Of a DNA stretch of 64,000 nt, positions 1-64,000 are shown piece by piece. The translations under genes and the position numbers were made by a program. The stretch comes from an uncultured Clostridia bacterium. Lineage in GTDB: Bacteria > Bacillota > Clostridia > Oscillospirales > Ruminococcaceae. The notes beneath the pieces were generated by a model. That model had not been told where the DNA came from. It saw only the letters and a list, made by a program, of their open reading frames with translations, and ran no database searches. The stretch spans positions 124,001 through 188,000 of the forward strand of contig CAMNXF010000005.1 in assembly GCA_946567425.1 (NCBI GenBank), written 5' to 3'. Positions within the stretch are counted from its first letter, which is position 1; every line of letters begins with the position of its first letter.

Positions 1-18
1 TTTTTGAACATTTAAAAT

Positions 19-648
19 AGAATAATCAGTTTGCTAGGTACTGCTGATCAAAAACGACTTACTGATTATTTAATACTGAAGAAAACGGCATTTTCTGATT
101 GGAAAAGCGGTAAGAGTAATTCGTACCGAAATATTTGATGGAAATAGCAGATTACTTTAGTGTTTCTTTGGATTATTGGTTTATAGTAAAGTGAATTGTT
201 ATTTGACGATGTCAAGGATCTTTTAGAGTACTACAACTGAGCACTCCAACGCCGAACCCGACGAGCCGGAACAGGAGGAAGATATCTACATAGACCTCTG
301 TTCCCTGCCAGCGCCGGAGAGGGCGTGCAGCTTGACGAGGGCAACACAGGACCTATACAGATCAGGCACTCCTATATTGCGAAACGCGCCAATTATGCCG
401 TCCGCGTATCCGGCGACAGCATGGAAACGGAATATTCTGACGGTGATATCGTGCTTGTCGAGGTCTGTCCAGACGTGGCGGTCGGCAAAATCGGCATTTT
501 TATTGTAAATGATCAAGGCTATATCAAAAAGCGCGGAGAAAATCACTTGATTTCGCTCAATCCCGAACGTGACGATGTGCATATAAAAGAGGGAGACGTT
601 GTGTTCTTCCGAGGACGCGTTTTCAGCAAAGCCGAGCTCGTCAAGTAA
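19..648 (+). pseudogene. Decayed XRE-HTH / S24 (LexA-like) repressor
   Basis: Pieces of one phage-type repressor can be read in successive frames. From 19 an HTH-like segment (TDYLILKKTAFSDWKSGKS) runs to a stop at 136. The next HTH piece, EIADYFSVSLDYWF, is in another frame from 141. An acidic linker (EPDEPEQEEDIYIDLCSLPA) lies in a third frame from 239, and the S24 peptidase-like half is in the first frame again from about 307. That half keeps the Ser motif SGDSMETEYSDGDIV and a Lys in QGYIKKRG, which are the expected Ser-Lys dyad of S24 proteins. At least three frameshifts and a stop near 192 separate the parts, so a full repressor cannot be made. The open C-terminal part (GTG 325 to 648) could in principle be translated alone. 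The start of the gene may lie before base 1. Confidence 0.8.
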
Positions 649-1166
649 GCCTTACTAGCGGCTTATCCAACGAGCAACGCACAAATAAATACAAAAACGA
701 CACTGCAAAAATGCCGCTTTTTTCTTAACTCAAAAGAACTGTTTCCTTTCCTCAAAAAAATACATTTTAATTAGGTATAAAAAATGCACAAAGAAGTAAA
801 AATAATTAATATTTTTTATAGTTTTTTTCTTGACAAGGACAATTTCCGTGAGAATACAAAAAATGTCTTTGATCTCCTTGCTAAAATATGGGAAGATATT
901 AATGTTAGCAGCGCTCTTTTTAAAATACAATTTTTCTTAAAACGCTCTATAAGATCATTTAAATAAAATTTGAACGGTCTGAAACGTTTTTTTTAAATTT
1001 TCTCAAAAGCCTCGCATTTTCCCAAAATGATAAAAAAATGCCCAAAAAGTTTTGACAAAATCCTCGGGCATATCTTTTATAAAATGTTGCGATCATGCAA
1101 GAAAATTCGGCACGGTTAAGCCAAAAATTTAGGATTTTCGTATATTTTGCGGCTTTTTTCGGCATA
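649..1166. other. AT-rich intergenic stretch without a supported gene
   Basis: Very AT-rich DNA between two pseudogenes. Open frames of 60-68 codons exist here but are low-complexity (Lys/Phe/Ile-rich), lack Shine-Dalgarno sites and match no family I recognise. The only signal is a promoter-like pair on the plus strand, TTGACA at 1052-1057 and TTTTAT at 1075-1080 with a 17-bp spacer. It is flanked by a 6-bp inverted repeat (ATGCCC / GGGCAT) and may be a relic promoter of the neighbouring insertion sequence. Confidence 0.5.
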
Positions 1167-1557
1167 CATCAGATACTCAGCATCTGTCAGTTAGTGCTGT
1201 ATAAAGACAGAAAGGCAGTCTGTGCTGTTCTGAAGAAAATATACGGCGCAGTAAATCATGATGACGCATAATACACAAAAGAAGAATTCCGCGAAAAATG
1301 GGCCGAGAAATATCAGAATATTTTGAAATCAGGAACAAAAATTGGTATGAAAAATAATATACACGACGAATGCCGTTGAGGGTTACCACATAATGGTAAA
1401 AAAAATACAAAATCCAAAGGGATTATCCCGACGGACGACTTAATACGTAAGATAATTTATATGAGCGCTGCCGAAATTTCAAAGAAATGGACTATGCCTG
1501 TTCGTGATTAGGGTTTGGCATATCCGTAGCCTACGATCTTTTTCTAGGATAGATCTA
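1167..1557 (+). pseudogene. IS256/Mutator-family transposase, C-terminal remnant
   Basis: Fragments of the C-terminal third of an IS256-family transposase are visible in shifting frames. They are YKDRKAVCAVLKKIYGAV followed by EEFREKWAEKYQNILKS (from about 1197), then YTTNAVEGYHIMVKKY in another frame from 1360, then KSKGIIPTDDLIRKIIYMSA and EISKKWTMPVRD. The Glu of TTNAVEGYH corresponds to the third residue of the DDE triad in this family. Several internal stops (TAA near 1270, and TAG in place of a conserved Trp and two Gln codons after 1508) and at least two frameshifts make it dead. The N-terminal two thirds and both terminal repeats were not found. Other gene families do not carry this series of motifs, so the family call is firm. 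Confidence 0.85.
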
Positions 1558-1606
1558 TAGCACAATTTCCGTGGCTCTGCTCCGAACCACGAGGTTTATC
1601 CGCTTA

Positions 1607-1651
1607 GAGATTACTGGTGAAGAACAACAGTCAAATATCACCAGTAATCTC
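1607..1651. repeat. Perfect 14-bp inverted repeat, 17-nt loop
   Basis: GAGATTACTGGTGA (1607-1620) is exactly repeated in reverse complement at 1638-1651. No T-run follows on either strand, so it does not look like an intrinsic terminator. It lies just after the dead transposase and may be a relic of a mobile-element end or an operator. No function can be assigned. Confidence 0.75.
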
Positions 1652-1828
1652 ACAGCCTGCGTCGGGTTAATCCTCAACGTTGCACTGTTTTGTTGCATTT
1701 CTAGTTTCGACATTGTTTATAATAATTCCATTTACACAGTTCATTTTTCAAACCGCTCTATTGTGACGCTCCCCCCAGGAGACAGTAAGAATAATTTTTT
1801 ATTATTTGGCGATGCTACTATACAAAAC

Positions 1829-1850
1829 GGCGTATCCGATTGGATACGCC
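1829..1850 (-). terminator. Hairpin, probable terminator of the two-component operon
   Basis: A 9-bp perfect stem (GGCGTATCC / GGATACGCC) with a GATT loop lies 72 bp after the histidine-kinase stop codon. On the minus strand it is followed by GTTTTG, a weak U-tract. Between 1652 and 1828 I see nothing else. Confidence 0.55.
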
Positions 1851-1921
1851 GATCTTCTATCCTATTCGGTTTTTGGTGATTTCTCCGTTAAGGATACCAC
1901 CCACTAACGGCGTGGCGATTT

Positions 1922-3406
1922 TTATTGCTTGGGTTTGGCTGTAATAAAGCGTTTGGTGTGTGGGGGCTTTTGCGGCTCTTCCTGAGAGGCAACGTACTCG
2001 GGAGCCTCAAACCAGAACGTACTTCCCTTCCCCTCGCTGCTGTCCGCGCCAAACGCGAAGCCGTGCTGCTCGAGGACACTCTTTACAATGGACAGTCCGA
2101 TACCGCTGCCCATTTTCGCCCGCTTGTGGGTCTTGTTGCGCTCGCTTACCTTGTAATACCTGTCCCAGATATACGGCAGATTTTCTGCGGAAATGCCCTC
2201 TCCGTGATCCTCCACCTCAAAACGAACGCTCCCGCCATCCTTGCGCACTAGCCGCACGATAACGGTATTGTCGTCGCCAGCGTAGGTCACAGCGTTGTTG
2301 ATGAGATTATACACCACCTGTTCAAGCTTGGTTATATCGGCGGTTATCACAATATCGGGTTCTGCTTGAAGATCAATAATTATTCCGTCGTTCTCTTTCA
2401 TAATGTCAAAGCGCGAAATCACGCCCGACAGTCTATCGGAGAAATTGAAGGTTTCGGGGTGAAGCTCGGTAACTCCCGCCTGTAGCTTGGACAAATCGAG
2501 AATATCCGTTACGAGCGACGACAGTCTGTCTGTTTCGTCAATGATTACCTTTAAATGCCGCTCGCGCTTTTCGGGATTGTCACCCGACAGATCGCGTATC
2601 ATTTCGGCATATGCCTTTATCATCGTCAGCGGAGTGCGCAGATCGTGGGAGATGTTCGCCATAAGCTCTCGGCGCAGATCGTCCGACTTGGCAATTTCCT
2701 TTGAAGCCGAGGTAAGCGTGTCCGCAAGCTGCTTTATCTCCTCGTAGTCGTGTTTTTCGATCTCTGCATTGAACTTGCCTTGCGGCAGCTCCCTCGCAGA
2801 CTTGTTGATACGGATTATCGGGTCGGATATCTTGAACGAGAACAACGCGGACATAAACATCGTCAGTATCATCATAATAATGCCGACGAAAAAGAATTGC
2901 CGCACAAAAATGCTCACCGTCGTACCGATAGGCTGAACATAGTTGCAGATGACAATATACGCGTCCGGGTCAAACTTGTCCTTTCCGATATAGCTGCCCA
3001 TCATAAGCACGGAATTATCCGCCTTTTCGTCGCGCAACCGCATATACACCATTCCGCTTTCGGACTCCGACACTTGTTTGCGGAAATCGTCCTTTGCCAA
3101 CACGGCGAGCGACAGACCCGCGCTTCCGAGCCTGTCCGCAACATAAGAGCGTCCGTTCTGCGGAAAAAACACCTCGATGTACATCTTCTTCTCGGCGGCG
3201 TGACTGTTGATAACGTCCGCTATATCGTCGTCCAGCCAGTGAGCGCGTATCTCAACGAGCGCCTCCGTTATCTCGTAAGTTTTCATCCACTCGTAGAAGT
3301 TCGGAAACATAGCTATAAGAAAAATGTAGGTGAACGTCAGCATTGCGAGAACGACAACTTCAAAAAGCGCCCATACGCGTACTTTAATACTGCGAAAAAA
3401 ATTCAT
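1922..3406 (-). CDS. HAMP-domain sensor histidine kinase
   Basis: Membrane sensor kinase of an OmpR-type two-component pair, 494 aa. It autophosphorylates on His and passes the phosphate to the regulator encoded just upstream. TM1 is at residues 11-34, an extracytoplasmic sensor region at about 35-168, and TM2 at about 169-191, followed by a HAMP linker. The H-box SHDLRTPL puts the phospho-acceptor at His254. The N-box is near 361-376 (LEQVVYNLINNAVTYA), G1 at 399-404 (EDHGEG) and G2 at 433-438 (GSGIGL). The length and domain order are those of ArlS/ResE/VanS-like kinases. The start lies 3 bp after the regulator stop, so the two are co-translated or nearly so. The signal it senses cannot be told from the sequence. 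The Lys/Pro-rich tail after residue 475 is not part of the catalytic core. Confidence 0.93.
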   Translation of the reverse strand: MNFFRSIKVRVWALFEVVVLAMLTFTYIFLIAMFPNFYEWMKTYEITEALVEIRAHWLDDDIADVINSHAAEKKMYIEVFFPQNGRSYVADRLGSAGLSLAVLAKDDFRKQVSESESGMVYMRLRDEKADNSVLMMGSYIGKDKFDPDAYIVICNYVQPIGTTVSIFVRQFFFVGIIMMILTMFMSALFSFKISDPIIRINKSARELPQGKFNAEIEKHDYEEIKQLADTLTSASKEIAKSDDLRRELMANISHDLRTPLTMIKAYAEMIRDLSGDNPEKRERHLKVIIDETDRLSSLVTDILDLSKLQAGVTELHPETFNFSDRLSGVISRFDIMKENDGIIIDLQAEPDIVITADITKLEQVVYNLINNAVTYAGDDNTVIVRLVRKDGGSVRFEVEDHGEGISAENLPYIWDRYYKVSERNKTHKRAKMGSGIGLSIVKSVLEQHGFAFGADSSEGKGSTFWFEAPEYVASQEEPQKPPHTKRFITAKPKQ

Positions 3407-3409
3407 TTA

Positions 3410-4081
3410 TCACGCCTCGAATTTATATCCTAACCCGCGCAGTGTCACTATATATTTACGATACGGTCCGAGATTGTTGCGGAGCATTTTGATATGCGTG
3501 TCAATAGTGCGATCGTCGCCGAAAAAGTCATAACCCCAGACCTCTTCAAGCAGCTTGTTTCTTGTAAGCGCTATGTTCTTATTGCGCACCAGATAGAACA
3601 AAAGGTCGTACTCCTTGGGCGTGAGGTTCGCTTTTTCACCGTCGATGAATACGTCGCGGGAGGTAAAATTTATTTCCAGGCCCTCGAACTTCTCCACCTC
3701 GGACGAGACAGAAGCTGAAGCGGTGTTGCGCTTTACGATAGCGTTAATGCGCGCCATTACTTCCTTTGGCGAAAAGGGCTTTACAACATAATCGTCGATA
3801 CCCAACTCGAATCCGAACAGCTTGTCGTACTCCTCCCCTCTTGCAGAAAGCATAAGCATTGGAGTCTGCTTTACCTTGCGGATCTCCTTGCATGCCGAGT
3901 ACCCATCCAGCCGCGGCATCATCACGTCCATTATGATTATATCATAATCCTTGTTCTTTGCCATTTCAATAGCCTGCATACCGTCGCAAGCCTCGTCGAC
4001 CTCATGCCCCTCAAATTCGGCATACTCCTTGAGAACCTCGCGGATATTGTCCTCATCGTCAACTACAAGAATTTTATACAC
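3410..4081 (-). CDS. OmpR/PhoB-family response regulator
   Basis: DNA-binding response regulator, 223 aa, partner of the adjacent sensor kinase. The N-terminal receiver domain (1-115) has the acidic pocket DDE (8-10), the phospho-acceptor Asp52 in MDVMMP, and Lys101 in VVKPF. The C-terminal winged helix (about 130-223) has the family signature LTPKEYDLLFYLVRN and ends in the usual RGLGYKFEA. The start is a GTG at 4081 preceded by GGAGGGG six bases upstream; no ATG fits better. It is the first gene of a two-gene operon. The 180 bp upstream contain a TATAAT on the minus strand near 4220 without a convincing -35 box, so the promoter is uncertain. Confidence 0.94.
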   Translation of the reverse strand: MYKILVVDDEDNIREVLKEYAEFEGHEVDEACDGMQAIEMAKNKDYDIIIMDVMMPRLDGYSACKEIRKVKQTPMLMLSARGEEYDKLFGFELGIDDYVVKPFSPKEVMARINAIVKRNTASASVSSEVEKFEGLEINFTSRDVFIDGEKANLTPKEYDLLFYLVRNKNIALTRNKLLEEVWGYDFFGDDRTIDTHIKMLRNNLGPYRKYIVTLRGLGYKFEA

Positions 4082-4264
4082 GTCTACCCCTCCAATAATT
4101 TATAAATACAATTATTTAAAAAATTGGCGTTCTTTTCATATCCGGAATACGAGAAGAACGCCTAACACCACAGTGAGGAAATTATGAACATTGCTTGCCG
4201 GATCTTCTCCGACAACCTTATTATAATATACAAATATGACGAAAGCGTGAAAAGGCGCTGAATG

Positions 4265-5335
4265 TTATGTAATAACGTCGAAGAAGTCAACGATCTCCTG
4301 CATCTTCACCTCAAGCAGATCGGGGATACCCGTGTCATAACGGTCAGCATTATCACACTCGAACGTAAACTCTCCGTCATCGGAAACGGTAACGGTCGGT
4401 ATCAGCACTCCTATATTCGCCCGATCTTCGGAGATGTTTTCGATATATTCCCCGCCCGCCTGTTCGGCAAAGTGCTTGATTATTTTCAAGCCGAAGCCGA
4501 GACGGAAAAAACCGGAGTTAAAGCCATCACCCGTGTTTTCGTCGCACAGAATGGTCTCGTTAGACACTTTGAGGAACACATATTTCCTGTCGTTCTTTTC
4601 AAGTGCAGTAAGCGATATTATCGGAACGAAGTCTTTCGGCGAGTACACGAGAGCGTTATGGATAAGGTTCACCAGCGCGTTGAACGCATACCGCTTATCC
4701 GCACTGATATACACTTTGTCAAGATCATAAATAAAGTCAATACATCTTTCGCACTTTGACAGAATGGTATTGCACCGCTCAACTATATCCTTTACCATTG
4801 AAACCACGTTCACAGGCTGAAAATTCGGCGCTTTGGTTAGCATGGTGTTGTACTCAAAGGCATTGTTTATCGCCGAGCTGAGGCACGAAATTATCAGATA
4901 ATACTCTTTCCATATTGCGGAATATACTGCGGCGTTATTATCAATTGCGTCCCTGAACGTCCTCGTCAGACTGCGCAGCCGCGACACCCCTTGCATTGTT
5001 GAAAACAGAAATTTCTCGCCCTTTCCAAAGAAATCCGTCTTTTCTGCCATTTCCTGTAAATCGCCGGAATCAAACATCTCGCACTTGATAAGATTGTCCT
5101 CGATCTGTTCAAATCTTCCGCAATATGAAACGCCGTTCAGCATTAGCATAATATTTACAGCGCCCGTTATCGGTATCTCTATATCTTTTTGCATATACGG
5201 TTTCAGCGAGTTTCCCTCAATAAATACCAACGGCTTGTTAGAATAAACACATTCCAATCTACGGTTCAGAAAAATCACCAAGGTAGAATAGTGTTTGTAA
5301 CGTTCTTTGATCTGCTCTCTGCGCAGGACATCCAA
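4265..5335 (-). CDS. GHKL-ATPase protein, histidine-kinase-like without a clear H-box
   Basis: Cytoplasmic 356-aa protein. The C-terminal part (about 213-315) is a GHKL ATP-binding domain, with N-box NLIHNALVYS (223-232) and G2-like box GFGLKIIKHF (281-290). The G1 position reads VSNET instead of DNGxG. The helical region before it (about 112-165), where a kinase would have its phospho-acceptor, has no SHELRTP-type motif. The N-terminal 100 residues look like a small PAS-like sensor fold, but this is a guess. It lies 14 bp after pepF in the tyrA-membrane protein-pepF gene string. It could be a divergent kinase, a phosphotransferase-type scaffold or an anti-sigma-like ATPase. The specific function is unknown. 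Confidence 0.6.
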   Translation of the reverse strand: MDVLRREQIKERYKHYSTLVIFLNRRLECVYSNKPLVFIEGNSLKPYMQKDIEIPITGAVNIMLMLNGVSYCGRFEQIEDNLIKCEMFDSGDLQEMAEKTDFFGKGEKFLFSTMQGVSRLRSLTRTFRDAIDNNAAVYSAIWKEYYLIISCLSSAINNAFEYNTMLTKAPNFQPVNVVSMVKDIVERCNTILSKCERCIDFIYDLDKVYISADKRYAFNALVNLIHNALVYSPKDFVPIISLTALEKNDRKYVFLKVSNETILCDENTGDGFNSGFFRLGFGLKIIKHFAEQAGGEYIENISEDRANIGVLIPTVTVSDDGEFTFECDNADRYDTGIPDLLEVKMQEIVDFFDVIT

Positions 5336-5349
5336 AAAATACCTCTCCT

Positions 5350-7146
5350 TTAATTTAAAAGTTTCTCCATATCGTCAAGCAGCGACTTGAACAGCTTTAA
5401 CGCGTCCTCGACCGCCGTCTTGGACGTCATATCCACACCCGCGCCCTTTAGCAGCGAGATAGGGTCTGTCGAGCAGCCGCCGCTCAAAAAGCCGATATAA
5501 TCCTTTACAGCGGCTTCTCCCTCGTTCAAAATACGCTGCGACAATGCTATCGCAGCGGAAAATCCCGTTGCGTACTGGTAAACGTAATAATTATAGTAGA
5601 AATGGGGTATTCTTGCCCACTCCATATCAAGCTCGCTGTCAACTATCAAGTCCTCGCCATAGTAGTCGACATTCAGCTTGTGATACATCTCGCAAAGGCT
5701 TTCAGCGGTAAGGCTCTCGCCGCTCTCGACCTTTTCGTTTATCATCAGCTCGAACTCCGCGAACATAGTCTGCCTGTAAAGCGTTGTTCTGAACTGCTCG
5801 AGGAAGTAGTTCACAAGGAACGCCCTACGATTCTTATCGGTCGTGTTCTTAAGCAGATGCTGCATAAGCAGGCTTTCGTTGCAGGTCGAAGCGACCTCGG
5901 CGACAAATATCACATAGTCGGCGTAGGCGGTCGGCTGGTGCTTGTTGGACAGATAGGAATGTATCGCGTGACCCATTTCATGAGCGAGCGTAAACTCCCA
6001 GTTAAGCGTGTTTTTGTAGTTCAGCAGCACGAACGGGTGTACCTTTGCGCCCGCGGAATATGCTCCACTGCGCTTGCCCTCGTTCTCGCAAACGTCTATC
6101 CAATGCTTTTCAATACCCTCTTTAAATATCGCGCGGTATTCCTCGCCCATGGGTGCGAGAGATTCGTAAACCTCTTTTTTCGCCTGTTCAAACGAAACGT
6201 TGTCCTCTACCCCGCTCACTATCGGCGTATACAGATCGTAAGCGTGCAGCTCGTCAACGCCAAGCGCCTTTTTACGTAGCTTGACATAACGGTGCATAAG
6301 TCCCATATTCTCATGAACGGCTTCGATAAGTCGACGGTAAACAGCGGTATCGACCTCCGTGCCGTCAAGAGCAGCTTGCAGCGTACTATCATACTTTCGC
6401 GCCCTCGCGCGGAAAACCAATGTTTTTACCTGTGCGGACAGCATGGCCGCAGACGTATTTTTAAAGCCGCCGTAGGTGTAGTACATCGACTCGAACGCCG
6501 ATTTGCGTAGCGCTCTGTCGGGGCTTTGCATAAGCGGGATATAACTTTCGTGAGTGATCTGGTGAGCATTTCCGACGCTGTCGAACGCGTCGGGAAATTT
6601 CAGGTCGGCATCGTTGAACATCGAAAAAATTGTGTCAGGTGTGCTTTGCATTTCGCCCGTAAGCGCCATTATCTTCTCCTCGGCTTCGGAGAGGATATGC
6701 TCGCGCTTCTTGCGGATACGCTCCAACGAACGGCGGTAGAGCTCCAGTTCGGGAACAGCCTTAAAGAAGCCCTCCATTTTAATGTCCGATATCGAAAGTA
6801 TCTCGGGTGTAACAAATGCCGACGCGCCGGCGATCTGTACGTACAGCATCTCCAAGCGGTTGGTCATATCCTGATACTTTGCGACGCGCGTGTCCTCGTC
6901 GCTCTTGCGATGAGCGTAATTTATCAGACTGTCGAAAACGACCGTCAAATCGTCGTCAAGACGCAAATATTCCAGCAGCTTATCCGCGGAGGTACTCAGT
7001 TCTCCTTTATAAGACCCGATTTTTTCCGCGAAGCCCGCAGCCTTCTTGAAATCCTGTTCCCACGCTTCGTCCGTGGCATAAATATCCTCAATAGACCATT
7101 TGTTTTCGGCAGAAACGTCCGCGCGCTGAGGTATTCTTTCAGACAT
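5350..7146 (-). CDS. pepF: Oligoendopeptidase F (M3 family)
   Basis: Cytosolic zinc metallopeptidase of family M3 that cuts short oligopeptides, 598 aa, the usual length for PepF. The zinc site is H389-E-M-G-H393 in LAHEMGHAIH, and the third ligand is expected at Glu417 in FVAEVASTCNE. The N-terminal helical region (about 1-200) matches the family's substrate-channel domain. It begins MSERIPQRADV with GGAGATAATTT in front. It sits between a polytopic membrane protein (24 bp gap upstream) and the GHKL protein (14 bp downstream), apparently in one transcript from the tyrA promoter. Intact and typical. Confidence 0.95.
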   Translation of the reverse strand: MSERIPQRADVSAENKWSIEDIYATDEAWEQDFKKAAGFAEKIGSYKGELSTSADKLLEYLRLDDDLTVVFDSLINYAHRKSDEDTRVAKYQDMTNRLEMLYVQIAGASAFVTPEILSISDIKMEGFFKAVPELELYRRSLERIRKKREHILSEAEEKIMALTGEMQSTPDTIFSMFNDADLKFPDAFDSVGNAHQITHESYIPLMQSPDRALRKSAFESMYYTYGGFKNTSAAMLSAQVKTLVFRARARKYDSTLQAALDGTEVDTAVYRRLIEAVHENMGLMHRYVKLRKKALGVDELHAYDLYTPIVSGVEDNVSFEQAKKEVYESLAPMGEEYRAIFKEGIEKHWIDVCENEGKRSGAYSAGAKVHPFVLLNYKNTLNWEFTLAHEMGHAIHSYLSNKHQPTAYADYVIFVAEVASTCNESLLMQHLLKNTTDKNRRAFLVNYFLEQFRTTLYRQTMFAEFELMINEKVESGESLTAESLCEMYHKLNVDYYGEDLIVDSELDMEWARIPHFYYNYYVYQYATGFSAAIALSQRILNEGEAAVKDYIGFLSGGCSTDPISLLKGAGVDMTSKTAVEDALKLFKSLLDDMEKLLN

Positions 7147-7170
7147 AAATTATCTCCTGTTCTGTTGCAA

Positions 7171-7728
7171 TTATCTCATTCTTCTCATAATTTTCGGCTT
7201 GATTATCTTTTCGTAGAACGGCGCATACATTCCGAGGAATATATCGTACATAACAAATGCGAACGCTCCCATACAATATATTATCAGCGAACCGTACTGT
7301 CCGAATTCATTAGTCTCGTCCATAAGGTACGTCATTCCGAAAAGGTAGATCAATATCATATACGCGCTCACAGCCGTAACTGAAAACAGCGCCAGTTTAG
7401 CTGCCCAGCGCAGGACTTTCAGCCGTATCTTCTGCAAATATTCCCTCACAATCGGGTAATACCCGAGCAGGAAAATGTACATCAGCGCGACCTCATAGTT
7501 TGGCGTGATAAGCAGACACAGCAATCCAACTGCGATATAACTCACCAACCCGTATTTCACACCAAGCCTTTCGCGTATGACCCATATCAGTATTCCCGCT
7601 ATCGCCGGGGTAATGTACTCAAACGACGGTATCATTCCCAGAATGAACATCAGCGCCAGCGCCAGACCGCTCATAATGCCGCACAAAGAGACCGTATAGC
7701 CAATATGCCGATTTTGTTTGTCCGACAT
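7171..7728 (-). CDS. Small polytopic membrane protein of unknown function
   Basis: 185-aa protein with about five hydrophobic segments (roughly residues 13-32, 38-50, 58-95 as two helices, 110-130, 145-170) and a short basic tail (KIIKPKIMRRMR). The size and helix pattern recall S-components of ECF vitamin transporters or the MreD/DUF2232 group, but no diagnostic motif could be recognised. It starts 1 bp after the tyrA stop and precedes pepF, so it is part of that operon. Treat any transport role as a guess. Confidence 0.7.
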   Translation of the reverse strand: MSDKQNRHIGYTVSLCGIMSGLALALMFILGMIPSFEYITPAIAGILIWVIRERLGVKYGLVSYIAVGLLCLLITPNYEVALMYIFLLGYYPIVREYLQKIRLKVLRWAAKLALFSVTAVSAYMILIYLFGMTYLMDETNEFGQYGSLIIYCMGAFAFVMYDIFLGMYAPFYEKIIKPKIMRRMR

Positions 7729-7729
7729 A

Positions 7730-8584
7730 TTATTTCCTTTCCTGTCCGTAAAATTCCATGCTTTTAGCCTTTCGCTCTGTGCCGACCCTCAACAGCTCGC
7801 GCAGCTCGGCGATATCGTCGTTCACCATAGCGTCGCGGTATTCGGAAAGCGCGTTGATGACATTGTTTATTTCGAACAGCAGCGCCTCCTTGTTGCACAT
7901 AAACAGGCTCGACCACATCTCCTCGTTGAGGTACGCGACGCGCGTAAGGTCGAGAAAGCTGCCCGCCGAAAAGCCGTCCGCGCGAAAAAGTGAGGGACTT
8001 TTTACATATGCGCTCGACACAACATGAGCGAGCTGCGAGGTATAGGCGATATTGCTGTCGTGCTGCTCGGGAGTGGCGATAACCACCTGACCGAAACTCA
8101 TACAAGCGCCGAGCGTCGACACCAGATCTATGGCAATTTGCGGAGTATTCTCGGAGGGCGTGATTATGAAGCTTGCGTTCTTGAACAAGTCCGCCGTCGC
8201 GTAGTCAAACCCCGAATGCTCTGTTCCCGCCATGGGGTGCGTGCCGATAAAGATAACGCCCTTTTCGTCCAATATAGGCGTACAGTTCCGCACTATATAG
8301 CCCTTTACTCCGCAAATATCCATTACGATAGAGCCCTTGCGGAATTTATCTGCGTTCTTTCTGATAAAGTCAACGATAGCAACGGGATAAAGCGCTACTA
8401 TCGTAAGGTTAGCCTCGCCGAGTCTGTCCTCGGTTATCTCCTCGTCGATCGCGCCCTGCTCAATAGCCTTGCGCACCGTTTCGGGATCAGTGTCTATACC
8501 CATTATATGATGAAAAGTGTTTGTCTTGAGAGCCTTGCAGATAGAACCGCCGATAAGCCCAAGACCTATTACCGCAATATTCAT
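7730..8584 (-). CDS. tyrA: Prephenate dehydrogenase
   Basis: NAD(P)-dependent oxidative decarboxylation of prephenate to 4-hydroxyphenylpyruvate in tyrosine synthesis. The 284-aa protein starts with the Rossmann motif VIGLGLIGGSI, and the acidic residue at the end of strand 2 (GIDTDP) favours NAD. The catalytic region shows FIGTHPMAGTEHSG with the expected His. The ATG at 8584 was chosen because AAAGGAAATCTTA precedes it and the Rossmann fold begins at once; a longer frame upstream adds only an unrelated N-terminus. No ACT domain is present at the C-terminus. First gene of a tyrA-membrane protein-pepF-GHKL string. Confidence 0.93.
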   Translation of the reverse strand: MNIAVIGLGLIGGSICKALKTNTFHHIMGIDTDPETVRKAIEQGAIDEEITEDRLGEANLTIVALYPVAIVDFIRKNADKFRKGSIVMDICGVKGYIVRNCTPILDEKGVIFIGTHPMAGTEHSGFDYATADLFKNASFIITPSENTPQIAIDLVSTLGACMSFGQVVIATPEQHDSNIAYTSQLAHVVSSAYVKSPSLFRADGFSAGSFLDLTRVAYLNEEMWSSLFMCNKEALLFEINNVINALSEYRDAMVNDDIAELRELLRVGTERKAKSMEFYGQERK

Positions 8585-8621
8585 TAAGATTTCCTTTCGG
8601 TTAAAATTATAATCCATTATT

Positions 8622-8650
8622 ATTATAACACATTTGGATAGATTTTGCAA
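8622..8650 (-). promoter_or_regulatory. Predicted sigma-A promoter of tyrA
   Basis: On the minus strand: -35 TTGCAA (8645-8650), 17-bp spacer ending in TGT, and -10 TATAAT (8622-8627). The spacing and extended -10 match other predicted promoters in this window. Confidence 0.7.
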
Positions 8651-8679
8651 GGAATTTTTTGGAATTTCTTAAAATTTGT

Positions 8680-9108
8680 TCAGTCGCCGTTTAATAAAGT
8701 TAAGTTAAATAATCCAAAATGTTGTCTGTGCATATCTGCGTAAATTCCGCCAATCTCATCAAAAGCCCCATCGATAAGCGTGTTTTTAAGTTCGCTGTTT
8801 ATATATTTGCCATCCGCACGCCTAATCAGATTTTCATCACGCATTACGATATCCATAGCAATGCAGTACAGTATGTTATCCACAACAAGAAAAATCACTT
8901 GTGTTTCATCGGCTTCCCATTCACACAAAAGCTGCCCGCGTTCATAACAGAAGACTTTAACCTTGTCGGAAAAAAACTCGTAATTTACGCGCATATCCGA
9001 AGTATTGCGTTCAAAAGCCTTGTCAAGCTTACGGAAATGTTCGGCAGACCAGCATGACGTCTTTTCCAAAAGCTGTATGCATTTATTACGGATCTCATTA
9101 ACGTTCAT
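8680..9108 (-). CDS. Hypothetical protein, 142 aa
   Basis: Soluble, acidic protein starting MNVNEIRNKCIQLLEKTSCW, with no domain I recognise. The start at 9108 has GGGG six bases upstream and lies after a terminator-like hairpin. Two upstream starts (9138 GTG, 9135 ATG) would place the hairpin within or right at the start of the coding sequence and are less likely. The size and the helical start followed by beta segments resemble many immunity- or SUKH-type small proteins, but this is only an impression. Function unknown. Confidence 0.6.
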   Translation of the reverse strand: MNVNEIRNKCIQLLEKTSCWSAEHFRKLDKAFERNTSDMRVNYEFFSDKVKVFCYERGQLLCEWEADETQVIFLVVDNILYCIAMDIVMRDENLIRRADGKYINSELKNTLIDGAFDEIGGIYADMHRQHFGLFNLTLLNGD

Positions 9109-9127
9109 AACTTTCCCCGCTGTTACA

Positions 9128-9155
9128 AAGGGCATCACCTTTCGGCAATGCCCTT
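9128..9155 (-). terminator. Hairpin after the aldolase gene
   Basis: AAGGGCAT / ATGCCCTT, an 8-bp stem with a 12-nt loop, lies 24 bp after the fba stop. Only a short T-run follows (TTTG), so it may attenuate rather than fully stop transcription into the 142-aa gene. Confidence 0.55.
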
Positions 9156-9178
9156 ACAAATCAATAGATAAAACCGAA

Positions 9179-10042
9179 TCAAGCCTTGCCGACCGAGCCG
9201 AACAGCTCCATTTTCTCCTTGACAGTAGCCTTGATAGCCTCCGCACCGGGAGCAAGCAGCTTTCTCGGATCGAAGCCCTTACCTTGCTGATCCTTGCCGG
9301 CTTCAATGTACTTGCGTGTAGCCTCGGCAAAGGAGAGCTGGCACTCGGTGTTTACGTTGATCTTAGCAACGCCAAGGGAGATCGCTTTCTTAATCATATC
9401 AGCGGGAATACCCGTTCCGCCGTGAAGTACCAACGGCATGTCGCCGACTTCTTTCTTGACAGCCTCGAGTGTCTCAAACGAAAGACCCGCCCAGTTCTCG
9501 GGATACTTTCCATGAATATTGCCAATACCTGCAGCAAGCATTGTAACGCCGAGATCCGCGATCATCTTACATTCCTTGGGGTCTGCGCATTCGCCCATGC
9601 CGACAACGCCGTCCTCTTCACCGCCGATTGAGCCAACCTCAGCCTCGATAGAGATGCCGAGAACGTCACAAGCGTTGACGAGAGCCTTTGTCTTTGCGAT
9701 ATTCTCATCAATCGGATAGTGAGAGCCGTCAAACATTATCGACGAGAAGCCCGCGTTGATACAAGCCTTTGCGCCCTCAAAAGAGCCATGGTCGAGGTGG
9801 AGAGCAACCGGAACTGTGATCTTAAGTTCCTCGAGCATACCGTTTACCATGCCCACAACGGTCTTGTAACCGGTCATATACTTGCCTGCGCCCTCGGATA
9901 CGCCGAGGATAACGGGGGACTTCAGCTCCTCAGCAGTAAGAAGAACCGACTTTGTCCATTCCAGGTTGTTGATGTTGAACTGACCTACCGCGTACTTGCC
10001 GTCGCGTGCCTTGTTCAGCATTTCTTTAGCGGAAACCAACAT
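9179..10042 (-). CDS. fba: Class II fructose-1,6-bisphosphate aldolase
   Basis: Zinc-dependent cleavage of fructose-1,6-bisphosphate to DHAP and glyceraldehyde-3-phosphate, glycolysis and gluconeogenesis, cytosol. The 287-aa TIM barrel shows ALHLDHG with the catalytic Asp and a Zn-ligand His, FDGSHYP, the Glu-containing SIEAEVGSIGGEEDG, HGGTGIP with another His ligand, and the phosphate-binding INVNTECQ. The ATG at 10042 follows AAGGAGAAATTTAAT and gives the usual N-terminus MLVSAKEMLNKARDGKYAVG. Monocistronic or nearly so, with its own promoter and a hairpin after the stop. Confidence 0.96.
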   Translation of the reverse strand: MLVSAKEMLNKARDGKYAVGQFNINNLEWTKSVLLTAEELKSPVILGVSEGAGKYMTGYKTVVGMVNGMLEELKITVPVALHLDHGSFEGAKACINAGFSSIMFDGSHYPIDENIAKTKALVNACDVLGISIEAEVGSIGGEEDGVVGMGECADPKECKMIADLGVTMLAAGIGNIHGKYPENWAGLSFETLEAVKKEVGDMPLVLHGGTGIPADMIKKAISLGVAKINVNTECQLSFAEATRKYIEAGKDQQGKGFDPRKLLAPGAEAIKATVKEKMELFGSVGKA

Positions 10043-10090
10043 ATTAAATTTCTCCTTTATTGTTTGTTTTGGGATTAACAATCCATATAT

Positions 10091-10119
10091 ATTGTATCAT
10101 ACTTTCCATAAAAATGCAA
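10091..10119 (-). promoter_or_regulatory. Predicted promoter of fba
   Basis: Minus strand: -35 TTGCAT (10114-10119), 17-bp spacer ending in TGA, -10 TACAAT (10091-10096), about 50 bp before the aldolase start. Confidence 0.6.
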
Positions 10120-10498
10120 TATATTTTAAAGATTTTTTCATCTATTGAATAAATTTCTCCAATACTGCGATAAGCTCCCGCCAATCGTGAATATGCAAAT
10201 AATCGAAACCCACCTTAATGCTGTCGTTTTATCCACTGTATGGATTTATATCGCCGCGGGTCTCGCCCTCGTACAGTACAGGAGAAATTCCCACACCGTA
10301 AGCACCCTCGATATCGGCGGTAATGCTGTCGCCGCAGTACCATACCTTGTCTGCCGCAAGCCCTGCTTTATTTAGCGCTATATCAAACAGCACACGATTT
10401 GGCTTGCGGTACATATAGTCGCTTGACGTGATAACGAATTCAAATTTATTATTCAACAAAAGGCGGTCAAAACGCTCCGTCAGCGCCTCGCCCGACCA

Positions 10499-10506
10499 AC
10501 CAATAT
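10499..10506. repeat. Target-site duplication, left copy
   Basis: ACCAATAT directly outside the left terminal repeat of the cassette. The right copy at 11478-11485 reads ACCAAGAT, 7 of 8 identical. Confidence 0.7.
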
Positions 10507-10570
10507 CTCCCTTTTACCTTTTGTGTTGCTGAAAGCTGTTTTTTGAAGTGCTCCGTCAAAATAGCCAAAC

Positions 10571-10597
10571 GGCAGTTACCCAATGCAGGTAACTGCC
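10571..10597 (-). terminator. Terminator hairpin inside the cassette
   Basis: GGCAGTTACC / GGTAACTGCC, a perfect 10-bp stem with a 7-nt loop, 20 bp after the hydrolase stop. It is followed on the minus strand by GTTTGGCTATTTTG. A second small hairpin (GATAAAT / ATTTATC, 10599-10616) abuts the stop codon. Confidence 0.7.
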
Positions 10598-10616
10598 CGA
10601 TAAATGAGGATTTATC

Positions 10617-11354
10617 TCAGCATATGACCTTCAAAATTTCATGTGCATACTCATTCGGATATTCATTCATCATTTGCCCATGCCCCATTTTGCTGAATAC
10701 TTGGATTTGCATATTCGGAAGATATAATTTTAATTTTTTTGCGGTCTTAGCCGGATAATGCTCATGTTCTCCATACCAGAAAGCAATCTCGCCTCTAAAA
10801 TCCTCTATTGTATTTTTTATGCCGTATGTATATACATCTTTGCATTCTTTTTTGACTGTAGCAAGTGTCGTTCCTTTGTAGAATGTTTCTACGATTCTCC
10901 CGTTCCCTTTGCCCATTACAGCTTCAATCATAAATGCAGGAATATGCTTCCCATTACAAATCCGCTTTACTGCCCAACTAAAAATGGTTGTATATATTGG
11001 TGTTAGAACACCCATTTTTTCACAAACTGCAGCGTCCAATATTACATGATCGAGTTTTATAAGATTTCTGCTTATCAGTTCGACCGCAATGGTTCCGCCA
11101 AGAGAAAATCCCAATAAAGCATCTAATTTCCCTGAATGATTTTGCAATACATATTCCTCGATCTGTTCACAGGTCGTCTCGATACTCACAAATGATGCTG
11201 AATTGTCGTAATGTCCATCTAACTCGCACAAAATAATATGATATTGCTCTAAATAAGGTATCACCTTATCGAAACATGTATGCACAGTAGTAGCCATTCC
11301 AGGCAGCATCATGATTGTTTTTTCCAATTTAGTATTATAATCTACAAACCTCAT
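10617..11354 (-). CDS. Alpha/beta-hydrolase, cassette cargo
   Basis: Predicted soluble alpha/beta-fold hydrolase of 245 aa. The oxyanion segment reads MLPGMATTVHTCF, the nucleophile elbow is GFSLGG (Ser), and the catalytic His is in KMGHGQMM near the C-terminus. The acid is probably the Asp of a late loop (YGEHEHYPAKTAKK region) or VILDAAV. The substrate is unknown. The ATG at 11354 follows GGTGAAGAG; a TTG five codons earlier is possible. It is the only gene of the TIR-bounded cassette and has its own promoter and terminator. It looks intact although the host gene is dead, which suggests selection on the cargo or a recent arrival. Confidence 0.85.
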   Translation of the reverse strand: MRFVDYNTKLEKTIMMLPGMATTVHTCFDKVIPYLEQYHIILCELDGHYDNSASFVSIETTCEQIEEYVLQNHSGKLDALLGFSLGGTIAVELISRNLIKLDHVILDAAVCEKMGVLTPIYTTIFSWAVKRICNGKHIPAFMIEAVMGKGNGRIVETFYKGTTLATVKKECKDVYTYGIKNTIEDFRGEIAFWYGEHEHYPAKTAKKLKLYLPNMQIQVFSKMGHGQMMNEYPNEYAHEILKVIC

Positions 11355-11390
11355 TTGCTCTTCACCCAAAACTAAAATTTGTTATTTTAA

Positions 11391-11419
11391 ATTATATCAC
11401 AGCCAATTCTGCGCTTCAA
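11391..11419 (-). promoter_or_regulatory. Predicted promoter inside the cassette
   Basis: Minus strand: -35 TTGAAG (11414-11419), 17-bp spacer ending in TGA, -10 TATAAT (11391-11396). It lies within the cassette, so the cargo gene brings its own expression signals. Confidence 0.7.
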
Positions 11420-11477
11420 TCTGAAATTCGTAAAATTGCCGACGTCTAAACTTAACAACACCTAAGGTAAAAGGGAG

Positions 11478-11485
11478 ACCAAGAT
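11478..11485. repeat. Target-site duplication, right copy
   Basis: ACCAAGAT directly outside the right terminal repeat. It differs from the left copy (ACCAATAT) at one position, consistent with age or imperfect duplication. Confidence 0.7.
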
Positions 11486-11874
11486 TGCTGATAGCCGCAG
11501 TACGTATGTTGTTTTCGTTAAGGTGATCCAGCATTTTTTCAGTTTAAGGCATTACCGCTCCCTTTGCAGCGGCTGTCCAGAACACGGTCTCGCGTTCAAT
11601 CAGGGTAAGGGAAAAACCGATATTCAGCAGACTGTCAATTATCTTATGCCCCACTCTCGCGGAAATATTGCAGTTGTGTGTTTTTCGGATCTCCTCGATC
11701 CTCCCGAAAACCTCGGAGCACACTTTTGCGTATTCCTCAACGGTAACGCCGTTCGGATTTTTCGCTATGTGCGCGAAAAGCGCCCTGTTGCCTCGCTCGG
11801 AATTCCAATCCAGTTCGTACAGCAGGGTGTGTCCGTAATCGAAAATTATCATCTCCTGCTTGTTCATAGCTGTC

Positions 11875-12606
11875 TCACTCGCTCGGAATATGCTCCGTTT
11901 CGGTAGTGGTGTAAGAGAATATAAGTTCGGGCGGCAGTTCTTCGTATGAGCTGTTCATCTCCTCGAAACTGTTTAAATACGCCGTCAACAAGGGAACGAC
12001 TATACACACGATAACAGTCGTAACAACCGCGAAAACCACTGCTGCGAATTTCTGCGTCTTTGTCCACGAATGACGCGGCGCAGCGGGACTGCGGACCTCA
12101 AACAGCCGCTTTTCTCCCGAATTCACAGCTTGAATAACGCCTATTTTCACTTCATCGGGTGCGGTCAGCTTAAGGCAAAGCTCCTTATAAGATCGCTCCA
12201 GACTGTCCGAAAGCCCGCCGAGACCACCAAGCTGCCCCTCGACATAGCGAACTCCGCAATCGGTTATCGACGCGATCTCGTCGTTTTCGAGATCGTTCTC
12301 ATAGCACAAATGAATGATCGCGCGGACTATCTGCGGATACGGGAAAATATCCGAGAGAAGCGCCTCGTGTTTCGCGGACAAGCCTATGTCTGAAAGGGTC
12401 TGCGCGCTGTCGTTGGACGGAGCTTTTCGGCAGAGCCTGTACGCCTTTTTCGCGATATCGTAAAGTTTCGCGGTATCGGGGAGCGTTTCGCAGTCCTGCG
12501 CGAGCTGCGTAAAAACCTGTTCCGCGCCCTCGGAGCTCTTGGTGACGATAAGTGCGAGCGCATACACGTCGTCCCCGAACTCGTCGATAAATTTCTCGAT
12601 TGTCAT
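11875..12606 (-). CDS. Sigma-factor-like protein with C-terminal membrane anchor
   Basis: 243 aa. Residues 1-37 (MTIEKFIDEFGDDVYALALI, then EGAEQVFTQLA) resemble region 2 of ECF sigma factors. Residues 92-138 (IVRAIIHLCYENDLENDEIA, then VRYVEGQLGGLGGLSDSL) resemble region 4, where the HTH binds the -35 box. A basic stretch (RHSWTKTQK) then leads to one TM helix (about 187-209) and a short Ser/Glu-rich tail. Both sigma halves are degenerate, so it may be an inactive, membrane-tethered sigma relative. The ATG overlaps the hisE stop as TAATG. The function is inferred from shape only. Confidence 0.6.
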   Translation of the reverse strand: MTIEKFIDEFGDDVYALALIVTKSSEGAEQVFTQLAQDCETLPDTAKLYDIAKKAYRLCRKAPSNDSAQTLSDIGLSAKHEALLSDIFPYPQIVRAIIHLCYENDLENDEIASITDCGVRYVEGQLGGLGGLSDSLERSYKELCLKLTAPDEVKIGVIQAVNSGEKRLFEVRSPAAPRHSWTKTQKFAAVVFAVVTTVIVCIVVPLLTAYLNSFEEMNSSYEELPPELIFSYTTTETEHIPSE

Positions 12607-12932
12607 TATGTGTTATGGTCGCTGACGTGGAACTGTTTGAGATTTCCGAGCTTTTTGCTGCGCTCACGCATGATCTCGTCAACCTCCTCGACAGTAAGTC
12701 CGCGCTCCACCATAAGAACTGCCATGTGGTAAAGCACGTCGTTTATCTCGTTTGCCAATTCCTCGTTGTCGTGATTTTTCGCAGCTATGACCATTTCGGT
12801 GCATTCCTCGCCACACTTCTTGAGTATCTTGTCAAGCCCCTTGTCAAACAGGTAGCAGGTATAGCTGCCCTCTTGCGGGTTGTCGCGACGGTTCACAATA
12901 ACGTCATACATTTCCTTAAACGCTTCGCTCAT
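12606..12932 (-). CDS. hisE: Phosphoribosyl-ATP diphosphatase
   Basis: Second step of histidine synthesis: PR-ATP to PR-AMP plus diphosphate. The 108-aa all-alpha MazG-like fold has the metal-binding pattern KKCGEECTEMVIAAK with the ExxE pair, and NEINDVLYHMAVLM with the second acidic pair. Start ATG 12932 with GGAGAGAAAATT before it. In many Firmicutes HisE is fused behind HisI; here it is a separate gene, and HisI is fused to a NUDIX domain instead. Last recognisable his gene of the operon. Confidence 0.95.
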   Translation of the reverse strand: MSEAFKEMYDVIVNRRDNPQEGSYTCYLFDKGLDKILKKCGEECTEMVIAAKNHDNEELANEINDVLYHMAVLMVERGLTVEEVDEIMRERSKKLGNLKQFHVSDHNT

Positions 12933-12943
12933 AATTTTCTCTC

Positions 12944-13552
12944 CTAAAGCAAATTTTCAAAAAATGTCCGAAAGCCGACTTTCATGCTTGTTTCAACGCT
13001 TTCGGGCAAGTCGTAGTAGTATTTTCCGCTCTCGATCTCTACTGAAAGACGGTCGAGCGGAAATCCCTCGCGGTGCGGCTGTTTATGCGGCGTGTCGGTA
13101 AGATAGAACGCATTGCCCCAAAGGCTCTCGTCCATGCTCTGAAACACCTCGTTTTCCGACATTACAAGGCATAACGCGTTTTTATAGCGCGCCGTGAGCC
13201 TGCCGCCGTATTTCCCCGCGAGCGTGGAATAATAGGCTATCATCTCGTCGTCGGACAAGTGTTTCCCCGCGACGTTCCGAACATGAACACCGGGTTGGAG
13301 CTCTTCGGGAACATTCTCGAAAAACAGTCCACTGTCACACGAAAACACGGGTATCCTGTAAAAGCGGTAATATTCAAGCGCCTTTATCCGCGCGTTTTCA
13401 AGAGGACTTGAGCCGCTCTCGTCAACGTTCGGCGGCGCTTTCTCCATATCGCGCAGACCTAACAGCTCAATATCCAAACCGTTTAAGCTGTCGCGCATGG
13501 TATTCAGCTTTGAGGGATTTCCCGTACCGAACAGCAGAGTTACTTTGCTCAC
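12944..13552 (-). CDS. Ham1/RdgB-type non-canonical purine NTP pyrophosphatase
   Basis: Predicted to hydrolyse ITP/XTP/dITP to the monophosphate and keep the nucleotide pool clean. The 202-aa protein opens with the family signature LLFGTGNPSKL. It has SGSSPLENARIKA, where the family has the Glu that helps bind Mg, and later FSCDSGLFF in place of the usual DDSGL. It is more divergent than housekeeping RdgB (no clear SHR motif at the C-terminus), so the substrate may differ. The GTG at 13552 is preferred (AAAGGGAG seven bases upstream); an ATG at 13570 has no such site. It lies in the his operon between GNAT and hisE. Confidence 0.75.
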   Translation of the reverse strand: MSKVTLLFGTGNPSKLNTMRDSLNGLDIELLGLRDMEKAPPNVDESGSSPLENARIKALEYYRFYRIPVFSCDSGLFFENVPEELQPGVHVRNVAGKHLSDDEMIAYYSTLAGKYGGRLTARYKNALCLVMSENEVFQSMDESLWGNAFYLTDTPHKQPHREGFPLDRLSVEIESGKYYYDLPESVETSMKVGFRTFFENLL

Positions 13553-13610
13553 AGTTTCACTCCCTTTCACTCACATTATAGCAAAAAACGTAACGATTTG
13601 TCAAGAGCGG

Positions 13611-14198
13611 TCACAGGTACTTTCTGACTACAAATTTATCATCTAGTTCCATATAATGCTCAAAGCCCTCACTCTTATACAACTCGTCAAAACCCATAAA
13701 CCGCATATATTCAACAGACGCGTCCTTTTGTGGATATGCCTCAACATAGTCAAAGCCGCCCTTCTTCGCGTCCTCGCAGACCGCCCGTAAAAGCCTGCGA
13801 GCGATCCCTTGTCTGTGATACTCCTCCGCGATCATAAAACAGTAAACCGCCTTGACCTTTTCTCCCGCTGCGGATACCGCCTTTTGCAGATCGGGCAGTG
13901 CGAAAATAAGTCCCGCGCAGTTCACGCAGTCGGATTTTGTGTTCGCGTTGCACCAGCCGACGATCCTGCCGTCCTTTATTGCCACATAACCTTTGAGCGC
14001 TCCGTTTTTCACATAATCCAACGCCATAGCGCGGCGCTGTGCGCGGTCAGGACGCTCCAAGGTGCGGTGGTCGGCGCTGCACCAGTTTACGCAATAGCAG
14101 GTATTCTCGGGGTTGTGATCGTCGTGCGGAGTGGTATCAAAAAAGTTCACGTATGCCTCTGCGTCATCGGGCGTGAGCTTTCTTATTTCAAGTTCCAT
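13611..14198 (-). CDS. GNAT-family N-acetyltransferase
   Basis: 195-aa acetyl-CoA-dependent acetyltransferase. The N-terminal strand-helix MELEIRKLTPDDAEAYVNFF is typical. The acetyl-CoA loop is in YHRQGIARRLLRAVCEDA (Q-x-x-G-I-A), followed by FDYVEAYPQ. A Cys-rich stretch near residue 33-45 (NTCYCVNWCSADH) and ADHRT suggest a subclass with a metal or redox-sensitive loop. Good ribosome site (GGAGG). Substrate unknown; the position between hisI and the Ham1 gene gives no clear hint. Confidence 0.85.
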   Translation of the reverse strand: MELEIRKLTPDDAEAYVNFFDTTPHDDHNPENTCYCVNWCSADHRTLERPDRAQRRAMALDYVKNGALKGYVAIKDGRIVGWCNANTKSDCVNCAGLIFALPDLQKAVSAAGEKVKAVYCFMIAEEYHRQGIARRLLRAVCEDAKKGGFDYVEAYPQKDASVEYMRFMGFDELYKSEGFEHYMELDDKFVVRKYL

Positions 14199-14209
14199 AT
14201 TTACCTCCG

Positions 14210-14929
14210 TTACTTTATTCTGTTAAAAAAGCAGGTGCGGTTTCCCGTATGACACGCCGCGCCCGTCTGCTCGACCTTGATAAGAAGTGTGTCGTCGTCA
14301 CAGTCGCCGTATATCTCGATCACTTTCTGGACGTGACCTGATGTCGCGCCCTTGTTCCAGAGCTCCTGCCGCGAGCGGCTCCAGAACCATGTGTAACCCG
14401 TTTCAAGGGTTTTAGCCATACTTTCCTCGTTCATGTACGCCAACATAAGCACCTCGCCGCTATACGCGTCCTGAACTATCGCGGGAATAAGCTCGCTCTT
14501 TTTGAAATATTTTTTCAAGTCCATCATTTTCAGCTCACATTCAATCTTCATTAACAGCTTAGGGTGAACGTCGGGATACGTCCACGCCATAAGCTCGTGC
14601 GGCGGCTCGTCAAGCAAAAGCACACGCTCTATCTCTGACTGCGGAAGCTCGCCGAGCTCGGTTATCTCTGCATAAAACAACATTCCGTAATTGTTGAGCT
14701 TATATGGGCATATCTGCCGCATTGAGTACTTTAACGCGCCTGTTTCCTCGTACAGCTCACGGGCGGCGGTCTGCGCTATGTTCTCTCCCTGCTCGCGGTG
14801 ACCACCCGGCAGTTCAAATGTATCGCGCTCCCTGTGCTTAACAAAAACGTATTTGCCGTTGTATTTCGCGAGCATTACCGCATACTTTAACTTACTGTCG
14901 TCATAATCCGACGGAAACTCAACTGCCAT
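14210..14929 (-). CDS. hisI: NUDIX domain fused to phosphoribosyl-AMP cyclohydrolase
   Basis: 239-aa two-domain protein. Residues 15-130 are a NUDIX hydrolase with a complete box starting at Gly42: [11 protein letters not shown], then [11 protein letters not shown]. Residues 138-236 are a full HisI, which opens the adenine ring of PR-AMP in histidine synthesis. Its motifs are [17 protein letters not shown] with Cys210, and ACHTGNRTC with Cys226 and Cys233 (Zn/Mg site). The ATG 14929 follows AAGGAGGATATC. Both active sites look intact. HisI is usually alone or fused to HisE; a NUDIX partner is unusual. The NUDIX part could remove pyrophosphate from PR-ATP as HisE does, or clean up AMP-like by-products; this is inference. 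Confidence 0.9.
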
Positions 14930-14940
14930 GATATCCTCCT

Positions 14941-15726
14941 TTAATCCCACCAGAAATACCACACGGACGACTGCATAAGCCCGCCCGCCAGTCTGCCTAT
15001 AGTGCCTACACCCTGGTCGACAATGTCCTGACAGAATGCGTACTGTTCAAGAGCGGCTCCGAGAGCCGCGTTTTTATCCTTTATCGGGCGCGCGGAAAAT
15101 TCGAGAACGTCGCGCGTCATGACTGCGGGGATAACGCTGTACCGTTCATACCAGTACTTGGCGATCCACAGGATTTCCTCGGGCATGGGGCACTCGTTCC
15201 AGCCGCCGAACGGCAGCCACGCGAAAACCTCCCACGGCTCGGATGTTGGTATCAGCGCGAGGATACACTCCTCGCTCCTACGCGGAGTACCGAAATCCAT
15301 AAACCCCGAAAAACACGTTGAAGCGTCGCCGGGTTCGCAGCCGATCTCTCCAACAGTCTCCTCCCAGTACTCTCCCATATCGTCCTTGAAGTCTTTCAGC
15401 CGTTCTGTAAACCATTTCTGCACGTCAAACCGCAGCGAATTGAGAAGCTTTTCGCGGTTGGCTTTAAGTTCCTCGGGCGTTTTCGCGATATCCTCTACGG
15501 TTTCGAGCAGCGTGCCGTCGATAACTACCACAAGCGGCGTATAACCGCCCATTTCGCGTTTTGCGAACGCCTCGTTGTACGCGCTGAGAACCACATCGGG
15601 ATTGCTTCCCTTTGAAAAATGCGTACATGGGCAATCGAGCATTTCCATAAGCTGCTGCGCAAATTTACTGATGCCGTTCTTATTTACGGGTTCTTTTTCC
15701 TTCTTTGATTTTCCGAAACCAAACAT
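14941..15726 (-). CDS. DUF4253-domain protein, copy A
   Basis: 261 aa, soluble. The C-terminal two thirds carry the DUF4253 pattern: [36 protein letters not shown] and the terminal [10 protein letters not shown]. The N-terminus is Lys-rich ([13 protein letters not shown]). Its biochemical function is unknown; the family is often seen in small-protein neighbourhoods. It is a paralogue of the 238-aa gene at 16578, and a truncated third copy lies immediately upstream. Ribosome site AAGGAGGACA precedes the ATG at 15726. Confidence 0.8.
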
Positions 15727-15738
15727 TTGTCCTCCTTG

Positions 15739-15922
15739 TTAATGTGACTGTCGTTGATCCCACCAGAAATACCATACGGTGGATCTTGTAAGCTCGTCGG
15801 CAAGTCTGCCTATAGTATCCTTGTTTTGAAGTACGTTATCGGGACAGAACGCAAAATGCTCCCGCGCCAGTTCAAACGCAGCGTTTAAGGGAACGCGCGA
15901 AGCGGTAAATTCAAGCGTATTA
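15739..15922 (-). pseudogene. 3' remnant of a third DUF4253 gene
   Basis: Reads NAAFELAREHFAFCPDNVLQ and onward to STVWYFWWDQRQSH-stop, almost the same as the C-terminus of the gene at 16578; the DNA looks roughly 90% identical by eye. Homology ends sharply near 15922, where unrelated AT-rich DNA of the next gene begins. There is no start codon, so it is not a working gene. It lies 12 bp before copy A. Confidence 0.85.
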
Positions 15923-15948
15923 TAAAAAAACGAGGATACAGCCTTGTA

Positions 15949-16497
15949 TTATTTACTTATTTTTCTGAATATTGCAAACAAAACACAATCTGTGTGATCT
16001 TCATCGTATTCATCGAACAATTTTTTTTGAATGGATTTGGCTTTAAAGTAATCTGAAACGATTCCAAATTCATTCAAATCTTTGTAAGTGAATGCTTTAT
16101 TAAAACCTCCTTGACAATTTGTCAAGGCGCTTGTTAATCCGTCGGCTAAATCAAATCCACAGAACTCAAACCCCGGAATTTCTCTTTGAGCAATATCCGA
16201 AGCGTGAATTTCATCGCCAAATTCATCAAGCAAGCAAAAAACGCATAAAATCTGTTGGTCGTCTGCCATTTCGTATGATTCTGCGCGTCGACTGTCAAGG
16301 TATTCAATTACTTGAGTTAGACCTGCATCAACAGTAACTATCTCTTTAAAAGGTTGAATATCGACAAAATTTCTGTAAAAAGGAAATTGCGCTGGAAAAA
16401 AACGATCACACAAACAATATTGAGGATTTGAGTGAGTGTTCAAAGCTTTGATGTACTTTGTGTCATCTTTATTGTGTATGTAAATAAAATCAAACAT
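15949..16497 (-). CDS. Hypothetical protein, 182 aa, inserted between DUF4253 copies
   Basis: Acidic soluble protein starting MFDFIYIHNKDDTKYIKALN, rich in Asp/Phe/Tyr, with no domain I recognise. AAGGGAAATAAT precedes the ATG. It is more AT-rich than its neighbours and is flanked by pieces of a DUF4253 gene: a short start-like peptide upstream (16499-16549) and the truncated C-terminus downstream. It therefore appears to have been inserted there. The size and acidity would suit an immunity-type protein, but nothing in the sequence proves this. Confidence 0.6.
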   Translation of the reverse strand: MFDFIYIHNKDDTKYIKALNTHSNPQYCLCDRFFPAQFPFYRNFVDIQPFKEIVTVDAGLTQVIEYLDSRRAESYEMADDQQILCVFCLLDEFGDEIHASDIAQREIPGFEFCGFDLADGLTSALTNCQGGFNKAFTYKDLNEFGIVSDYFKAKSIQKKLFDEYDEDHTDCVLFAIFRKISK

Positions 16498-16498
16498 A

Positions 16499-16549
16499 TT
16501 ATTTCCCTTCTACATAATTAACGTGGAATCTCATCAGGGTACCGAACAT
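16499..16549 (-). pseudogene. 16-codon start fragment, likely remnant of the disrupted DUF4253 copy
   Basis: An ATG at 16549 follows a very good ribosome site (GAGGAGGAAAAA) and encodes MFGTLMRFHVNYVEGK, then stops. It weakly resembles the N-terminal SVMRYLGIQCEY of the next DUF4253 protein. It could be the beginning of the third copy whose end lies at 15739-15922, with the 182-aa gene in between, or a short leader peptide. Confidence 0.4.
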
Positions 16550-16577
16550 TTTTTCCTCCTCGGCGATCCGCTCGCCG

Positions 16578-17294
16578 CTAATCCCACCAAAAATACCATA
16601 CGGTAGATCTTGCAAGATCGTCGGCAAGTCTGCCTATCGTATCCGTGTTTTGCAGCACGTTATCGGGACAGAACGCAAAATGCTCCCGCGCCAGTTCAAA
16701 CGCAGCGTTTGGGGAAACGCGCGGCGCAGTCAATTCAAGCGTGTTACCCGACATCACGGCGGGAACTGCTCCGTATTTTTCGTACCAGTATTTCCCTATC
16801 CACAGCATTTCCTCATTGCGCGGACAACTGTCCCGGCCGCCGAACGGAAACCACGCGAACACCTCCCACGGTTTTTCCGTCGGTATTTTTGCCAGAACGA
16901 TATCCCACGTCTTCTTTATGCCGTAGTCGATTATCGCCGAAAATTCCGTCCGTGTCCTGCCGCCCGATATCTCGCCGATAATGGAATTAGGCTCGTAGCA
17001 AAAATCTCTGTCATGCGCCTTGACAGTTTCCTCAAACCATTTTACGGGGTCTGTCATCGGCGCTGAGAAAACCTTTTCTTGGAAATCTGCCGAGCATTCT
17101 TCATCGTCAAACATCATGTGACCTTCAATAACGATAAGCAGCGGAGTACACACTCCCTCGGACAGCGCGGAACGGTAGGCGTTCACAACCGTGCCGATCT
17201 CCGTTCCCCTCGGGAAATATTCACATTGAATGCCGAGATAGCGCATTACGCTTTGAGCGTGTTTGGGAAACATGGCATAACATTCCTTACTCAT
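16578..17294 (-). CDS. DUF4253-domain protein, copy B
   Basis: 238 aa, soluble, same architecture as copy A: WEVFAWFPFGGRDSCP, EMLWIGKYWYEKYGAVPAVM, LAREHFAFCPDNVLQ and the terminal STVWYFWWD. The ATG at 17294 overlaps the stop of the ferredoxin gene as ATGA, suggesting translational coupling. An ATG seven codons later (17273) with AAGGA upstream is an alternative start. Function unknown. Confidence 0.78.
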   Translation of the reverse strand: MSKECYAMFPKHAQSVMRYLGIQCEYFPRGTEIGTVVNAYRSALSEGVCTPLLIVIEGHMMFDDEECSADFQEKVFSAPMTDPVKWFEETVKAHDRDFCYEPNSIIGEISGGRTRTEFSAIIDYGIKKTWDIVLAKIPTEKPWEVFAWFPFGGRDSCPRNEEMLWIGKYWYEKYGAVPAVMSGNTLELTAPRVSPNAAFELAREHFAFCPDNVLQNTDTIGRLADDLARSTVWYFWWD

Positions 17295-18055
17295 TTTTTC
17301 GGGTGGTTCAAAGCGATTATTTCATTCACCGAAACTCTGCGGTTCTTGTAACGCTTTTTACCCCGCGTGGAATTACCGTAATTGATAGCGTCCTTAGGGC
17401 AATTGTTCAGACACGAAAGACACAAATCGCACTTTTCACCAAATTCGGGAATGCCATCCTTGATAACAATGTTTGAGTTAGGACATACTTTCGCGCATAA
17501 GCCGCAGCCTATACAATTATCTATGGTGAACTTCTCCGCACACCCCGACTTGTTGGACGGATAGAGCTTCTGAGCGATACCGTTCTTCAGCGTGTACGGC
17601 GCTGTGAACACTCGCCTTCTCCCCGAAATATCGGCGATTATCTTGTCGAGCTTTGCGTCCGATTTCATCCAAAGCTCATCGGAATCGTTACATTTAAATG
17701 CGGGAAGATAGTTTTCTACCATTTTGACTTTCGCACTGTACGACAGCTTGACCCCTTGCTTTTTGAGCAAAACGTTCACCGCGTCGCACACTCCCGAGGA
17801 AACTCCTCCGTAGGTGGTAACGGCAAAGATATACGCGCTCTTGTCGGTAACGCGAAGCCGCGCCATGAATTTGCAAACCGATTTCGGCAACCCCCAGAAA
17901 TATGTCGGAAATACAAAACCGATAACGTTATCCGCGCAGTCTCCGACAGCGTGTGCGTCACGCATATTGCATACCTCCGCGCCTATGGAAGCAGCGATTT
18001 TGTTAGCGGCATACAGACTGTTACCCGTACCCGAAAAGCAAAATATAACAGCCAT
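17291..18055 (-). CDS. EFR1-family flavodoxin-ferredoxin fusion
   Basis: 254-aa redox protein. The N-terminal flavodoxin-like domain (1-150) starts AVIFCFSGTGNSLYAANKI, where SGTGNS is the FMN phosphate loop. The C-terminal part carries two [4Fe-4S] motifs, CIGCGLCAKVCP and CDLCLSCLNNCP, each with CxxCxxCxxxCP spacing. Such proteins shuttle electrons in anaerobes; the partner is unknown. The ATG at 18055 has AAGGAG eight bases upstream; the frame extends three codons to a GTG without a site. It lies 1 bp after hisF and couples to the DUF4253 copy. Confidence 0.88.
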   Translation of the reverse strand: MAVIFCFSGTGNSLYAANKIAASIGAEVCNMRDAHAVGDCADNVIGFVFPTYFWGLPKSVCKFMARLRVTDKSAYIFAVTTYGGVSSGVCDAVNVLLKKQGVKLSYSAKVKMVENYLPAFKCNDSDELWMKSDAKLDKIIADISGRRRVFTAPYTLKNGIAQKLYPSNKSGCAEKFTIDNCIGCGLCAKVCPNSNIVIKDGIPEFGEKCDLCLSCLNNCPKDAINYGNSTRGKKRYKNRRVSVNEIIALNHPKK

Positions 18056-18056
18056 A

Positions 18057-18818
18057 TCACACACTCCTTACGGGAATGTCCCGTTCCTTTAAATATTCCT
18101 TGACCTCGCCGACGGAAAGCTCGCCGAAATGGAACAGCGAAGCCGCCAGCGCCGCCGATGAATTTGTCTGCTCGAAAACCTCCGAGAAATGCTCGATAGC
18201 TCCGCAGCCGCCGCTCGCGATAACGGGGATATTAACGCGTTCGCAGACGAAATTCAGCATTTCGATATCAAAACCGCCGCGAACGCCGTCCGTGTCAATG
18301 GAGTTAAGGCATATCTCGCCCGCGCCGCGCTCCTCGATCTCATGTACCCAATTGCCAAGGTCGAGCTGCATATCGACGCGTCCGCCGTTGATGTAGACGG
18401 TAAACCCGCCCTTGCCGTCGCGTTTCGCGTCAATGCCGACCACAACGCATTGACTGCCGAATATCTCCGCCGCGTCGCTTATCAGCTTTGGATTTTTGAC
18501 CGCCTGCGAGTTCACGGAAACCTTGTCCGCGCCCGCCCGCAGCGTATCGCGGAAGTCCTCGACAGAGGAGATTCCGCCGCCGACGCACAACGGCACGAAA
18601 ACATTCTGTGCGGTGCGTTTCACAACGTCAAGCATAACGCCGCGCCCCTCGTAGGATGCTGTTATATCGTAGAACACCAGCTCGTCCGCGCCCTGCTTAT
18701 TATACTCTATCGCTAGCTCGACGGGGTCGCCGACGTCCTTTACTCCCTCGAAATTTACGCCCTTGACCACTTTTCCGTTGCGCACGTCAAGGCACGGAAT
18801 AATTCTCTTTGCAAGCAT
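18057..18818 (-). CDS. hisF: Imidazole glycerol phosphate synthase, cyclase subunit
   Basis: Uses ammonia from HisH and PRFAR to form IGP and AICAR. 253-aa TIM barrel with catalytic Asp11 (IPCLDV) and the second Asp in [10 protein letters not shown]. Phosphate sites lie in LCVGGGISS and [10 protein letters not shown]. Start [15 protein letters not shown] is the standard N-terminus, with AAGGAGAAAATT upstream. Its partner hisH lies about 2.2 kb upstream in the same operon, separated by hisA, HD, macrodomain and hypothetical genes. Confidence 0.97.
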
Positions 18819-18833
18819 AATTTTCTCCTTTAA

Positions 18834-19391
18834 CTATCGAATAACCTTCATTACTTCACTGTATTTGTCGGCGTAGAGTGCTTTGCTCTGCTCGGACATT
18901 TTGTTGAAGCTGCGCTCAAGCTTTCCGCGCACAAATTCAACGCCCTCCGCGATATCCAGCTTTCGTTTCACATATGCGAGATAAAACAGCGACGGTACGG
19001 AATCGAAATGCGAAATTGCGTCCGCGTCGGCAACGCATATCTCCTCTGCGCTGAGTTTTGCAATCGGCTTGTTTCCACGGTGGTTTAAAATACAGCGTTT
19101 CACAAGATCGGTCTTGCCGTAACCGTAGCCGCCAAGTATTTCCCCGGCAATACGCGCACCGTGAATATGGTGGTCGTCATAAAGAAAATAATCGGTAACA
19201 GAAGCGATATCGTGGAGCCATGCCGCAATAGTCACCACCTCAACGTTCGCCCCGTATTTTTCGGCAAGGAACGCTGCGTTTTCGACTACCGCGCATATAT
19301 GATAGTAGCAGCCCATACCGAAAAAGTTTTTTTCGCTTTCGCAGCGGCGTTTTACTTCACGTTGAAGATATTCAATAATATCGTCACGCAT
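18834..19391 (-). CDS. HD-domain phosphohydrolase
   Basis: 185-aa metal-dependent HD-fold protein. The ligands look like His31, the His60-Asp61 pair (AAWLHDIAS), DDHHIHGAR with further His, and Asp122/124 in [10 protein letters not shown]. This is the arrangement of small nucleotide- or phospho-ester-cleaving HD enzymes. The ATG overlaps the hisA stop (TAATG), so the two are tightly coupled. The substrate is unknown; a role in removing a nucleotide by-product of the his pathway is only a possibility. Confidence 0.82.
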
Positions 19392-20122
19392 TATATTTCC
19401 TCTTTCGCGTACTCAACGGCTTTGGCAAGGTCAAGGCTGCCCGTATAAATGCTCTTGCCGCAGATAGTACCATACAGCCCCATTTCCTTGCAAGTCACGA
19501 TATCGTCCATTGTGTGAACGCCGCCGCTCGCGATGATACAGCACTCGCCGCGCGTACCGTCGTACAGCGCTTTGAGCTGCTCCGCATTCACGCCCGAGAG
19601 CGTGCCGTCCTTGGAGATGTCGGTGAAAATGAAGTATCTCACGCCAAACGAGATCATCTTATTCGCGAGGTCAATGTAGTTCACGTCGGAGGCTTCGAGC
19701 CAGCCCTCGGTCGCGACCATACCGTTAAGCGCGTCTATGCCGGCTACTATCTTCTCGCTGCCGAATTTCTCCACCGAATTTTTGACAAGCTGAGGATCTT
19801 TCAGCGCCGCAGAGCCCAGTATAACGCGCGAAATTCCCATTTTAAGATACTCCTCGATAGTCTCAATGCTGCGTATTCCTCCGCCTACCTCGACCTTTAA
19901 TTTCGTCTTTTCGGCAACGTCGGTGTAGATTTTCGTGTTGACAGGTCTGCCCTCTTTCGCGCCGTCTAGGTCTACCATGTGTATCCACTCCGCGCCCGCC
20001 GCTTCAAACGACAGCGCAGTGTCAAGATAGCTGTCGGCAACCCTTTCGGCAGTCGCGTAGTCGCCCCTGAACAGGCGCACGCAGTTGCCGTCCTTTATAT
20101 CAATAGCGGGTAAAATTACCAT
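19391..20122 (-). CDS. hisA: ProFAR isomerase
   Basis: Amadori isomerisation of ProFAR to PRFAR in histidine synthesis. 243-aa TIM barrel with catalytic Asp8 (LPAIDIKDGN) and Asp in FTDISKDGTLSG, and phosphate loops VGGGIRS and IASGGVHTMDD. The start fits the family exactly. It follows the 129-aa hypothetical gene by 15 bp and is overlapped by the HD gene at its stop. Confidence 0.97.
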   Translation of the reverse strand: MVILPAIDIKDGNCVRLFRGDYATAERVADSYLDTALSFEAAGAEWIHMVDLDGAKEGRPVNTKIYTDVAEKTKLKVEVGGGIRSIETIEEYLKMGISRVILGSAALKDPQLVKNSVEKFGSEKIVAGIDALNGMVATEGWLEASDVNYIDLANKMISFGVRYFIFTDISKDGTLSGVNAEQLKALYDGTRGECCIIASGGVHTMDDIVTCKEMGLYGTICGKSIYTGSLDLAKAVEYAKEEI

Positions 20123-20137
20123 ATTATCACCTCAAAT

Positions 20138-20527
20138 TTATTTTTCCTCATAGCCTTCCAGCTCGCGGCAGAGAGCAAGAAAATTCTCATAAACCGTAAT
20201 GGTCTGCAAATAACGGAAATCGAGAATATACCCCGAAGCGCGGTGCTTTAAAAAATCCGCGTCCCAGAGCGGCACGGCGATAAAGCCCTTTTTGTAGTCA
20301 TACCTCAGCGGCTCGAATTTGTCAATATTTCCGCGGAAATATTTCACCTTTGCCATACACAGCTTGTTCACGCGGAACAGCAGTCCGATAACGTCCGTGC
20401 GCTCAACAAACGCGTCCTTAAAAATAAGGTGCTTGTGCGAGTTTTCTTTATCGGAATACCACGCGTTGTCCTCGTGCAATAACCCGTATTTATGAATAAG
20501 ACGCTCCTTGTCATCCACCCTGTTCAC
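20138..20527 (-). CDS. Hypothetical protein, 129 aa
   Basis: Begins MNRVDDKERLIHKYGLLHED, is basic and aromatic-rich, with many His/Tyr/Lys, and matches no family I know. No signal peptide or membrane helix. It is flanked by the macrodomain gene (57 bp upstream) and hisA (15 bp downstream), so it is transcribed with the his operon. A partner of the macrodomain protein is possible but unsupported. Confidence 0.6.
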   Translation of the reverse strand: MNRVDDKERLIHKYGLLHEDNAWYSDKENSHKHLIFKDAFVERTDVIGLLFRVNKLCMAKVKYFRGNIDKFEPLRYDYKKGFIAVPLWDADFLKHRASGYILDFRYLQTITVYENFLALCRELEGYEEK

Positions 20528-20584
20528 CCCGTTTGCTTTAAATTTATATTTTATTGCGTAAAATTTAACTTTTGCGCAACGGTG

Positions 20585-21028
20585 TTAAATATATTTTACT
20601 AAAATCGTAATATCCGTTTCGGCAAAAACATCTTGAATTATTCCACGAACATCAATCCATTCAAGTTTGTCCAATCCGCAGCCTATTTTCGGCATTGCAA
20701 GCCTTTGTATTTTCGCTTCAAGAGCCTGTCCGCGCAAGTCCTCCAGCGACTGCCGCAGAATTTCAAGTGTCGGCTTGTGAAAGAAGCGTTCTTTTGTAAC
20801 CAAATTCCCGACAACAACGCCGTTTGTTACGGTCATCAGGCAGTACCCTCTGCCTTGCCACCGCTTGGGAAATTTCGTGCTTAGCTCCTTTTTTACGCCC
20901 ATTTTCGCGAATATCTTGGCGATACCCGCGCCCAAAGCAAAATCAGCGCTTATGCAATGACAAAGTGCGTAACCGCCCGACATTATCTCCTCTGCGAATA
21001 AATCGCCGCGTTCTTCGGTGAATGTCAT
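20585..21028 (-). CDS. Macrodomain protein, TARG1/OARD1-like ADP-ribose hydrolase
   Basis: 147-aa stand-alone macrodomain. It opens TFTEERGDLFA, the usual strand-1 start with the GDLF ligand loop, has CHCISADFALGAGIAK for the ribose/phosphate loop, and shows VTKERFFHKPT and AMPKIGCGLDKLEW. These are the segments that carry the catalytic Lys and Asp of human TARG1 (here probably Lys79 and Asp120). This suggests it removes ADP-ribose from Glu/Asp or deacylates O-acetyl-ADP-ribose. The ATG overlaps the hisH stop as ATGA. Confidence 0.85.
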   Translation of the reverse strand: MTFTEERGDLFAEEIMSGGYALCHCISADFALGAGIAKIFAKMGVKKELSTKFPKRWQGRGYCLMTVTNGVVVGNLVTKERFFHKPTLEILRQSLEDLRGQALEAKIQRLAMPKIGCGLDKLEWIDVRGIIQDVFAETDITILVKYI

Positions 21029-21615
21029 AGCGAGTTGAACCTCCGCAGGATATTCAAGCCCGTTTCACCGCTTTTTTCGGGGTGGAACTGCGCGCCGTAG
21101 ACGTTCCCCGAGAACACCAGCGCGGGCACTTTCATTCCGTAATCGCAGTAAGCCGCGACGTTTTCACTCAAGCAGTCTGCCGCAAACGAATGCACGAAAT
21201 AAACGAACTCCCCTCCCCTTTCGAGCAGCGGACATTTTTCATTAAGTTCCAGCGAGTTCCAGCCGATATGCGGAACGGGCAAACCCTCGGGCTCCATCAG
21301 CTTGACCGTGCCCTTGATAAGACCCAAGCCCTCTGTTTCGCCGAATTCGTAACCTTTCTCGAAAAGCATCTGCATTCCGAGACATATTCCGAGCAGCGGC
21401 TTTTTTTGTGCTTCCTCCTTGATAACGCCGATTAGACCGCTTTCGCCGAGCATTCTCATAGCATCGGGGAAAGCCCCCACACCGGGGAGTATCAGCCTGT
21501 CGGCAGCTTTCAGGTCGTCCGCGGAGGCTGTTATCTTATTCTTAAAGCCGAGAAAGTCCAGCGCGTTCTTTACGCTGAACATATTTCCCGCGCCGTAATC
21601 AATAATTGCGATCAT
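21025..21615 (-). CDS. hisH: Imidazole glycerol phosphate synthase, glutamine amidotransferase subunit
   Basis: Hydrolyses glutamine and channels ammonia to HisF. 196-aa class I glutaminase with nucleophile Cys78 (LLGICLGMQML), His178 and Glu180 (QFHPEKSGE). The ATG 21615 gives the standard MIAIIDYGAGN start with AGAAAGG upstream; the frame extends further up but overlaps the previous gene and adds nothing family-like. Normal length. Confidence 0.97.
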   Translation of the reverse strand: MIAIIDYGAGNMFSVKNALDFLGFKNKITASADDLKAADRLILPGVGAFPDAMRMLGESGLIGVIKEEAQKKPLLGICLGMQMLFEKGYEFGETEGLGLIKGTVKLMEPEGLPVPHIGWNSLELNEKCPLLERGGEFVYFVHSFAADCLSENVAAYCDYGMKVPALVFSGNVYGAQFHPEKSGETGLNILRRFNSL

Positions 21616-21631
21616 TTGTCTGACCTTTCTT

Positions 21632-22159
21632 TCAGTAACTGAAACAGAACATTTTATCATACTTGCCGAGCGTCTTGTCAAACGACGCTGCGCATTGCCG
21701 CAGACGGTGATATTCCTTTTGAGGAAAATCGCCCCAGTGCGTGTTGTAGCACCGCAAGCCGTTTCCGTTTTCGTAGAGTGAAAACTCCGTCAAAACGTCG
21801 TCGAGCAAGTCCTGTATCTTGAAAACCTGCGAATATACCAATTCATCTAAATCTTCAGCAAGCTCTGCGCCGCTGTACGGCAAATCAAGGGAATCCTTTT
21901 TCGAGTAGTATATCCCGACCGAAATATCCTCCCCCTCGCTGCCGATACACAGAACGTATGCTCCCGGCTCGTCTTGCCAGCAGAGCCATTCCTCGCGCGA
22001 TTTGTTTTCCGACAGGTTAGCGAGCGCGTCCAGGAACAGTGCAGGCGCGTCGCATTGCAGATAATCGGAGTTGGTGAGAAAGCCTTGCTTTTCTCCGTGC
22101 GGAGTAAAGCAAACCTCAAACCAGCCCCAACGTATTTTGTGTATCTCAAATATGCTCAT
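21632..22159 (-). CDS. Hypothetical protein, 175 aa
   Basis: Starts MSIFEIHKIRWGWFEVCFTP with GGAGATATTCG upstream, overlapping the end of the NUDIX gene by 14 bp. It is Trp- and acid-rich (AEDLDELVYSQVFKIQDLLDD), soluble and of unknown family. The beta-rich start and acidic helices are reminiscent of small immunity-like proteins, but no motif supports it. Co-transcribed with hisB and hisH. Confidence 0.6.
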   Translation of the reverse strand: MSIFEIHKIRWGWFEVCFTPHGEKQGFLTNSDYLQCDAPALFLDALANLSENKSREEWLCWQDEPGAYVLCIGSEGEDISVGIYYSKKDSLDLPYSGAELAEDLDELVYSQVFKIQDLLDDVLTEFSLYENGNGLRCYNTHWGDFPQKEYHRLRQCAASFDKTLGKYDKMFCFSY

Positions 22160-22568
22160 CGAATATCTCCGTTTTGTGCAACTTGATATGCTCCATGATA
22201 TGCCCGATATTCCCCTCGCCCGCAAATACGCTCATATCGAAGAAGTTCTTGTCCGTGCTTATCCACAAGAGCGGATTTTTCTCCTCGCGAAGCGTTATAT
22301 CGCGTTTTAGTCCTCCGACATAAACTTCAACGTATTCATCACAGAGCGGATAGGAAAAATCCATTAAATGAACTAATCGAATATCCGTTTTGTCTATTCC
22401 AGTTTCCTCGTACAACTCGCGGTAAGCCGCATTAGAACCGTTTTCGCCTTGTTCGATCTTGCCGCCGACAAAGTTATACAGCCCCTTATACGGCTCTTTA
22501 ATGCGCTTACACATTAGCATTGTCCGTCTGTCGGGAGAAAAAACCGCGATAACGTTATACCCTTGCAT
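22146..22568 (-). CDS. NUDIX hydrolase (MutT-like)
   Basis: 140-aa single-domain NUDIX enzyme with a complete box, GGKIEQGENGSNAAYRELYE followed by ETGI. FVGGKIEQGE and the early MLMCKRIKEPYKGLYNF fit 8-oxo-dGTP/ADP-ribose pyrophosphatases, but the substrate is not decided by sequence. It starts at the last base of hisB (22568, ATG within TAATG). It is the second NUDIX domain encoded in this operon. Confidence 0.88.
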   Translation of the reverse strand: MQGYNVIAVFSPDRRTMLMCKRIKEPYKGLYNFVGGKIEQGENGSNAAYRELYEETGIDKTDIRLVHLMDFSYPLCDEYVEVYVGGLKRDITLREEKNPLLWISTDKNFFDMSVFAGEGNIGHIMEHIKLHKTEIFDEHI

Positions 22569-23149
22569 TACAGCGTTCCCTTTGTGGAGACCGCCGCGCC
22601 GTCCGTGTTGGGGCGTGTCGCGGCTTTGAGCGCGTAGGCGAGCGCCTTGAACAGCGCCTCGATCTTGTGGTGGTCGTTCGCACCGTACTCCACGCGCAGA
22701 TGCAGCGTTATCCCCGCGTTGAACGCGAACGCTCTCATAAACTCCTCGGTAAGGCAGGTGTCAAATTCGCCGACGCGTTCATTTGTAAACTCCGCGTTAA
22801 ACACCAGAAACGGGCGCGCACTGATATCGAGCGCACAGAACGTCAACGCTTCGTCCATGGGAATGAACGCGCTGCCGTAGCGCATTATTCCCGACTTGTC
22901 ACCGAGCGCTTCCGCGAACGCCTGCCCGAGAACGATACCAACGTCCTCGGCGGTGTGGTGCCCGTCGACGTAAAGATCACCCTTTGCGTTCACCTCAAGC
23001 CCGAACCCTCCGTGAACGCCGAGTGACGTCAGCATATGATCGAGAAAGCCTATTCCCGTATTTACGGCGACTTCACCGCCGTCCAGATCCAGCTTTACGG
23101 CAACGTCGGTCTCCTTTGTTTTTCTTGTGATTTCCGCTGTTCTTGTCAT
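22568..23149 (-). CDS. hisB: Imidazoleglycerol-phosphate dehydratase
   Basis: Dehydrates IGP to imidazole-acetol phosphate using Mn. 193 aa with the two half-repeats of the family: [15 protein letters not shown] and [16 protein letters not shown] in the first, [16 protein letters not shown] in the second, giving the His/Glu metal sites. The ATG at 23149 has AAGGAGAAAACA in front and yields the common [13 protein letters not shown] start. Monofunctional; no phosphatase domain, so histidinol-phosphatase must be encoded elsewhere. Confidence 0.97.
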
Positions 23150-23159
23150 TGTTTTCTCC

Positions 23160-23477
23160 TTAATACAATATCGCAAATACTATAGATATGATCGAAAGCG
23201 CAAGCGATACCTCAAGAATAACCTTTATTATATTCAGATCCTTTGAAATTTTCATCAGAACGTATAATTCTTCCTTTTCGGACAATGTTTTGGACGTGCA
23301 GCGATAGTATCTCGGCTTTTTGTCCGCGTCGTCCTCTGCGGCTCTGCAAACGTCTTTCGGAAGCTCTCCGCCGTTTTTCTCCATTTCGGCGAATCTTTCA
23401 TTTTCCTGCGGCGTGCATTCAGTCAAATCGACTAAACCTACGTCGGCTCTTAACTGATTATAGCTGTCGCTTGCCAT
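23160..23477 (-). CDS. Small tail-anchored membrane protein
   Basis: 105 aa: a soluble acidic front ([20 protein letters not shown] and onward), a possible amphipathic segment ([18 protein letters not shown]) and one C-terminal TM helix (about 84-104, [19 protein letters not shown]). It is tucked between hisD (2 bp) and hisB (10 bp), thus firmly inside the operon. No family recognised. Confidence 0.7.
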
Positions 23478-23479
23478 TT

Positions 23480-24775
23480 TTAGTCCTCCCTGCGCACTTT
23501 TATGGAGTTTGCGTGCGCGGTAAGCTGCTCGCGCTCCGCTATCAGAATAATGTCGTCCGCCGCGTCGATAAGTGCGTCCTTGGTGTAATAAATGTAGCTC
23601 GAACGTTTAACAAAACTGTCTACACCAAGCGGCGAGAAGAAACGCGCCGTTCCCGAGGTCGGCAGAACGTGGTTAGGTCCTGCGTAATAGTCGCCGAGCG
23701 GCTCGGGAGAATACTGTCCGAGGAAGAGCGAGCCTACGTTGTCTAGCTTTCCGACATATTCAAGCGGATTTTCGACAACCGCTTCAAGGTGCTCGGGAGC
23801 AATCTTGTTCGCAATCTCAACCGCGTAGTCCATATCGTCGCACACGATTATGCCGCCGTAACTGTTGAGCGATTCGTCGATAATATCTTTACGCGGGAGA
23901 TACGCTTTTTGGCGCTCAATCTCGGCTTGAGTTTTCTCGGCAAGATCCATGCTCGTAGTTATCATGATCGCAGACGCTAATTTATCGTGCTCCGCCTGCG
24001 ACATAAGGTCGGCGGCGAGGTATTTCGGGTTCGCGGTCTCGTCGGCGAGAACGAGAATTTCACTCGGTCCCGCGACCATATCAATGTCGACCGTGCCGTA
24101 AACGAGCTTTTTCGCCGTCGCGACGAAAATGTTGCCCGGTCCGACTATCTTTGAAACGCGCGGTATCTCCTCCGTGCCGTAAGCGAGCGCCGCTATCGCC
24201 TGCGCGCCGCCCGCGAGGTAAATGCTGTCAACGCCGCAGAGCGCCGCTGCGACGAGGATATCATTGTTCGCCGTGCCGTCCTTGAGCGGAGGCGTTACCA
24301 TTACGACCTCTTTTACGCCCGCGATCTTCGCGGGAATAGCGTTCATCAGCACCGACGACGGATACGCCGCCGTGCCGCCCGGAACGTACAGCCCGACCTT
24401 ATCAAGACCGCGCACGCGCTGTCCCATAATAACGCCATTTTCCTCAGTCACGCAGAAGCCCTCGCGCTTCTGGCGCGTGTGAAACGCGGTGATGTTCTCG
24501 ACCGCGTTCAGCATCGCGCTCACGAAATCGGGAGACTTTTCGTTTGCCGCGGTAAGCGCGTCCTGTATTGCCTCGTCGGGAACGCGGTAGTACTGCGCGT
24601 TCGGGCAGTCGAACTTCGCGGTGTATGCCTTGACCGCGCTGTCGCCGTTCGTCTTAACGTCCTCAAGTATAACCTTGACGGTTTTTTCGACCTCGGCGTT
24701 GACTTCGCCCGCACGCTTTTCGACCTCGGCGAGGAACTTCTTTTCATCTCCGTCCGCCTTTATAATCTTTATCAT
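23480..24775 (-). CDS. hisD: Histidinol dehydrogenase
   Basis: Last two steps of histidine synthesis: histidinol to histidinal to histidine, NAD- and Zn-dependent. 431 aa. Visible family motifs: GLYVPGGTAAYPSS, VGPGNIFVATAKK, VDIDMVAGPSEILV, SQAEHD with the Zn-binding Gln/His, and GPNHVLPTSG. Start ATG 24775 with AAGGAGAAAAATT upstream. Intact, usual length. Confidence 0.97.
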   Translation of the reverse strand: MIKIIKADGDEKKFLAEVEKRAGEVNAEVEKTVKVILEDVKTNGDSAVKAYTAKFDCPNAQYYRVPDEAIQDALTAANEKSPDFVSAMLNAVENITAFHTRQKREGFCVTEENGVIMGQRVRGLDKVGLYVPGGTAAYPSSVLMNAIPAKIAGVKEVVMVTPPLKDGTANNDILVAAALCGVDSIYLAGGAQAIAALAYGTEEIPRVSKIVGPGNIFVATAKKLVYGTVDIDMVAGPSEILVLADETANPKYLAADLMSQAEHDKLASAIMITTSMDLAEKTQAEIERQKAYLPRKDIIDESLNSYGGIIVCDDMDYAVEIANKIAPEHLEAVVENPLEYVGKLDNVGSLFLGQYSPEPLGDYYAGPNHVLPTSGTARFFSPLGVDSFVKRSSYIYYTKDALIDAADDIILIAEREQLTAHANSIKVRRED

Positions 24776-24808
24776 AATTTTTCTCCTTCGTCATTAAATC
24801 CGTCCATT

Positions 24809-25456
24809 TTACGAATTTTCGCGTATTCTCTCATTTTTGATGAGATCGACTATTTCCAACACACGTTCCTGCTTTAGCTTCAGACTAACCGTGTTTACGA
24901 TAAGTCGCGCGGAAATTGGCGCAACGTTGCGGCAGACCTCCAGTCCGTTTTCCTTAAGCGTCGTTCCCGTTTCAACGATATCCACAATTCCATCGGCAAG
25001 CCCGACAAGCGGCGCAAGCTCGACGCTGCCCTCTATTTTCACGATATCGACGTCGATCCCCTTTTTCTCGAAATAACCGCGCGTTACGTTGGGATATTTT
25101 GTAGCAACGGTCTTAACGCCGTAGCCCGCGAAGAAATCCGTTCCCTTTTTCACAGCGAGCGCAAATTTGCATATTCCGAAGTTAAGATCGGCTATCTCAT
25201 AGAACTTGCCGCCGTGCTCCATTATCGTATCTCTGCCGACGATGCCGAGGTCGCATACGCCGTGCTCAACATAAGTGATAACGTCCGCCGCTTTCGCGAG
25301 AACCACCTCGATATTTTCACCGGGGATAGACAAAATTAGCTTTCTGCCCTTGTTTCGCAGCTCTAAAACATCGTAGCCTACTTTTTCCAAAATATCAACA
25401 GCCTTACTTTCAATACGCCCCTTTGTGAGCGCAATTCTTACCTTTTTGTTCTCCAC
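24809..25456 (-). CDS. hisG: ATP phosphoribosyltransferase, short form
   Basis: Commits ATP and PRPP to histidine synthesis. 215 aa, the short form that lacks the C-terminal regulatory domain and works in complex with HisZ, encoded just upstream. Motifs: RIALTKGRIESKAVDIL, GICDLGIVGRDT-like segment (GVCDLGIVGRDTIME), and the PRPP loop GLADGIVDIVETGTTLKENG. Start ATG 25456 is 3 bp after the hisZ stop. Feedback control by histidine would act through HisZ. Confidence 0.97.
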   Translation of the reverse strand: MENKKVRIALTKGRIESKAVDILEKVGYDVLELRNKGRKLILSIPGENIEVVLAKAADVITYVEHGVCDLGIVGRDTIMEHGGKFYEIADLNFGICKFALAVKKGTDFFAGYGVKTVATKYPNVTRGYFEKKGIDVDIVKIEGSVELAPLVGLADGIVDIVETGTTLKENGLEVCRNVAPISARLIVNTVSLKLKQERVLEIVDLIKNERIRENS

Positions 25457-25459
25457 GGC

Positions 25460-26656
25460 TCACACCTCCTCGGACGTTATTTTTCCGTCCTTATCCACAA
25501 TATCTACGCGCCCGATATTATGCTCTTTCGCGTATTTTCTCGCAAGGTCAATATGCATTTCGGGATAATTGAACACCGTTTTCCCCTCGGATATCAGCTC
25601 ACCGCAATACTTTAACGCGGCAATCTCCGCGCCCTGTTCACCGAAAACAAGCACGTCGGGAGATTTCATAAACCGCGATCTGTCCTTTTGCAGAAGCACC
25701 TTTGCCGCAGCCTCAACGTTCACCGCGAAGCCGACCGCCGCCGCGTCGCGTCCGAAATCGCCGAGCAGCGTGTCATACCGTCCGCCCGACAACACGGGCT
25801 GACCGTATCCCTCTACATAGCCGCGGAAAATTATCCCCGTATAGTAGTCCTTTTTGTGAACGAGACCAAGGTCGACGCGAATTTTCTCTTCGGGAATGAT
25901 GCCGCAAAGCTCCACGCAGAGTTTTTCGAGATCGTCGAGCTTCCGTCCAACGATCTCGCCGTACAGGAATTCCCTCGCTTTCCCGAAAACTTCAAATCCG
26001 CCGAATAATCTCGGCAGCTCAACAAGTGCCCTTGCCGTAGGATTATCGTACTCAAACGCCTTTAACGCGGGGAAATTTTTGTTCTCGATAGATTCGCGCA
26101 TTTCCTCCGCAGTCTTTTCGTCACAGCCGTACTGCGCAATCAGCTCACGGAAAATGCCGCTGTCACCTATTTCCAGACGAAAATCCCCGTCGCACTCGGC
26201 AAGCACCTTTGCCGCAAGTACAAGTGCCTCGTAATCCGCCGCGCCGCTGTTTCCGCCAAGTATCTCAATGCCACTCTGGGCAATCTCATCGTCGCGTCCG
26301 CTGTCCTTGGGGTTTACCATAAAAATGTTCTGATTGTAGAACAGCTTTAACGGCAACTCCACGGAGCATAAACGCGTAGCCGCGAGCCGCGCTATCGGCA
26401 TAGTGCTGTCGGGGCGCAGCACCATAAGCCGGTTCTTGCCGTCGACGAGCTTGTACATAGTCTCTTGCGGAAAATACCTTACCTTTCCATTAAATACGTC
26501 GTAAAACTCCAGCCCCGGGGTGATGACCTCGGAATAGCCGTAGCTCTCAAAAAGCCTTGTAACGCGTTCGGTGACCGTGCGCTTTGCGGCGCACTCCTCA
26601 AATAATAGGTCCCGTGTTCCCTCGGGAGTAAGTAAATCATTTCGTCTCAAAACCAT
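25460..26656 (-). CDS. hisZ: ATP phosphoribosyltransferase regulatory subunit
   Basis: 398-aa paralogue of histidyl-tRNA synthetase catalytic core that activates short HisG and senses histidine. Class II features: TPEGTRDLLFEE at the start, VITPGLEFYDVF (motif 1 region), RPDSTMPIARLAATR (motif 2) and the family YVEGYGQPVLSGGRYDTLL. No anticodon-binding domain, as expected for HisZ. First gene of the his operon, about 60 bp behind the promoter. Confidence 0.95.
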   Translation of the reverse strand: MVLRRNDLLTPEGTRDLLFEECAAKRTVTERVTRLFESYGYSEVITPGLEFYDVFNGKVRYFPQETMYKLVDGKNRLMVLRPDSTMPIARLAATRLCSVELPLKLFYNQNIFMVNPKDSGRDDEIAQSGIEILGGNSGAADYEALVLAAKVLAECDGDFRLEIGDSGIFRELIAQYGCDEKTAEEMRESIENKNFPALKAFEYDNPTARALVELPRLFGGFEVFGKAREFLYGEIVGRKLDDLEKLCVELCGIIPEEKIRVDLGLVHKKDYYTGIIFRGYVEGYGQPVLSGGRYDTLLGDFGRDAAAVGFAVNVEAAAKVLLQKDRSRFMKSPDVLVFGEQGAEIAALKYCGELISEGKTVFNYPEMHIDLARKYAKEHNIGRVDIVDKDGKITSEEV

Positions 26657-26703
26657 ATTTCCCTTCCATTACACTTTAGCATAACAATGTGTTAGCATGG
26701 TAT

Positions 26704-26728
26704 TGTGCTACTATAATATAGTAGCACA
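26704..26728. promoter_or_regulatory. Perfect 25-bp palindrome, candidate operator of the his operon
   Basis: TGTGCTACTATA and its exact reverse complement flank a single central A. It overlaps the -10 box of the his promoter, so a bound repressor would block polymerase. The form resembles operators of the TrpR fold; a YerC/HisR-type TrpR relative is known to control his genes in Firmicutes. The identity of the regulator is inference. Confidence 0.75.
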
Positions 26729-26746
26729 TTAAAACCAAATTGTCAA
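26718..26746 (-). promoter_or_regulatory. Predicted promoter of the his operon
   Basis: Minus strand: -35 TTGACA (26741-26746), 17-bp spacer ending in TGC, -10 TACTAT (26718-26723). It drives hisZ and the roughly 15 kb of genes behind it. Two near repeats of TTAGCAT (around 26681 and 26694) lie in the leader between promoter and hisZ; no T-box or attenuator structure was seen. Confidence 0.8.
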
Positions 26747-26812
26747 GCGGAGCGGAATATTTCAGGAATAAGCCCAAAAACATTCAACACTCCGCAAAAC
26801 ATTTAGTTGTAA

Positions 26813-29800
26813 TTACATATCAAACAACGTAAACTGCGCCGACTGCTGATAACCGTTAAACACGCCCATTGCTTTCAGCTTTTCGATAACCGTGCTGTTT
26901 ACGCCGCTTACCTGTTGTATCTCGTCGATGCTGATGCACTCGCCGCTGTCGATAGCGTCCTTTAGCTTCACCGCTGCGTTCTCACCACAGCCCGAGACTG
27001 CCATAAACGGCATTCTGAGCTTGCCGTCCTCAACCTTGTATGTGACGGCATTTGAGAGCTTTGCGTCGACAGGCAGCACCTCTACGCCGCGCATCATCAT
27101 TTCGTAGATAAGCTGCAAAGCGTCAACGACGCTCTCCTCCTTAGCCGTGCGGTTCGGCATTGACCTTATTGCGCTTATCCTTTGTTTTACCGCTTCCTTG
27201 CCCTGCATTATTACCTCAAGCTCCATATTGTCGGTGTGTTTTGTGAGCGTCGCCGCATAAAACTCGGCGGGTCTGTATATCTTGAACCACGCCAGCTTGA
27301 CCGCCGCCGTAACGTATGCCGCCGCGTGAGCTTTCGGGAACATATATTTGATCTTCTTGCAGCTCTCGACGTACCATTCCTCAACGTTGTGGTCTTTGAA
27401 CGCCTGATATATTTCATCGTTGAACAGTTTCTTCGCATTGCCCTTTCGGGTTATCTCCATTATCTTGAACGCCATAGATGGGTCAAGCCCCTTGTGCATA
27501 AGGTAAACCATTATGCTGTCGCGCGTTCCGATAACGTTGGAAATGGTACACGTTCCGTTTTTGATAAGATCTTGTGCGTTGCCGAGCCATACGTCCGTGC
27601 CGTGCGACAGACCCGATATCTGAAGCAGATCGGAAAAGCACTTCGGCTGCGCATCGATAAGCATCTGCATTGCAAAGCCGGTGCCGAATTCGGGGATTCC
27701 CCACGTTCCGCACTGCACGCCTATATCCTCGGATTTTAAGCCGAGCGGTTCGGTCGATATGAACAGCTTATAAACCGCGGGGTCGGAGGTCGGCACGTCC
27801 GCGATCTTCATTCCCGTCATATCCTCAAGGTGCTTGTAAAGCGTCGGCACATCGTGTCCAAGCTCGTCGAGTTTTAAAATCGTATCGTGGAGCGCATGGA
27901 AGTCAAAGTGTGTCGTTATCATATCGCTCTCGGTTTTGTCGGCGGGGTGCTGAACGGGAGTAAAATCGTAGACCTCGTAATCGTTAGGTACGACGACCAT
28001 TCCGCCGGGGTGCTGCGAGGTCGTTCTCTTAACGCCTGTGCAGCCGATAGACAACCGCTCCATTTCCGCGTTGTTAAAGGTTATACCGCGCTCCTCGCAG
28101 TATTTCTTAACAAATCCGAACGCGGTCTTTTCCTGAACGGCAGAGATAGTTCCCGCCTTGAAAACGTGATCCTTGCCGAACAATTCCTCGGTGTAGCGGT
28201 GAACCTTGCCTTGAACTTCACCCGAGAAGTTAAGGTCTATATCGGGTGCCTTGTCGCCCTTAAAGCCGAGGAACGTCTCAAACGGGATATCATGTCCGTC
28301 GCGTATCATATCAATATCGCAGTGCGGACACTTCTTCGGCGGCAGATCGAAGCCCGACTGAACAGAGCCGTCCGTAATGAATTCGTTATAGCGGCACTTC
28401 GGGCAGCGGTAATGCGGGGCAAGCGGATTGACCTCCGAAATTCCTGACATTATCGCGACAAACGACGAACCTACCGAACCACGCGAGCCGACCAGATATC
28501 CGTTGTCCTCGGAGTACTTGACCAGCTTTTGCGCGATCATATAAAGCACCGAGAAGCCGTACTTGATTATCGCGTCAAGCTCCTTTTGCAAACGCTTTTC
28601 AACTATCTCCGGCAGCTTGTCCTCGTATGCATACCACGCATTTGCTCTGCCCCAGCAAAGATCCTGAAGCTCCTGTTCCGCGCCGTCTATCGACGGCGTG
28701 TACGTTCCCTTGGGAATAGGCCGAATATCGTCGTCTATCATATCAGCAATGGCGTTCGTGTTTGTAACAACGACCTCGAACGCCTTTTCCTTGCCTAGAT
28801 ACTCAAATTCCTTTAACATTTCGTCTGTGGTGCGCAGATAGAGCGGCGCCTGATTGTCCGCGTCCTTGTACCCCTGTCCTGCCTGTAAAATTGTGCGGAA
28901 GATGCTGTCCTCCTTGTCCTTAAAGTGAACGTCACAGGTCGCAACGCACTTTTTCCCGAGCCTGTCCGCGAGGTCGACGATACGCTTGTTCAACATACGC
29001 AGTCCCTCCTCGTCGGGAACACGCCCCTCGCGCACAAGGAACTGATTGTTCGCGATCGGCTGGATTTCCAGATAATCGTAAGTCGCGGCAATCTGCTCAA
29101 TCTCCTCTTGCGTCTTGTTGTCAAGTATAGCGCGGAAAAGCTCGCCCGCCTCGCAAGCCGAGCCGATTATCAGACCCTCGCGGTGCTTCTGCAGCTCCGA
29201 AAGCGGTATACGCGGCTTCTTGTAGAAGTAATTAAGGTTCGACAGCGAGACCAACTTATACAGGTTCTTTAATCCCTCTTTATCCTTCACGAGAATTATC
29301 ATATGGTACGGCGGCAGTTTCTTCGGGTCAACGCCGCCGAGTATGCCGTTTAGGTCGCCAAGCTTTTCCAGATTGCCGAGCTTGCCCGCATCGGACAGCA
29401 GTCGCTGAAATATCGCCGTGAGCATTTTCGCGTCGTCAATGGCGCGGTGATGATTGAAGTCGCCGAGCTTGTACTGCTTGGCAACGGTATCCAGCTTGTG
29501 GTTTTTAAGATTGGGCAGCGCGGCTCTGCACAGCGCAACAGTATCAACGGAGCTGTACCTGTACTCGACGCCCTGACGTTCGCACGCCGCCTTGATAAAG
29601 GACGTATCGAACGATGCGTTATGCGCGACAAGTACTGAGTTCCCGACAAATTTCAAGAAATCGTCAAGCGCCTTTTTCTCGTCGGGAGCTTCTGCCACCA
29701 TATCGTCGGTAATGCCCGTGAGGTTAGTTATCTCCTCGGGAATGGGCACTCCCGGGTTTACAAACGACTGATATTCCTCAGCGATCTCGCGGTTCACGAG

Positions 29801-31171
29801 CTTGACAGCGCCGATCTCGGTTATCCTGTTGTTTACAGGCGATAATCCCGTGGTCTCAAGATCGAACACAACTATCTCGCCGTCAACGGGATAATCGCAG
29901 CAGCCCGAGATAAGTGAACCGCTGTCGTTTACGAAATACGCCTCAACGCCGTAGATCATCTTCATGACCTTTTCGTCCTTGTTGATCTTCTCAATAGTGT
30001 TCATTGCCTCGGGATACGCTTGCAAATTGCCATGGTCGGTTATCGCGACAGCTTTATGCCCCCACTCGTGAGCCTGTTTTATCAGCTCGGCGGCGGGAGT
30101 TATCGCGTCCATATCCGACATATTGGTATGCATGTGAAGCTCCACGCGCTTCTGTTCTGCGGTATCCTTGCGCGACTGCGTTGTAACGCCCGCAATAGAG
30201 TTCGGACGGATATTCAGCGCCTTTGCAAACGTGTCATACTCGAACTTTCCCGAAACAAGAATTGATTTTCCCGACGCGATACTTCTCTTTACCGCGTCGG
30301 TATTCTCCACGCCTGTGATAATCTTCAATATCTGCGAGGAGGTTCTGTCCGAGAAATACGCGGTGAATATCAGCGTTTTTCCGTCACGTGAGGTGCGCTC
30401 GTCCGTCTTGAACACGGTACCCCAGACCGTCGCCTCGTCCTGATCTCCAAACGGCTCGGACATAGGCGCGGGAGGATCGAAGTTGCCCTTTCCGTAAAAC
30501 AGCTTTGCGGTATCACCGAAGTGCTCGTTCTCGAAGCCGAGTATGATTTCGGTCGGCTCGGCGAGGAACTGCGGCTTTCTGGAACGCGCCCCGCCCGAGT
30601 AGCCTCCGCCCGCTCCGTTCTCGCGCAGAGGCAGCGGAACGTCGTCGGAAACGGAAACCTTCGCGACAGGCGTGCTCTGCTCCTGCTGAATATATTCGTC
30701 AACATCAAGCTCGTTATCCGAGGACAGTATTACGGTTATGTTTTTGCCGAAAAATCCATGAACAAACGTTTCTATCTTCTTCTCCATTCCCATACCGGTC
30801 AGAAGATTTTTTCCACCGTTTTTCAGGGTAAGTTCGTAGGTGCTGTCGTCGTTGGACAGCTCCGCGCCGTCAAAATAACCGTTTACTGCAATATTCCTTC
30901 TTTTTAAAAGTTCGATAACATCAAATATGTACTCGTCGCTGAACAGGCTGATGTGATATTTCGGGTAAAGCGTGACATTCGTTTTGTCAAGCTCGTCCGA
31001 AATGACGTCGGACGCCGCGAGCAGCTCCGTCATTGGCACAAGCTCGTCCAACTCCAGATTTATGTTAAGCATATTTTTCGTCTCGTCGCGCATAATTTTC
31101 AGCACGCGCCCCTTGCCTACGACCTCGGGCAGACTTATATTTTCCAGCAGATCAAACAACGTCGCACTCAT
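26813..31171 (-). CDS. polC: DNA polymerase III alpha subunit, PolC type
   Basis: Replicative polymerase of Firmicutes, 1452 aa. Order seen: N-terminal PolC domains (1-240), OB fold (about 246-330, ATVWGTVFKTDER), PHP start HMHTNMSDMDA (346-356) and AITDHGNLQAYPEAM, an inserted DEDDh proofreading exonuclease (about 430-600, VFDLETTGL with Asp437/Glu439), the rest of PHP, then the polymerase core. The core has GSRGSVGSSFVA, a four-Cys zinc site (CPKC / CPHC), DIDLNFSGE with catalytic Asp pair, and QHPGGMVVVP. Ends in a HhH/beta-binding tail. Last gene of the hom-to-polC gene string; start ATG 31171 is 14 bp after ispG. Confidence 0.98.
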   Translation of the reverse strand: MSATLFDLLENISLPEVVGKGRVLKIMRDETKNMLNINLELDELVPMTELLAASDVISDELDKTNVTLYPKYHISLFSDEYIFDVIELLKRRNIAVNGYFDGAELSNDDSTYELTLKNGGKNLLTGMGMEKKIETFVHGFFGKNITVILSSDNELDVDEYIQQEQSTPVAKVSVSDDVPLPLRENGAGGGYSGGARSRKPQFLAEPTEIILGFENEHFGDTAKLFYGKGNFDPPAPMSEPFGDQDEATVWGTVFKTDERTSRDGKTLIFTAYFSDRTSSQILKIITGVENTDAVKRSIASGKSILVSGKFEYDTFAKALNIRPNSIAGVTTQSRKDTAEQKRVELHMHTNMSDMDAITPAAELIKQAHEWGHKAVAITDHGNLQAYPEAMNTIEKINKDEKVMKMIYGVEAYFVNDSGSLISGCCDYPVDGEIVVFDLETTGLSPVNNRITEIGAVKLVNREIAEEYQSFVNPGVPIPEEITNLTGITDDMVAEAPDEKKALDDFLKFVGNSVLVAHNASFDTSFIKAACERQGVEYRYSSVDTVALCRAALPNLKNHKLDTVAKQYKLGDFNHHRAIDDAKMLTAIFQRLLSDAGKLGNLEKLGDLNGILGGVDPKKLPPYHMIILVKDKEGLKNLYKLVSLSNLNYFYKKPRIPLSELQKHREGLIIGSACEAGELFRAILDNKTQEEIEQIAATYDYLEIQPIANNQFLVREGRVPDEEGLRMLNKRIVDLADRLGKKCVATCDVHFKDKEDSIFRTILQAGQGYKDADNQAPLYLRTTDEMLKEFEYLGKEKAFEVVVTNTNAIADMIDDDIRPIPKGTYTPSIDGAEQELQDLCWGRANAWYAYEDKLPEIVEKRLQKELDAIIKYGFSVLYMIAQKLVKYSEDNGYLVGSRGSVGSSFVAIMSGISEVNPLAPHYRCPKCRYNEFITDGSVQSGFDLPPKKCPHCDIDMIRDGHDIPFETFLGFKGDKAPDIDLNFSGEVQGKVHRYTEELFGKDHVFKAGTISAVQEKTAFGFVKKYCEERGITFNNAEMERLSIGCTGVKRTTSQHPGGMVVVPNDYEVYDFTPVQHPADKTESDMITTHFDFHALHDTILKLDELGHDVPTLYKHLEDMTGMKIADVPTSDPAVYKLFISTEPLGLKSEDIGVQCGTWGIPEFGTGFAMQMLIDAQPKCFSDLLQISGLSHGTDVWLGNAQDLIKNGTCTISNVIGTRDSIMVYLMHKGLDPSMAFKIMEITRKGNAKKLFNDEIYQAFKDHNVEEWYVESCKKIKYMFPKAHAAAYVTAAVKLAWFKIYRPAEFYAATLTKHTDNMELEVIMQGKEAVKQRISAIRSMPNRTAKEESVVDALQLIYEMMMRGVEVLPVDAKLSNAVTYKVEDGKLRMPFMAVSGCGENAAVKLKDAIDSGECISIDEIQQVSGVNSTVIEKLKAMGVFNGYQQSAQFTLFDM

Positions 31172-31185
31172 TAAAATTTCCTCTC

Positions 31186-32214
31186 TTACAGCTTTTCAAT
31201 TTCCTTTTTAAGTTCCTCTAAAATCTTGTCCTCGGGAACTTTACGCAAGACCTTTCCCTTTGCGAAAATCAGCGCTTCGCCGTCACCTCCCGCAATACCG
31301 ATATCGGCTTCACGTGCCTCGCCCGGACCGTTCACCGCGCAGCCCATGACCGCAACCTTTATCGGCTTGTCAATTCCGCGCAGCATCTCCTCGACACGGT
31401 TTGCCAAAGGTATCAAGTCGATTTTGGTGCGTCCGCACGTCGGACAGGAAACCAATTCCGCGCCGCCGCCAATTCCGCACGCTCTGAGAATATCACGCGC
31501 GGCATACACCTCTTTTATCGGGTCGGCGGTAAGCGTTACGCGGATAGTATCGCCAATTCCATCGCACAGCAGCGAGCCTATCCCGACCGCCGATTTCAGT
31601 ACGCCCATACACTCCGTTCCCGCCTCGGTAACTCCAAGGTGCAGCGGGTAGTCCGTTTTTTCCGCAAGCAGTCTGTAAGCCGCAATCATTCGTCGAACGT
31701 TTGACGATTTAATGCTTATCACGATATCGTCAAAATCGCAGCCGTTAAGCAGCTTGACGTGTCCGAGAGCGCTCTCGGCAAGCGCTTCAGGGGTGGGGCT
31801 TCCGTATTTTTCCAACAGCTCACGCTCCAGTGAACCCGAATTTACACCTATCCGTATCGGAACGCCGTTTTTGCGGCAAGCGTCGGCGACTGCCCTTACC
31901 TTATCCGCGCCGCCGATATTCCCGGGGTTTATGCGAACCTTATCAACTCCCGCTTCAACGCATGCAAGCGCAATTTTATAGTCGAAATGTATATCCGCGA
32001 CGATTGGCACGGAAACCGCATTTTTCAGAGCAGTTATCAGCGACACGTTCTCTATTGCGGGAACAGCCGCGCGAATTATCTCACAGCCCGCTTTTTCAAG
32101 CTCAATCGCCTGTTCCACGCTCTTTTTAACATTATCGGCGGGAATGCTCAACATTGACTGAACATAGATATTCCCGTCACCAAGCGTAAAATTACCAACT
32201 TTTACCTTTTTCAA
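31186..32214 (-). CDS. ispG: 4-hydroxy-3-methylbut-2-enyl diphosphate synthase
   Basis: MEP-pathway enzyme with a [4Fe-4S] cluster that converts MEcPP to HMBPP. 342 aa; VADIHFDYKIAL, VRINPGNIG and GVNSGSLE mark the TIM barrel. Cluster cysteines lie in SCPTCGRTKID and VMGCAVNGPGEAREAD. The ATG overlaps the rseP stop by 4 bp. With dxr in the same string, two MEP steps are co-expressed with cell-envelope lipid genes. Confidence 0.97.
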   Translation of the reverse strand: MKKVKVGNFTLGDGNIYVQSMLSIPADNVKKSVEQAIELEKAGCEIIRAAVPAIENVSLITALKNAVSVPIVADIHFDYKIALACVEAGVDKVRINPGNIGGADKVRAVADACRKNGVPIRIGVNSGSLERELLEKYGSPTPEALAESALGHVKLLNGCDFDDIVISIKSSNVRRMIAAYRLLAEKTDYPLHLGVTEAGTECMGVLKSAVGIGSLLCDGIGDTIRVTLTADPIKEVYAARDILRACGIGGGAELVSCPTCGRTKIDLIPLANRVEEMLRGIDKPIKVAVMGCAVNGPGEAREADIGIAGGDGEALIFAKGKVLRKVPEDKILEELKKEIEKL

Positions 32215-33284
32215 TTAAATCCTCCTGTTGCCAGCTTTACAATGTCATTAAACGTCACTACGACCATAAGCAGCATAAGCAGCGCAAATCCAACGAAATG
32301 CACCATACCCTCGACCTCCGGCTTTACGGGCTTTCTGCGGATCGCTTCGACTATCAGGAACACGAACCTCGCGCCATCCAGTGCGGGTATAGGCAGAAGA
32401 TTGAACACTCCGACGTTAATGGTTATCAGCGAAACAATGCTCATAAAATCGGAGAACGTATACTCGCGCACTGCTTCGGAAATGACCGTTCCTACGCCTA
32501 TAGGACCAGACAGATCGTTCAGCCCGTATTTTCCGCGCAGCATATCCACAAGCGTCATTATGATGATACGCGCCGTCGAGCAGCTCTCGCGGAAACCCTC
32601 CACGACAATGTTTGTGAAGTTCTTTTCAAGGCGATAAACGTAAAAATCGAAATATATGCCGTTTGTGCCGTTCTCGTTTTCGGTAGTCATAAATTCAACG
32701 TCTTTGAGAGTGACTTTCTCGCCGTTGCGTTTCACAACAAAATCGAACACAAGATTTCCGTTTGCGTTCTTGCGGTCGCTGCTCTGGAGCTTGTAGGTCA
32801 CGTCCGAAATGGAAAAAACCGTCATTCCGTCAACGCTCAGAATTTCATCGTCTTTCATAAGATAATTGCTCGAAACGCTTTGTTCTCGGAACTCGACGAT
32901 AGTAGTCGATGCTATCGCCGAAGACGTCAAAAGCGAAACGACGACCACGATATACCCGAGTATCAGGTTCATAAGCGGCCCTGCAAGAATGACTATCATT
33001 CGCTGCCAGACGGGTTTTCTGTTGAACGCTCGCGGATTTGAATCAGCAGCGATCTCACTCTCGGCATAGCCGCCGTCCTCACCCTCGAACGAGCACGAGC
33101 CGCCTATCGGCAGCGCGCGGATAACGTACTCGGTCTCTTTGCCCTTTTTACGCAGAATTACGGGTCCCATTCCGAGCGCGAACTCCTTGACGTAAATACC
33201 GCAGAGCTTCGCGGCGATAAAATGCCCGAACTCGTGCAGTAAAATTATAAAACAGAATACAAGAATTGCTATTACAATAGGCAT
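32211..33284 (-). CDS. rseP: RIP site-2 metalloprotease
   Basis: Membrane-embedded zinc protease of family M50B that cuts anti-sigma factors or signal-peptide remnants in the membrane. 357 aa. The HExxH site is at residues 17-21 in the first TM helix (LLHEFGHFIAAK). A PDZ-like region follows (about 115-200, DEILSVDGMTVFSISDVTYK), and the second metal motif NLLPIPALDG lies in TM3, giving the Asp ligand. About four TM helices. Normal position between dxr and ispG for this phylum. Confidence 0.95.
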   Translation of the reverse strand: MPIVIAILVFCFIILLHEFGHFIAAKLCGIYVKEFALGMGPVILRKKGKETEYVIRALPIGGSCSFEGEDGGYAESEIAADSNPRAFNRKPVWQRMIVILAGPLMNLILGYIVVVVSLLTSSAIASTTIVEFREQSVSSNYLMKDDEILSVDGMTVFSISDVTYKLQSSDRKNANGNLVFDFVVKRNGEKVTLKDVEFMTTENENGTNGIYFDFYVYRLEKNFTNIVVEGFRESCSTARIIIMTLVDMLRGKYGLNDLSGPIGVGTVISEAVREYTFSDFMSIVSLITINVGVFNLLPIPALDGARFVFLIVEAIRRKPVKPEVEGMVHFVGFALLMLLMVVVTFNDIVKLATGGFN

Positions 33285-33313
33285 ATTTACTCTCCATACT
33301 TTTCGGGACGCGC

Positions 33314-34456
33314 TTATCGAAAGCGTCTCCCAAGCACATAATTTTCCGCCGCCGCCTGTGTTTCAAGTATGTCGTCAAGCGACGGATCTTTTGTATAATG
33401 TACCTCCGAAAGCGCGGCATTGACCGTCTCTCCTATTTCGAGGAATTTAATTTCATCGTGCAAAAACAGCGAAACCGCCGCTTCGTTGGCGCAGTTTACG
33501 ATACACGGGGCGTTCCCGCCCATTGCTATCGCCTTTCTTGCGGCGGCAAGACAGGTAAATGTTTCCTCGTCCGCGCGTCCGAACGTAAGCTCGCCAACGT
33601 CGAACAGCGAGAGCTTTTTTGCGGGGCACGGCAGTCTTTTCGGGTAGGTCAGCGCCAATTGAATGGGCAGCCGCATATCCACGCTCCCAAGCTGCGCGAT
33701 GACCGCGCCGTCCTCGAACTCTACCGCCGAATGTATAATGCTCTGCCGCTGTACCACGATCTCTATCTGCTTGGGCTCAGCGCCGAACAGCCACACTGCT
33801 TCGATAAGCTCTAGCCCTTTGTTCATCAACGTTGCGCTGTCTATGGTTATCTTCGCGCCCATAATCCAGTTCGGGTGTTTGAGCGCCTGCTCCTTTGCAA
33901 CATTTGCCAGTTCTCCGCGTTTTTTCCCGTAGAACGGTCCGCCCGAGGCAGTCAATATTATCTTGGAAAAGCGGTTCTCCCCCGCTCCCATAAGGCACTG
34001 GAATATCGCAGAATGCTCGCTGTCTATCGGCAGCAGTCGAACGCCGTGCCGTTTCACGGCATCGGTAACGAGTTTTCCGCCCGCAACGAGCGTTTCCTTG
34101 TTTGCCAGAGCGACGTCGTTTCCTGCTTCTATCGCAGAAAGCGTAGGCAGCAGACCGACCATTCCCACAACCGCGTTCACGACGCGTCCGCATTTCAGCG
34201 CCGCAAGCTCGCGCAGCCCTTCAATACCCGACAGCACCTTGATATCCGTATCAGCAAGGCGCGCCTTGATATCGTTAAAATATTTCTCGTCCGCGATTGC
34301 AACATATTCGGGTCTGAATTCCCGCACCTGCCGCTCCAGAAGCTCAGTGCTGCTGTTAGCGGACAAAGCCCTCACTCTTATATTATGCGCACGGCAGACG
34401 TCTAATGTCTGCGTACCTATCGAACCCGTTGACCCGAGCAATACTATGTCATTCAT
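33314..34456 (-). CDS. dxr: 1-deoxy-D-xylulose-5-phosphate reductoisomerase
   Basis: NADPH-dependent formation of MEP from DXP, second step of the MEP pathway. 380 aa. NADPH loop LLGSTGSIGTQTLDV at the start; ALANKETLVAGG; catalytic metal site in LPIDSEHSAIFQ; substrate loop SASGGPF-like TASGGPFYGK and HPNWIMGAKITIDSATLMNKG with the Glu after it (LELIEA). The ATG 34456 matches the family start; the frame extends 20 codons upstream without family-like sequence. Typical length. Confidence 0.97.
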   Translation of the reverse strand: MNDIVLLGSTGSIGTQTLDVCRAHNIRVRALSANSSTELLERQVREFRPEYVAIADEKYFNDIKARLADTDIKVLSGIEGLRELAALKCGRVVNAVVGMVGLLPTLSAIEAGNDVALANKETLVAGGKLVTDAVKRHGVRLLPIDSEHSAIFQCLMGAGENRFSKIILTASGGPFYGKKRGELANVAKEQALKHPNWIMGAKITIDSATLMNKGLELIEAVWLFGAEPKQIEIVVQRQSIIHSAVEFEDGAVIAQLGSVDMRLPIQLALTYPKRLPCPAKKLSLFDVGELTFGRADEETFTCLAAARKAIAMGGNAPCIVNCANEAAVSLFLHDEIKFLEIGETVNAALSEVHYTKDPSLDDILETQAAAENYVLGRRFR

Positions 34457-34538
34457 ATTGTAACCCGAATTCCTTTCAAATTGCGCGTTATCCGTTGAAC
34501 AAAATCGCCCATTCAAACGTATGAATGGGGATTTTTCG

Positions 34539-35378
34539 TTATTGCATTATCGGAGAAAGAAATTTAAACACCACATACAAAAACGGCGCGACGAACAGTA
34601 CGCTGTCAAATCGGTCAAGAACACCGCCGTGACCGGGCATAAGGTTGCCAAAATCCTTAACGTTGTACTGACGCTTGATAACGGACGCAGACAAATCCCC
34701 CAAAACGCCCACACCGGACGCGACCATTCCCACGGGGATAAGCACCGCGTAGTTCATCTTAATGTCAGTCGGAAGAATGAGATTATAGACAAGACACTGC
34801 ACCGCAACTACCACTCCGACGGTAACGATGCCTCCGATAAGTCCCTCGACCGTTTTCTTCGGGCTTATCTCCGGACAAAGCTTGTGCTTGCCGAGGAACG
34901 TTCCCACAAAATACGCTCCCGAATCCCCGAACCAAGCGCAGAACAACAGATACACCACCATAAACACACCGGGGTAGAAATCCCATGTTGGGTCGAGATA
35001 GCGGATATAGACGATACAGCTCAGTGACGCGGGAATTACTAACGCCGCGCTTCCGCAAGTCGCGATGTTCTCGAACTTGACAGTTTTATAGCAGAAAAGC
35101 ATTATTGACAGAAGTATCAGAACGTATACGAGATAAACGGGTACAGACAAACGATTCAGCACCGGTATATTGTACAAAAACGGCACTATAAGCGAAAAAA
35201 ACACGCAAAACCAGCAAAGTCCCTTATGATTTTCGCATTTTACGGCATGAACTATCTCCCATGTTCCGATCGCTCCGAAAATCGACAGCACCGACATATA
35301 CAGCCATTTGTTGTCGAAAAACAGAATGCTCACACCCACCACTATACCGACGAATGCGGTCACAATTCTTTTGAGCAT
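34539..35378 (-). CDS. cdsA: Phosphatidate cytidylyltransferase
   Basis: Makes CDP-diacylglycerol from phosphatidate and CTP, the branch point of phospholipid synthesis. 279-aa membrane protein with about eight TM helices. The C-terminal family signature is complete: SASVIKRQYNVKDFGNLMPG followed by HGGVLDRFDS. The ATG 35378 has GGAAAGGCAAATTT upstream; a longer frame runs back into uppS and is not needed. The 82 bp to dxr contain no clear terminator. Confidence 0.95.
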   Translation of the reverse strand: MLKRIVTAFVGIVVGVSILFFDNKWLYMSVLSIFGAIGTWEIVHAVKCENHKGLCWFCVFFSLIVPFLYNIPVLNRLSVPVYLVYVLILLSIMLFCYKTVKFENIATCGSAALVIPASLSCIVYIRYLDPTWDFYPGVFMVVYLLFCAWFGDSGAYFVGTFLGKHKLCPEISPKKTVEGLIGGIVTVGVVVAVQCLVYNLILPTDIKMNYAVLIPVGMVASGVGVLGDLSASVIKRQYNVKDFGNLMPGHGGVLDRFDSVLFVAPFLYVVFKFLSPIMQ

Positions 35379-35400
35379 AAATTTGCCTTTCCGTTGAATA

Positions 35401-36099
35401 CTAAATGCCGCCGAATCTGCGGTGTCTTCCCACATATTCACGTATTGCGTATTCAAGATCTTTTTTTGTAAAATCCGGCCAAAGTACGTCCATAAAAACA
35501 AACTCGGCATACGCGACCTGCCATATTAAGAAGTTTGACAAGCGCTGTTCCCCGCTCGGGCGTATCACCAGATCGAGCGGCGGCATTTCTCTTGTGTAGA
35601 GATATTCCCCGATAAGCTCCTCGGTTATATCCTCCGCCGACAGCTTTCCCAAAACGCAATTTTCGGCTATCAGCTTTGCGGCATTGCATATTTCCGCTCT
35701 GCCGCCGTAGTTCAGCGCTATCCCTACAATAAAGCCCGTGTTGTCCTTTGAGGTCTGCATAATGTCTTCAAGCTCGTCGCGGATATCCTTGTCAAACGGC
35801 TCTGTATCGCCGAGTATGATAATGCGGATATTCTCATCCGCCGAAGCGCGTATATCCTTTAGGTACCGCCGCAGCAAGTCCATTATGCCCTTTATCTCAT
35901 CAGACGGTCTGCGCCAGTTCTCCGTAGAAAAAGCGTAGAACGTCGCGCATTTCACACCAAGCTCACGGCACCAGTTTATCGTTTTCTTGAATACCGCCGC
36001 CCCCTGATTATGACCGAAATTACGCGGCATTGCGCGCTTTTTCGCCCAGCGCCCGTTTCCGTCCATAATAAAGCCGATGTGCTGTGGAACATTCTCCAT
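35401..36099 (-). CDS. uppS: Undecaprenyl diphosphate synthase
   Basis: cis-Prenyltransferase making the C55 lipid carrier for peptidoglycan. 232 aa. Catalytic Asp in the N-terminal motif IGFIMDGNGRWAKKR, then HNQGAAVFK, FYAFSTENWRRP, LNYGGRAEI and the C-terminal DLVIRPSGEQRLSNFLIWQ with E and F near the end (YAEFVF). The ATG at 36099 shares its A with the frr TGA stop, indicating coupling. Confidence 0.97.
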   Translation of the reverse strand: MENVPQHIGFIMDGNGRWAKKRAMPRNFGHNQGAAVFKKTINWCRELGVKCATFYAFSTENWRRPSDEIKGIMDLLRRYLKDIRASADENIRIIILGDTEPFDKDIRDELEDIMQTSKDNTGFIVGIALNYGGRAEICNAAKLIAENCVLGKLSAEDITEELIGEYLYTREMPPLDLVIRPSGEQRLSNFLIWQVAYAEFVFMDVLWPDFTKKDLEYAIREYVGRHRRFGGI

Positions 36100-36653
36100 C
36101 AAATCGCCATGATCTCCTTATCCTTTTCCTCGCCTATCTTGTCTATCTGCTCAATAAACTTATCAGTGAGCTTCTGAATGTTCTTCTCCGCTTCCTTAAC
36201 GTCGTCCTCGGTTATCTCGTTAGCCTTTTTCTTCGCCTTGATCTTGTCGATACCATCGCGGCGCACATTGCGAACTGCCACCTTGCTCTCCTCGCAGATC
36301 TTGCTCACCTGCTTGCAAAGCTCCTTACGTCTGTCCTCCGTAAGCTGCGGGAACGCGATGCGCAAAACGCGCCCGTCGTTCGTCGGATTGATACCCAGAT
36401 CGGACGCCTGAATAGCCTTTTCAATGGGCTTCAACTGCGAAGCGTCATACGGTGAAACAACCAGAATTCTTGCCTCGGCGACCGAAATGGACGCCATCTG
36501 ATTTATCGGAGTAGCCGTTCCGTAGTAGTCTACAGTAATCCTGTCTAGAACCGTCGGGTTCGCTCTGCCCGCACGGATAGTTCCAAGCTCGTTTTCAAGC
36601 GCTGTAATGCACTTGCCCATTCTTTCCTTTGTATTGTCAATAACTTCTTTCAT
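36099..36653 (-). CDS. frr: Ribosome recycling factor
   Basis: Splits post-termination ribosomes with EF-G. 184 aa, tRNA-shaped two-domain protein. Motifs: LGTIRAGRANPTVLDRI, the hinge region YYGTATPINQMASI, SDLGINPTNDGRVLRIAFPQ and LTEDRRKEL, all standard. Located between pyrH and uppS as in most Firmicutes. Intact. Confidence 0.98.
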   Translation of the reverse strand: MKEVIDNTKERMGKCITALENELGTIRAGRANPTVLDRITVDYYGTATPINQMASISVAEARILVVSPYDASQLKPIEKAIQASDLGINPTNDGRVLRIAFPQLTEDRRKELCKQVSKICEESKVAVRNVRRDGIDKIKAKKKANEITEDDVKEAEKNIQKLTDKFIEQIDKIGEEKDKEIMAI

Positions 36654-36676
36654 AGTATTTCTCCAATCTGCAATAT

Positions 36677-37402
36677 TTATTTATGCTTTGTGACCAGCGT
36701 GCCCACTGTTTCGCCCATAACCGCGTCGTAGATATTATCTGGGCGGCTGAGGTTGAACACGATTATCGGGATATTGTTTTCAGTACAAATCGCGGCAGCT
36801 GCGCTGTCCATGACCTGTAAACGTTTTACCAGTACTTCGTGGTGAGTGATGACATCGTACTTAACCGCGTCGTGGAATTTTTTTGGGTCCTTGTCATAAA
36901 TTCCATCGACCATTGTCGCTTTTAAGATAACGTCGGCTTTGAGCTCCGCAGCTCTTAACGCCGCAGCGCTGTCCGTCGAGAAGAACGGATTTCCCGTGCC
37001 GCACCCGAAAATGACGATCCTGCCTTTTTCAAAATGCCTCAGCGCCTTTCCGAGAATAAACGGCTCGGCAACCTGTTGCATGGTTATCGCCGTCTGTACG
37101 CGAACCGTACAGCCGAGACCCTCCAGCACGTCCGCAACTGCCAGCGCATTCATGGTCGTCGCGAGCATACCTATATGGTCAGCGCGTGCCCTGTCGGCGC
37201 TGTTGGAGCTTCTGCCTCGCCAGAAATTTCCGCCGCCCACGACAATGCCTATCTGCGCACCCGCCTCCGCCGTTTTTTTGATACTGCGGCAGATATTTTC
37301 GACAGTTGGCATATCCAAACCCATTTCTCTGTCGCCCGCAAGCGCCTCTCCGCTTAATTTCAGCAGAACACGCTTATACCTCAGCGTTCCAACATCACTC
37401 AT
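36677..37402 (-). CDS. pyrH: UMP kinase
   Basis: Phosphorylates UMP to UDP; hexameric amino-acid-kinase fold, allosterically controlled by GTP/UTP in the family. 241 aa. Motifs: RVLLKLSGEALAG, GIVVGGGNFWRGR, DHIGMLATTMNALA, GCGTGNPFFSTDSAAALRA and DGIYDKDPKK. The ATG at 37402 has GGGGAGG seven bases upstream; the GTG one codon earlier is less likely. Starts 18 bp after hom. Confidence 0.97.
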   Translation of the reverse strand: MSDVGTLRYKRVLLKLSGEALAGDREMGLDMPTVENICRSIKKTAEAGAQIGIVVGGGNFWRGRSSNSADRARADHIGMLATTMNALAVADVLEGLGCTVRVQTAITMQQVAEPFILGKALRHFEKGRIVIFGCGTGNPFFSTDSAAALRAAELKADVILKATMVDGIYDKDPKKFHDAVKYDVITHHEVLVKRLQVMDSAAAAICTENNIPIIVFNLSRPDNIYDAVMGETVGTLVTKHK

Positions 37403-37420
37403 CACATTACCTCCCCGAGA

Positions 37421-38662
37421 TCAATAGTCCAGAACCCTTATTCTACCCAAAATCTTTGCTCCGTCGGACACCTTTTCGCAAGCGTCCAACGTATCCTTCT
37501 CGGACATCACGCCCGTGACAAACGCAAGCTCGTTCTCGGGCTGTTTTTTGGATGATAAGTATTCAACATTGCCGAAGAGAGCTTTAATAACCGCCTTTGT
37601 TACCTCGGTGCTATCCGCGGAGAGTCTAATGTAGTTCGCGCAAGTGAACCTCTCGAACGGACGGATGAACGACTGCTCACTGTCCGTCCACGTAAGCGAA
37701 CGCGAGGTATCGGAGTGTTTCACCGCCGAAATAATATCGGATACCACGGCGCTCGCCGTCGGGAGCTTTCCTGCGCCCTTGCCGTAGAACACCACATCGC
37801 CCGTAGCGTCTCCGCGCACCAATATCGCGTTGAACACGTCGCTTACACCTGCGAGCTGGCTTTCGTCCTTGATGACCGCAGGGAAAACTCCGATCGAAAT
37901 CTCGTTTCCGTCCTCGCGGCGAGCGCAGCCGATAAGCTTTATCTTTGCGTCGTAGCTGTCCATGTATTCAACATCCTCGAGCGTTACCTTAGTAATGCCC
38001 TCGGTGTGTACGTTATCGGGGTAAACGTGCTTTCCGAACGCCAGCGACGCCAGTATGCAGATCTTTCTGCAAGCGTCGATACCCTCCACGTCCGCGGTGG
38101 GGTCGTGTTCGGCGTAACCGAGCTCTTGAGCGATTTTCAGTGCTTCCTCAAAGCCCATTCCGTCACGTATCATCTTCGTCAGGATGAAGTTCGTCGTGCC
38201 GTTGAGAATGCCTGCGATCTCGTCTATCTCGTTCGCCTCAAGGCAAGCGTGAATTGGCTTGATGATCGGAATACCGCCACCGACGCTCGCCTCGAAAAAG
38301 AAGTTGACGTTCTTCTCCTTTGCGATATTCAGCAACTCCGCGCCCTTTGCCGCAACAAGCTCCTTATTTGAGGTAACCACGCTTTTCTCCGCTTCCAGCG
38401 CAGACTTAACGTACCCATACGAGAATTTCAATCCGCCTATTACCTCGGCGATAACGCTTACTTCGGGATCGTTCAGAATTATGTTAAAATCCTTGACGAA
38501 CTTTTCCGCGAACGGACTGTCAGGGAAATCCCTCACGTCCAGTATATATTTAATGTCAAGCGGCTCGCCGGCTTTCTTTTCCAGATTTTCCCTATTCTTG
38601 TAGAAAACCTCAACGGTTCCCGAGCCTACCACGCCATAGCCCAGAACGGCTATTTTTGCCAT
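37421..38662 (-). CDS. hom: Homoserine dehydrogenase
   Basis: Reduces aspartate semialdehyde to homoserine for threonine and methionine synthesis. 413 aa. N-terminal NAD(P) domain AVLGYGVVGSGTVEV; catalytic region GGGIPIIKPI, AGILNGTTNFILTKM, EHDPTADVEGIDA with the active-site Lys/Asp neighbourhood; C-terminal ACT domain (about 330-413) for threonine feedback. The ATG 38662 follows AAGGAAAGG; the frame extends 32 codons upstream through the promoter and is rejected. First gene of the hom-pyrH-frr-uppS-cdsA-dxr-rseP-ispG-polC string. Confidence 0.96.
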   Translation of the reverse strand: MAKIAVLGYGVVGSGTVEVFYKNRENLEKKAGEPLDIKYILDVRDFPDSPFAEKFVKDFNIILNDPEVSVIAEVIGGLKFSYGYVKSALEAEKSVVTSNKELVAAKGAELLNIAKEKNVNFFFEASVGGGIPIIKPIHACLEANEIDEIAGILNGTTNFILTKMIRDGMGFEEALKIAQELGYAEHDPTADVEGIDACRKICILASLAFGKHVYPDNVHTEGITKVTLEDVEYMDSYDAKIKLIGCARREDGNEISIGVFPAVIKDESQLAGVSDVFNAILVRGDATGDVVFYGKGAGKLPTASAVVSDIISAVKHSDTSRSLTWTDSEQSFIRPFERFTCANYIRLSADSTEVTKAVIKALFGNVEYLSSKKQPENELAFVTGVMSEKDTLDACEKVSDGAKILGRIRVLDY

Positions 38663-38704
38663 ATTTATACAATCCTTTCCTTTTGATTTTATATCTATCA
38701 TCTT

Positions 38705-38733
38705 ATTATACCACAATATCAACAATATTGCAA
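38705..38733 (-). promoter_or_regulatory. Predicted promoter of hom
   Basis: Minus strand: -35 TTGCAA (38728-38733), 17-bp spacer ending in TGG, -10 TATAAT (38705-38710), about 40 bp before the start codon. Confidence 0.75.
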
Positions 38734-38814
38734 GTATTTTTTGGCAAATATTATACAATATCTATACAGCAACAATTATACAACAAAATGAGAATTATTT
38801 CAAGTACTTTATGA

Positions 38815-38842
38815 AAAAATCCCGCACCTGTCGGAGCGGGAA
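38815..38842 (-). terminator. Intrinsic terminator after the DUF2871 gene
   Basis: TCCCGC / GCGGGA stem with a 10-nt loop followed by TTTTTT on the minus strand, six bases after the stop codon of the DUF2871 gene. It separates the glgA region from the hom promoter. Confidence 0.85.
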
Positions 38843-38847
38843 ATATT

Positions 38848-39282
38848 TCAGTTTTTGCTTGCAGCCGTTATTCTGTCGGAGCACTTTAACAATGCAGTCA
38901 AGAAAAGTATTATCCCCGCACCCGTGAGTATATGCCCTATTCCAGCGATACCGGAAATAGCCGCGTCCGCACCCTTGGAAAGCTCCGTGCCGAGAACCTG
39001 CGTTACACCGCGCACCGCCATCATCACTGCCGATATCGGCACTCCGATGTTATACACGATTATAAACGATTTGAACGTCTTTTCCTTCTCCAGTGAACTG
39101 CCCTTAGCGAACAGCGCCGCAATCAGAAACACAGCCATTCCCAACATAAACAGGTGCGTATGTACCTTGCCGAGCGCAGTTTCGCCGAGATAATTGTTGA
39201 ATTTCGTAAACTCGCGGTAAAAAACGCCGCCCGCAAGCGCCGCGACCGCGTAGATCAACGAAGCGTTAAGACATTTCTTCAT
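38848..39282 (-). CDS. DUF2871 membrane protein
   Basis: 144 aa with four TM helices (about 7-22, 41-62, 72-92, 108-132). The front part YREFTKFNNYLGETALGKVH followed by THLFMLGM has the His-containing pattern typical of DUF2871, conserved HTHLF at a membrane interface. Function unknown; the His pair could bind a metal or haem, which is speculation. Terminator follows directly. It lies 12 bp after the upstream paralogue gene. Confidence 0.85.
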   Translation of the reverse strand: MKKCLNASLIYAVAALAGGVFYREFTKFNNYLGETALGKVHTHLFMLGMAVFLIAALFAKGSSLEKEKTFKSFIIVYNIGVPISAVMMAVRGVTQVLGTELSKGADAAISGIAGIGHILTGAGIILFLTALLKCSDRITAASKN

Positions 39283-39294
39283 AATAACCTCCCA

Positions 39295-39801
39295 CTATGA
39301 TTTCTTTTCGATAACGACTGTTTTGTCGAATTTTCTATCCCAGAAAATGAACCGAGCCTCCGCGCCGTCCTTTTCGATCACCTTTTTGTAATAATCGGCA
39401 AGCGCGGGTGCAGCAAACAGCTCGGCAACAGGCTTCTCCTCAACCTCTGACTTGGATTTCAATCCGCTGCTCAATAACGTTTTCGTCTCCCCCACATAGA
39501 TAGACGCGGAGCATATTTCATTTTTCAGCACTGCTGTGAGCGTTTCGGCGAACGAATTAAAGTTGCTCTCACACAGGCTGTCGCAATCCTCTTCCCCGAA
39601 ATAAAGGAAAATGCCGCATTCGCTGTCGATAAAAACCGTCCTGTCGGAATTTGGCGCGAATATCGTCACACAAACCGCAAAACCGTCCAGATAAGCAAAC
39701 CCCTCATCCCCTTGGCGGTGAACCTTGTAGTTACAGCTTAGCCCGTCAAGCAGTTTCCTTATCTCGGGCAGAACGTTCAATGTATTAAATTCCTTGTTCA
39801 T
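39295..39801 (-). CDS. Hypothetical protein, tandem paralogue 1
   Basis: 168 aa, soluble. Shares a clear pattern with the next gene upstream: LLDGL-C-Y near the start, TVFID-E-GIFLYFGEE in the middle, NEICSASIY-GE and the C-terminal ARFIFWDRKFDKTVVIEKK. No known domain recognised. The ATG 39801 is preceded by a weak site; TTG one codon earlier is possible. The strict C-terminal motif FWxxKFDKTVxIEKK could serve as a family signature. Confidence 0.7.
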   Translation of the reverse strand: MNKEFNTLNVLPEIRKLLDGLSCNYKVHRQGDEGFAYLDGFAVCVTIFAPNSDRTVFIDSECGIFLYFGEEDCDSLCESNFNSFAETLTAVLKNEICSASIYVGETKTLLSSGLKSKSEVEEKPVAELFAAPALADYYKKVIEKDGAEARFIFWDRKFDKTVVIEKKS

Positions 39802-39805
39802 CAAA

Positions 39806-40318
39806 TCACTTCTTTTCTATTTTGACCGTCTTGTCAAATTTCGGGTTCCAGAATTTAAAACGAACCTCAATGTTTTCATCTTCATCAGCCCACGCTTCCG
39901 AGTACTCCTCGATAAGTCGGGAAACGGGAACGGCAAAGTACTCGCCGAACCTTTTGCATTCGTTCGACTTTGCCCCGAGACAGCCGCCGAATTGCCGCCC
40001 CTCCCCGCTAAACTTCCCGACGCTGCAGAGTTCATTGCTCATTATACCTCTGATCGTTTTGCAAAGCTCGTGAAAGCACTCCTCATCAGGCGAATAATGA
40101 CAATGCCAATCTTCGCCGAAAAACAGCGATATTTCGTCCTGAAAATCAATAAACATTGTCCTCTCGGTATATGGGTTGGGTATCTCCACGGAAACCTCGT
40201 CGTTTTTCAGGTAGGAAAAATAGTCCTCGTCATTTTGGTGTAGCGTGTACCTGCACCCGAGACCGTCAAGCAGAGCGCATATATCTTCCAATCTCACAAC
40301 GGGAACACAACTCCTCAC
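39806..40318 (-). CDS. Hypothetical protein, tandem paralogue 2
   Basis: 170 aa, homologous along its whole length to the gene just downstream (ICALLDGLGCRYTLHQNDED, TMFIDFQDEISLFFGED, VRFKFWNPKFDKTVKIEKK). The GTG at 40318 was chosen over an ATG 20 codons upstream because AAAGGGGAG lies seven bases before it and it makes both paralogues the same length. Arose by tandem duplication; sequences have diverged far (about one third identical by eye). Function unknown. Confidence 0.7.
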   Translation of the reverse strand: MRSCVPVVRLEDICALLDGLGCRYTLHQNDEDYFSYLKNDEVSVEIPNPYTERTMFIDFQDEISLFFGEDWHCHYSPDEECFHELCKTIRGIMSNELCSVGKFSGEGRQFGGCLGAKSNECKRFGEYFAVPVSRLIEEYSEAWADEDENIEVRFKFWNPKFDKTVKIEKK

Positions 40319-40389
40319 AGCTCCACTCCCCTTTAAAAAATGCGGCAAAACATAAGCATTCGCCCCGTTACGCCGCATTTAAACATCTT

Positions 40390-41811
40390 TTACTCGCCGC
40401 AAAGCTCCTTGTACAAGCCAATGTAGAGTTTAGCGGATGTCGCCCAGCTGAAATCGGCTTTCATCGCGCGCGTAATCAGCTTCGACCAATCGCTGCGGTT
40501 GTCGTAGTATTCCTTGGCGCGTCTTATAGCAGTCAGCATATCGTGAGCGTTGTAGCTCTGGAACGTGAAGCCGATACCGTTGTCGCCCGCGTCGACAATA
40601 CTGTCTTTCAAACCGCCCGTAGCGCGTACAACGGGGATAGTTCCGTATCTTGCCGCAATCATCTGCGCAAGTCCGCAAGGCTCGCTCTTGGACGGCATAA
40701 GAAAGATATCCGCACCCGCGTACAGTCTCTTGGCAAGAGCTGGGTTATAACCGCGGTAGAAACCTACCTTATCTGGATAACGCCAGTGCATTTCCTGGAA
40801 GAAATCCTCATATTGACGCTCGCCTGAACCGAGTATCATCACCTGAACGTCGGTAGCGATTATCTCGTCAAAAACATATTTTACCAAGTCAAAGCCTTTA
40901 TGATCGGCAAATCTCGAAATCATTGCGATACACGGGATATCGTACTGCGGCATTCCGAATTCCTCAAAAACAGCCGCCTTGCACGCCGCCTTGCCCTTGT
41001 GGTTCTTGGCGGAGAATTTTGCCGCGATAGTATTGTCGGTCTCGGGATTGTACAAATCGATGTCGATACCGTTCAGGAAACCGCAAGTCTTGTACTGCTT
41101 GTTGCGCAGTATCCTGTCGAGACCGTGCGAGAACCACGGGTCGAGTATCTCGATCGCGTAGGTCGGCGAAACGGTAGTAACCTTGTCCGCCATCTCGATA
41201 GCACCTTTCATAAAGTTAATATCCTTGTCGTACTCAATAATATTAACGTTATGCGGAGGAATGCCTACGATATCCTTTACAAGGTCGAGACCGTACTGTC
41301 CCTGATATCCGATATTGTGAATGGTGAACACGTTTTTGATATCTCCGAATCCCCATTCGTTCTTGTAAAAAAGGTTGTAATAAACGGGTATCAAAGCGCA
41401 CTGCCAGTCGTTGGAATTGATGATTTGCGGATGGAAGTCAATATGACGGAGCATTTCCAGTACAGCGCGGCTGAAAAAAACATATCTCTCCGCATCGTCA
41501 TAGTAACCGTACAGTCCGCTGTCGCGCTTAAAATAGTACTCGTTATCGAGAAAGTAATAAGTAACGCCGTTTGCCTCCTGTGAAAAAACTCCGCAATACT
41601 GACTTCTCCAACCAACAGGTACGGTAAAGTTGGTGATAAAGTGCATTTTCTCTTTCTGCTCGGGTTTTATGGTATTAACATAATACGGCATAACGACGCG
41701 CGCGTCGTGACCCGCCTGAACCAAAGCTTTGGGCAGAGAACCCGCAACGTCGGCAAGTCCGCCGCTCGCCGCAAAGGGTAATGCTTCGCTTGCTGCATAT
41801 AAAATATTCAT
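40390..41811 (-). CDS. glgA: Glycogen (starch) synthase, GT5
   Basis: ADP-glucose-dependent alpha-1,4-glucan synthase, 473 aa, GT-B fold. The N-terminal motif reads ASGGLADVAGSLP where most enzymes have KTGGLGDV; the Lys that contacts ADP-glucose is replaced by Ala or shifted. C-terminal donor site present: ISRFADHKGFDLV, GSGERQYEDFF and FLMPSKSEPCGLAQMIAARY, then VRATGGLKDSI. Other glg genes are not in the window. It has its own promoter. Confidence 0.94.
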   Translation of the reverse strand: MNILYAASEALPFAASGGLADVAGSLPKALVQAGHDARVVMPYYVNTIKPEQKEKMHFITNFTVPVGWRSQYCGVFSQEANGVTYYFLDNEYYFKRDSGLYGYYDDAERYVFFSRAVLEMLRHIDFHPQIINSNDWQCALIPVYYNLFYKNEWGFGDIKNVFTIHNIGYQGQYGLDLVKDIVGIPPHNVNIIEYDKDINFMKGAIEMADKVTTVSPTYAIEILDPWFSHGLDRILRNKQYKTCGFLNGIDIDLYNPETDNTIAAKFSAKNHKGKAACKAAVFEEFGMPQYDIPCIAMISRFADHKGFDLVKYVFDEIIATDVQVMILGSGERQYEDFFQEMHWRYPDKVGFYRGYNPALAKRLYAGADIFLMPSKSEPCGLAQMIAARYGTIPVVRATGGLKDSIVDAGDNGIGFTFQSYNAHDMLTAIRRAKEYYDNRSDWSKLITRAMKADFSWATSAKLYIGLYKELCGE

Positions 41812-41875
41812 AACTCCGACCTCCGATCGTTAAAGGCAATGCAGAATTGCATTGTCAAAAAAATTCATCATATTT

Positions 41876-41904
41876 ATTATATCACTATTTGTCCGAAATT
41901 GCAA
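41876..41904 (-). promoter_or_regulatory. Predicted promoter of glgA
   Basis: Minus strand: -35 TTGCAA (41899-41904), 17-bp spacer ending in TGA, -10 TATAAT (41876-41881), 65 bp before the start codon. Confidence 0.75.
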
Positions 41905-41941
41905 GAGGATTTTGGCATTTTTGTAAAAAAGAGTATATATT

Positions 41942-41969
41942 TTGTGCGGCGTTGAAATTCGCCGCACAA
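41942..41969 (-). terminator. Strong hairpin after the AIM24 gene
   Basis: TTGTGCGGCG / CGCCGCACAA, a perfect 10-bp stem with an 8-nt loop, just downstream of the TIGR00266 gene. The U-tract is delayed (CTTTTTT some 10 bases on), so efficiency is uncertain. Confidence 0.7.
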
Positions 41970-41990
41970 GATTTATTGTTTTACAAAATA

Positions 41991-42662
41991 TCAGCTTCTC
42001 GGGATAACCGCAGCTACCGCGCCCGCAAGCTGGCTGATAGGCATCGTCTGCAAGTAGATCTTGCCAGGGCCCGTTACGACTGTATTGAACAAGCCCTCGC
42101 CGCCGAACAGCGCGTTTCCGATACCCTTTACGGTCTGAATATCCATGGTGCACGTCCCTGTCATTGCCGCGAGATAGCCGGTGTCGATAACCATCTGCTG
42201 ACCCGCCTGAAGATCGTACTCTACAACATAGCCGTCGATCTCGACAAGCGCAATGCCTTTACCGTGCAGACGCTGCATGATGAAACCCTCGCCGCCGAAG
42301 AAACCCGCACCGATTTTTTTCTGGAACGCGATAGAGAACTCGACGGAAGGCTCGGACGCAAGATAGCCGCCCTTCTGAACAATCATATCACCCTGGCTGA
42401 TGTCGAAAGGAATTATCGAACCCGGAACGCTCGACGCGAACGCGATCATACCCGGACCGCCCTCGGAGGTGTATGTATTCTGGAACATAGATTCGCCGGA
42501 GAACATCTTGCTGAACGCCTTGCCTATTCCACCTGTGCCGGTCGCCATTTTCATATTCGGCGTCATCCATGACATTGCGCCCTTTTGACACATTACACTC
42601 TCTCCGCCCTCAAGATAAACCAGTGCGACGGGTAACGGTTCACCCTTAATTTCGTATCTCAT
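41991..42662 (-). CDS. AIM24/TIGR00266-family protein
   Basis: 223-aa all-beta protein of the TIGR00266 (AIM24) family, recognised by the opening LVYLEGGESVMCQKGAMSWM, the Gly-rich middle (GGIGKAFSKMFSGES) and repeated FFGGEGFIMQRLHG / LFGGEGLFNTVVTGPGKIYL. The fold is a TRAP-like beta-prism; the biochemical role in bacteria is not established. Stands alone with its own consensus promoter and terminator. Confidence 0.93.
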   Translation of the reverse strand: MRYEIKGEPLPVALVYLEGGESVMCQKGAMSWMTPNMKMATGTGGIGKAFSKMFSGESMFQNTYTSEGGPGMIAFASSVPGSIIPFDISQGDMIVQKGGYLASEPSVEFSIAFQKKIGAGFFGGEGFIMQRLHGKGIALVEIDGYVVEYDLQAGQQMVIDTGYLAAMTGTCTMDIQTVKGIGNALFGGEGLFNTVVTGPGKIYLQTMPISQLAGAVAAVIPRS

Positions 42663-42751
42663 AATTTTAGCTCCTTAAAATTTTTTTCAACGGTTTAACC
42701 GCTGTAATACCATTTGGACGTGATTTCACACAATTATCACTTACCCTTATT

Positions 42752-42780
42752 ATTATACAGTAATATCAAAGCATTGTCAA
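42752..42780 (-). promoter_or_regulatory. Predicted consensus promoter of the AIM24 gene
   Basis: Minus strand: -35 TTGACA (42775-42780), 17-bp spacer, -10 TATAAT (42752-42757). Both boxes match the consensus perfectly; expression is probably strong. Confidence 0.82.
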
Positions 42781-42838
42781 GCATGAGAAACTATTTTGTT
42801 CATTCCTACAAATTCCGAGGCGTTTTTTTGGATATTTT

Positions 42839-43414
42839 TTAAACTCTGCGGCTGCTGACTATTATAAAATAGAGCGCTGTTGTAATCAGCGTAAACGATA
42901 TTCCTCTGCCGAAAAAAACAATTGCCGATATACATATAACCGAGAACGCCGCACCGATAATTTTCATAACACCATCGATCTTTTCGGGGCGGCAGGTACA
43001 GATAAGAAGCAGCTTCAGCAGCCCTGCGCCGTCAAGCTCGCCTATCGGCAGCAGATTGAATATTCCCGTGAACAAGTTTATAGCTGCGGCTTCGGGCTGA
43101 CCATAATTCCGGAAAAATACAGCAATTACGAAATTTGCCGCACATCCCGCGCATAATATAAGCGCCTTTACAAGCGGCCTAGCGTATTCCGTCCGCGACG
43201 AAGATATGCGTACTCCCGCGCCGTAAAACGTAATATCGTCGGCATAGATCCCAAATATTGACATAATCAGCATGTGCGCCAGCTCATGCAGCGCGCACGC
43301 TGACAGCGCCGTTATCCCGAATCCTGTCGTATCAAGCAGCAGGAAAAGCGCAATTACGGCAAAAAAAGAAAAATCCAGCCGCAGTACGGTTTTATGTATT
43401 TTCAACTCAAGCAT
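42839..43414 (-). CDS. M50-type membrane metalloprotease (SpoIVFB-like)
   Basis: 191 aa, about five TM helices. Zinc site HELAH in ALSACALHELAHMLIMSIF and the second motif NLLPIGELDGAGLL, which supplies the Asp, as in small site-2 proteases such as SpoIVFB. It is shorter than RseP and has no PDZ domain. The host makes spores (yunB), so a role in pro-sigma processing is possible but not shown; no SpoIVFA partner lies next to it. ATG 43414 chosen; no strong ribosome site. Confidence 0.8.
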   Translation of the reverse strand: MLELKIHKTVLRLDFSFFAVIALFLLLDTTGFGITALSACALHELAHMLIMSIFGIYADDITFYGAGVRISSSRTEYARPLVKALILCAGCAANFVIAVFFRNYGQPEAAAINLFTGIFNLLPIGELDGAGLLKLLLICTCRPEKIDGVMKIIGAAFSVICISAIVFFGRGISFTLITTALYFIIVSSRRV

Positions 43415-43451
43415 ATTTAATTGTATGCACTGCTTGGACAAAAAAGAACCA

Positions 43452-43487
43452 AAGCCGCCCGACGCATTTTCTTAAGCGTTGGGCGGC
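43452..43487 (-). terminator. Intrinsic terminator of the leu operon
   Basis: AGCCGCCCAACGC / GCGTCGGGCGGCT (one mismatch-type pair) with a 10-nt loop, followed by TTTGGTTCTTTTTTG on the minus strand, 7 bases after the leuB stop. Confidence 0.85.
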
Positions 43488-43494
43488 TATATAG

Positions 43495-44577
43495 TCAGAT
43501 AAATTCTGCGATCTTCGTGCCCATTTCCGAGCAGGAAACGAGCGTCATTCCGTCGCTCATGATGTCTCCGGTGCGGAAGCCCGCTTCAAGAACGCTGTTT
43601 ACGGCGCTCTCCACCGCGTCTGCTTCCTTATCGAGCTTGAACGAATAGCGCAGCATCATCGCCGCTGAAAGGATAGTCGCAATCGGGTTCGCCTTGTTCT
43701 GCCCCGCGATATCGGGCGCTGAACCACCGCTCGGCTCGTACAAGCCGAAACTTGTCTCGTTCATGCTCGCGCTTGCCAACATACCGATAGAGCCCGTTAT
43801 CATCGAAGCCTCGTCCGACAAAATATCGCCGAACATATTCTCCGTTACCATAACGTCGAACTGCGCAGGGTCTTTAACAAGCTGCATTGCGCTGTTGTCG
43901 ACAAGCATGTGCTCGAGTCTGACCTCGGGATAGTCCTTTGCTACCTCCTCAACTACCTTTCTCCACAAACGCGAGCTGTCGAGGACGTTCGCCTTGTCGA
44001 CACTCGTCACTTTTTTGCGACGCTGCATCGCGACCTCAAACGCCTTTTTCGCGATACGGCGTATCTCGGGCTCGCTGTATTCAAGAGTATCGACCGCGAC
44101 CGTAACGCCGTCACGATCCTCAGTGAAACGCTTTCCGAAGTACAGACCGCCCGTTAATTCGCGCATAATCAGCATATCAAAACCCTTTGCGCTTATCTCC
44201 TTTTTCAGCGGACACGCGTCGGAAAGCTGCTTAAACAGCAAGCACGGGCGTAAGTTCGCGAACAGCCCGAGCGCCTTACGAAGCCCGAGCAGACCCGCCT
44301 CGGGGCGGAGGTTCGCTGGGAGCTTGTACCACGGAGAGGTTGTCGTGTCGCCGCCGATACTGCCCATAAGTACCGCGTCCGCAGCTTTGCAGCGCTCGAT
44401 CGTCTCGTCCGTAAGCGGCACGCCGTTCGCGTCTATCGAACAGCCGCCCATAAGGAGCTGCTCGTAATTAAATTTGTGACCGTATTTCTTGGCGACCTTA
44501 TCAAGCACCTTCATTGCCTCGGTAACAATTTCAGGTCCGATGCCGTCACCCTTGATCACTGCAATATTTTTTTCCAT
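43495..44577 (-). CDS. leuB: 3-isopropylmalate dehydrogenase
   Basis: NAD-dependent oxidative decarboxylation of 3-isopropylmalate in leucine synthesis. 360 aa. Motifs: [37 protein letters not shown] (substrate Arg and Tyr region), [12 protein letters not shown], and the metal-binding [14 protein letters not shown] and [14 protein letters not shown]. The ATG 44577 has GGGTGGTCAAT before it. Last gene of the leuC-leuD-GNAT-kptA-orf-leuB string. Confidence 0.97.
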
Positions 44578-44605
44578 ATTGACCACCCTTTCAATTTTTA
44601 ATAAA

Positions 44606-44986
44606 TCAGCTTTGAGGGTATGGTTCTATACCCAGTGAATACCGCACCTCCTTAATCGTATCCTCGTCCGAGAGGCCGTAAGGAAACGGATCGCAATCCT
44701 CCATGGCGTTCATTCTTACCATATCCTCCGTGTCGGCGTATTCCAACACAATAAACGGCTTTTCGGCAAACAAAACTTCGTCAATGCGGTAAAATCCGTT
44801 TTGAAACTTATAGAGCGGGCGGTTTGAACACCACGTTTCTTTAACGTCTTCTCCGAATAAGGAGGTTTCTTGCATGTATGTAATTTCGGTATCCACAATC
44901 TCGCAGCCAAGCTCCAACATAATTTGTTCAACAAAATCTTTACGCTTTTCAAACTCGGCACGGAGTACCGTAGTATAACCCCACAT
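44606..44986 (-). CDS. Hypothetical protein in the leu operon, 126 aa
   Basis: Starts [20 protein letters not shown] with AGGAGCGGTAAA in front, one base after the kptA stop. CYTH-like features can be suspected: acidic/aromatic strands such as [16 protein letters not shown] and [20 protein letters not shown], but no ExExK motif is visible. The longer upstream frame overlaps kptA and is not real. Tight coupling with kptA suggests a functional link; otherwise unknown. Confidence 0.65.
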
Positions 44987-44987
44987 T

Positions 44988-45530
44988 TTACCGCTCCTCC
45001 AAAAATTCGGGCGGAACAGATTTCGTAAGCCAGACTCCGTTCTCGGAGAGATAAAATTTATAGCCCGCACGGAACATTTTCCCCGAGTGAACGAAGAAAA
45101 TATGCGGTTTCCCGTGGCGTGCGCCGACCTTTTCGGCGGTCTCCCTGTCCTTGGAGAGATGAACATGCAGCCGTGACATAGGCTTCAATCCCTCTTTGCG
45201 GATAGCGGCGGCAAAGCGCTCGCCCGTTCCGTGAAATAGCTGCTCCGGCGGCTCGGCTTCTTTCAGCTCGACGTCAACGTTTATTGAATGCCCCTGATTG
45301 GCACGGATAAGCGTTTTATCCTCACTGAAGCTATACCGCTGCTTGTTATCCGTTCTGACAATTTCTTCCAATATTTCCATATCAAGCCCGTAACCCTTGG
45401 TTCTGTTTATCCCGTCGATGAGCTCCTCAACACTTGCCCAACCGTGTTCGTCGAGCGAAATGCCGATAGCTTCGGGCTTATGCCGCAGTATCAAGCTGAT
45501 GAAAACGCTTGTTTTCTTCAAATCTTTCAT
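44988..45530 (-). CDS. kptA: RNA 2'-phosphotransferase (KptA/Tpt1)
   Basis: Removes an internal RNA 2'-phosphate using NAD, releasing nicotinamide and ADP-ribose 1'',2''-cyclic phosphate. 180 aa. The catalytic Arg-His-Arg-Arg set is visible: Arg16-His17 (SLILRHKPE), Arg65 (KQRYSF) and Arg120 (MSRLHVHLS). FHGTGERF is the NAD-binding turn. Family length and N-terminal winged-helix lobe are normal. In bacteria the physiological substrate is unknown because no splicing ligase leaves such phosphates. It is wedged in the leucine operon. Confidence 0.95.
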   Translation of the reverse strand: MKDLKKTSVFISLILRHKPEAIGISLDEHGWASVEELIDGINRTKGYGLDMEILEEIVRTDNKQRYSFSEDKTLIRANQGHSINVDVELKEAEPPEQLFHGTGERFAAAIRKEGLKPMSRLHVHLSKDRETAEKVGARHGKPHIFFVHSGKMFRAGYKFYLSENGVWLTKSVPPEFLEER

Positions 45531-45532
45531 AG

Positions 45533-46030
45533 TTAAAAATCAATCGTATAAATAACCATTATTACATCGCCAAACTTTCGGCTTATGGCGGTTTTGCGCT
45601 CGGTAAAGCCGAATTTCTCATAAAATCTCCGCGCGGACAGATTTTTTTCTGCAGTATCGAGCACCGCGCTTTTGTAACCCTTGCCGCGCATTTTCCGCAG
45701 CGTATGCGAGAGCAGCTTCTTACCGACACCCTTATGCTGCCACTCGGGAAGAACGTACAGCAGCTTTATCTCCGCGTAACCCTCAAACAACTTTTCTTCG
45801 CAGGTCTGTGCCGCGCAGACGGCGATAACCTCTCCGTCGCATAGCAGCACGAACACGTCTTTGCCGCCGTTTATCAGCCTTGTGAAGCTCTCACGGCGGT
45901 ATTCACCCGTGTACGCGGCGATCTGCTCCTCGGAGAAAATATCCTTGAAGTTCTCCCGCCAAGCCCTGTCGAGTACGAGCGACATTCCCTCAACGTCGGA
46001 AAGCACGGCGGGTCTGATGTCAATCCTCAT
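45533..46030 (-). CDS. GNAT-family N-acetyltransferase in the leu operon
   Basis: 165-aa single GNAT domain. Start MRIDIRPAVLSDVEGMSLVL; acetyl-CoA loop LPEWQHKGVGKKLLSHTL (Q-x-x-G-x-G); FYEKFGFTE near the C-terminus. It starts 1 bp after leuD and ends 2 bp before kptA, so it is part of the transcript. Substrate unknown; could be a protein or small-molecule acetyltransferase. Confidence 0.9.
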   Translation of the reverse strand: MRIDIRPAVLSDVEGMSLVLDRAWRENFKDIFSEEQIAAYTGEYRRESFTRLINGGKDVFVLLCDGEVIAVCAAQTCEEKLFEGYAEIKLLYVLPEWQHKGVGKKLLSHTLRKMRGKGYKSAVLDTAEKNLSARRFYEKFGFTERKTAISRKFGDVIMVIYTIDF

Positions 46031-46031
46031 A

Positions 46032-46511
46032 TCATTTAAGCGAATTAAGCAGACCGCCCTTGTTGATTATCTCCTTGATAAAATCAGGGAACGGCTGAGC
46101 CTGATAGGTCTTACTTTTAGTGATATTAGTAATTATTCCCGTATCGAAGTCAATCTCGACCTCGTTGCCCGCGTCAATATCCTTTGCCGCTTCGTCGCAT
46201 TCGAGAATAGGCAGTCCAATATTTATCGAATTGCGGTAGAAAATCCTCGCGAATGTCGAAGCGATAACACAGCCGATACCGCTCGCCTTTATAGCAATGG
46301 GAGCGTGCTCGCGGGAGCTGCCGCAGCCGAAGTTCATATTCGCGACCATAATGTCGCCGTCCTTGACGTTATTGACGAAATCCTTGTCGATATCCTCCAT
46401 GCAGTGGGAAGCAAGCTCCTTGTGGTCGGAGGTGTTGAGGTAACGAGCGGGGATAATTACGTCCGTATCAACATTGTCGCCGTATTTATGTACAATTCCG
46501 TGTGCTTTCAT
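46032..46511 (-). CDS. leuD: 3-isopropylmalate dehydratase, small subunit
   Basis: Swivel domain of isopropylmalate isomerase, pairs with LeuC. 159 aa, short archaeal/clostridial form. Motifs: [48 protein letters not shown]. Starts 13 bp after leuC. Complete. Confidence 0.97.
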
Positions 46512-46524
46512 CCATTATTCCTCC

Positions 46525-47781
46525 TTAATCCTCAACATCGGAAATATAACCCGTCAGCGCGCTTGCCGCCGCGATCGCGGGGCTTGCGAGGTATACCTCC
46601 GAGGTCGTGTCGCCCATTCTTCCAACGAAGTTGCGGTTGGTCGTGGAAACGGCGCGCTCATGCGGCGCGAGTATGCCCATGTGTCCGCCGAGACACGGAC
46701 CGCAAGTCGGCGCGGAAACTACCATTCCAGCTTCTACGAAAATTTCGAGCAGCCCGTTCCTGAGCGCGTCGAGGTAAATCTGCTGCGTCGCGGGGATAAC
46801 GATAGCGCGAACGCCCTTTGCCACCTTTTTGCCCTTAACAACTGCCGCAGCAGTCTCAAGATCACTGTAACGTCCGTTGGTGCACGAGCCGATGACTACC
46901 TGATCTATTTTGATTTTGCCCACCTCGTCGATAGTCTTTGTGTTCTCGGGAAGATGCGGGAAAGCCACCGTTGACTTTATCGCAGAAAGGTCGATGTCGA
47001 TAATTCGGTTGTAATGCGCGTCGTGGTCAGCCTTGAACGTTTCAAACGTGCGGTCGGTTCTACCCTTTACGTAGTCGAGCGTTACCTCGTCAACCTCGAA
47101 AATGCCGTTCTTTGCGCCCGCTTCGATAGCCATATTCGCCATGCAGAGCCTGTCGTCCATGGAGAGGTTCTTCAAACCCTCGCCCGAAAACTCCATAGAC
47201 TGATACAGAGCGCCGTCAACGCCGATCATTCCTATAATGTGCAGAATAACATCCTTGCCGCTCACCCACTTATTCAGCTCGCCCGTAAGGTTGAACTTGA
47301 TAGCCCCGGGCACCTTGAACCAAGCCTCGCCCGTTGCCATACCCGCCGCCATATCGGTCGAGCCTACTCCCGTCGAAAACGCCCCCAAAGCGCCATAGGT
47401 ACAGGTGTGCGAATCCGCGCCGATAACGCAGTCACTCGGCACAACAAGACCTTTTTCGGGGAGCAGCGCATGCTCTATGCCGACGTTGCCGACGTCGTAA
47501 AAATTCACAATATCATACTTATCCGCGAAATTTCTGCACTGCTGGCACTGTATAGCCGCCTTGATGTCCTTGTTCGGCGTGAAGTGATCCATTACGAGCG
47601 AAATTTTGCTCTTGTCAAACACATCCGTAAAGCCGTTCTTGTTGAACTCGTTGATAGCGACGGGACTTGTGATGTCGTTACCGAGAACCATATCCAGCTT
47701 CGCCTTTATCAGCTGACCCTCGGTAACGCTCTCCAGACCCGCGTGCTTCGCGAGAATTTTCTGCGTCATTGTCATTCCCAT
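46525..47781 (-). CDS. leuC: 3-isopropylmalate dehydratase, large subunit
   Basis: Aconitase-family [4Fe-4S] enzyme that isomerises 2- to 3-isopropylmalate with LeuD. 418 aa, matching the short LeuC group that goes with the 160-aa LeuD. Motifs: [43 protein letters not shown] and [13 protein letters not shown], with the three cluster cysteines in CT, CGPC. Start ATG 47781 follows GGAGGGAACAATA. leuA is not in the window. Confidence 0.97.
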
Positions 47782-47815
47782 TATTGTTCCCTCCGATTTA
47801 TTTTAATACATATTT

Positions 47816-47844
47816 ATTATAGCACTTTTTTAGCGACGTGTAAA
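47816..47844 (-). promoter_or_regulatory. Predicted promoter P2 of leuC
   Basis: Minus strand: -35 TTTACA (47839-47844), 17-bp spacer ending in TGC, -10 TATAAT (47816-47821). The leader to leuC would be only about 28 nt, too short for a T-box or attenuator. Confidence 0.78.
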
Positions 47845-47883
47845 GGGTTTTTGGAAATTTTTTGTTTTTAAACGAGACTGCTT

Positions 47884-47934
47884 TTACAGCCGCCAAAATA
47901 AGCGCTCCCATGAAAAAAATACAATCTTCTTCAT
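47884..47934 (-). CDS. Very small ORF upstream of leuC (16 aa), possibly slippery
   Basis: ATG at 47934 follows a strong ribosome site (AAAGGGGGATAACA) and its own promoter. It encodes MKKIVFFSWERLFWRL. The seventh to ninth codons lie in a run of seven T (47913-47919). A shift there would join MKKIVF to MGALILAAVKAV, a hydrophobic peptide read in the neighbouring frame for 37 codons, down to the leuC leader. It may be a short membrane peptide with a frameshift, or a leader peptide. No Leu-codon run is present, so classical leucine attenuation is not supported. Confidence 0.4.
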   Translation of the reverse strand: MKKIVFFSWERLFWRL

Positions 47935-47976
47935 TGTTATCCCCCTTTCGGTGTAACATAATTTGCCAACAAGAAA

Positions 47977-48005
47977 ATTATACCACGCAGTCCATTGTTT
48001 TGCAA
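47977..48005 (-). promoter_or_regulatory. Predicted promoter P1 upstream of the small ORF
   Basis: Minus strand: -35 TTGCAA (48000-48005), 17-bp spacer ending in TGG, -10 TATAAT (47977-47982). Lies about 43 bp before the small ORF and about 200 bp before leuC. Confidence 0.7.
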
Positions 48006-48020
48006 GGCAGATATTACACA

Positions 48021-48048
48021 AAAAGCCCTCTCTCAAAAAGGGCTTTTG
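48021..48048 (-). terminator. Intrinsic terminator of the gat operon
   Basis: AAAAGCCCT / AGGGCTTTT stem with a 10-nt loop and T-run on the minus strand, about 25 bp after the gatB stop. Confidence 0.88.
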
Positions 48049-48072
48049 TTTGTTTATTACAATGTTACTCGA

Positions 48073-49524
48073 TTATCCGTTCAGATATTTCAGCACAAGC
48101 TCCTTGCACTTTGCGGGATTAGCCTGTCCCTTGGACGCTTTCATGCACTGTCCTACAAGGAAGCCGAGCGCGTTGGTCTTGCCGCCGCGATAGTCGTCCA
48201 CAGACTTCTGATTTGCCGCGAGAACATCGTTAACTATCTTCTCGATAGCGGAATCGTCCGATATCTGGCGAAGCCCCTTATCCTCGATTATCTTGTCAAT
48301 GTCGGTATTGCCGTTCATGATCTCCTCGAAAATCACCTTGCCCGAGGTGTTGGAGATAACCTTTGTTTCGATAAGCTCAACTATTTTGCAAAGCAGATTT
48401 GCGTCAAGCGGCGTATCGGCGATATCTTTACCCGTTTCATTCATATATTTGGATACGTCGCCCAATACCCAATTGCTGAGATTTTTCGGCGAGACGCTAT
48501 CCTTTCCGAAATAACCGCAAATCTTTACGCACTCGTCGAACAAACGGCAGCGCGGCAGATTTTCCGCAATAAGCTCCGCGTCGATCTGCGACAAACCAAG
48601 CACCTTGACGTAACGCTTTATTTTTGCGTTCGGCAGCTCGGGAATATCGTTTTTAAGCTCCTCTACCTTTTCAAGCGGAACGTATATCGTTGTCAAATCG
48701 GGTTCGGGGAAGTAACGGTAATCCTGTGCGTCCTCTTTTGTACGCAGAAGAACGTTCACGCCCTTCTGATCGTCCCAGCGGCGGGTCTCCTGATTTATCT
48801 CCTCGCCACGCTCAAGAGCCTCAATCTGGCGGTTTGCCTCGTAGTCGATAGCCCTCATCGCGCCCGAAAATGAATTGACGTTCTTCATCTCGACGCGCTT
48901 GCCGAACTCGGTAGAACCTTTGGGACGCACGGAAACGTTCACGTCGCAGCGGATAGAGCCTTGCTCCATTTTACAGTCGGAAATGTCAATGTACTGCAAA
49001 ATCGACTTCAGCGTGTCAAGATACGCTTTAGCCTCGGCGCTGGAACGCATATCCGGCTCGGAAACTATCTCGATAAGCGGCACTCCGCAGCGGTTGAAGT
49101 CGACGAGCGAGCCCTGAAACGCGTCGTTGTGCAGCATTTTACCCGCGTCCTCCTCAATATGGATACGCGTTATGCCTATGCGCTTTTCTTCGCCGTTCAG
49201 CATAATGTCAACGTAGCCGTGCTCGCAAAGCGGGATATCCGACTGCGATATCTGATACGCCTTGGGCAGGTCGGGATAGAAGTAGTTTTTTCTATCCTGC
49301 TTGCAGACGTTGTTTATCGAGCAGTTTGTGGCGTGACCCATTTTGACCGCGTACTCAACCACCTTTTCATTCAGCGTCGGAAGCGTTCCAGGCATACCCG
49401 TGCATATCGGACATATCTGGGTGTTTACCTCAAGTCCAAACGCGTTTTTGCAGTTACAGTATATCTTGGTCTTGGTGTTCAGCTCCGCGTGAACCTCAAG
49501 ACCCACTATCGTTTCGTATTCCAT
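48073..49524 (-). CDS. gatB: Asp-tRNA(Asn)/Glu-tRNA(Gln) amidotransferase subunit B
   Basis: Kinase/tRNA-binding subunit of GatCAB; phosphorylates the tRNA-bound Glu or Asp before amidation. 483 aa. VGLEVHAELNTKTKIYCNC and CPICTGMPG show the four-Cys zinc site; KNYFYPDLPKAYQISQ, RIHIEEDAGKMLH and NRCGVPLIEIVSEPD are family hallmarks; C-terminal YqeY-like helical tail. The ATG 49524 with AAGGAGAAAATA is preferred over a frame 10 codons longer. Confidence 0.97.
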   Translation of the reverse strand: MEYETIVGLEVHAELNTKTKIYCNCKNAFGLEVNTQICPICTGMPGTLPTLNEKVVEYAVKMGHATNCSINNVCKQDRKNYFYPDLPKAYQISQSDIPLCEHGYVDIMLNGEEKRIGITRIHIEEDAGKMLHNDAFQGSLVDFNRCGVPLIEIVSEPDMRSSAEAKAYLDTLKSILQYIDISDCKMEQGSIRCDVNVSVRPKGSTEFGKRVEMKNVNSFSGAMRAIDYEANRQIEALERGEEINQETRRWDDQKGVNVLLRTKEDAQDYRYFPEPDLTTIYVPLEKVEELKNDIPELPNAKIKRYVKVLGLSQIDAELIAENLPRCRLFDECVKICGYFGKDSVSPKNLSNWVLGDVSKYMNETGKDIADTPLDANLLCKIVELIETKVISNTSGKVIFEEIMNGNTDIDKIIEDKGLRQISDDSAIEKIVNDVLAANQKSVDDYRGGKTNALGFLVGQCMKASKGQANPAKCKELVLKYLNG

Positions 49525-49545
49525 TATTTTCTCCTTATCTGAAAC

Positions 49546-49598
49546 GCGCAGCAACGCTTCCCAAAGGTTCGATCTGTTTCACCTTTGAGCTGCTGCGC
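49546..49598 (-). repeat. Long inverted repeat between gatA and gatB
   Basis: GCGCAGCA (49546-49553) pairs with TGCTGCGC (49591-49598), and AAAGG with CCTTT inside. No T-run. It could be an mRNA processing or stability element between the two subunit genes. Confidence 0.5.
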
Positions 49599-49607
49599 TC
49601 CCCCCTC

Positions 49608-51059
49608 TTAAACGTTTATCGGCTTAGACTCACCGAAAATATTCTCGACCGCGAACGCCGAATTAAGCAAGATCTGCTCCGAGAACTTCCGTCCGATAAA
49701 CTGCAAACCCACGGGCATATCGTTCACTTTGCCGCAGGGTACGCTTATAGCGGGAAGCCCAGCGATATTCACCGTAACCGTGCATATATCGGCAGCGTAC
49801 ATCTTGGTCGGATCGCCGATATTCTCGCCGAGCCTGAACGCTGTCGCGGGTGTAGCGGGAGTTGCTATCACGTCGCACTTCCCAAACGCCGAGTTGAACT
49901 CCTTGACAATATCAAGCGCGACCAGTTTCGCCTTTTTGTAGTACGCGTCAAAGAAGCCGCTAGACAGCACGAATGTTCCAAGCATGATGCGGCGCTTTAC
50001 CTCGTCGCCGAAACCCTCACTGCGCGTTTTCTCGTACATATCGGTAAGGTCGGTGAAGTTTTCGGTACGGTAGCCGTACTTTACGCCGTCAAAGCGCGCA
50101 AGGTTCGAGCTTGCCTCGGCAGAGGAGATGATGTAGTACGCATTCAGCGCGTATTTTGTGCTCGGCAGCAAGATATTGACGATCTCCGCGCCGCGCTTTT
50201 CAAGCTCCTTGACCGCGTTCATCACGGTCTCTTTGACGGAGTTATCCACGCCCTCGCCGTAATATTCTTCGGGAATACCGATCTTCAAACCTTTAACGTC
50301 GCTATTGAGCAGCGCGGTGAAGTCGGGATATTCGCGGTCGGCGGAGGTCGCGTCCATATTGTCGTGACCGCAGATAACGCTGTACAGCATTGCCGTGTCG
50401 GTAACGCTTCTGCCAAACGGACCTATTTGGTCTAGCGAGCTTGCGAACGCCACAAGTCCGTAGCGCGAAACGCTGCCGTAAGTAGGCTTTAAGCCGACAA
50501 CGCCGCAGTAAGACGCAGGCATTCTGATAGATCCGCCCGTATCCGAGCCGAGAGAGATGACCGCCGAGCCCGCCGCGACAGCCGCCGCCGAGCCGCCCGA
50601 AGAGCCGCCCGGAACGCAGTCGAGGTTATGCGGATTGTGAGTTTTCTTGAAATACGAGTTCTCGGTGGACGAACCCATTGCAAACTCGTCCATATTCAGC
50701 TTGCCCGTTACCACCATGTCGGCGGCATTAACCTTTTTCATTACAAACGCATCGAACGGCGGCACATAGTTATACAGCATTTTAGACGCGCAAGTCGTCA
50801 GCAAGCCCTTTGTGCTGATGTTGTCCTTAATTCCTATCGGAATGCCCGCCAACGGGTGGAGAGTTTCCCTCCCGCGTTTTTCGTCGACCTCGCGCGCCTT
50901 TTTCAGCGCGTTTTCCTCACATACCGTAAGGTAAGCGCCGACCTTTTCATCTGTCGCTGCCGCCCTGTCAAGCACGGATTTGGTAATCTCCTCGCTGCTG
51001 CATTTCTTCTCGGAAAGCATTTTCGACAGCTTGTGAGCCGAATATTCGTAAAGTTCCAT
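49608..51059 (-). CDS. gatA: Asp-tRNA(Asn)/Glu-tRNA(Gln) amidotransferase subunit A
   Basis: Glutaminase subunit of GatCAB, amidase-signature family, 483 aa. Catalytic triad Lys78 (PIGIKDNIS), Ser153 (PGGSSGGSAAA) and Ser177 (GSDTGGSIRMPA). Then YCGVVGLKPTYGSVSRYGL and the ammonia-channel region FASSLDQIGPFGRSV. Follows gatC by 15 bp. Complete, normal length. Confidence 0.97.
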   Translation of the reverse strand: MELYEYSAHKLSKMLSEKKCSSEEITKSVLDRAAATDEKVGAYLTVCEENALKKAREVDEKRGRETLHPLAGIPIGIKDNISTKGLLTTCASKMLYNYVPPFDAFVMKKVNAADMVVTGKLNMDEFAMGSSTENSYFKKTHNPHNLDCVPGGSSGGSAAAVAAGSAVISLGSDTGGSIRMPASYCGVVGLKPTYGSVSRYGLVAFASSLDQIGPFGRSVTDTAMLYSVICGHDNMDATSADREYPDFTALLNSDVKGLKIGIPEEYYGEGVDNSVKETVMNAVKELEKRGAEIVNILLPSTKYALNAYYIISSAEASSNLARFDGVKYGYRTENFTDLTDMYEKTRSEGFGDEVKRRIMLGTFVLSSGFFDAYYKKAKLVALDIVKEFNSAFGKCDVIATPATPATAFRLGENIGDPTKMYAADICTVTVNIAGLPAISVPCGKVNDMPVGLQFIGRKFSEQILLNSAFAVENIFGESKPINV

Positions 51060-51074
51060 TATATCGTCCTTTCT

Positions 51075-51347
51075 TTATTCTACTGTCTTAGGCACAACAA
51101 CGCAGCCTGCCTGCATTTTCGGAGCGTTCGCCAGCAGCTCGTTTCTCGTGAGCTTGTCAGTGCCCTCTTTGTCCTCGCGGAGCTTCATGGGGTGTTCGGG
51201 GTCAAGCCCCGACGCGTCGCCGCTTACCTCGGGAAGCTGCTCCACCATTGCCACTATACTCTCCATATCCTTCTCGAATTTTGCCAGCTTGTCGTCCTCG
51301 ATACGCAGACGGGCAAGCCTTGCCAAATGCTTTACGTCAATACTCAT
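51075..51347 (-). CDS. gatC: Asp-tRNA(Asn)/Glu-tRNA(Gln) amidotransferase subunit C
   Basis: Small stabilising subunit that wraps GatA, 90 aa. HLARLARLRIEDDKLAKFEK is the usual start, and MREDKEGTD-like LREDKEGTDKLTRNELLANA and the Val-Pro-Lys-Thr-Val-Glu end fit the family. ATG 51347 has GGAGGAACTGATA upstream. Separates the 77-aa gene and gatA. Confidence 0.94.
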   Translation of the reverse strand: MSIDVKHLARLARLRIEDDKLAKFEKDMESIVAMVEQLPEVSGDASGLDPEHPMKLREDKEGTDKLTRNELLANAPKMQAGCVVVPKTVE

Positions 51348-51365
51348 TATCAGTTCCTCCATAAT

Positions 51366-51599
51366 TCAGTATTCTTTTGTTAAATCGGCATAGGCTATGC
51401 TGATTTCTTTAACAACATCGTTCTCAAGCCTGATGCCTATACTATGGTCATTTGCCCTGCCCGTGCTTTTGTTTGAACCGTTATGAATACCGTTATAAAA
51501 ATAATCATCTTTACTATCCTTTGGAACAGGGTCAACGTATTTATCGACAATCTCTTGCTTTGTTGTCACTGTCGGTGTCAAACCGTCAAAACGGCACAC
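51366..51599 (-). CDS. Hypothetical short protein, 77 aa
   Basis: GTG start with AAAAAGG close in front, weak. Sequence CRFDGLTPTVTTKQEIVDKY and the end DVVKEISIAYADLTKEY have no known relatives that I recognise. A neighbouring frame from an ATG at 51613 (MKKALCAVLTV) would give a signal-peptide-like start before hitting a stop, so this may be the rest of a frameshifted secreted protein. Low certainty that it is translated. Confidence 0.4.
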   Translation of the reverse strand: MCRFDGLTPTVTTKQEIVDKYVDPVPKDSKDDYFYNGIHNGSNKSTGRANDHSIGIRLENDVVKEISIAYADLTKEY

Positions 51600-51615
51600 A
51601 ATGCCTTTTTCATCG

Positions 51616-54299
<2,684 letters not shown>

Positions 54300-54358
54300 A
54301 ACTCACCTCTCCCCTATTTTATGTTTATTAGGGAAAAGTGTGAATTATGGCTTTGTCC

Positions 54359-54418
54359 TGAAACATCGCTTCGCGATGTTTCAGCGATTTTTTCGCCAAA
54401 CTTCGTTTGTCGAAAAAA
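54359..54418 (-). terminator. Two consecutive hairpins with TTC loops after the M18 peptidase gene
   Basis: First on the + strand: TGAAACATCGC / GCGATGTTTCA with a TTC loop (54359-54383), perfect. Second: TTTTTTCG-c-CAAAC / GTTTG-t-CGAAAAAA with a TTC loop (54388-54418), one mismatch. Read on the minus strand the second hairpin ends in its own A/T arm. They lie between the M18 gene and yunB and probably end the prfA-to-M18 transcript. Confidence 0.65.
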
Positions 54419-54430
54419 ACCGCGGGTTTT

Positions 54431-55834
54431 CTAACCGTTAATAAAGGCCTCAAACGCCTTAAACGCCGCGTAAACGTCGGTTTTCGCAGTTATCTCAAAC
54501 GGCGCGTGCATACTCATAACGGGTACGCCAACATCGATCGTGTCAACGTTGAGATTTGCAATATATGCCGCGACCGTTCCACCGCCGCCGATATCCACCT
54601 TGCCGAGCTCGCCCGTCTGCCAGATAACACCCTTGCTATCGAGCAGCCGTCTTACCTCGCCGACAAACTCCGCAGAAGCGTCCGAAGTGCCGCTCTTGCC
54701 GCGCGAACCCGTGTACTTGGTCACGCATACGCCGCCGTTAAGCACACACGCGTTGTTCTTCTCGAATACGTCGGGGAACGTCGGGTCATAAGCCGCGTTT
54801 ACGTCGGCGGAAAGACACCTCGAATTTGACAGCACCTCCCTGCCGCGCACCCCAAACGTCGCCGCAAGGTCTGCAATAAAATACTTTAGGTACGCGGAAC
54901 GCAAGCCCGTATTCCCGTCCGAGCCCGTTTCCTCTTTATCGGTTAGGATAGCGACCGCCGTTTTCTTGACCGATTTCGCGTTCAGCACCGCCATAAGCTC
55001 GGTGTACGCGCAAACTCTGTCGTCCTGTCCATATCCACCGATAAGACTTCTGTCAAAGCCGATGTCGCGCGCCTTGAACGCGGGAACAGCCTCAAGTTCC
55101 GCAGAAAGGAAATCGCCCTCGGTTATGCCGTATTTCTCGTTCAGAAGCACCATAAGGCTCAGCTTTACCTTTTCGCTAACCTCGTCGTCCTTGAACGGAC
55201 GTGAGCCTATGATGATATTCAGCTCTTCGCCGCGTATAAGCTCGGTGGTCGGGCGCTTGTACTGTGAATTCGCCAGATGCGGCAGCAGATCGGAAACGCA
55301 GAAAACGGGATCGCTCTCGTCCTCGCCGACAGAAACGGTTATTTTCGTGCCGTCCGCCTTGATGATAACTCCATGCAGCGAAAGCGGAACGGTCGGCCAC
55401 TGATACTTCTTGATACCGCCATAGTAGTGTGTCTTGAAGTAGCCTATATCATCCTTTTCGTAGAGGGGGTTCTGCTTCATATCAAGACGTGGACTGTCGA
55501 TATGCGCCGCCACGAGATTAACTCCGTTCTCAATAGGCTCTTTGCCGATTATCACAAGAATAACAGACTTCTCGCGGTTCACATAGTATACCTTGTCACC
55601 CGCCTTGTAGGTCTTGTTTTTGTCGAACGGCATAAAGCCCTTAGCCTTTGCCTCGCGCTCTATAAAGCCCGCCGCCTCGCGTTCTGTCTTAGCCGCGTCG
55701 AGAAACGCCTTGTAGCCCTCGCAGAACTTGTCGCACTTCTTTATTTCCGCGTCGCTCATACACAGATACGCGTTCTTCTTTTGCAGGAAAAGCTGCTCTT
55801 TAAGCTCTTTTGCCGTTGTTGCTTTCTTTGCCAT
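54431..55834 (-). CDS. M18-family metallo-aminopeptidase
   Basis: Co-catalytic zinc aminopeptidase of family M18 (aspartyl aminopeptidase/aminopeptidase I group), 467 aa. Metal ligands and hallmarks: AAHIDSPRLDMKQNPL (first His/Asp), GYGQDDRVCAYTELMAV with bridging Asp, ILTDKEETGSDGNTG with the catalytic Glu pair, SADVNAAYDPTF and the C-terminal VPVMSMHAPFE with the last His. Probably cytosolic, dodecameric. Usual length for the clostridial group. Confidence 0.93.
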   Translation of the reverse strand: MAKKATTAKELKEQLFLQKKNAYLCMSDAEIKKCDKFCEGYKAFLDAAKTEREAAGFIEREAKAKGFMPFDKNKTYKAGDKVYYVNREKSVILVIIGKEPIENGVNLVAAHIDSPRLDMKQNPLYEKDDIGYFKTHYYGGIKKYQWPTVPLSLHGVIIKADGTKITVSVGEDESDPVFCVSDLLPHLANSQYKRPTTELIRGEELNIIIGSRPFKDDEVSEKVKLSLMVLLNEKYGITEGDFLSAELEAVPAFKARDIGFDRSLIGGYGQDDRVCAYTELMAVLNAKSVKKTAVAILTDKEETGSDGNTGLRSAYLKYFIADLAATFGVRGREVLSNSRCLSADVNAAYDPTFPDVFEKNNACVLNGGVCVTKYTGSRGKSGTSDASAEFVGEVRRLLDSKGVIWQTGELGKVDIGGGGTVAAYIANLNVDTIDVGVPVMSMHAPFEITAKTDVYAAFKAFEAFING

Positions 55835-55853
55835 AATAAACCATTCCTTTCGA

Positions 55854-56432
55854 TTATTTATCGTAAAGCTCGATATACATATCCATAGCTTTAGTTATCT
55901 TGTCAACATAATGGGCGGTGTCGGGTATCGGTATTTCGTCGAGATGAACGCCGTCCTTGGAATAGCGGCTGTCCGCAAGCCATTCGTTAACACCGCCGCG
56001 CCCCGCATGATATGCCGCCGCGACTGCTTCGACGTTCCCGAACTCCTCGTAAAGATAGCCGAGCAGTCTGCACCCGAAATCTATGTTTGTTTTCGGGTCG
56101 TACATCTCATAGTAGACCGTTTCCTCATCGTCCGACTTGAACTTTATCCAGTCAAACGTATCCTCCATTATCTGCATAAGTCCGCGCGCCCCAACGTCGG
56201 AGACCGCGTCGGGACGGAAACCGCTCTCGGTCTTGATGACCGCGTATACCAGATATTTGTTAATGCCATTTTCCTTTGAGTACTTTTCAACATAATCGCT
56301 ATATCCTAAAGGATAAGTCTTTTCAAGATAATACCGATACCCGAAATACCCGACAGCGCCGAGTATCAACGTTATGATCAATATTACAATAATTATGGGA
56401 GCTGCGCTCCTCTTATGTCTGCGCCTGTTCAT
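55854..56432 (-). CDS. Membrane-anchored lytic transglycosylase (SLT)
   Basis: 192 aa: signal anchor (about 12-33), then an SLT/GEWL domain that cuts peptidoglycan glycan strands. Catalytic Glu69 in IKTESGFRPDAVS, then GARGLMQIMEDTFDWI, DPKTNIDFGCRLLGYL, and AAYHAGRGGVNEWL. The ATG overlaps the coaE stop as ATGA. Related to Slt70-type clostridial enzymes used in growth or sporulation. Confidence 0.93.
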   Translation of the reverse strand: MNRRRHKRSAAPIIIVILIITLILGAVGYFGYRYYLEKTYPLGYSDYVEKYSKENGINKYLVYAVIKTESGFRPDAVSDVGARGLMQIMEDTFDWIKFKSDDEETVYYEMYDPKTNIDFGCRLLGYLYEEFGNVEAVAAAYHAGRGGVNEWLADSRYSKDGVHLDEIPIPDTAHYVDKITKAMDMYIELYDK

Positions 56433-57031
56433 CTGTCACCTTTCATTTTGTCTATCACCGCTGCGGTGCGTTCTATAAGCTGCCGCAACGTACCATTGTT
56501 CTCTATATTATAATCGGAGTGCTCCTTGAAGAACTCCGCGCCGTGCTGCGAGAAAAGCCGCTCCCGCGCCTGTTCAGGGGTTATGCCGTCACGTTTTATA
56601 ATGCGTTCCGCGCATTTGTCCGCGTCCGCTGTTACGCTCACTATCCTGTCGCATATCATATTGAGCTTCGCCTCGAAAAGCGTTGGCGCGTCAAGCAGAA
56701 CGCTGCCGCTTGCCGACTTTATCCTGTTCACTACCGCGTTTATGATATACGGGAAAATTATTCGCTGATAACGTCCGCGCTTTTCATTATCGGTGAAAAT
56801 CACCTTTGCGGTCACCGCGCGGTTCAGCGTGCCGTCGGAGTTCAGCAGTTTTTCGGAGAAACACCGCGCGATCTCATTGAGAAAGTGCCTGTTATCGGCG
56901 GCTTTTCGCGCGATACCGTCACAGTCGATCACCGTGAAGCCGTTGTCGGCGAACACTCCGCGAACCGTCGACTTACCCGCGCCGCTCTGCCCCGTCAAAC
57001 CTATTATCATAATATTTGGCAGATCTACCAT
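56429..57031 (-). CDS. coaE: Dephospho-CoA kinase
   Basis: Last step of coenzyme A synthesis. 200 aa, P-loop GLTGQSGAGKST (residues 11-22), VIDCDGIAR with catalytic Asp, DAPTLFEAKLN, and the lid VSVTADADKCAERIIKRDG. ATG 57031 after GGGGGTATAATA gives a family-like start; a longer frame adds 22 codons with no similarity. Typical length. Confidence 0.95.
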   Translation of the reverse strand: MVDLPNIMIIGLTGQSGAGKSTVRGVFADNGFTVIDCDGIARKAADNRHFLNEIARCFSEKLLNSDGTLNRAVTAKVIFTDNEKRGRYQRIIFPYIINAVVNRIKSASGSVLLDAPTLFEAKLNMICDRIVSVTADADKCAERIIKRDGITPEQARERLFSQHGAEFFKEHSDYNIENNGTLRQLIERTAAVIDKMKGDR

Positions 57032-57065
57032 TATTATACCCCCAAAACGTTGGTGGATACCGTTT

Positions 57066-57824
57066 TTAAAGCAATATTGACCACTCTGCAAAATCAAACC
57101 GTCCGCTGCCGTGACACAGCTTGCCGTCTGCTTTCAGTTTCTCAAGCTCATTTGCCATCTCGGAAATTATTCCGGGGCGGATATAAAGCGAGTGATGAGC
57201 GGGAAATATCCGCTTTACGGGTAGCTGCGCGATTTTCTTCAACGACCGAAGATACGCTTCCGGGTCAGTCGACGGGTAATTCGCGTACAAAATTCCCTTA
57301 TAAACCAAATCTCCCGTAAACAGCCACCCTCTGTCAGCCTCCCAGAAACATATATGTCCCGGAGAGTGTCCCGGCGTATGGAGAACCGTTACCGTTCTTC
57401 CGCCAAGCTCTATTTTATCTCTGTCGTTCAGCAGCTTTGACGGTTTCCCTTGGAATATCGTGTATTTCTCAAGTATAAAATCATCGGGGAGTTCGCCGTC
57501 GGCAAGCATTTTTCTCACCGCAGCAGCGGGCAGCGGAAAATTCCCATTCAGCCAATCGAGTTCCTCCGCGTGAGCGTAAAAATCGGGAAAATACTTGTGA
57601 CCGCCGATATGATCCCAATGAATATGCGTCGCGGCAGCAGTGATAGGCTTGTATGTTAATTGCGCCGTCTCAACGGAAATATTCCCGACACCAAGACCTG
57701 TGTCAATCAGCAGACAGCGCTCGCTGCCGATAAGAAGAAAGCAGTGCGTCTCCTCGGGATGACCGTACTCACTTATCACTGCTGTATCGTCGCTTATCCG
57801 CTCCGTTAAAAACCAACCGCTCAT
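57066..57824 (-). CDS. MBL-fold metallo-hydrolase
   Basis: 252-aa metallo-beta-lactamase-fold enzyme, glyoxalase-II-like group. Metal site H67-x-H69-x-D71-H72 (THIHWDHIGGH), third His in LHTPGHSPGHICFW, bridging Asp in LFTGDLVY, and FPAHHSLY for the last His. Substrate unknown. Its ATG overlaps by ATGA the stop of the sua5 3' remnant, evidence that it was once coupled to sua5. Confidence 0.92.
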   Translation of the reverse strand: MSGWFLTERISDDTAVISEYGHPEETHCFLLIGSERCLLIDTGLGVGNISVETAQLTYKPITAAATHIHWDHIGGHKYFPDFYAHAEELDWLNGNFPLPAAAVRKMLADGELPDDFILEKYTIFQGKPSKLLNDRDKIELGGRTVTVLHTPGHSPGHICFWEADRGWLFTGDLVYKGILYANYPSTDPEAYLRSLKKIAQLPVKRIFPAHHSLYIRPGIISEMANELEKLKADGKLCHGSGRFDFAEWSILL

Positions 57825-57883
57825 ACGTCGATCCTCCCGAACCCCGCCGCGCGGAGCAATCGGTTATACACGTCTACCATTCC
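57821..57883 (-). pseudogene. Second, diverged 3' end of sua5
   Basis: In the frame ending at the TGA 57821-57823 the sequence reads GKGMVDVYNRLLRAAGFGRI followed by DV, clearly the C-terminus of a Sua5 protein (the intact gene has GMGLAVYNRLLRAAGFKII). DNA identity is high over the central YNRLLRAAGF segment. The GNAT gene now ends within this stretch in another frame. It shows that the GNAT gene was inserted at the end of sua5. Confidence 0.85.
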
Positions 57884-58796
57884 TTTTCCAATGAAGCCAA
57901 TGTATACTGTCCTCATAGCCGATCTTTCGGTAAAAATCATTTCCGCCGCCTGTCATATACTCTGCTCCGAGCGATTTTAAATGTCTGTAATGTTGCGTAA
58001 GTGCTGCCGCAGCCAGTCCTCTTTTTCTGTATTTTGGAATCGTACACAGCGGCTCCATATAAGCAAGCTTATTTTCATGAACCCACCACATTCCCGAGAA
58101 GCACACATATTCATCATTATCATCAGCGATGATAACATTATATTGATAGGTTGAATGCGGCGGCGGCGCGATAGCTGAGCTTAGAACATCGTTATACGCT
58201 TTGTGCGGATTCCAAGGGCTTTCGGGGTTTGGTTCATCCCAATTCTCAAACACCCCAAGCTCCTCGGCATTAAATCCGTTCCATGTGCATTCAGCGAGTT
58301 TAATCGGGTCGGCATTCAGCGGGTCAACGAAATGAAATCCCTCAGGAAGCTCAAAGTTTAATTCCGATTTTTTGAAATCAAACAACATATCCACATTCTC
58401 ATACGCGACCGTATATCCTCTTTTTTCAGCAGCTTGTATCAATGCCCTCTGTCCTTGGAAAAGAACAGGCTCTTTCTCTCCGCCGACAACCGGAAAACTT
58501 TTCTCTGCGTATTCAAGCATTTCATCAGCCAATTCTTCATAACCGGGACGCAAATTGAAAAAGATGTTGGAAACGGGATTTTCCGTAAAAACAAATCCCA
58601 CCGCCTTATCGCCGTCAAACCATAGGCAATCCAGATGAAGATAATCCTTATTCATCCATGACGACGTGATCGCATACTCAAAAAACGGAGCTGCCACGCC
58701 GTTATTATAATGGGGATCATATATCTCAGTCATAAAATCCCAAATAATATCAATATCCGTTAATATTTGAAATTGTTTAGTTTTAATTATTCCCAT
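57864..58796 (-). CDS. GNAT-family acetyltransferase inserted behind sua5
   Basis: 310 aa. The C-terminal half is a GNAT domain: the ICSGM-like VCFSGMWWVHENKLAYMEPL, CTIPKYRKRGLAAAALTQHYRH with the acetyl-CoA loop (R-x-R-G-L-A), and MTGGGNDFYRKIGYED. The N-terminal half resembles a second, degenerate GNAT-like lobe (FVFTENPVSNIFFNLRPGYEELADEML). The ATG 58796 overlaps the end of sua5 by 14 bp and has GGAG seven bases upstream. Its last codons use sua5-remnant DNA. Base composition is more AT-rich than neighbours, a sign of transfer. Confidence 0.88.
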   Translation of the reverse strand: MGIIKTKQFQILTDIDIIWDFMTEIYDPHYNNGVAAPFFEYAITSSWMNKDYLHLDCLWFDGDKAVGFVFTENPVSNIFFNLRPGYEELADEMLEYAEKSFPVVGGEKEPVLFQGQRALIQAAEKRGYTVAYENVDMLFDFKKSELNFELPEGFHFVDPLNADPIKLAECTWNGFNAEELGVFENWDEPNPESPWNPHKAYNDVLSSAIAPPPHSTYQYNVIIADDNDEYVCFSGMWWVHENKLAYMEPLCTIPKYRKRGLAAAALTQHYRHLKSLGAEYMTGGGNDFYRKIGYEDSIHWLHWKRNGRRV

Positions 58797-59856
58797 ACTC
58801 CTTCTCCAATTCAATAATCTTAAACCCTGCCGCGCGGAGCAGCCGATTGTACACCGCAAGCCCCATTCCGCTATGCTCCGGCATCTCCACGAGAACAGTC
58901 TTAGCACCAAGTTCGTCGGCTTTGCGCAATAACGCGAACAGCCGCTGCGCCTGTATTTCGGGAGTGCTGCCGTAATCATGGAAAACGCCGCGCTCGGCAA
59001 CTCCCGCGCCTAAAACAATCAAGTCGTTCTCAAACCGTGAACGCTTTATGCAGTACTCCTCGAAAGTCTTGCCGTGCGCGTTGACAACGTAAACGTCCGC
59101 TTTCGGCGAATAGTGTTTGTACTTCATTCCGGGCGAGAGCACGCGCTCATCCTTTTCAGGCTGAGCCGTGACAGCTCTATCCACCTCAACCTCGCCGAAC
59201 TCCGAAAGCATTTCCGCGGTAATCCCCCCCGGGCGAAGAATGTGTATTTTATCTCCCTTAAAGCATATTACCGTGCTCTCGACCCCGACCTCGCATTCGC
59301 CGCCGTCGATTATCAGCGGTATTCTGCCGTTCATATCCTCGAAAACGTGCCGCGCGGTCGTGGGGCTGGGCTTTCCCGAGAGGTTCGCCGAAGGCGCTGC
59401 GAGAGGAAAACCGCATCTTTTTATTATCTCGCAAGCGGCTTCACTCGCGGGCATTCTCACTGCGACCGTGTCCAGACCGCCGCTCGTAATGCATGGCACC
59501 TTGTCCGACTTTGGAAAAATCATTGTCAGCGGACCGCCCCAGAAACGCTCCGCAAGCGCTTTTGCGGTATCGGGTATCTCCCTCACGAGCGGCGGGAGCA
59601 TTTTCATACTCGCGATATGCACGATAAGCGGATTGTCCTGCGGTCTGCCTTTGGCACGGAATATTTGTTTTACGGCATTTTCGTTCAGCGCGTCCGCTGC
59701 CAGTCCATACACGGTCTCGGTGGGGATAGCGACCAATTCACCGTATTTCAGCAGCTCGGCGGCTTCGAGAGCGCTCTCTCTGTTGTACGGCACAAGCCTT
59801 GTTTTATCAAGTCTCATCGACCCGTAAACAGGCTCGCGCCTTATATCATACTCCAT
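58783..59856 (-). CDS. tsaC: L-threonylcarbamoyladenylate synthase (Sua5)
   Basis: Makes threonylcarbamoyl-AMP for tRNA t6A37 modification. 357 aa. YrdC domain: LVAIPTETVYGLAADALN, IFRAKGRPQDNPLIVHI, FWGGPLTMIF, VAVRMPAS, PLAAPSANLSGKPSPTTA, then the C-terminal Sua5 domain (about 225-350, SPGMKYKHYSPKADVYVV and NRLLRAAGFKIIELE). Start ATG 59856 with AGGGGTAAGAA, 3 bp after prfA. Its last 40 or so codons exist twice in the window, see the remnant at 57821. Confidence 0.97.
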   Translation of the reverse strand: MEYDIRREPVYGSMRLDKTRLVPYNRESALEAAELLKYGELVAIPTETVYGLAADALNENAVKQIFRAKGRPQDNPLIVHIASMKMLPPLVREIPDTAKALAERFWGGPLTMIFPKSDKVPCITSGGLDTVAVRMPASEAACEIIKRCGFPLAAPSANLSGKPSPTTARHVFEDMNGRIPLIIDGGECEVGVESTVICFKGDKIHILRPGGITAEMLSEFGEVEVDRAVTAQPEKDERVLSPGMKYKHYSPKADVYVVNAHGKTFEEYCIKRSRFENDLIVLGAGVAERGVFHDYGSTPEIQAQRLFALLRKADELGAKTVLVEMPEHSGMGLAVYNRLLRAAGFKIIELEKEYGNN

Positions 59857-59859
59857 TTC

Positions 59860-60930
59860 TTACCCCTGTTTCAGCAGCTTTGCGGAATAATCCGCGACGC
59901 GCAGCGCCTCGAACACCTCGTCGCAGCCGCCGTTCATCATATCGTCCAGTTTGTACAGCGTCAGCCCTATGCGGTGATCGGTAACGCGCGACTGCGGAAA
60001 ATTATAGGTGCGTATACGCTCCGAGCGGTCGCCCGTACCGACCTGTATACGGCGCTCCTCGGCAATGGCACTGTCGCGCGCAGTCCGTTCAGCTTCGTAA
60101 AGGCGGCTATACAGCATTTTCATTGCCTTATCCTTGTTCTTCATCTGCGAACGCTCTTCCTGACACTCAACGACCATTCCCGACGGGTGGTGAATTATCC
60201 GCACTGCCGACTCGGTCTTATTGATGTGCTGACCGCCTGCGCCGCTCGAACGGAACGTCTGTATCGTAAGGTCGGCAGGATTGATGCTTACGTCGACATC
60301 CTCGACCTCGGGAAGAACCGCGACCGTTACCGTCGAGGTCTGTATGCGCCCCTGCGACTCCGTCTCGGGAACGCGCTGAACGCGGTGCACTCCGCTTTCG
60401 TACTTTAATTTAGCATATACACCCTCACCTTCCACGCCGAAGCTTATCTCGCGGTAGCCGCCGAGCTCGGTGGGATTGCTGCTCATCACGTCGATTTTCC
60501 AGCCCTGCCGCGCCGCGAACATCGAGTACATTCTGAACATTGAATTCGCAAAAAGCGCTGCTTCCTCACCGCCCGCGCCCGCGCGTATCTCCACAATAAC
60601 GCTCTTGTTGTCGTCTGGGTCACGCGGCAGAAGAAGTATTTTCAACTCCTCGCCGAACTTTTCCATATCGGCTTTCGCGGTGAGCATTTCCAACTCCGCC
60701 ATTTCTCGAAGTTCCGCGTCCGCCGACATATCGTCAAGAACTGACTTCGCGTCGTTACAACTGCACTCCGCACTGAGATATTCTTTGTACTTGTCTATAA
60801 GCGGCGTGAGGTTCTTATATTCGCGCATAAGTTCCGTGTACAACTTATTATCCGCGACCACTTTGGGGTCAGAGAGTTTCGCGCTTATTTCGTCATACCG
60901 AGCTTGCGCCGCACTTATTTTTTCCAACAT
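59860..60930 (-). CDS. prfA: Peptide chain release factor 1
   Basis: Recognises UAA/UAG stop codons and triggers peptide release. 356 aa. GGQ motif at residues 232-234 in RSSGAGGQHINKTESAVRI; codon-recognition region VHRVQRVPETESQGRIQTST with the RF1 hallmark PxT-equivalent at PET (188-190). EIRAGAGGEEAALFA near 115-128. Normal length and position ahead of sua5. Confidence 0.98.
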   Translation of the reverse strand: MLEKISAAQARYDEISAKLSDPKVVADNKLYTELMREYKNLTPLIDKYKEYLSAECSCNDAKSVLDDMSADAELREMAELEMLTAKADMEKFGEELKILLLPRDPDDNKSVIVEIRAGAGGEEAALFANSMFRMYSMFAARQGWKIDVMSSNPTELGGYREISFGVEGEGVYAKLKYESGVHRVQRVPETESQGRIQTSTVTVAVLPEVEDVDVSINPADLTIQTFRSSGAGGQHINKTESAVRIIHHPSGMVVECQEERSQMKNKDKAMKMLYSRLYEAERTARDSAIAEERRIQVGTGDRSERIRTYNFPQSRVTDHRIGLTLYKLDDMMNGGCDEVFEALRVADYSAKLLKQG

Positions 60931-60975
60931 TTTCTACCTCCAAAAAATCTTGATTGTTAAAGGTAAAAAGCGCCG

Positions 60976-61176
60976 CTAACCCTTTTCCTCCGCAATATCG
61001 CGGATAACGGACTTTATTTTCTTCTCGCACTTCGACCTCGCGGTCATAAACGTGTGCCCACAACCCATGCACGTCAGCTTAAAATCCGCGCCCACGCGAA
61101 TCACTTTCATACGGTTGCTGCCGCAGCCGGGGTGGTTTTTCTTCATTACAAGAACGTCGCCTACGTGGATGTCCAC
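60976..61176 (-). CDS. DUF951 zinc-ribbon-like protein
   Basis: 66 aa, begins MDIHVGDVLVMKKNHPCG-like (MKKNHPGCGSNRMKVIRVGA) with C-x2-C in LTCMGCGHTFM; the end is helical and basic. Matches the DUF951 family (YyzM of Bacillus), which lies near prfA or rpsF in several Firmicutes. Function unknown; RNA or ribosome binding is plausible. First gene of the operon with prfA, sua5 and beyond. Confidence 0.92.
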   Translation of the reverse strand: MDIHVGDVLVMKKNHPGCGSNRMKVIRVGADFKLTCMGCGHTFMTARSKCEKKIKSVIRDIAEEKG

Positions 61177-61274
61177 AATATCGCCTCCTCAATATAATTA
61201 ACTTCAGCCTTTGTGCTGTGAAATTTTTTCTTTCGGTCAAATAGTATCCCTCGTCACATAATCATACATAGTAT

Positions 61275-61303
61275 AGTATAACACATTGCCGACAATTTTG
61301 CAA
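61275..61303 (-). promoter_or_regulatory. Predicted promoter of the DUF951-prfA operon
   Basis: Minus strand: -35 TTGCAA (61298-61303), 17-bp spacer ending in TGT, -10 TATACT (61275-61280). Divergent to the tRNA promoter. Confidence 0.7.
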
Positions 61304-61371
61304 TATTTTACCGAAATTTTTTCAAAATTTTGCTTTTTTTATATAAATATTCAATTTTTTGAAAAAAGGGG

Positions 61372-61400
61372 TTGACAAACTGCTTTTTTTTTGGTATAAT
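61372..61400 (+). promoter_or_regulatory. Predicted consensus promoter of tRNA-Lys
   Basis: TTGACA (61372-61377), 17-bp spacer ending in TGG, TATAAT (61395-61400), 17 bp before the tRNA. Perfect match to sigma-A consensus, as expected for a stable RNA. Confidence 0.88.
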
Positions 61401-61417
61401 GTCAACGTTGTCTAATT

Positions 61418-61493
61418 GATCCACTAGCTCAGGCGGTAGAGCACCTGACTTTTAATCAGGGTGTCCCGGGTTCGATTCCCGGGTGGATCACCA
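61418..61493 (+). tRNA. tRNA-Lys (UUU anticodon)
   Basis: Clover leaf drawn by hand: acceptor GATCCAC / GTGGATC with discriminator A and encoded CCA; D arm GCTC / GAGC; anticodon stem CCTGA / TCAGG with loop CTTTTAA (anticodon TTT); variable GTGTC; T arm CCGGG-TTCGATT-CCCGG. All stems pair perfectly. It serves as the probable attachment gene for the integrative element that follows. Confidence 0.97.
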
Positions 61494-61499
61494 AAAAAC

Positions 61500-61541
61500 G
61501 CACTGTTAAGCCAAAAATCAAAGGCTGACAGTGCTTTTTTT
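61500..61541 (+). terminator. Intrinsic terminator after tRNA-Lys
   Basis: GCACTGT-ta-AGCC / GGCT-ga-CAGTGC hairpin with an AT-rich loop followed by TTTTTTT (61535-61541). Also shields the integrase gene from tRNA readthrough on the opposite strand. Confidence 0.85.
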
Positions 61542-61577
61542 GTGCCGTTTTTACGCAATTTGACAAGACCCCCGAAA

Positions 61578-62510
61578 TTAGGGTGTCCCAAGCTTATTAT
61601 CTTTGTTAAAATTGCACAAATTTTCCTGTATGCGGTCTACATGTGAATTATGCGACGACCTAATAAGCGCGTAATTGCTGGATAAATGAAGATATATCTG
61701 CGTAATCGAAATAGAGCTATGACCGAGAATACACCTCAACATCTCCAGATTACCGCCGTCAACAAGATAGAGCGTGGCGAACGTATGCCGCAACAAATGA
61801 GGGTGTAAGCGCTTTATACCCGATTGCTCCTTTAGGTCTTGAAACACCATTTTAATAACGTTGTTGTCTATGCCGTTCCCGAACCTGTCAAGCAGAAAGG
61901 GCGACGAGGATTTTCCGTTCCTCTTATTTTGTACACGTTTATCATATTCACAGAGATACTGAGCGGTAGTCGCGCCCATTGGTACAATGCGCTGCTTATT
62001 TCCTTTACCATTGACGAGCAGCGACCGCTGAAGAAAGTCCACATCAGATACCTTTAGTCGAGTAAGTTCCGAGCGGCGAAGTCCGCAATCGAGCATTAGC
62101 AGAACAAAGCACTTATTACGCAGTTCCAAAACGTCGGAAACGTCAAAGCATGCTAAAAGTCTGCCGATCTCGTCATCAGTAAGCGGAATAATTTCATCTT
62201 TTGACTGTCGTATCAGCTTTAGCTTATGGGAACAATCGCCGATTATATCCTCGTCGATAAGGAAGTTATAGAACGCCTTGACCGCTCGGATATGCGTATT
62301 TATACTGGTAGACTTCAAGCCGCTGCTGCTTAAATGTATTATGTATTCCTTGTACTGCTTTATGGTAAGTTCTTCGACTGTTTCAATGCTTTGACTTACC
62401 CAATCAATAAAAGCGCCCAGAACAGCGGTATAGAAATCTATTGTGGCTGGGGAATTGTTGCGTACACGCTGCTCAAACATGAAATTATCGTAAGCGTCTG
62501 ATATTGTCAT
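61578..62510 (-). CDS. Tyrosine recombinase / integrase
   Basis: 310 aa, XerC/XerD-like site-specific recombinase. N-terminal SAM-like DNA-binding domain (about 1-90). Catalytic residues: Arg145 (CGLRRSELT), Lys169 (VNGKGNKQR), His238 and Arg241 (HPHLLRHTFAT), His264 (ILGHSSIS), nucleophile Tyr273 (QIYLHLS). The ATG overlaps the rep stop (ATGA). Its 3' end lies 85 bp from the tRNA. Expected to integrate and excise the element at tRNA-Lys. Confidence 0.95.
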   Translation of the reverse strand: MTISDAYDNFMFEQRVRNNSPATIDFYTAVLGAFIDWVSQSIETVEELTIKQYKEYIIHLSSSGLKSTSINTHIRAVKAFYNFLIDEDIIGDCSHKLKLIRQSKDEIIPLTDDEIGRLLACFDVSDVLELRNKCFVLLMLDCGLRRSELTRLKVSDVDFLQRSLLVNGKGNKQRIVPMGATTAQYLCEYDKRVQNKRNGKSSSPFLLDRFGNGIDNNVIKMVFQDLKEQSGIKRLHPHLLRHTFATLYLVDGGNLEMLRCILGHSSISITQIYLHLSSNYALIRSSHNSHVDRIQENLCNFNKDNKLGTP

Positions 62511-63859
62511 GTATAACTCTCCAAATACTCTTCGTCATCATATTCATCTGTAAGAAACTCCGGCGGATAGTCGTCGTAAGTAAGCTGAATACCATAGTCG
62601 CACAGTCCGAACGGCTCCCAATCCTCGCCCACCTTAACATGATATTTCTCGAAATCCTTTTCCAACTGCTCGGCAGAACCCGCCCCGGTATACAACCACA
62701 GGTCAATGCCCGATCGCTGAACATAACGTTTAAAGACAGCAGAGGGATCATCTATATCGGGAAACCTAAATTTATTGGAACTTTTGAAAGCCAAAGAGAA
62801 AACAGAAACAAAATCATCTACCATTTGTTTTATGCGCTTCGTCGGCTCTCGTCTGACATACTTATTCATCATGGATAGGAAATTTGAATATCCTATACAT
62901 TTAATATAGTATGCTAACGTAGGAAACACAGACTTCTGCAGCCACGCAGATACACCGGCAAAAGATACGGGCTTGAAAGGAGGAATAACAAGGCTTGCCT
63001 TTTCGGAAGTACCGAGAAACTCAGCCCACCAACGCTTAACGGTGCAGCGGGAACGGTTGACATCATCATTATTTATAAAGCAAATATAGTTATTGAAAAC
63101 CCTTGACATATAGCCCTTAAAATCATCATCACTCATATCACAGAACGCATTGAATGCAGCCATAGCCCTGGCACCTTTGAATTCAAACTCGCAGCGAACC
63201 CATGATGAAATATCTTCATCAACATCAATATGAAAATGACGCTGTTCCAGCAGCTTATCATAAAAACGGCAAAAAACGGTACTTCTGCGGTTTCCGAAAT
63301 AAACAGTATCACCAAGAGACACTTCACCATTGACAGTATTGTCAAAATCTACTTCCATTTTATGCCGCGGGCGATTGGCAGCAAGACGCGAGCGGAACTC
63401 ATGCTTTTTAGCAGCGTTTCTGACCTTGCGCATAGTAATTAACGGACGCTCATCATTGCGGCATATATTGTCGATAGCGTAATCAAAACGAGCGCAGCGG
63501 GTAAAATAACCGCCTACAGACAAGCTGCGCCACTCACGGCAAATACGTTGAAGATCGCAGCGCCAGACTGTACGCAAATGTTCTTGATAAAACGCCAGAC
63601 CGTTACCCGAAAATTTAATGCATACGCCTTGATTGAGGAGCTTCTCGGGAGTATCACGGCAAACAAGGACAGAGATATCGTTATAACGGAAAACGCTCTC
63701 ATAAAATTTATCTCTGCCGACAAGCACAAAATTTTCCCAAATATCATGAAGCCGAAGCGTTTCGAGGACTCTGCCGAGAAATTCGCCGACATGTATTTCG
63801 TTTGATGTCATACAAGACAATGTAAGCCAGTCTAACTGATTAGTAACATTGGCAACCAT
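62507..63859 (-). CDS. Replication initiation protein (Rep_trans-like)
   Basis: 450 aa. Order of motifs as in Rep_trans/plasmid rolling-circle initiators: start NVTNQLDWLTLSC, RFDYAIDNI with acidic metal site, then GDTVYFGNRRSTVFCRFYDK followed by LLEQRHFHID (the typical Y-x-G-x-R-x-S ... R-x-YDK-x-x-E segment), and ...WVRCEFEFKGARA. The catalytic Tyr is not certain. In IMEs such a protein can serve as both replication initiator and relaxase. Coupled to int by ATGA overlap and 2 bp from the partial upstream gene. Confidence 0.85.
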   Translation of the reverse strand: MVANVTNQLDWLTLSCMTSNEIHVGEFLGRVLETLRLHDIWENFVLVGRDKFYESVFRYNDISVLVCRDTPEKLLNQGVCIKFSGNGLAFYQEHLRTVWRCDLQRICREWRSLSVGGYFTRCARFDYAIDNICRNDERPLITMRKVRNAAKKHEFRSRLAANRPRHKMEVDFDNTVNGEVSLGDTVYFGNRRSTVFCRFYDKLLEQRHFHIDVDEDISSWVRCEFEFKGARAMAAFNAFCDMSDDDFKGYMSRVFNNYICFINNDDVNRSRCTVKRWWAEFLGTSEKASLVIPPFKPVSFAGVSAWLQKSVFPTLAYYIKCIGYSNFLSMMNKYVRREPTKRIKQMVDDFVSVFSLAFKSSNKFRFPDIDDPSAVFKRYVQRSGIDLWLYTGAGSAEQLEKDFEKYHVKVGEDWEPFGLCDYGIQLTYDDYPPEFLTDEYDDEEYLESYT

Positions 63860-63861
63860 AA

Positions 63862-64000
63862 TTATAAACCACCTTTACGAATTTTGTTTAATAATTGCTG
63901 CTGTTTCTTTTTATCTACGGGAATTTCCACAGGAGCAGCAACGACCTCGCCGATCTGGTTTGCAATTATCTCGGTATCGGGAATATACTCCATTGTAAGC
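63862..64000 (-). CDS. Partial gene upstream of rep
   Basis: Only the C-terminal part is in the window: EYIPDTEIIANQIGEVVAAP and then a Lys/Gln-rich end KKKQQQLLNKIRKGGL, stop at 63862-63864, 2 bp before rep. The frame stays open to base 64000 and has an ATG near 63993, so it may either start there (44 aa) or be longer. In related elements an FtsK/TcpA-like coupling ATPase or a small DNA-binding protein sits here; not enough is visible to decide. Confidence 0.55.
   Translation of the reverse strand, partial: LTMEYIPDTEIIANQIGEVVAAPVEIPVDKKKQQQLLNKIRKGGL

Follow-up and report, generated by a model that had tools for sequence, protein, structure and literature searches.

The stretch of DNA analysed here, 64,000 nucleotides long and referred to below as the window, contains a 971-bp cassette (10507..11477) with its gene on the minus strand, its promoter side at 11477 and its hairpin side at 10507. 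The cassette is bounded by terminal inverted repeats, CTCCCTTTTACCTTTTGTGTTG on the hairpin (T) side (10507..10528, plus strand) and CTCCCTTTTACCTTAGGTGTTG on the promoter (P) side (11456..11477, minus strand), which match at 20 of 22 positions, or at 21 of 24 over a longer stretch; matching ends are present in relatives for both sides. Comparison of the flanks reveals an 8-bp target duplication with one mismatch (7/8 identical), its left copy being ACCAATAT (10499..10506) and its right copy ACCAAGAT (11478..11485). The 22-bp repeats with 20 matches and the imperfect duplication had both been proposed in the original prediction, and both are confirmed.

The cassette interrupts a HAD-type gene, likewise on the minus strand. 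The N-terminal part of this gene (11486..11867) carries an in-frame stop at 11544–11546 and by itself yields no Pfam and no NCBIfam match. The C-terminal part (10226..10498) matches Pfam HAD_2 and Hydrolase_like as well as several NCBIfam HAD models, most of them below curated cut-offs. Deletion of the cassette together with one 8-bp copy produces a single HAD frame across the junction, in agreement with the earlier claim that removal restores the host frame; the rejoined frame nevertheless keeps the stop at 11544–11546 and ends at 10229–10231, perhaps the natural end of the gene. The window copy probably entered the HAD gene some time ago; since then the HAD gene and one duplication copy would have altered, with the hydrolase frame still open. 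An Rfam scan of 10400–11600 returned no match.

The interior of the cassette is occupied by one open reading frame (10617..11369, minus strand; 250 aa from a TTG codon, or 245 aa from the probable ATG at 11354) encoding an alpha/beta hydrolase (Pfam Abhydrolase_1, E 8.6e-7; closest solved structure by sequence 4rpc, E 4.7e-18). The ORF and Pfam scans uphold the view that the 971 bp hold a single alpha/beta-hydrolase gene and no transposase. The protein contains the motifs GFSLGG and GHGQ, which we take to be the serine and the histidine motif, respectively. A relative, 43% identical, is the cargo of a cassette in another genome (L031 in G020); the two genes are 58, 70 and 33% identical at the three codon positions, a pattern consistent with purifying selection.

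The leader of the window cassette contains the promoter TTGAAG-17-TATAAT (11391..11419, minus strand). The consensus promoter claimed earlier is thus present, and the family described below has kept it at the same place, but taken alone it does not rise above chance (one match in this region against a shuffle mean of 4.0). The hairpin in the tail (10571..10597, minus strand) is real (z −3.4 for 86 nt folded) and covaries in relatives; its role as a terminator, also part of the original prediction, is likely and no more, because a terminator scan does not call the hairpin at 10571–10597. Two motifs, AAATTTTAGTTT on the leader side (11369..11380, minus strand) and AAATGAGGATTT on the tail side (10602..10613, plus strand), match the family's inner motif AAAYYGGAATTT at 9/12 each and are weak in the window copy.

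A search for the terminal repeats beyond the locus, suggested in the original prediction, returned other copies. At the DNA level, the window genome and 60 relatives matched the ends at three further places which, read out, have the same ends with different genes between them; no second copy of the complete insert was found in this set, and one genome of it (G016) gave a short promoter-like match. An exact end pattern matched the window element alone in the window genome and 36 others, and degenerate patterns and profiles were therefore used; the outer ends of the family read NTCCCTTTT...GTTGCTG. Within the genus, the profile R1, which describes the hairpin-side end, matched 8 of 43 genomes with E values of at most 0.1; the G009 match was the weakest of these and is not part of the catalogue. 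The promoter-side profile (R3), built from 21 elements, detected P ends at E 0.05 or better (weakest 0.037) in all 32 genomes preselected for an end match, some of which match solely at the already known copy. The highest counts of P-end matches were 19, reached in two genomes, and 18 in one more; the window genome has 6. In a phylum-wide sample, P ends were found in 3/398 genomes, a lower bound because filters were strict and just 10 candidates were scored per genome. The family is patchy, yet dense where present.

The end pattern was matched 114 times in 15 genomes, against 14 matches for the reversed pattern. Across the GTDB collection (84,980 species), the degenerate pattern matched 87 stretches, many of them titled Oscillospiraceae, Oscillibacter, Dysosmobacter, Lawsonibacter, Lachnospiraceae or Clostridia, and several of these come from caecum or rumen-type samples; the remaining stretches, in unrelated phyla, are presumably chance. 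The catalogue of complete elements in Clostridia, assembled from end profiles and the end pattern, comprises 70 rows. Its rows were assembled by joining P and T profile matches that face each other, duplications not being a criterion, and include some redundancy (L158 and L032 twice each, L194/L197 and L190/L181), through overlaps or one insertion seen in two species. The family is large, resides in Clostridia, and many of its members come from animal guts. The dispersed family of gene-sized cassettes proposed earlier does exist, with shared ends and no transposase, and is larger and odder than guessed.

Target duplications mark these elements as probable products of transposition. Among the 69 catalogue rows with full flanks, 37 have a duplication at 8/8, eight at 7/8 and six at 6/8, and the other 18, at 4/8 or less, have none that is recognisable; at three control offsets the flanks never exceed 6/8. 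Flank identity is exactly 8 bp wide (9 bp in one case), and target sequences differ among cassettes. Once redundancy is removed, the duplication is perfect in 35/65 elements with flanks; when a one-base shift of an end is allowed, 42/65 have a perfect one, compared with 0/65 for swapped flanks. The 21 profile-building elements had been chosen partly for their duplications, hence a separate count outside that set, where duplication is perfect in 22/44 and the three offsets never exceed 5/8. Insertion of a cassette gives an exactly 8-bp target duplication. One inverted-repeat pair in one contig might be chance or an assembly artefact at this locus, but the same ends recur with duplications in many separate assemblies, which refutes this explanation.

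Tandem cassettes share one duplication between neighbours (L174, with AAAGAAAA three times; L075/L176; L158/L177), as would be expected if new copies landed next to existing ones. In L032 (1500–1662), a single HIT-protein cassette is accompanied by two successive hairpin-side ends separated by 86 bp, of which the outer one alone fits the duplication ATTTATAT.

Each element consists of a leader (~100 nt) with the promoter, one ORF, and a tail (~105 nt) with a covarying hairpin; leader and tail together are called the shell. Shell statistics refer to 61 elements longer than 250 bp; six rows were omitted as redundant or diverged, and three more as near-empty. A promoter score of 9/12 or better is reached by 43/61 leaders, compared with 10% of letter shuffles, and 18/61 fall below it; within the 43, the −35 box lies at nt 59 in 29 and the spacer measures 17 bp in 35. 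Mean folding energy of the 61 tails is −19.3 against −12.0 for shuffles, and 24 of them fold below the first percentile of shuffles. Covariation, assessed over 40 of the 61 tails, supports the hairpin, double changes preserving pairing at 8/9 consensus pairs. Next to the ORF, ~97 nt inward of either outer end, lies the inner inverted motif AAAYYGGAATTT; it occurs at 10/12 or more in 25/61 leaders, 32/61 tails and ~1% of shuffles, a test made after the fact because the motif had first been recognised in the sequences tested. The near-empty shells measure 161, 194 and 213 bp, and their deletion points differ. By eye, a putative direct-repeat motif is also seen further out in both ends.

The cargo is very diverse. 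ORFs of 55 aa or more number 64, a few of them doubtful (L185, L137), and fall into 56 blastp clusters. ORFs of at least 75 aa number 52 once redundant and doubtful ones are dropped, and the Pfam scan covered all of them except L075; with an E value of 0.001 as the limit, 36/51 match a family and 15/51 match none. Cargo families include five GNAT acetyltransferases, four alpha/beta hydrolases (one weak), three SUKH/SMI1 proteins, one Imm5-like protein, three HTH proteins and two P-loop kinases (one weak), along with methyltransferase, VOC, HIT, tautomerase, nitrilase-like, metallo-beta-lactamase-fold, Rce1-like, TraX, flavodoxin-ferredoxin, ApbA and several DUF proteins. Neither a transposase family nor an integrase was detected among the 51 scanned proteins, 15 of which match no family at all. 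The hydrolase, singled out earlier as a noteworthy sole cargo, has no special standing among the dozens of cargo types in the family.

Integrons are the well-known traders of one-gene cassettes, and the present units recall their cassettes in being compact single ORFs, very diverse, often of unknown function and followed by a 3′ hairpin. Integron cassettes are not known to have inverted ends, a target duplication or a promoter, and integrons are rarely reported from Clostridia. The idea that the units are integron-type gene cassettes placed at secondary sites could draw on the single ORF with its 3′ hairpin, the diverse cargo and the tandem copies. It is very improbable in view of the two inverted ends, the exact 8-bp duplications at differing targets and the promoter in most units (43/61); the present units are dispersed, unlike integron cassettes, and bring their own promoters.

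Comparison of copies shows the cargo to be interchangeable between shells. Among the 1830 pairs that 61 elements can form, 34 have leader and tail both at 80% identity or more, and their cargoes are unrelated in 33 and share a 30-residue match in one; a small number of subgroups supplies all these pairs, which cannot be counted as independent. The clearest pair, L076 and L060, comes from two genomes: the leaders are 100% and the tails 98% identical over 95 nt, the cargo of L076 is a GNAT protein and that of L060 a DUF6881 protein, and identity breaks off within the inner motif and, in the tail, at TTCCAGTTTAT. The reciprocal arrangement is seen in L076 and L233, which carry the same GNAT gene (ORF DNA 86% identical, third positions 76%) in shells that are 63–64% identical, with homology running from the leader motif to the stop codon. 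Another pair with shared cargo, L094 and L172, does not show a swap: identity at third positions (59%) does not exceed that of the shells (63 and 73%), and plain divergence explains the pair.

Mosaic-looking copies number one among 22 testable. This copy, L084, has a tail 97% and a leader 77% identical to those of L098, and its leader is 96% like that of L185, which by eye has the same cargo and has lost its outer tail; L084 is situated at a contig end and has no duplication. The discordance is consistent with recombination between copies. By eye, L070 (perfect duplication CTTTTTCT) and L026 carry similar P-loop kinase-like genes in different shells.

These comparisons bear on the question of how an ORF enters a shell. 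We can envisage two layers, in which the unit would transpose by its outer ends while ORFs would be exchanged at AAAYYGGAATTT by a recombinase of their own, turning the element into an integron-like carrier with one slot. The inner motif is enriched over shuffles and lies at equal distance from both ends, near-identical shells with unrelated cargo lose identity just there, and the cargo spectrum resembles that of integron cassettes. However, the motif was derived from the very sequences in which the post hoc shuffle test counted it, it may represent relics of one ancestral element or serve a 5′/3′ UTR function, and ordinary recombination through the 100-nt shells suffices for exchange; moreover, the deletion points of the near-empty shells do not coincide, and the window copy has the motif at 9/12 on both sides. 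We regard this two-layer arrangement as unlikely. The broader proposal of gene trading in Clostridia, with shells moved in trans by a DDE transposase and the ORF slot refilled precisely at the inner motif, by which one stock of shells would draw on a large gene pool in the manner of integrons, is doubtful as well.

The mobilising enzyme was sought among transposases of the cassette-bearing genomes, where DDE_Tnp_IS1595 is present in 2/15, Transposase_mut in 5/10 and DDE_Tnp_1 in 6/10. None of 47 transposase loci of these three families (nine small Transposase_mut fragments left out) is bounded by cassette ends. None of the five IS1595-type loci carries the cassette ends, and the one read base by base has a different terminus; the genomes being drafts, a parent of this type may lie elsewhere. 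The full insertion sequence with the same ends and a transposase that the original prediction proposed to look for did not emerge from the search by these three families and by an end pattern, which covered genomes with up to 19 copies. As to the proposal of a mobile insertion cassette moved in trans, the inverted ends, the duplication and the lack of a transposase stand, and for the movement itself we infer from the duplications that it probably takes place in trans.

Mobile insertion cassettes (MICs) are defined by inverted repeats, a target duplication and no transposase (PMC3913671), and the present elements are MICs by this definition, with no mobilising insertion sequence found of the kind that serves MIC231. 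As in MIC231 of Bacillus cereus and in mic-qnrD, there are inverted ends, a duplication, cargo in place of the transposase and proposed movement in trans. The title of a work cited by PMC3913671 calls the IS231-MIC231 elements modular. Our family differs from MIC231 in that its parent insertion sequence was not found, and from the MICs described in the sources consulted in having a standard promoter and hairpin tail in the shell, a different ORF in nearly every copy and up to 19 copies per genome. Its 8-bp duplication also departs from the 10–12 bp of the IS231 group, as tabulated in PMC2266710. Like MITEs, the cassettes are short and non-autonomous, with inverted ends and a duplication, and near-empty shells of 161–213 bp occur among them; unlike MITEs, most copies carry a gene with its own promoter. 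No description of the family was found in the literature, the search covering open PMC papers.

The elements could also be ordinary MICs of one insertion sequence whose transposase ORF was replaced repeatedly by other genes. A shell with promoter and tail would suit the outer parts of such a sequence, and the single-ORF layout and the fixed duplication length fit as well, but no insertion sequence with the cassette ends appeared when three transposase families and an end pattern were searched; we give this explanation a little less than an even chance. Most probably, and with considerable confidence on our part, the insert belongs to a variant of the mobile insertion cassette that is non-autonomous, is mobilised in trans and can exchange its cargo. 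This reading is carried by the pair L076/L060 and by the held-out duplications.

We propose that the non-autonomous cassette is organised as a P end (a 25-bp end, a promoter with a 17-bp spacer and a leader to ~nt 100), an ORF with its own ribosome-binding site, and a T end of ~105 nt that combines the covarying hairpin with the other end. A transposase encoded elsewhere would recognise both ends and insert the unit with an exactly 8-bp duplication. Since the shell supplies promoter and tail, expression would be expected of whatever ORF lies between them. The likeliest route of cargo exchange would be recombination between copies through the shared leader and tail, and new ORFs may join at the inner boundary by a further step. 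Such interchangeable shells suggest gene trading that resembles integrons and uses transposon-type ends; if true, common gut bacteria would have, independently of integrons, another means of packaging single genes and spreading them. Many small genes of unknown function, among them those for immunity-like proteins, acetyltransferases and hydrolases, would be marked as mobile, and since there are copies that differ in their gene but share a shell, the way in which single ORFs are captured can be addressed by comparison.

Several candidates were set aside. An IS5-like element of the window genome (L302 in G000) was considered as the parent because an end-like 24-mer lies beside its transposase; alignment of copies places the border 41 bp inside the inner edge of the 24-mer, which thus lies 41–64 bp outside the insertion sequence. 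This element of ~0.9 kb is present in several mostly broken copies (L302, L315, L318 and L320; G000 C5:118050–118501, C19, C6 and C16), one of them ~6 kb before the window start. The 1636-bp L137, examined as a possible autonomous copy, contains no long ORF (longest 151 aa) and has a diverged shell together with L057 and L072. These three form a subfamily with similar outer ends and other inner sequence, 1.1–1.6 kb long when complete, and their ORFs are lipoprotein-like or membrane-protein-like. End-like matches in G063 (L042, L050 and L053) belong to another repeat without cassette structure; they lie near contig ends and present TTCCCTTTTATAATGCGGGTTGATGAG, then a leader, then different genes.

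Viral contigs gave five pattern matches and no shells by profile, and phages gave no match to a query consisting of one near-empty shell. The plasmid search returned one element, L269 (OY725877.1, 20314–28419; element at 3999–4676). It resides on a mobilizable plasmid of Subdoligranulum variabile, ~0.9 kb from a predicted aadE gene, and its cargo is a 147-aa protein without Pfam match.
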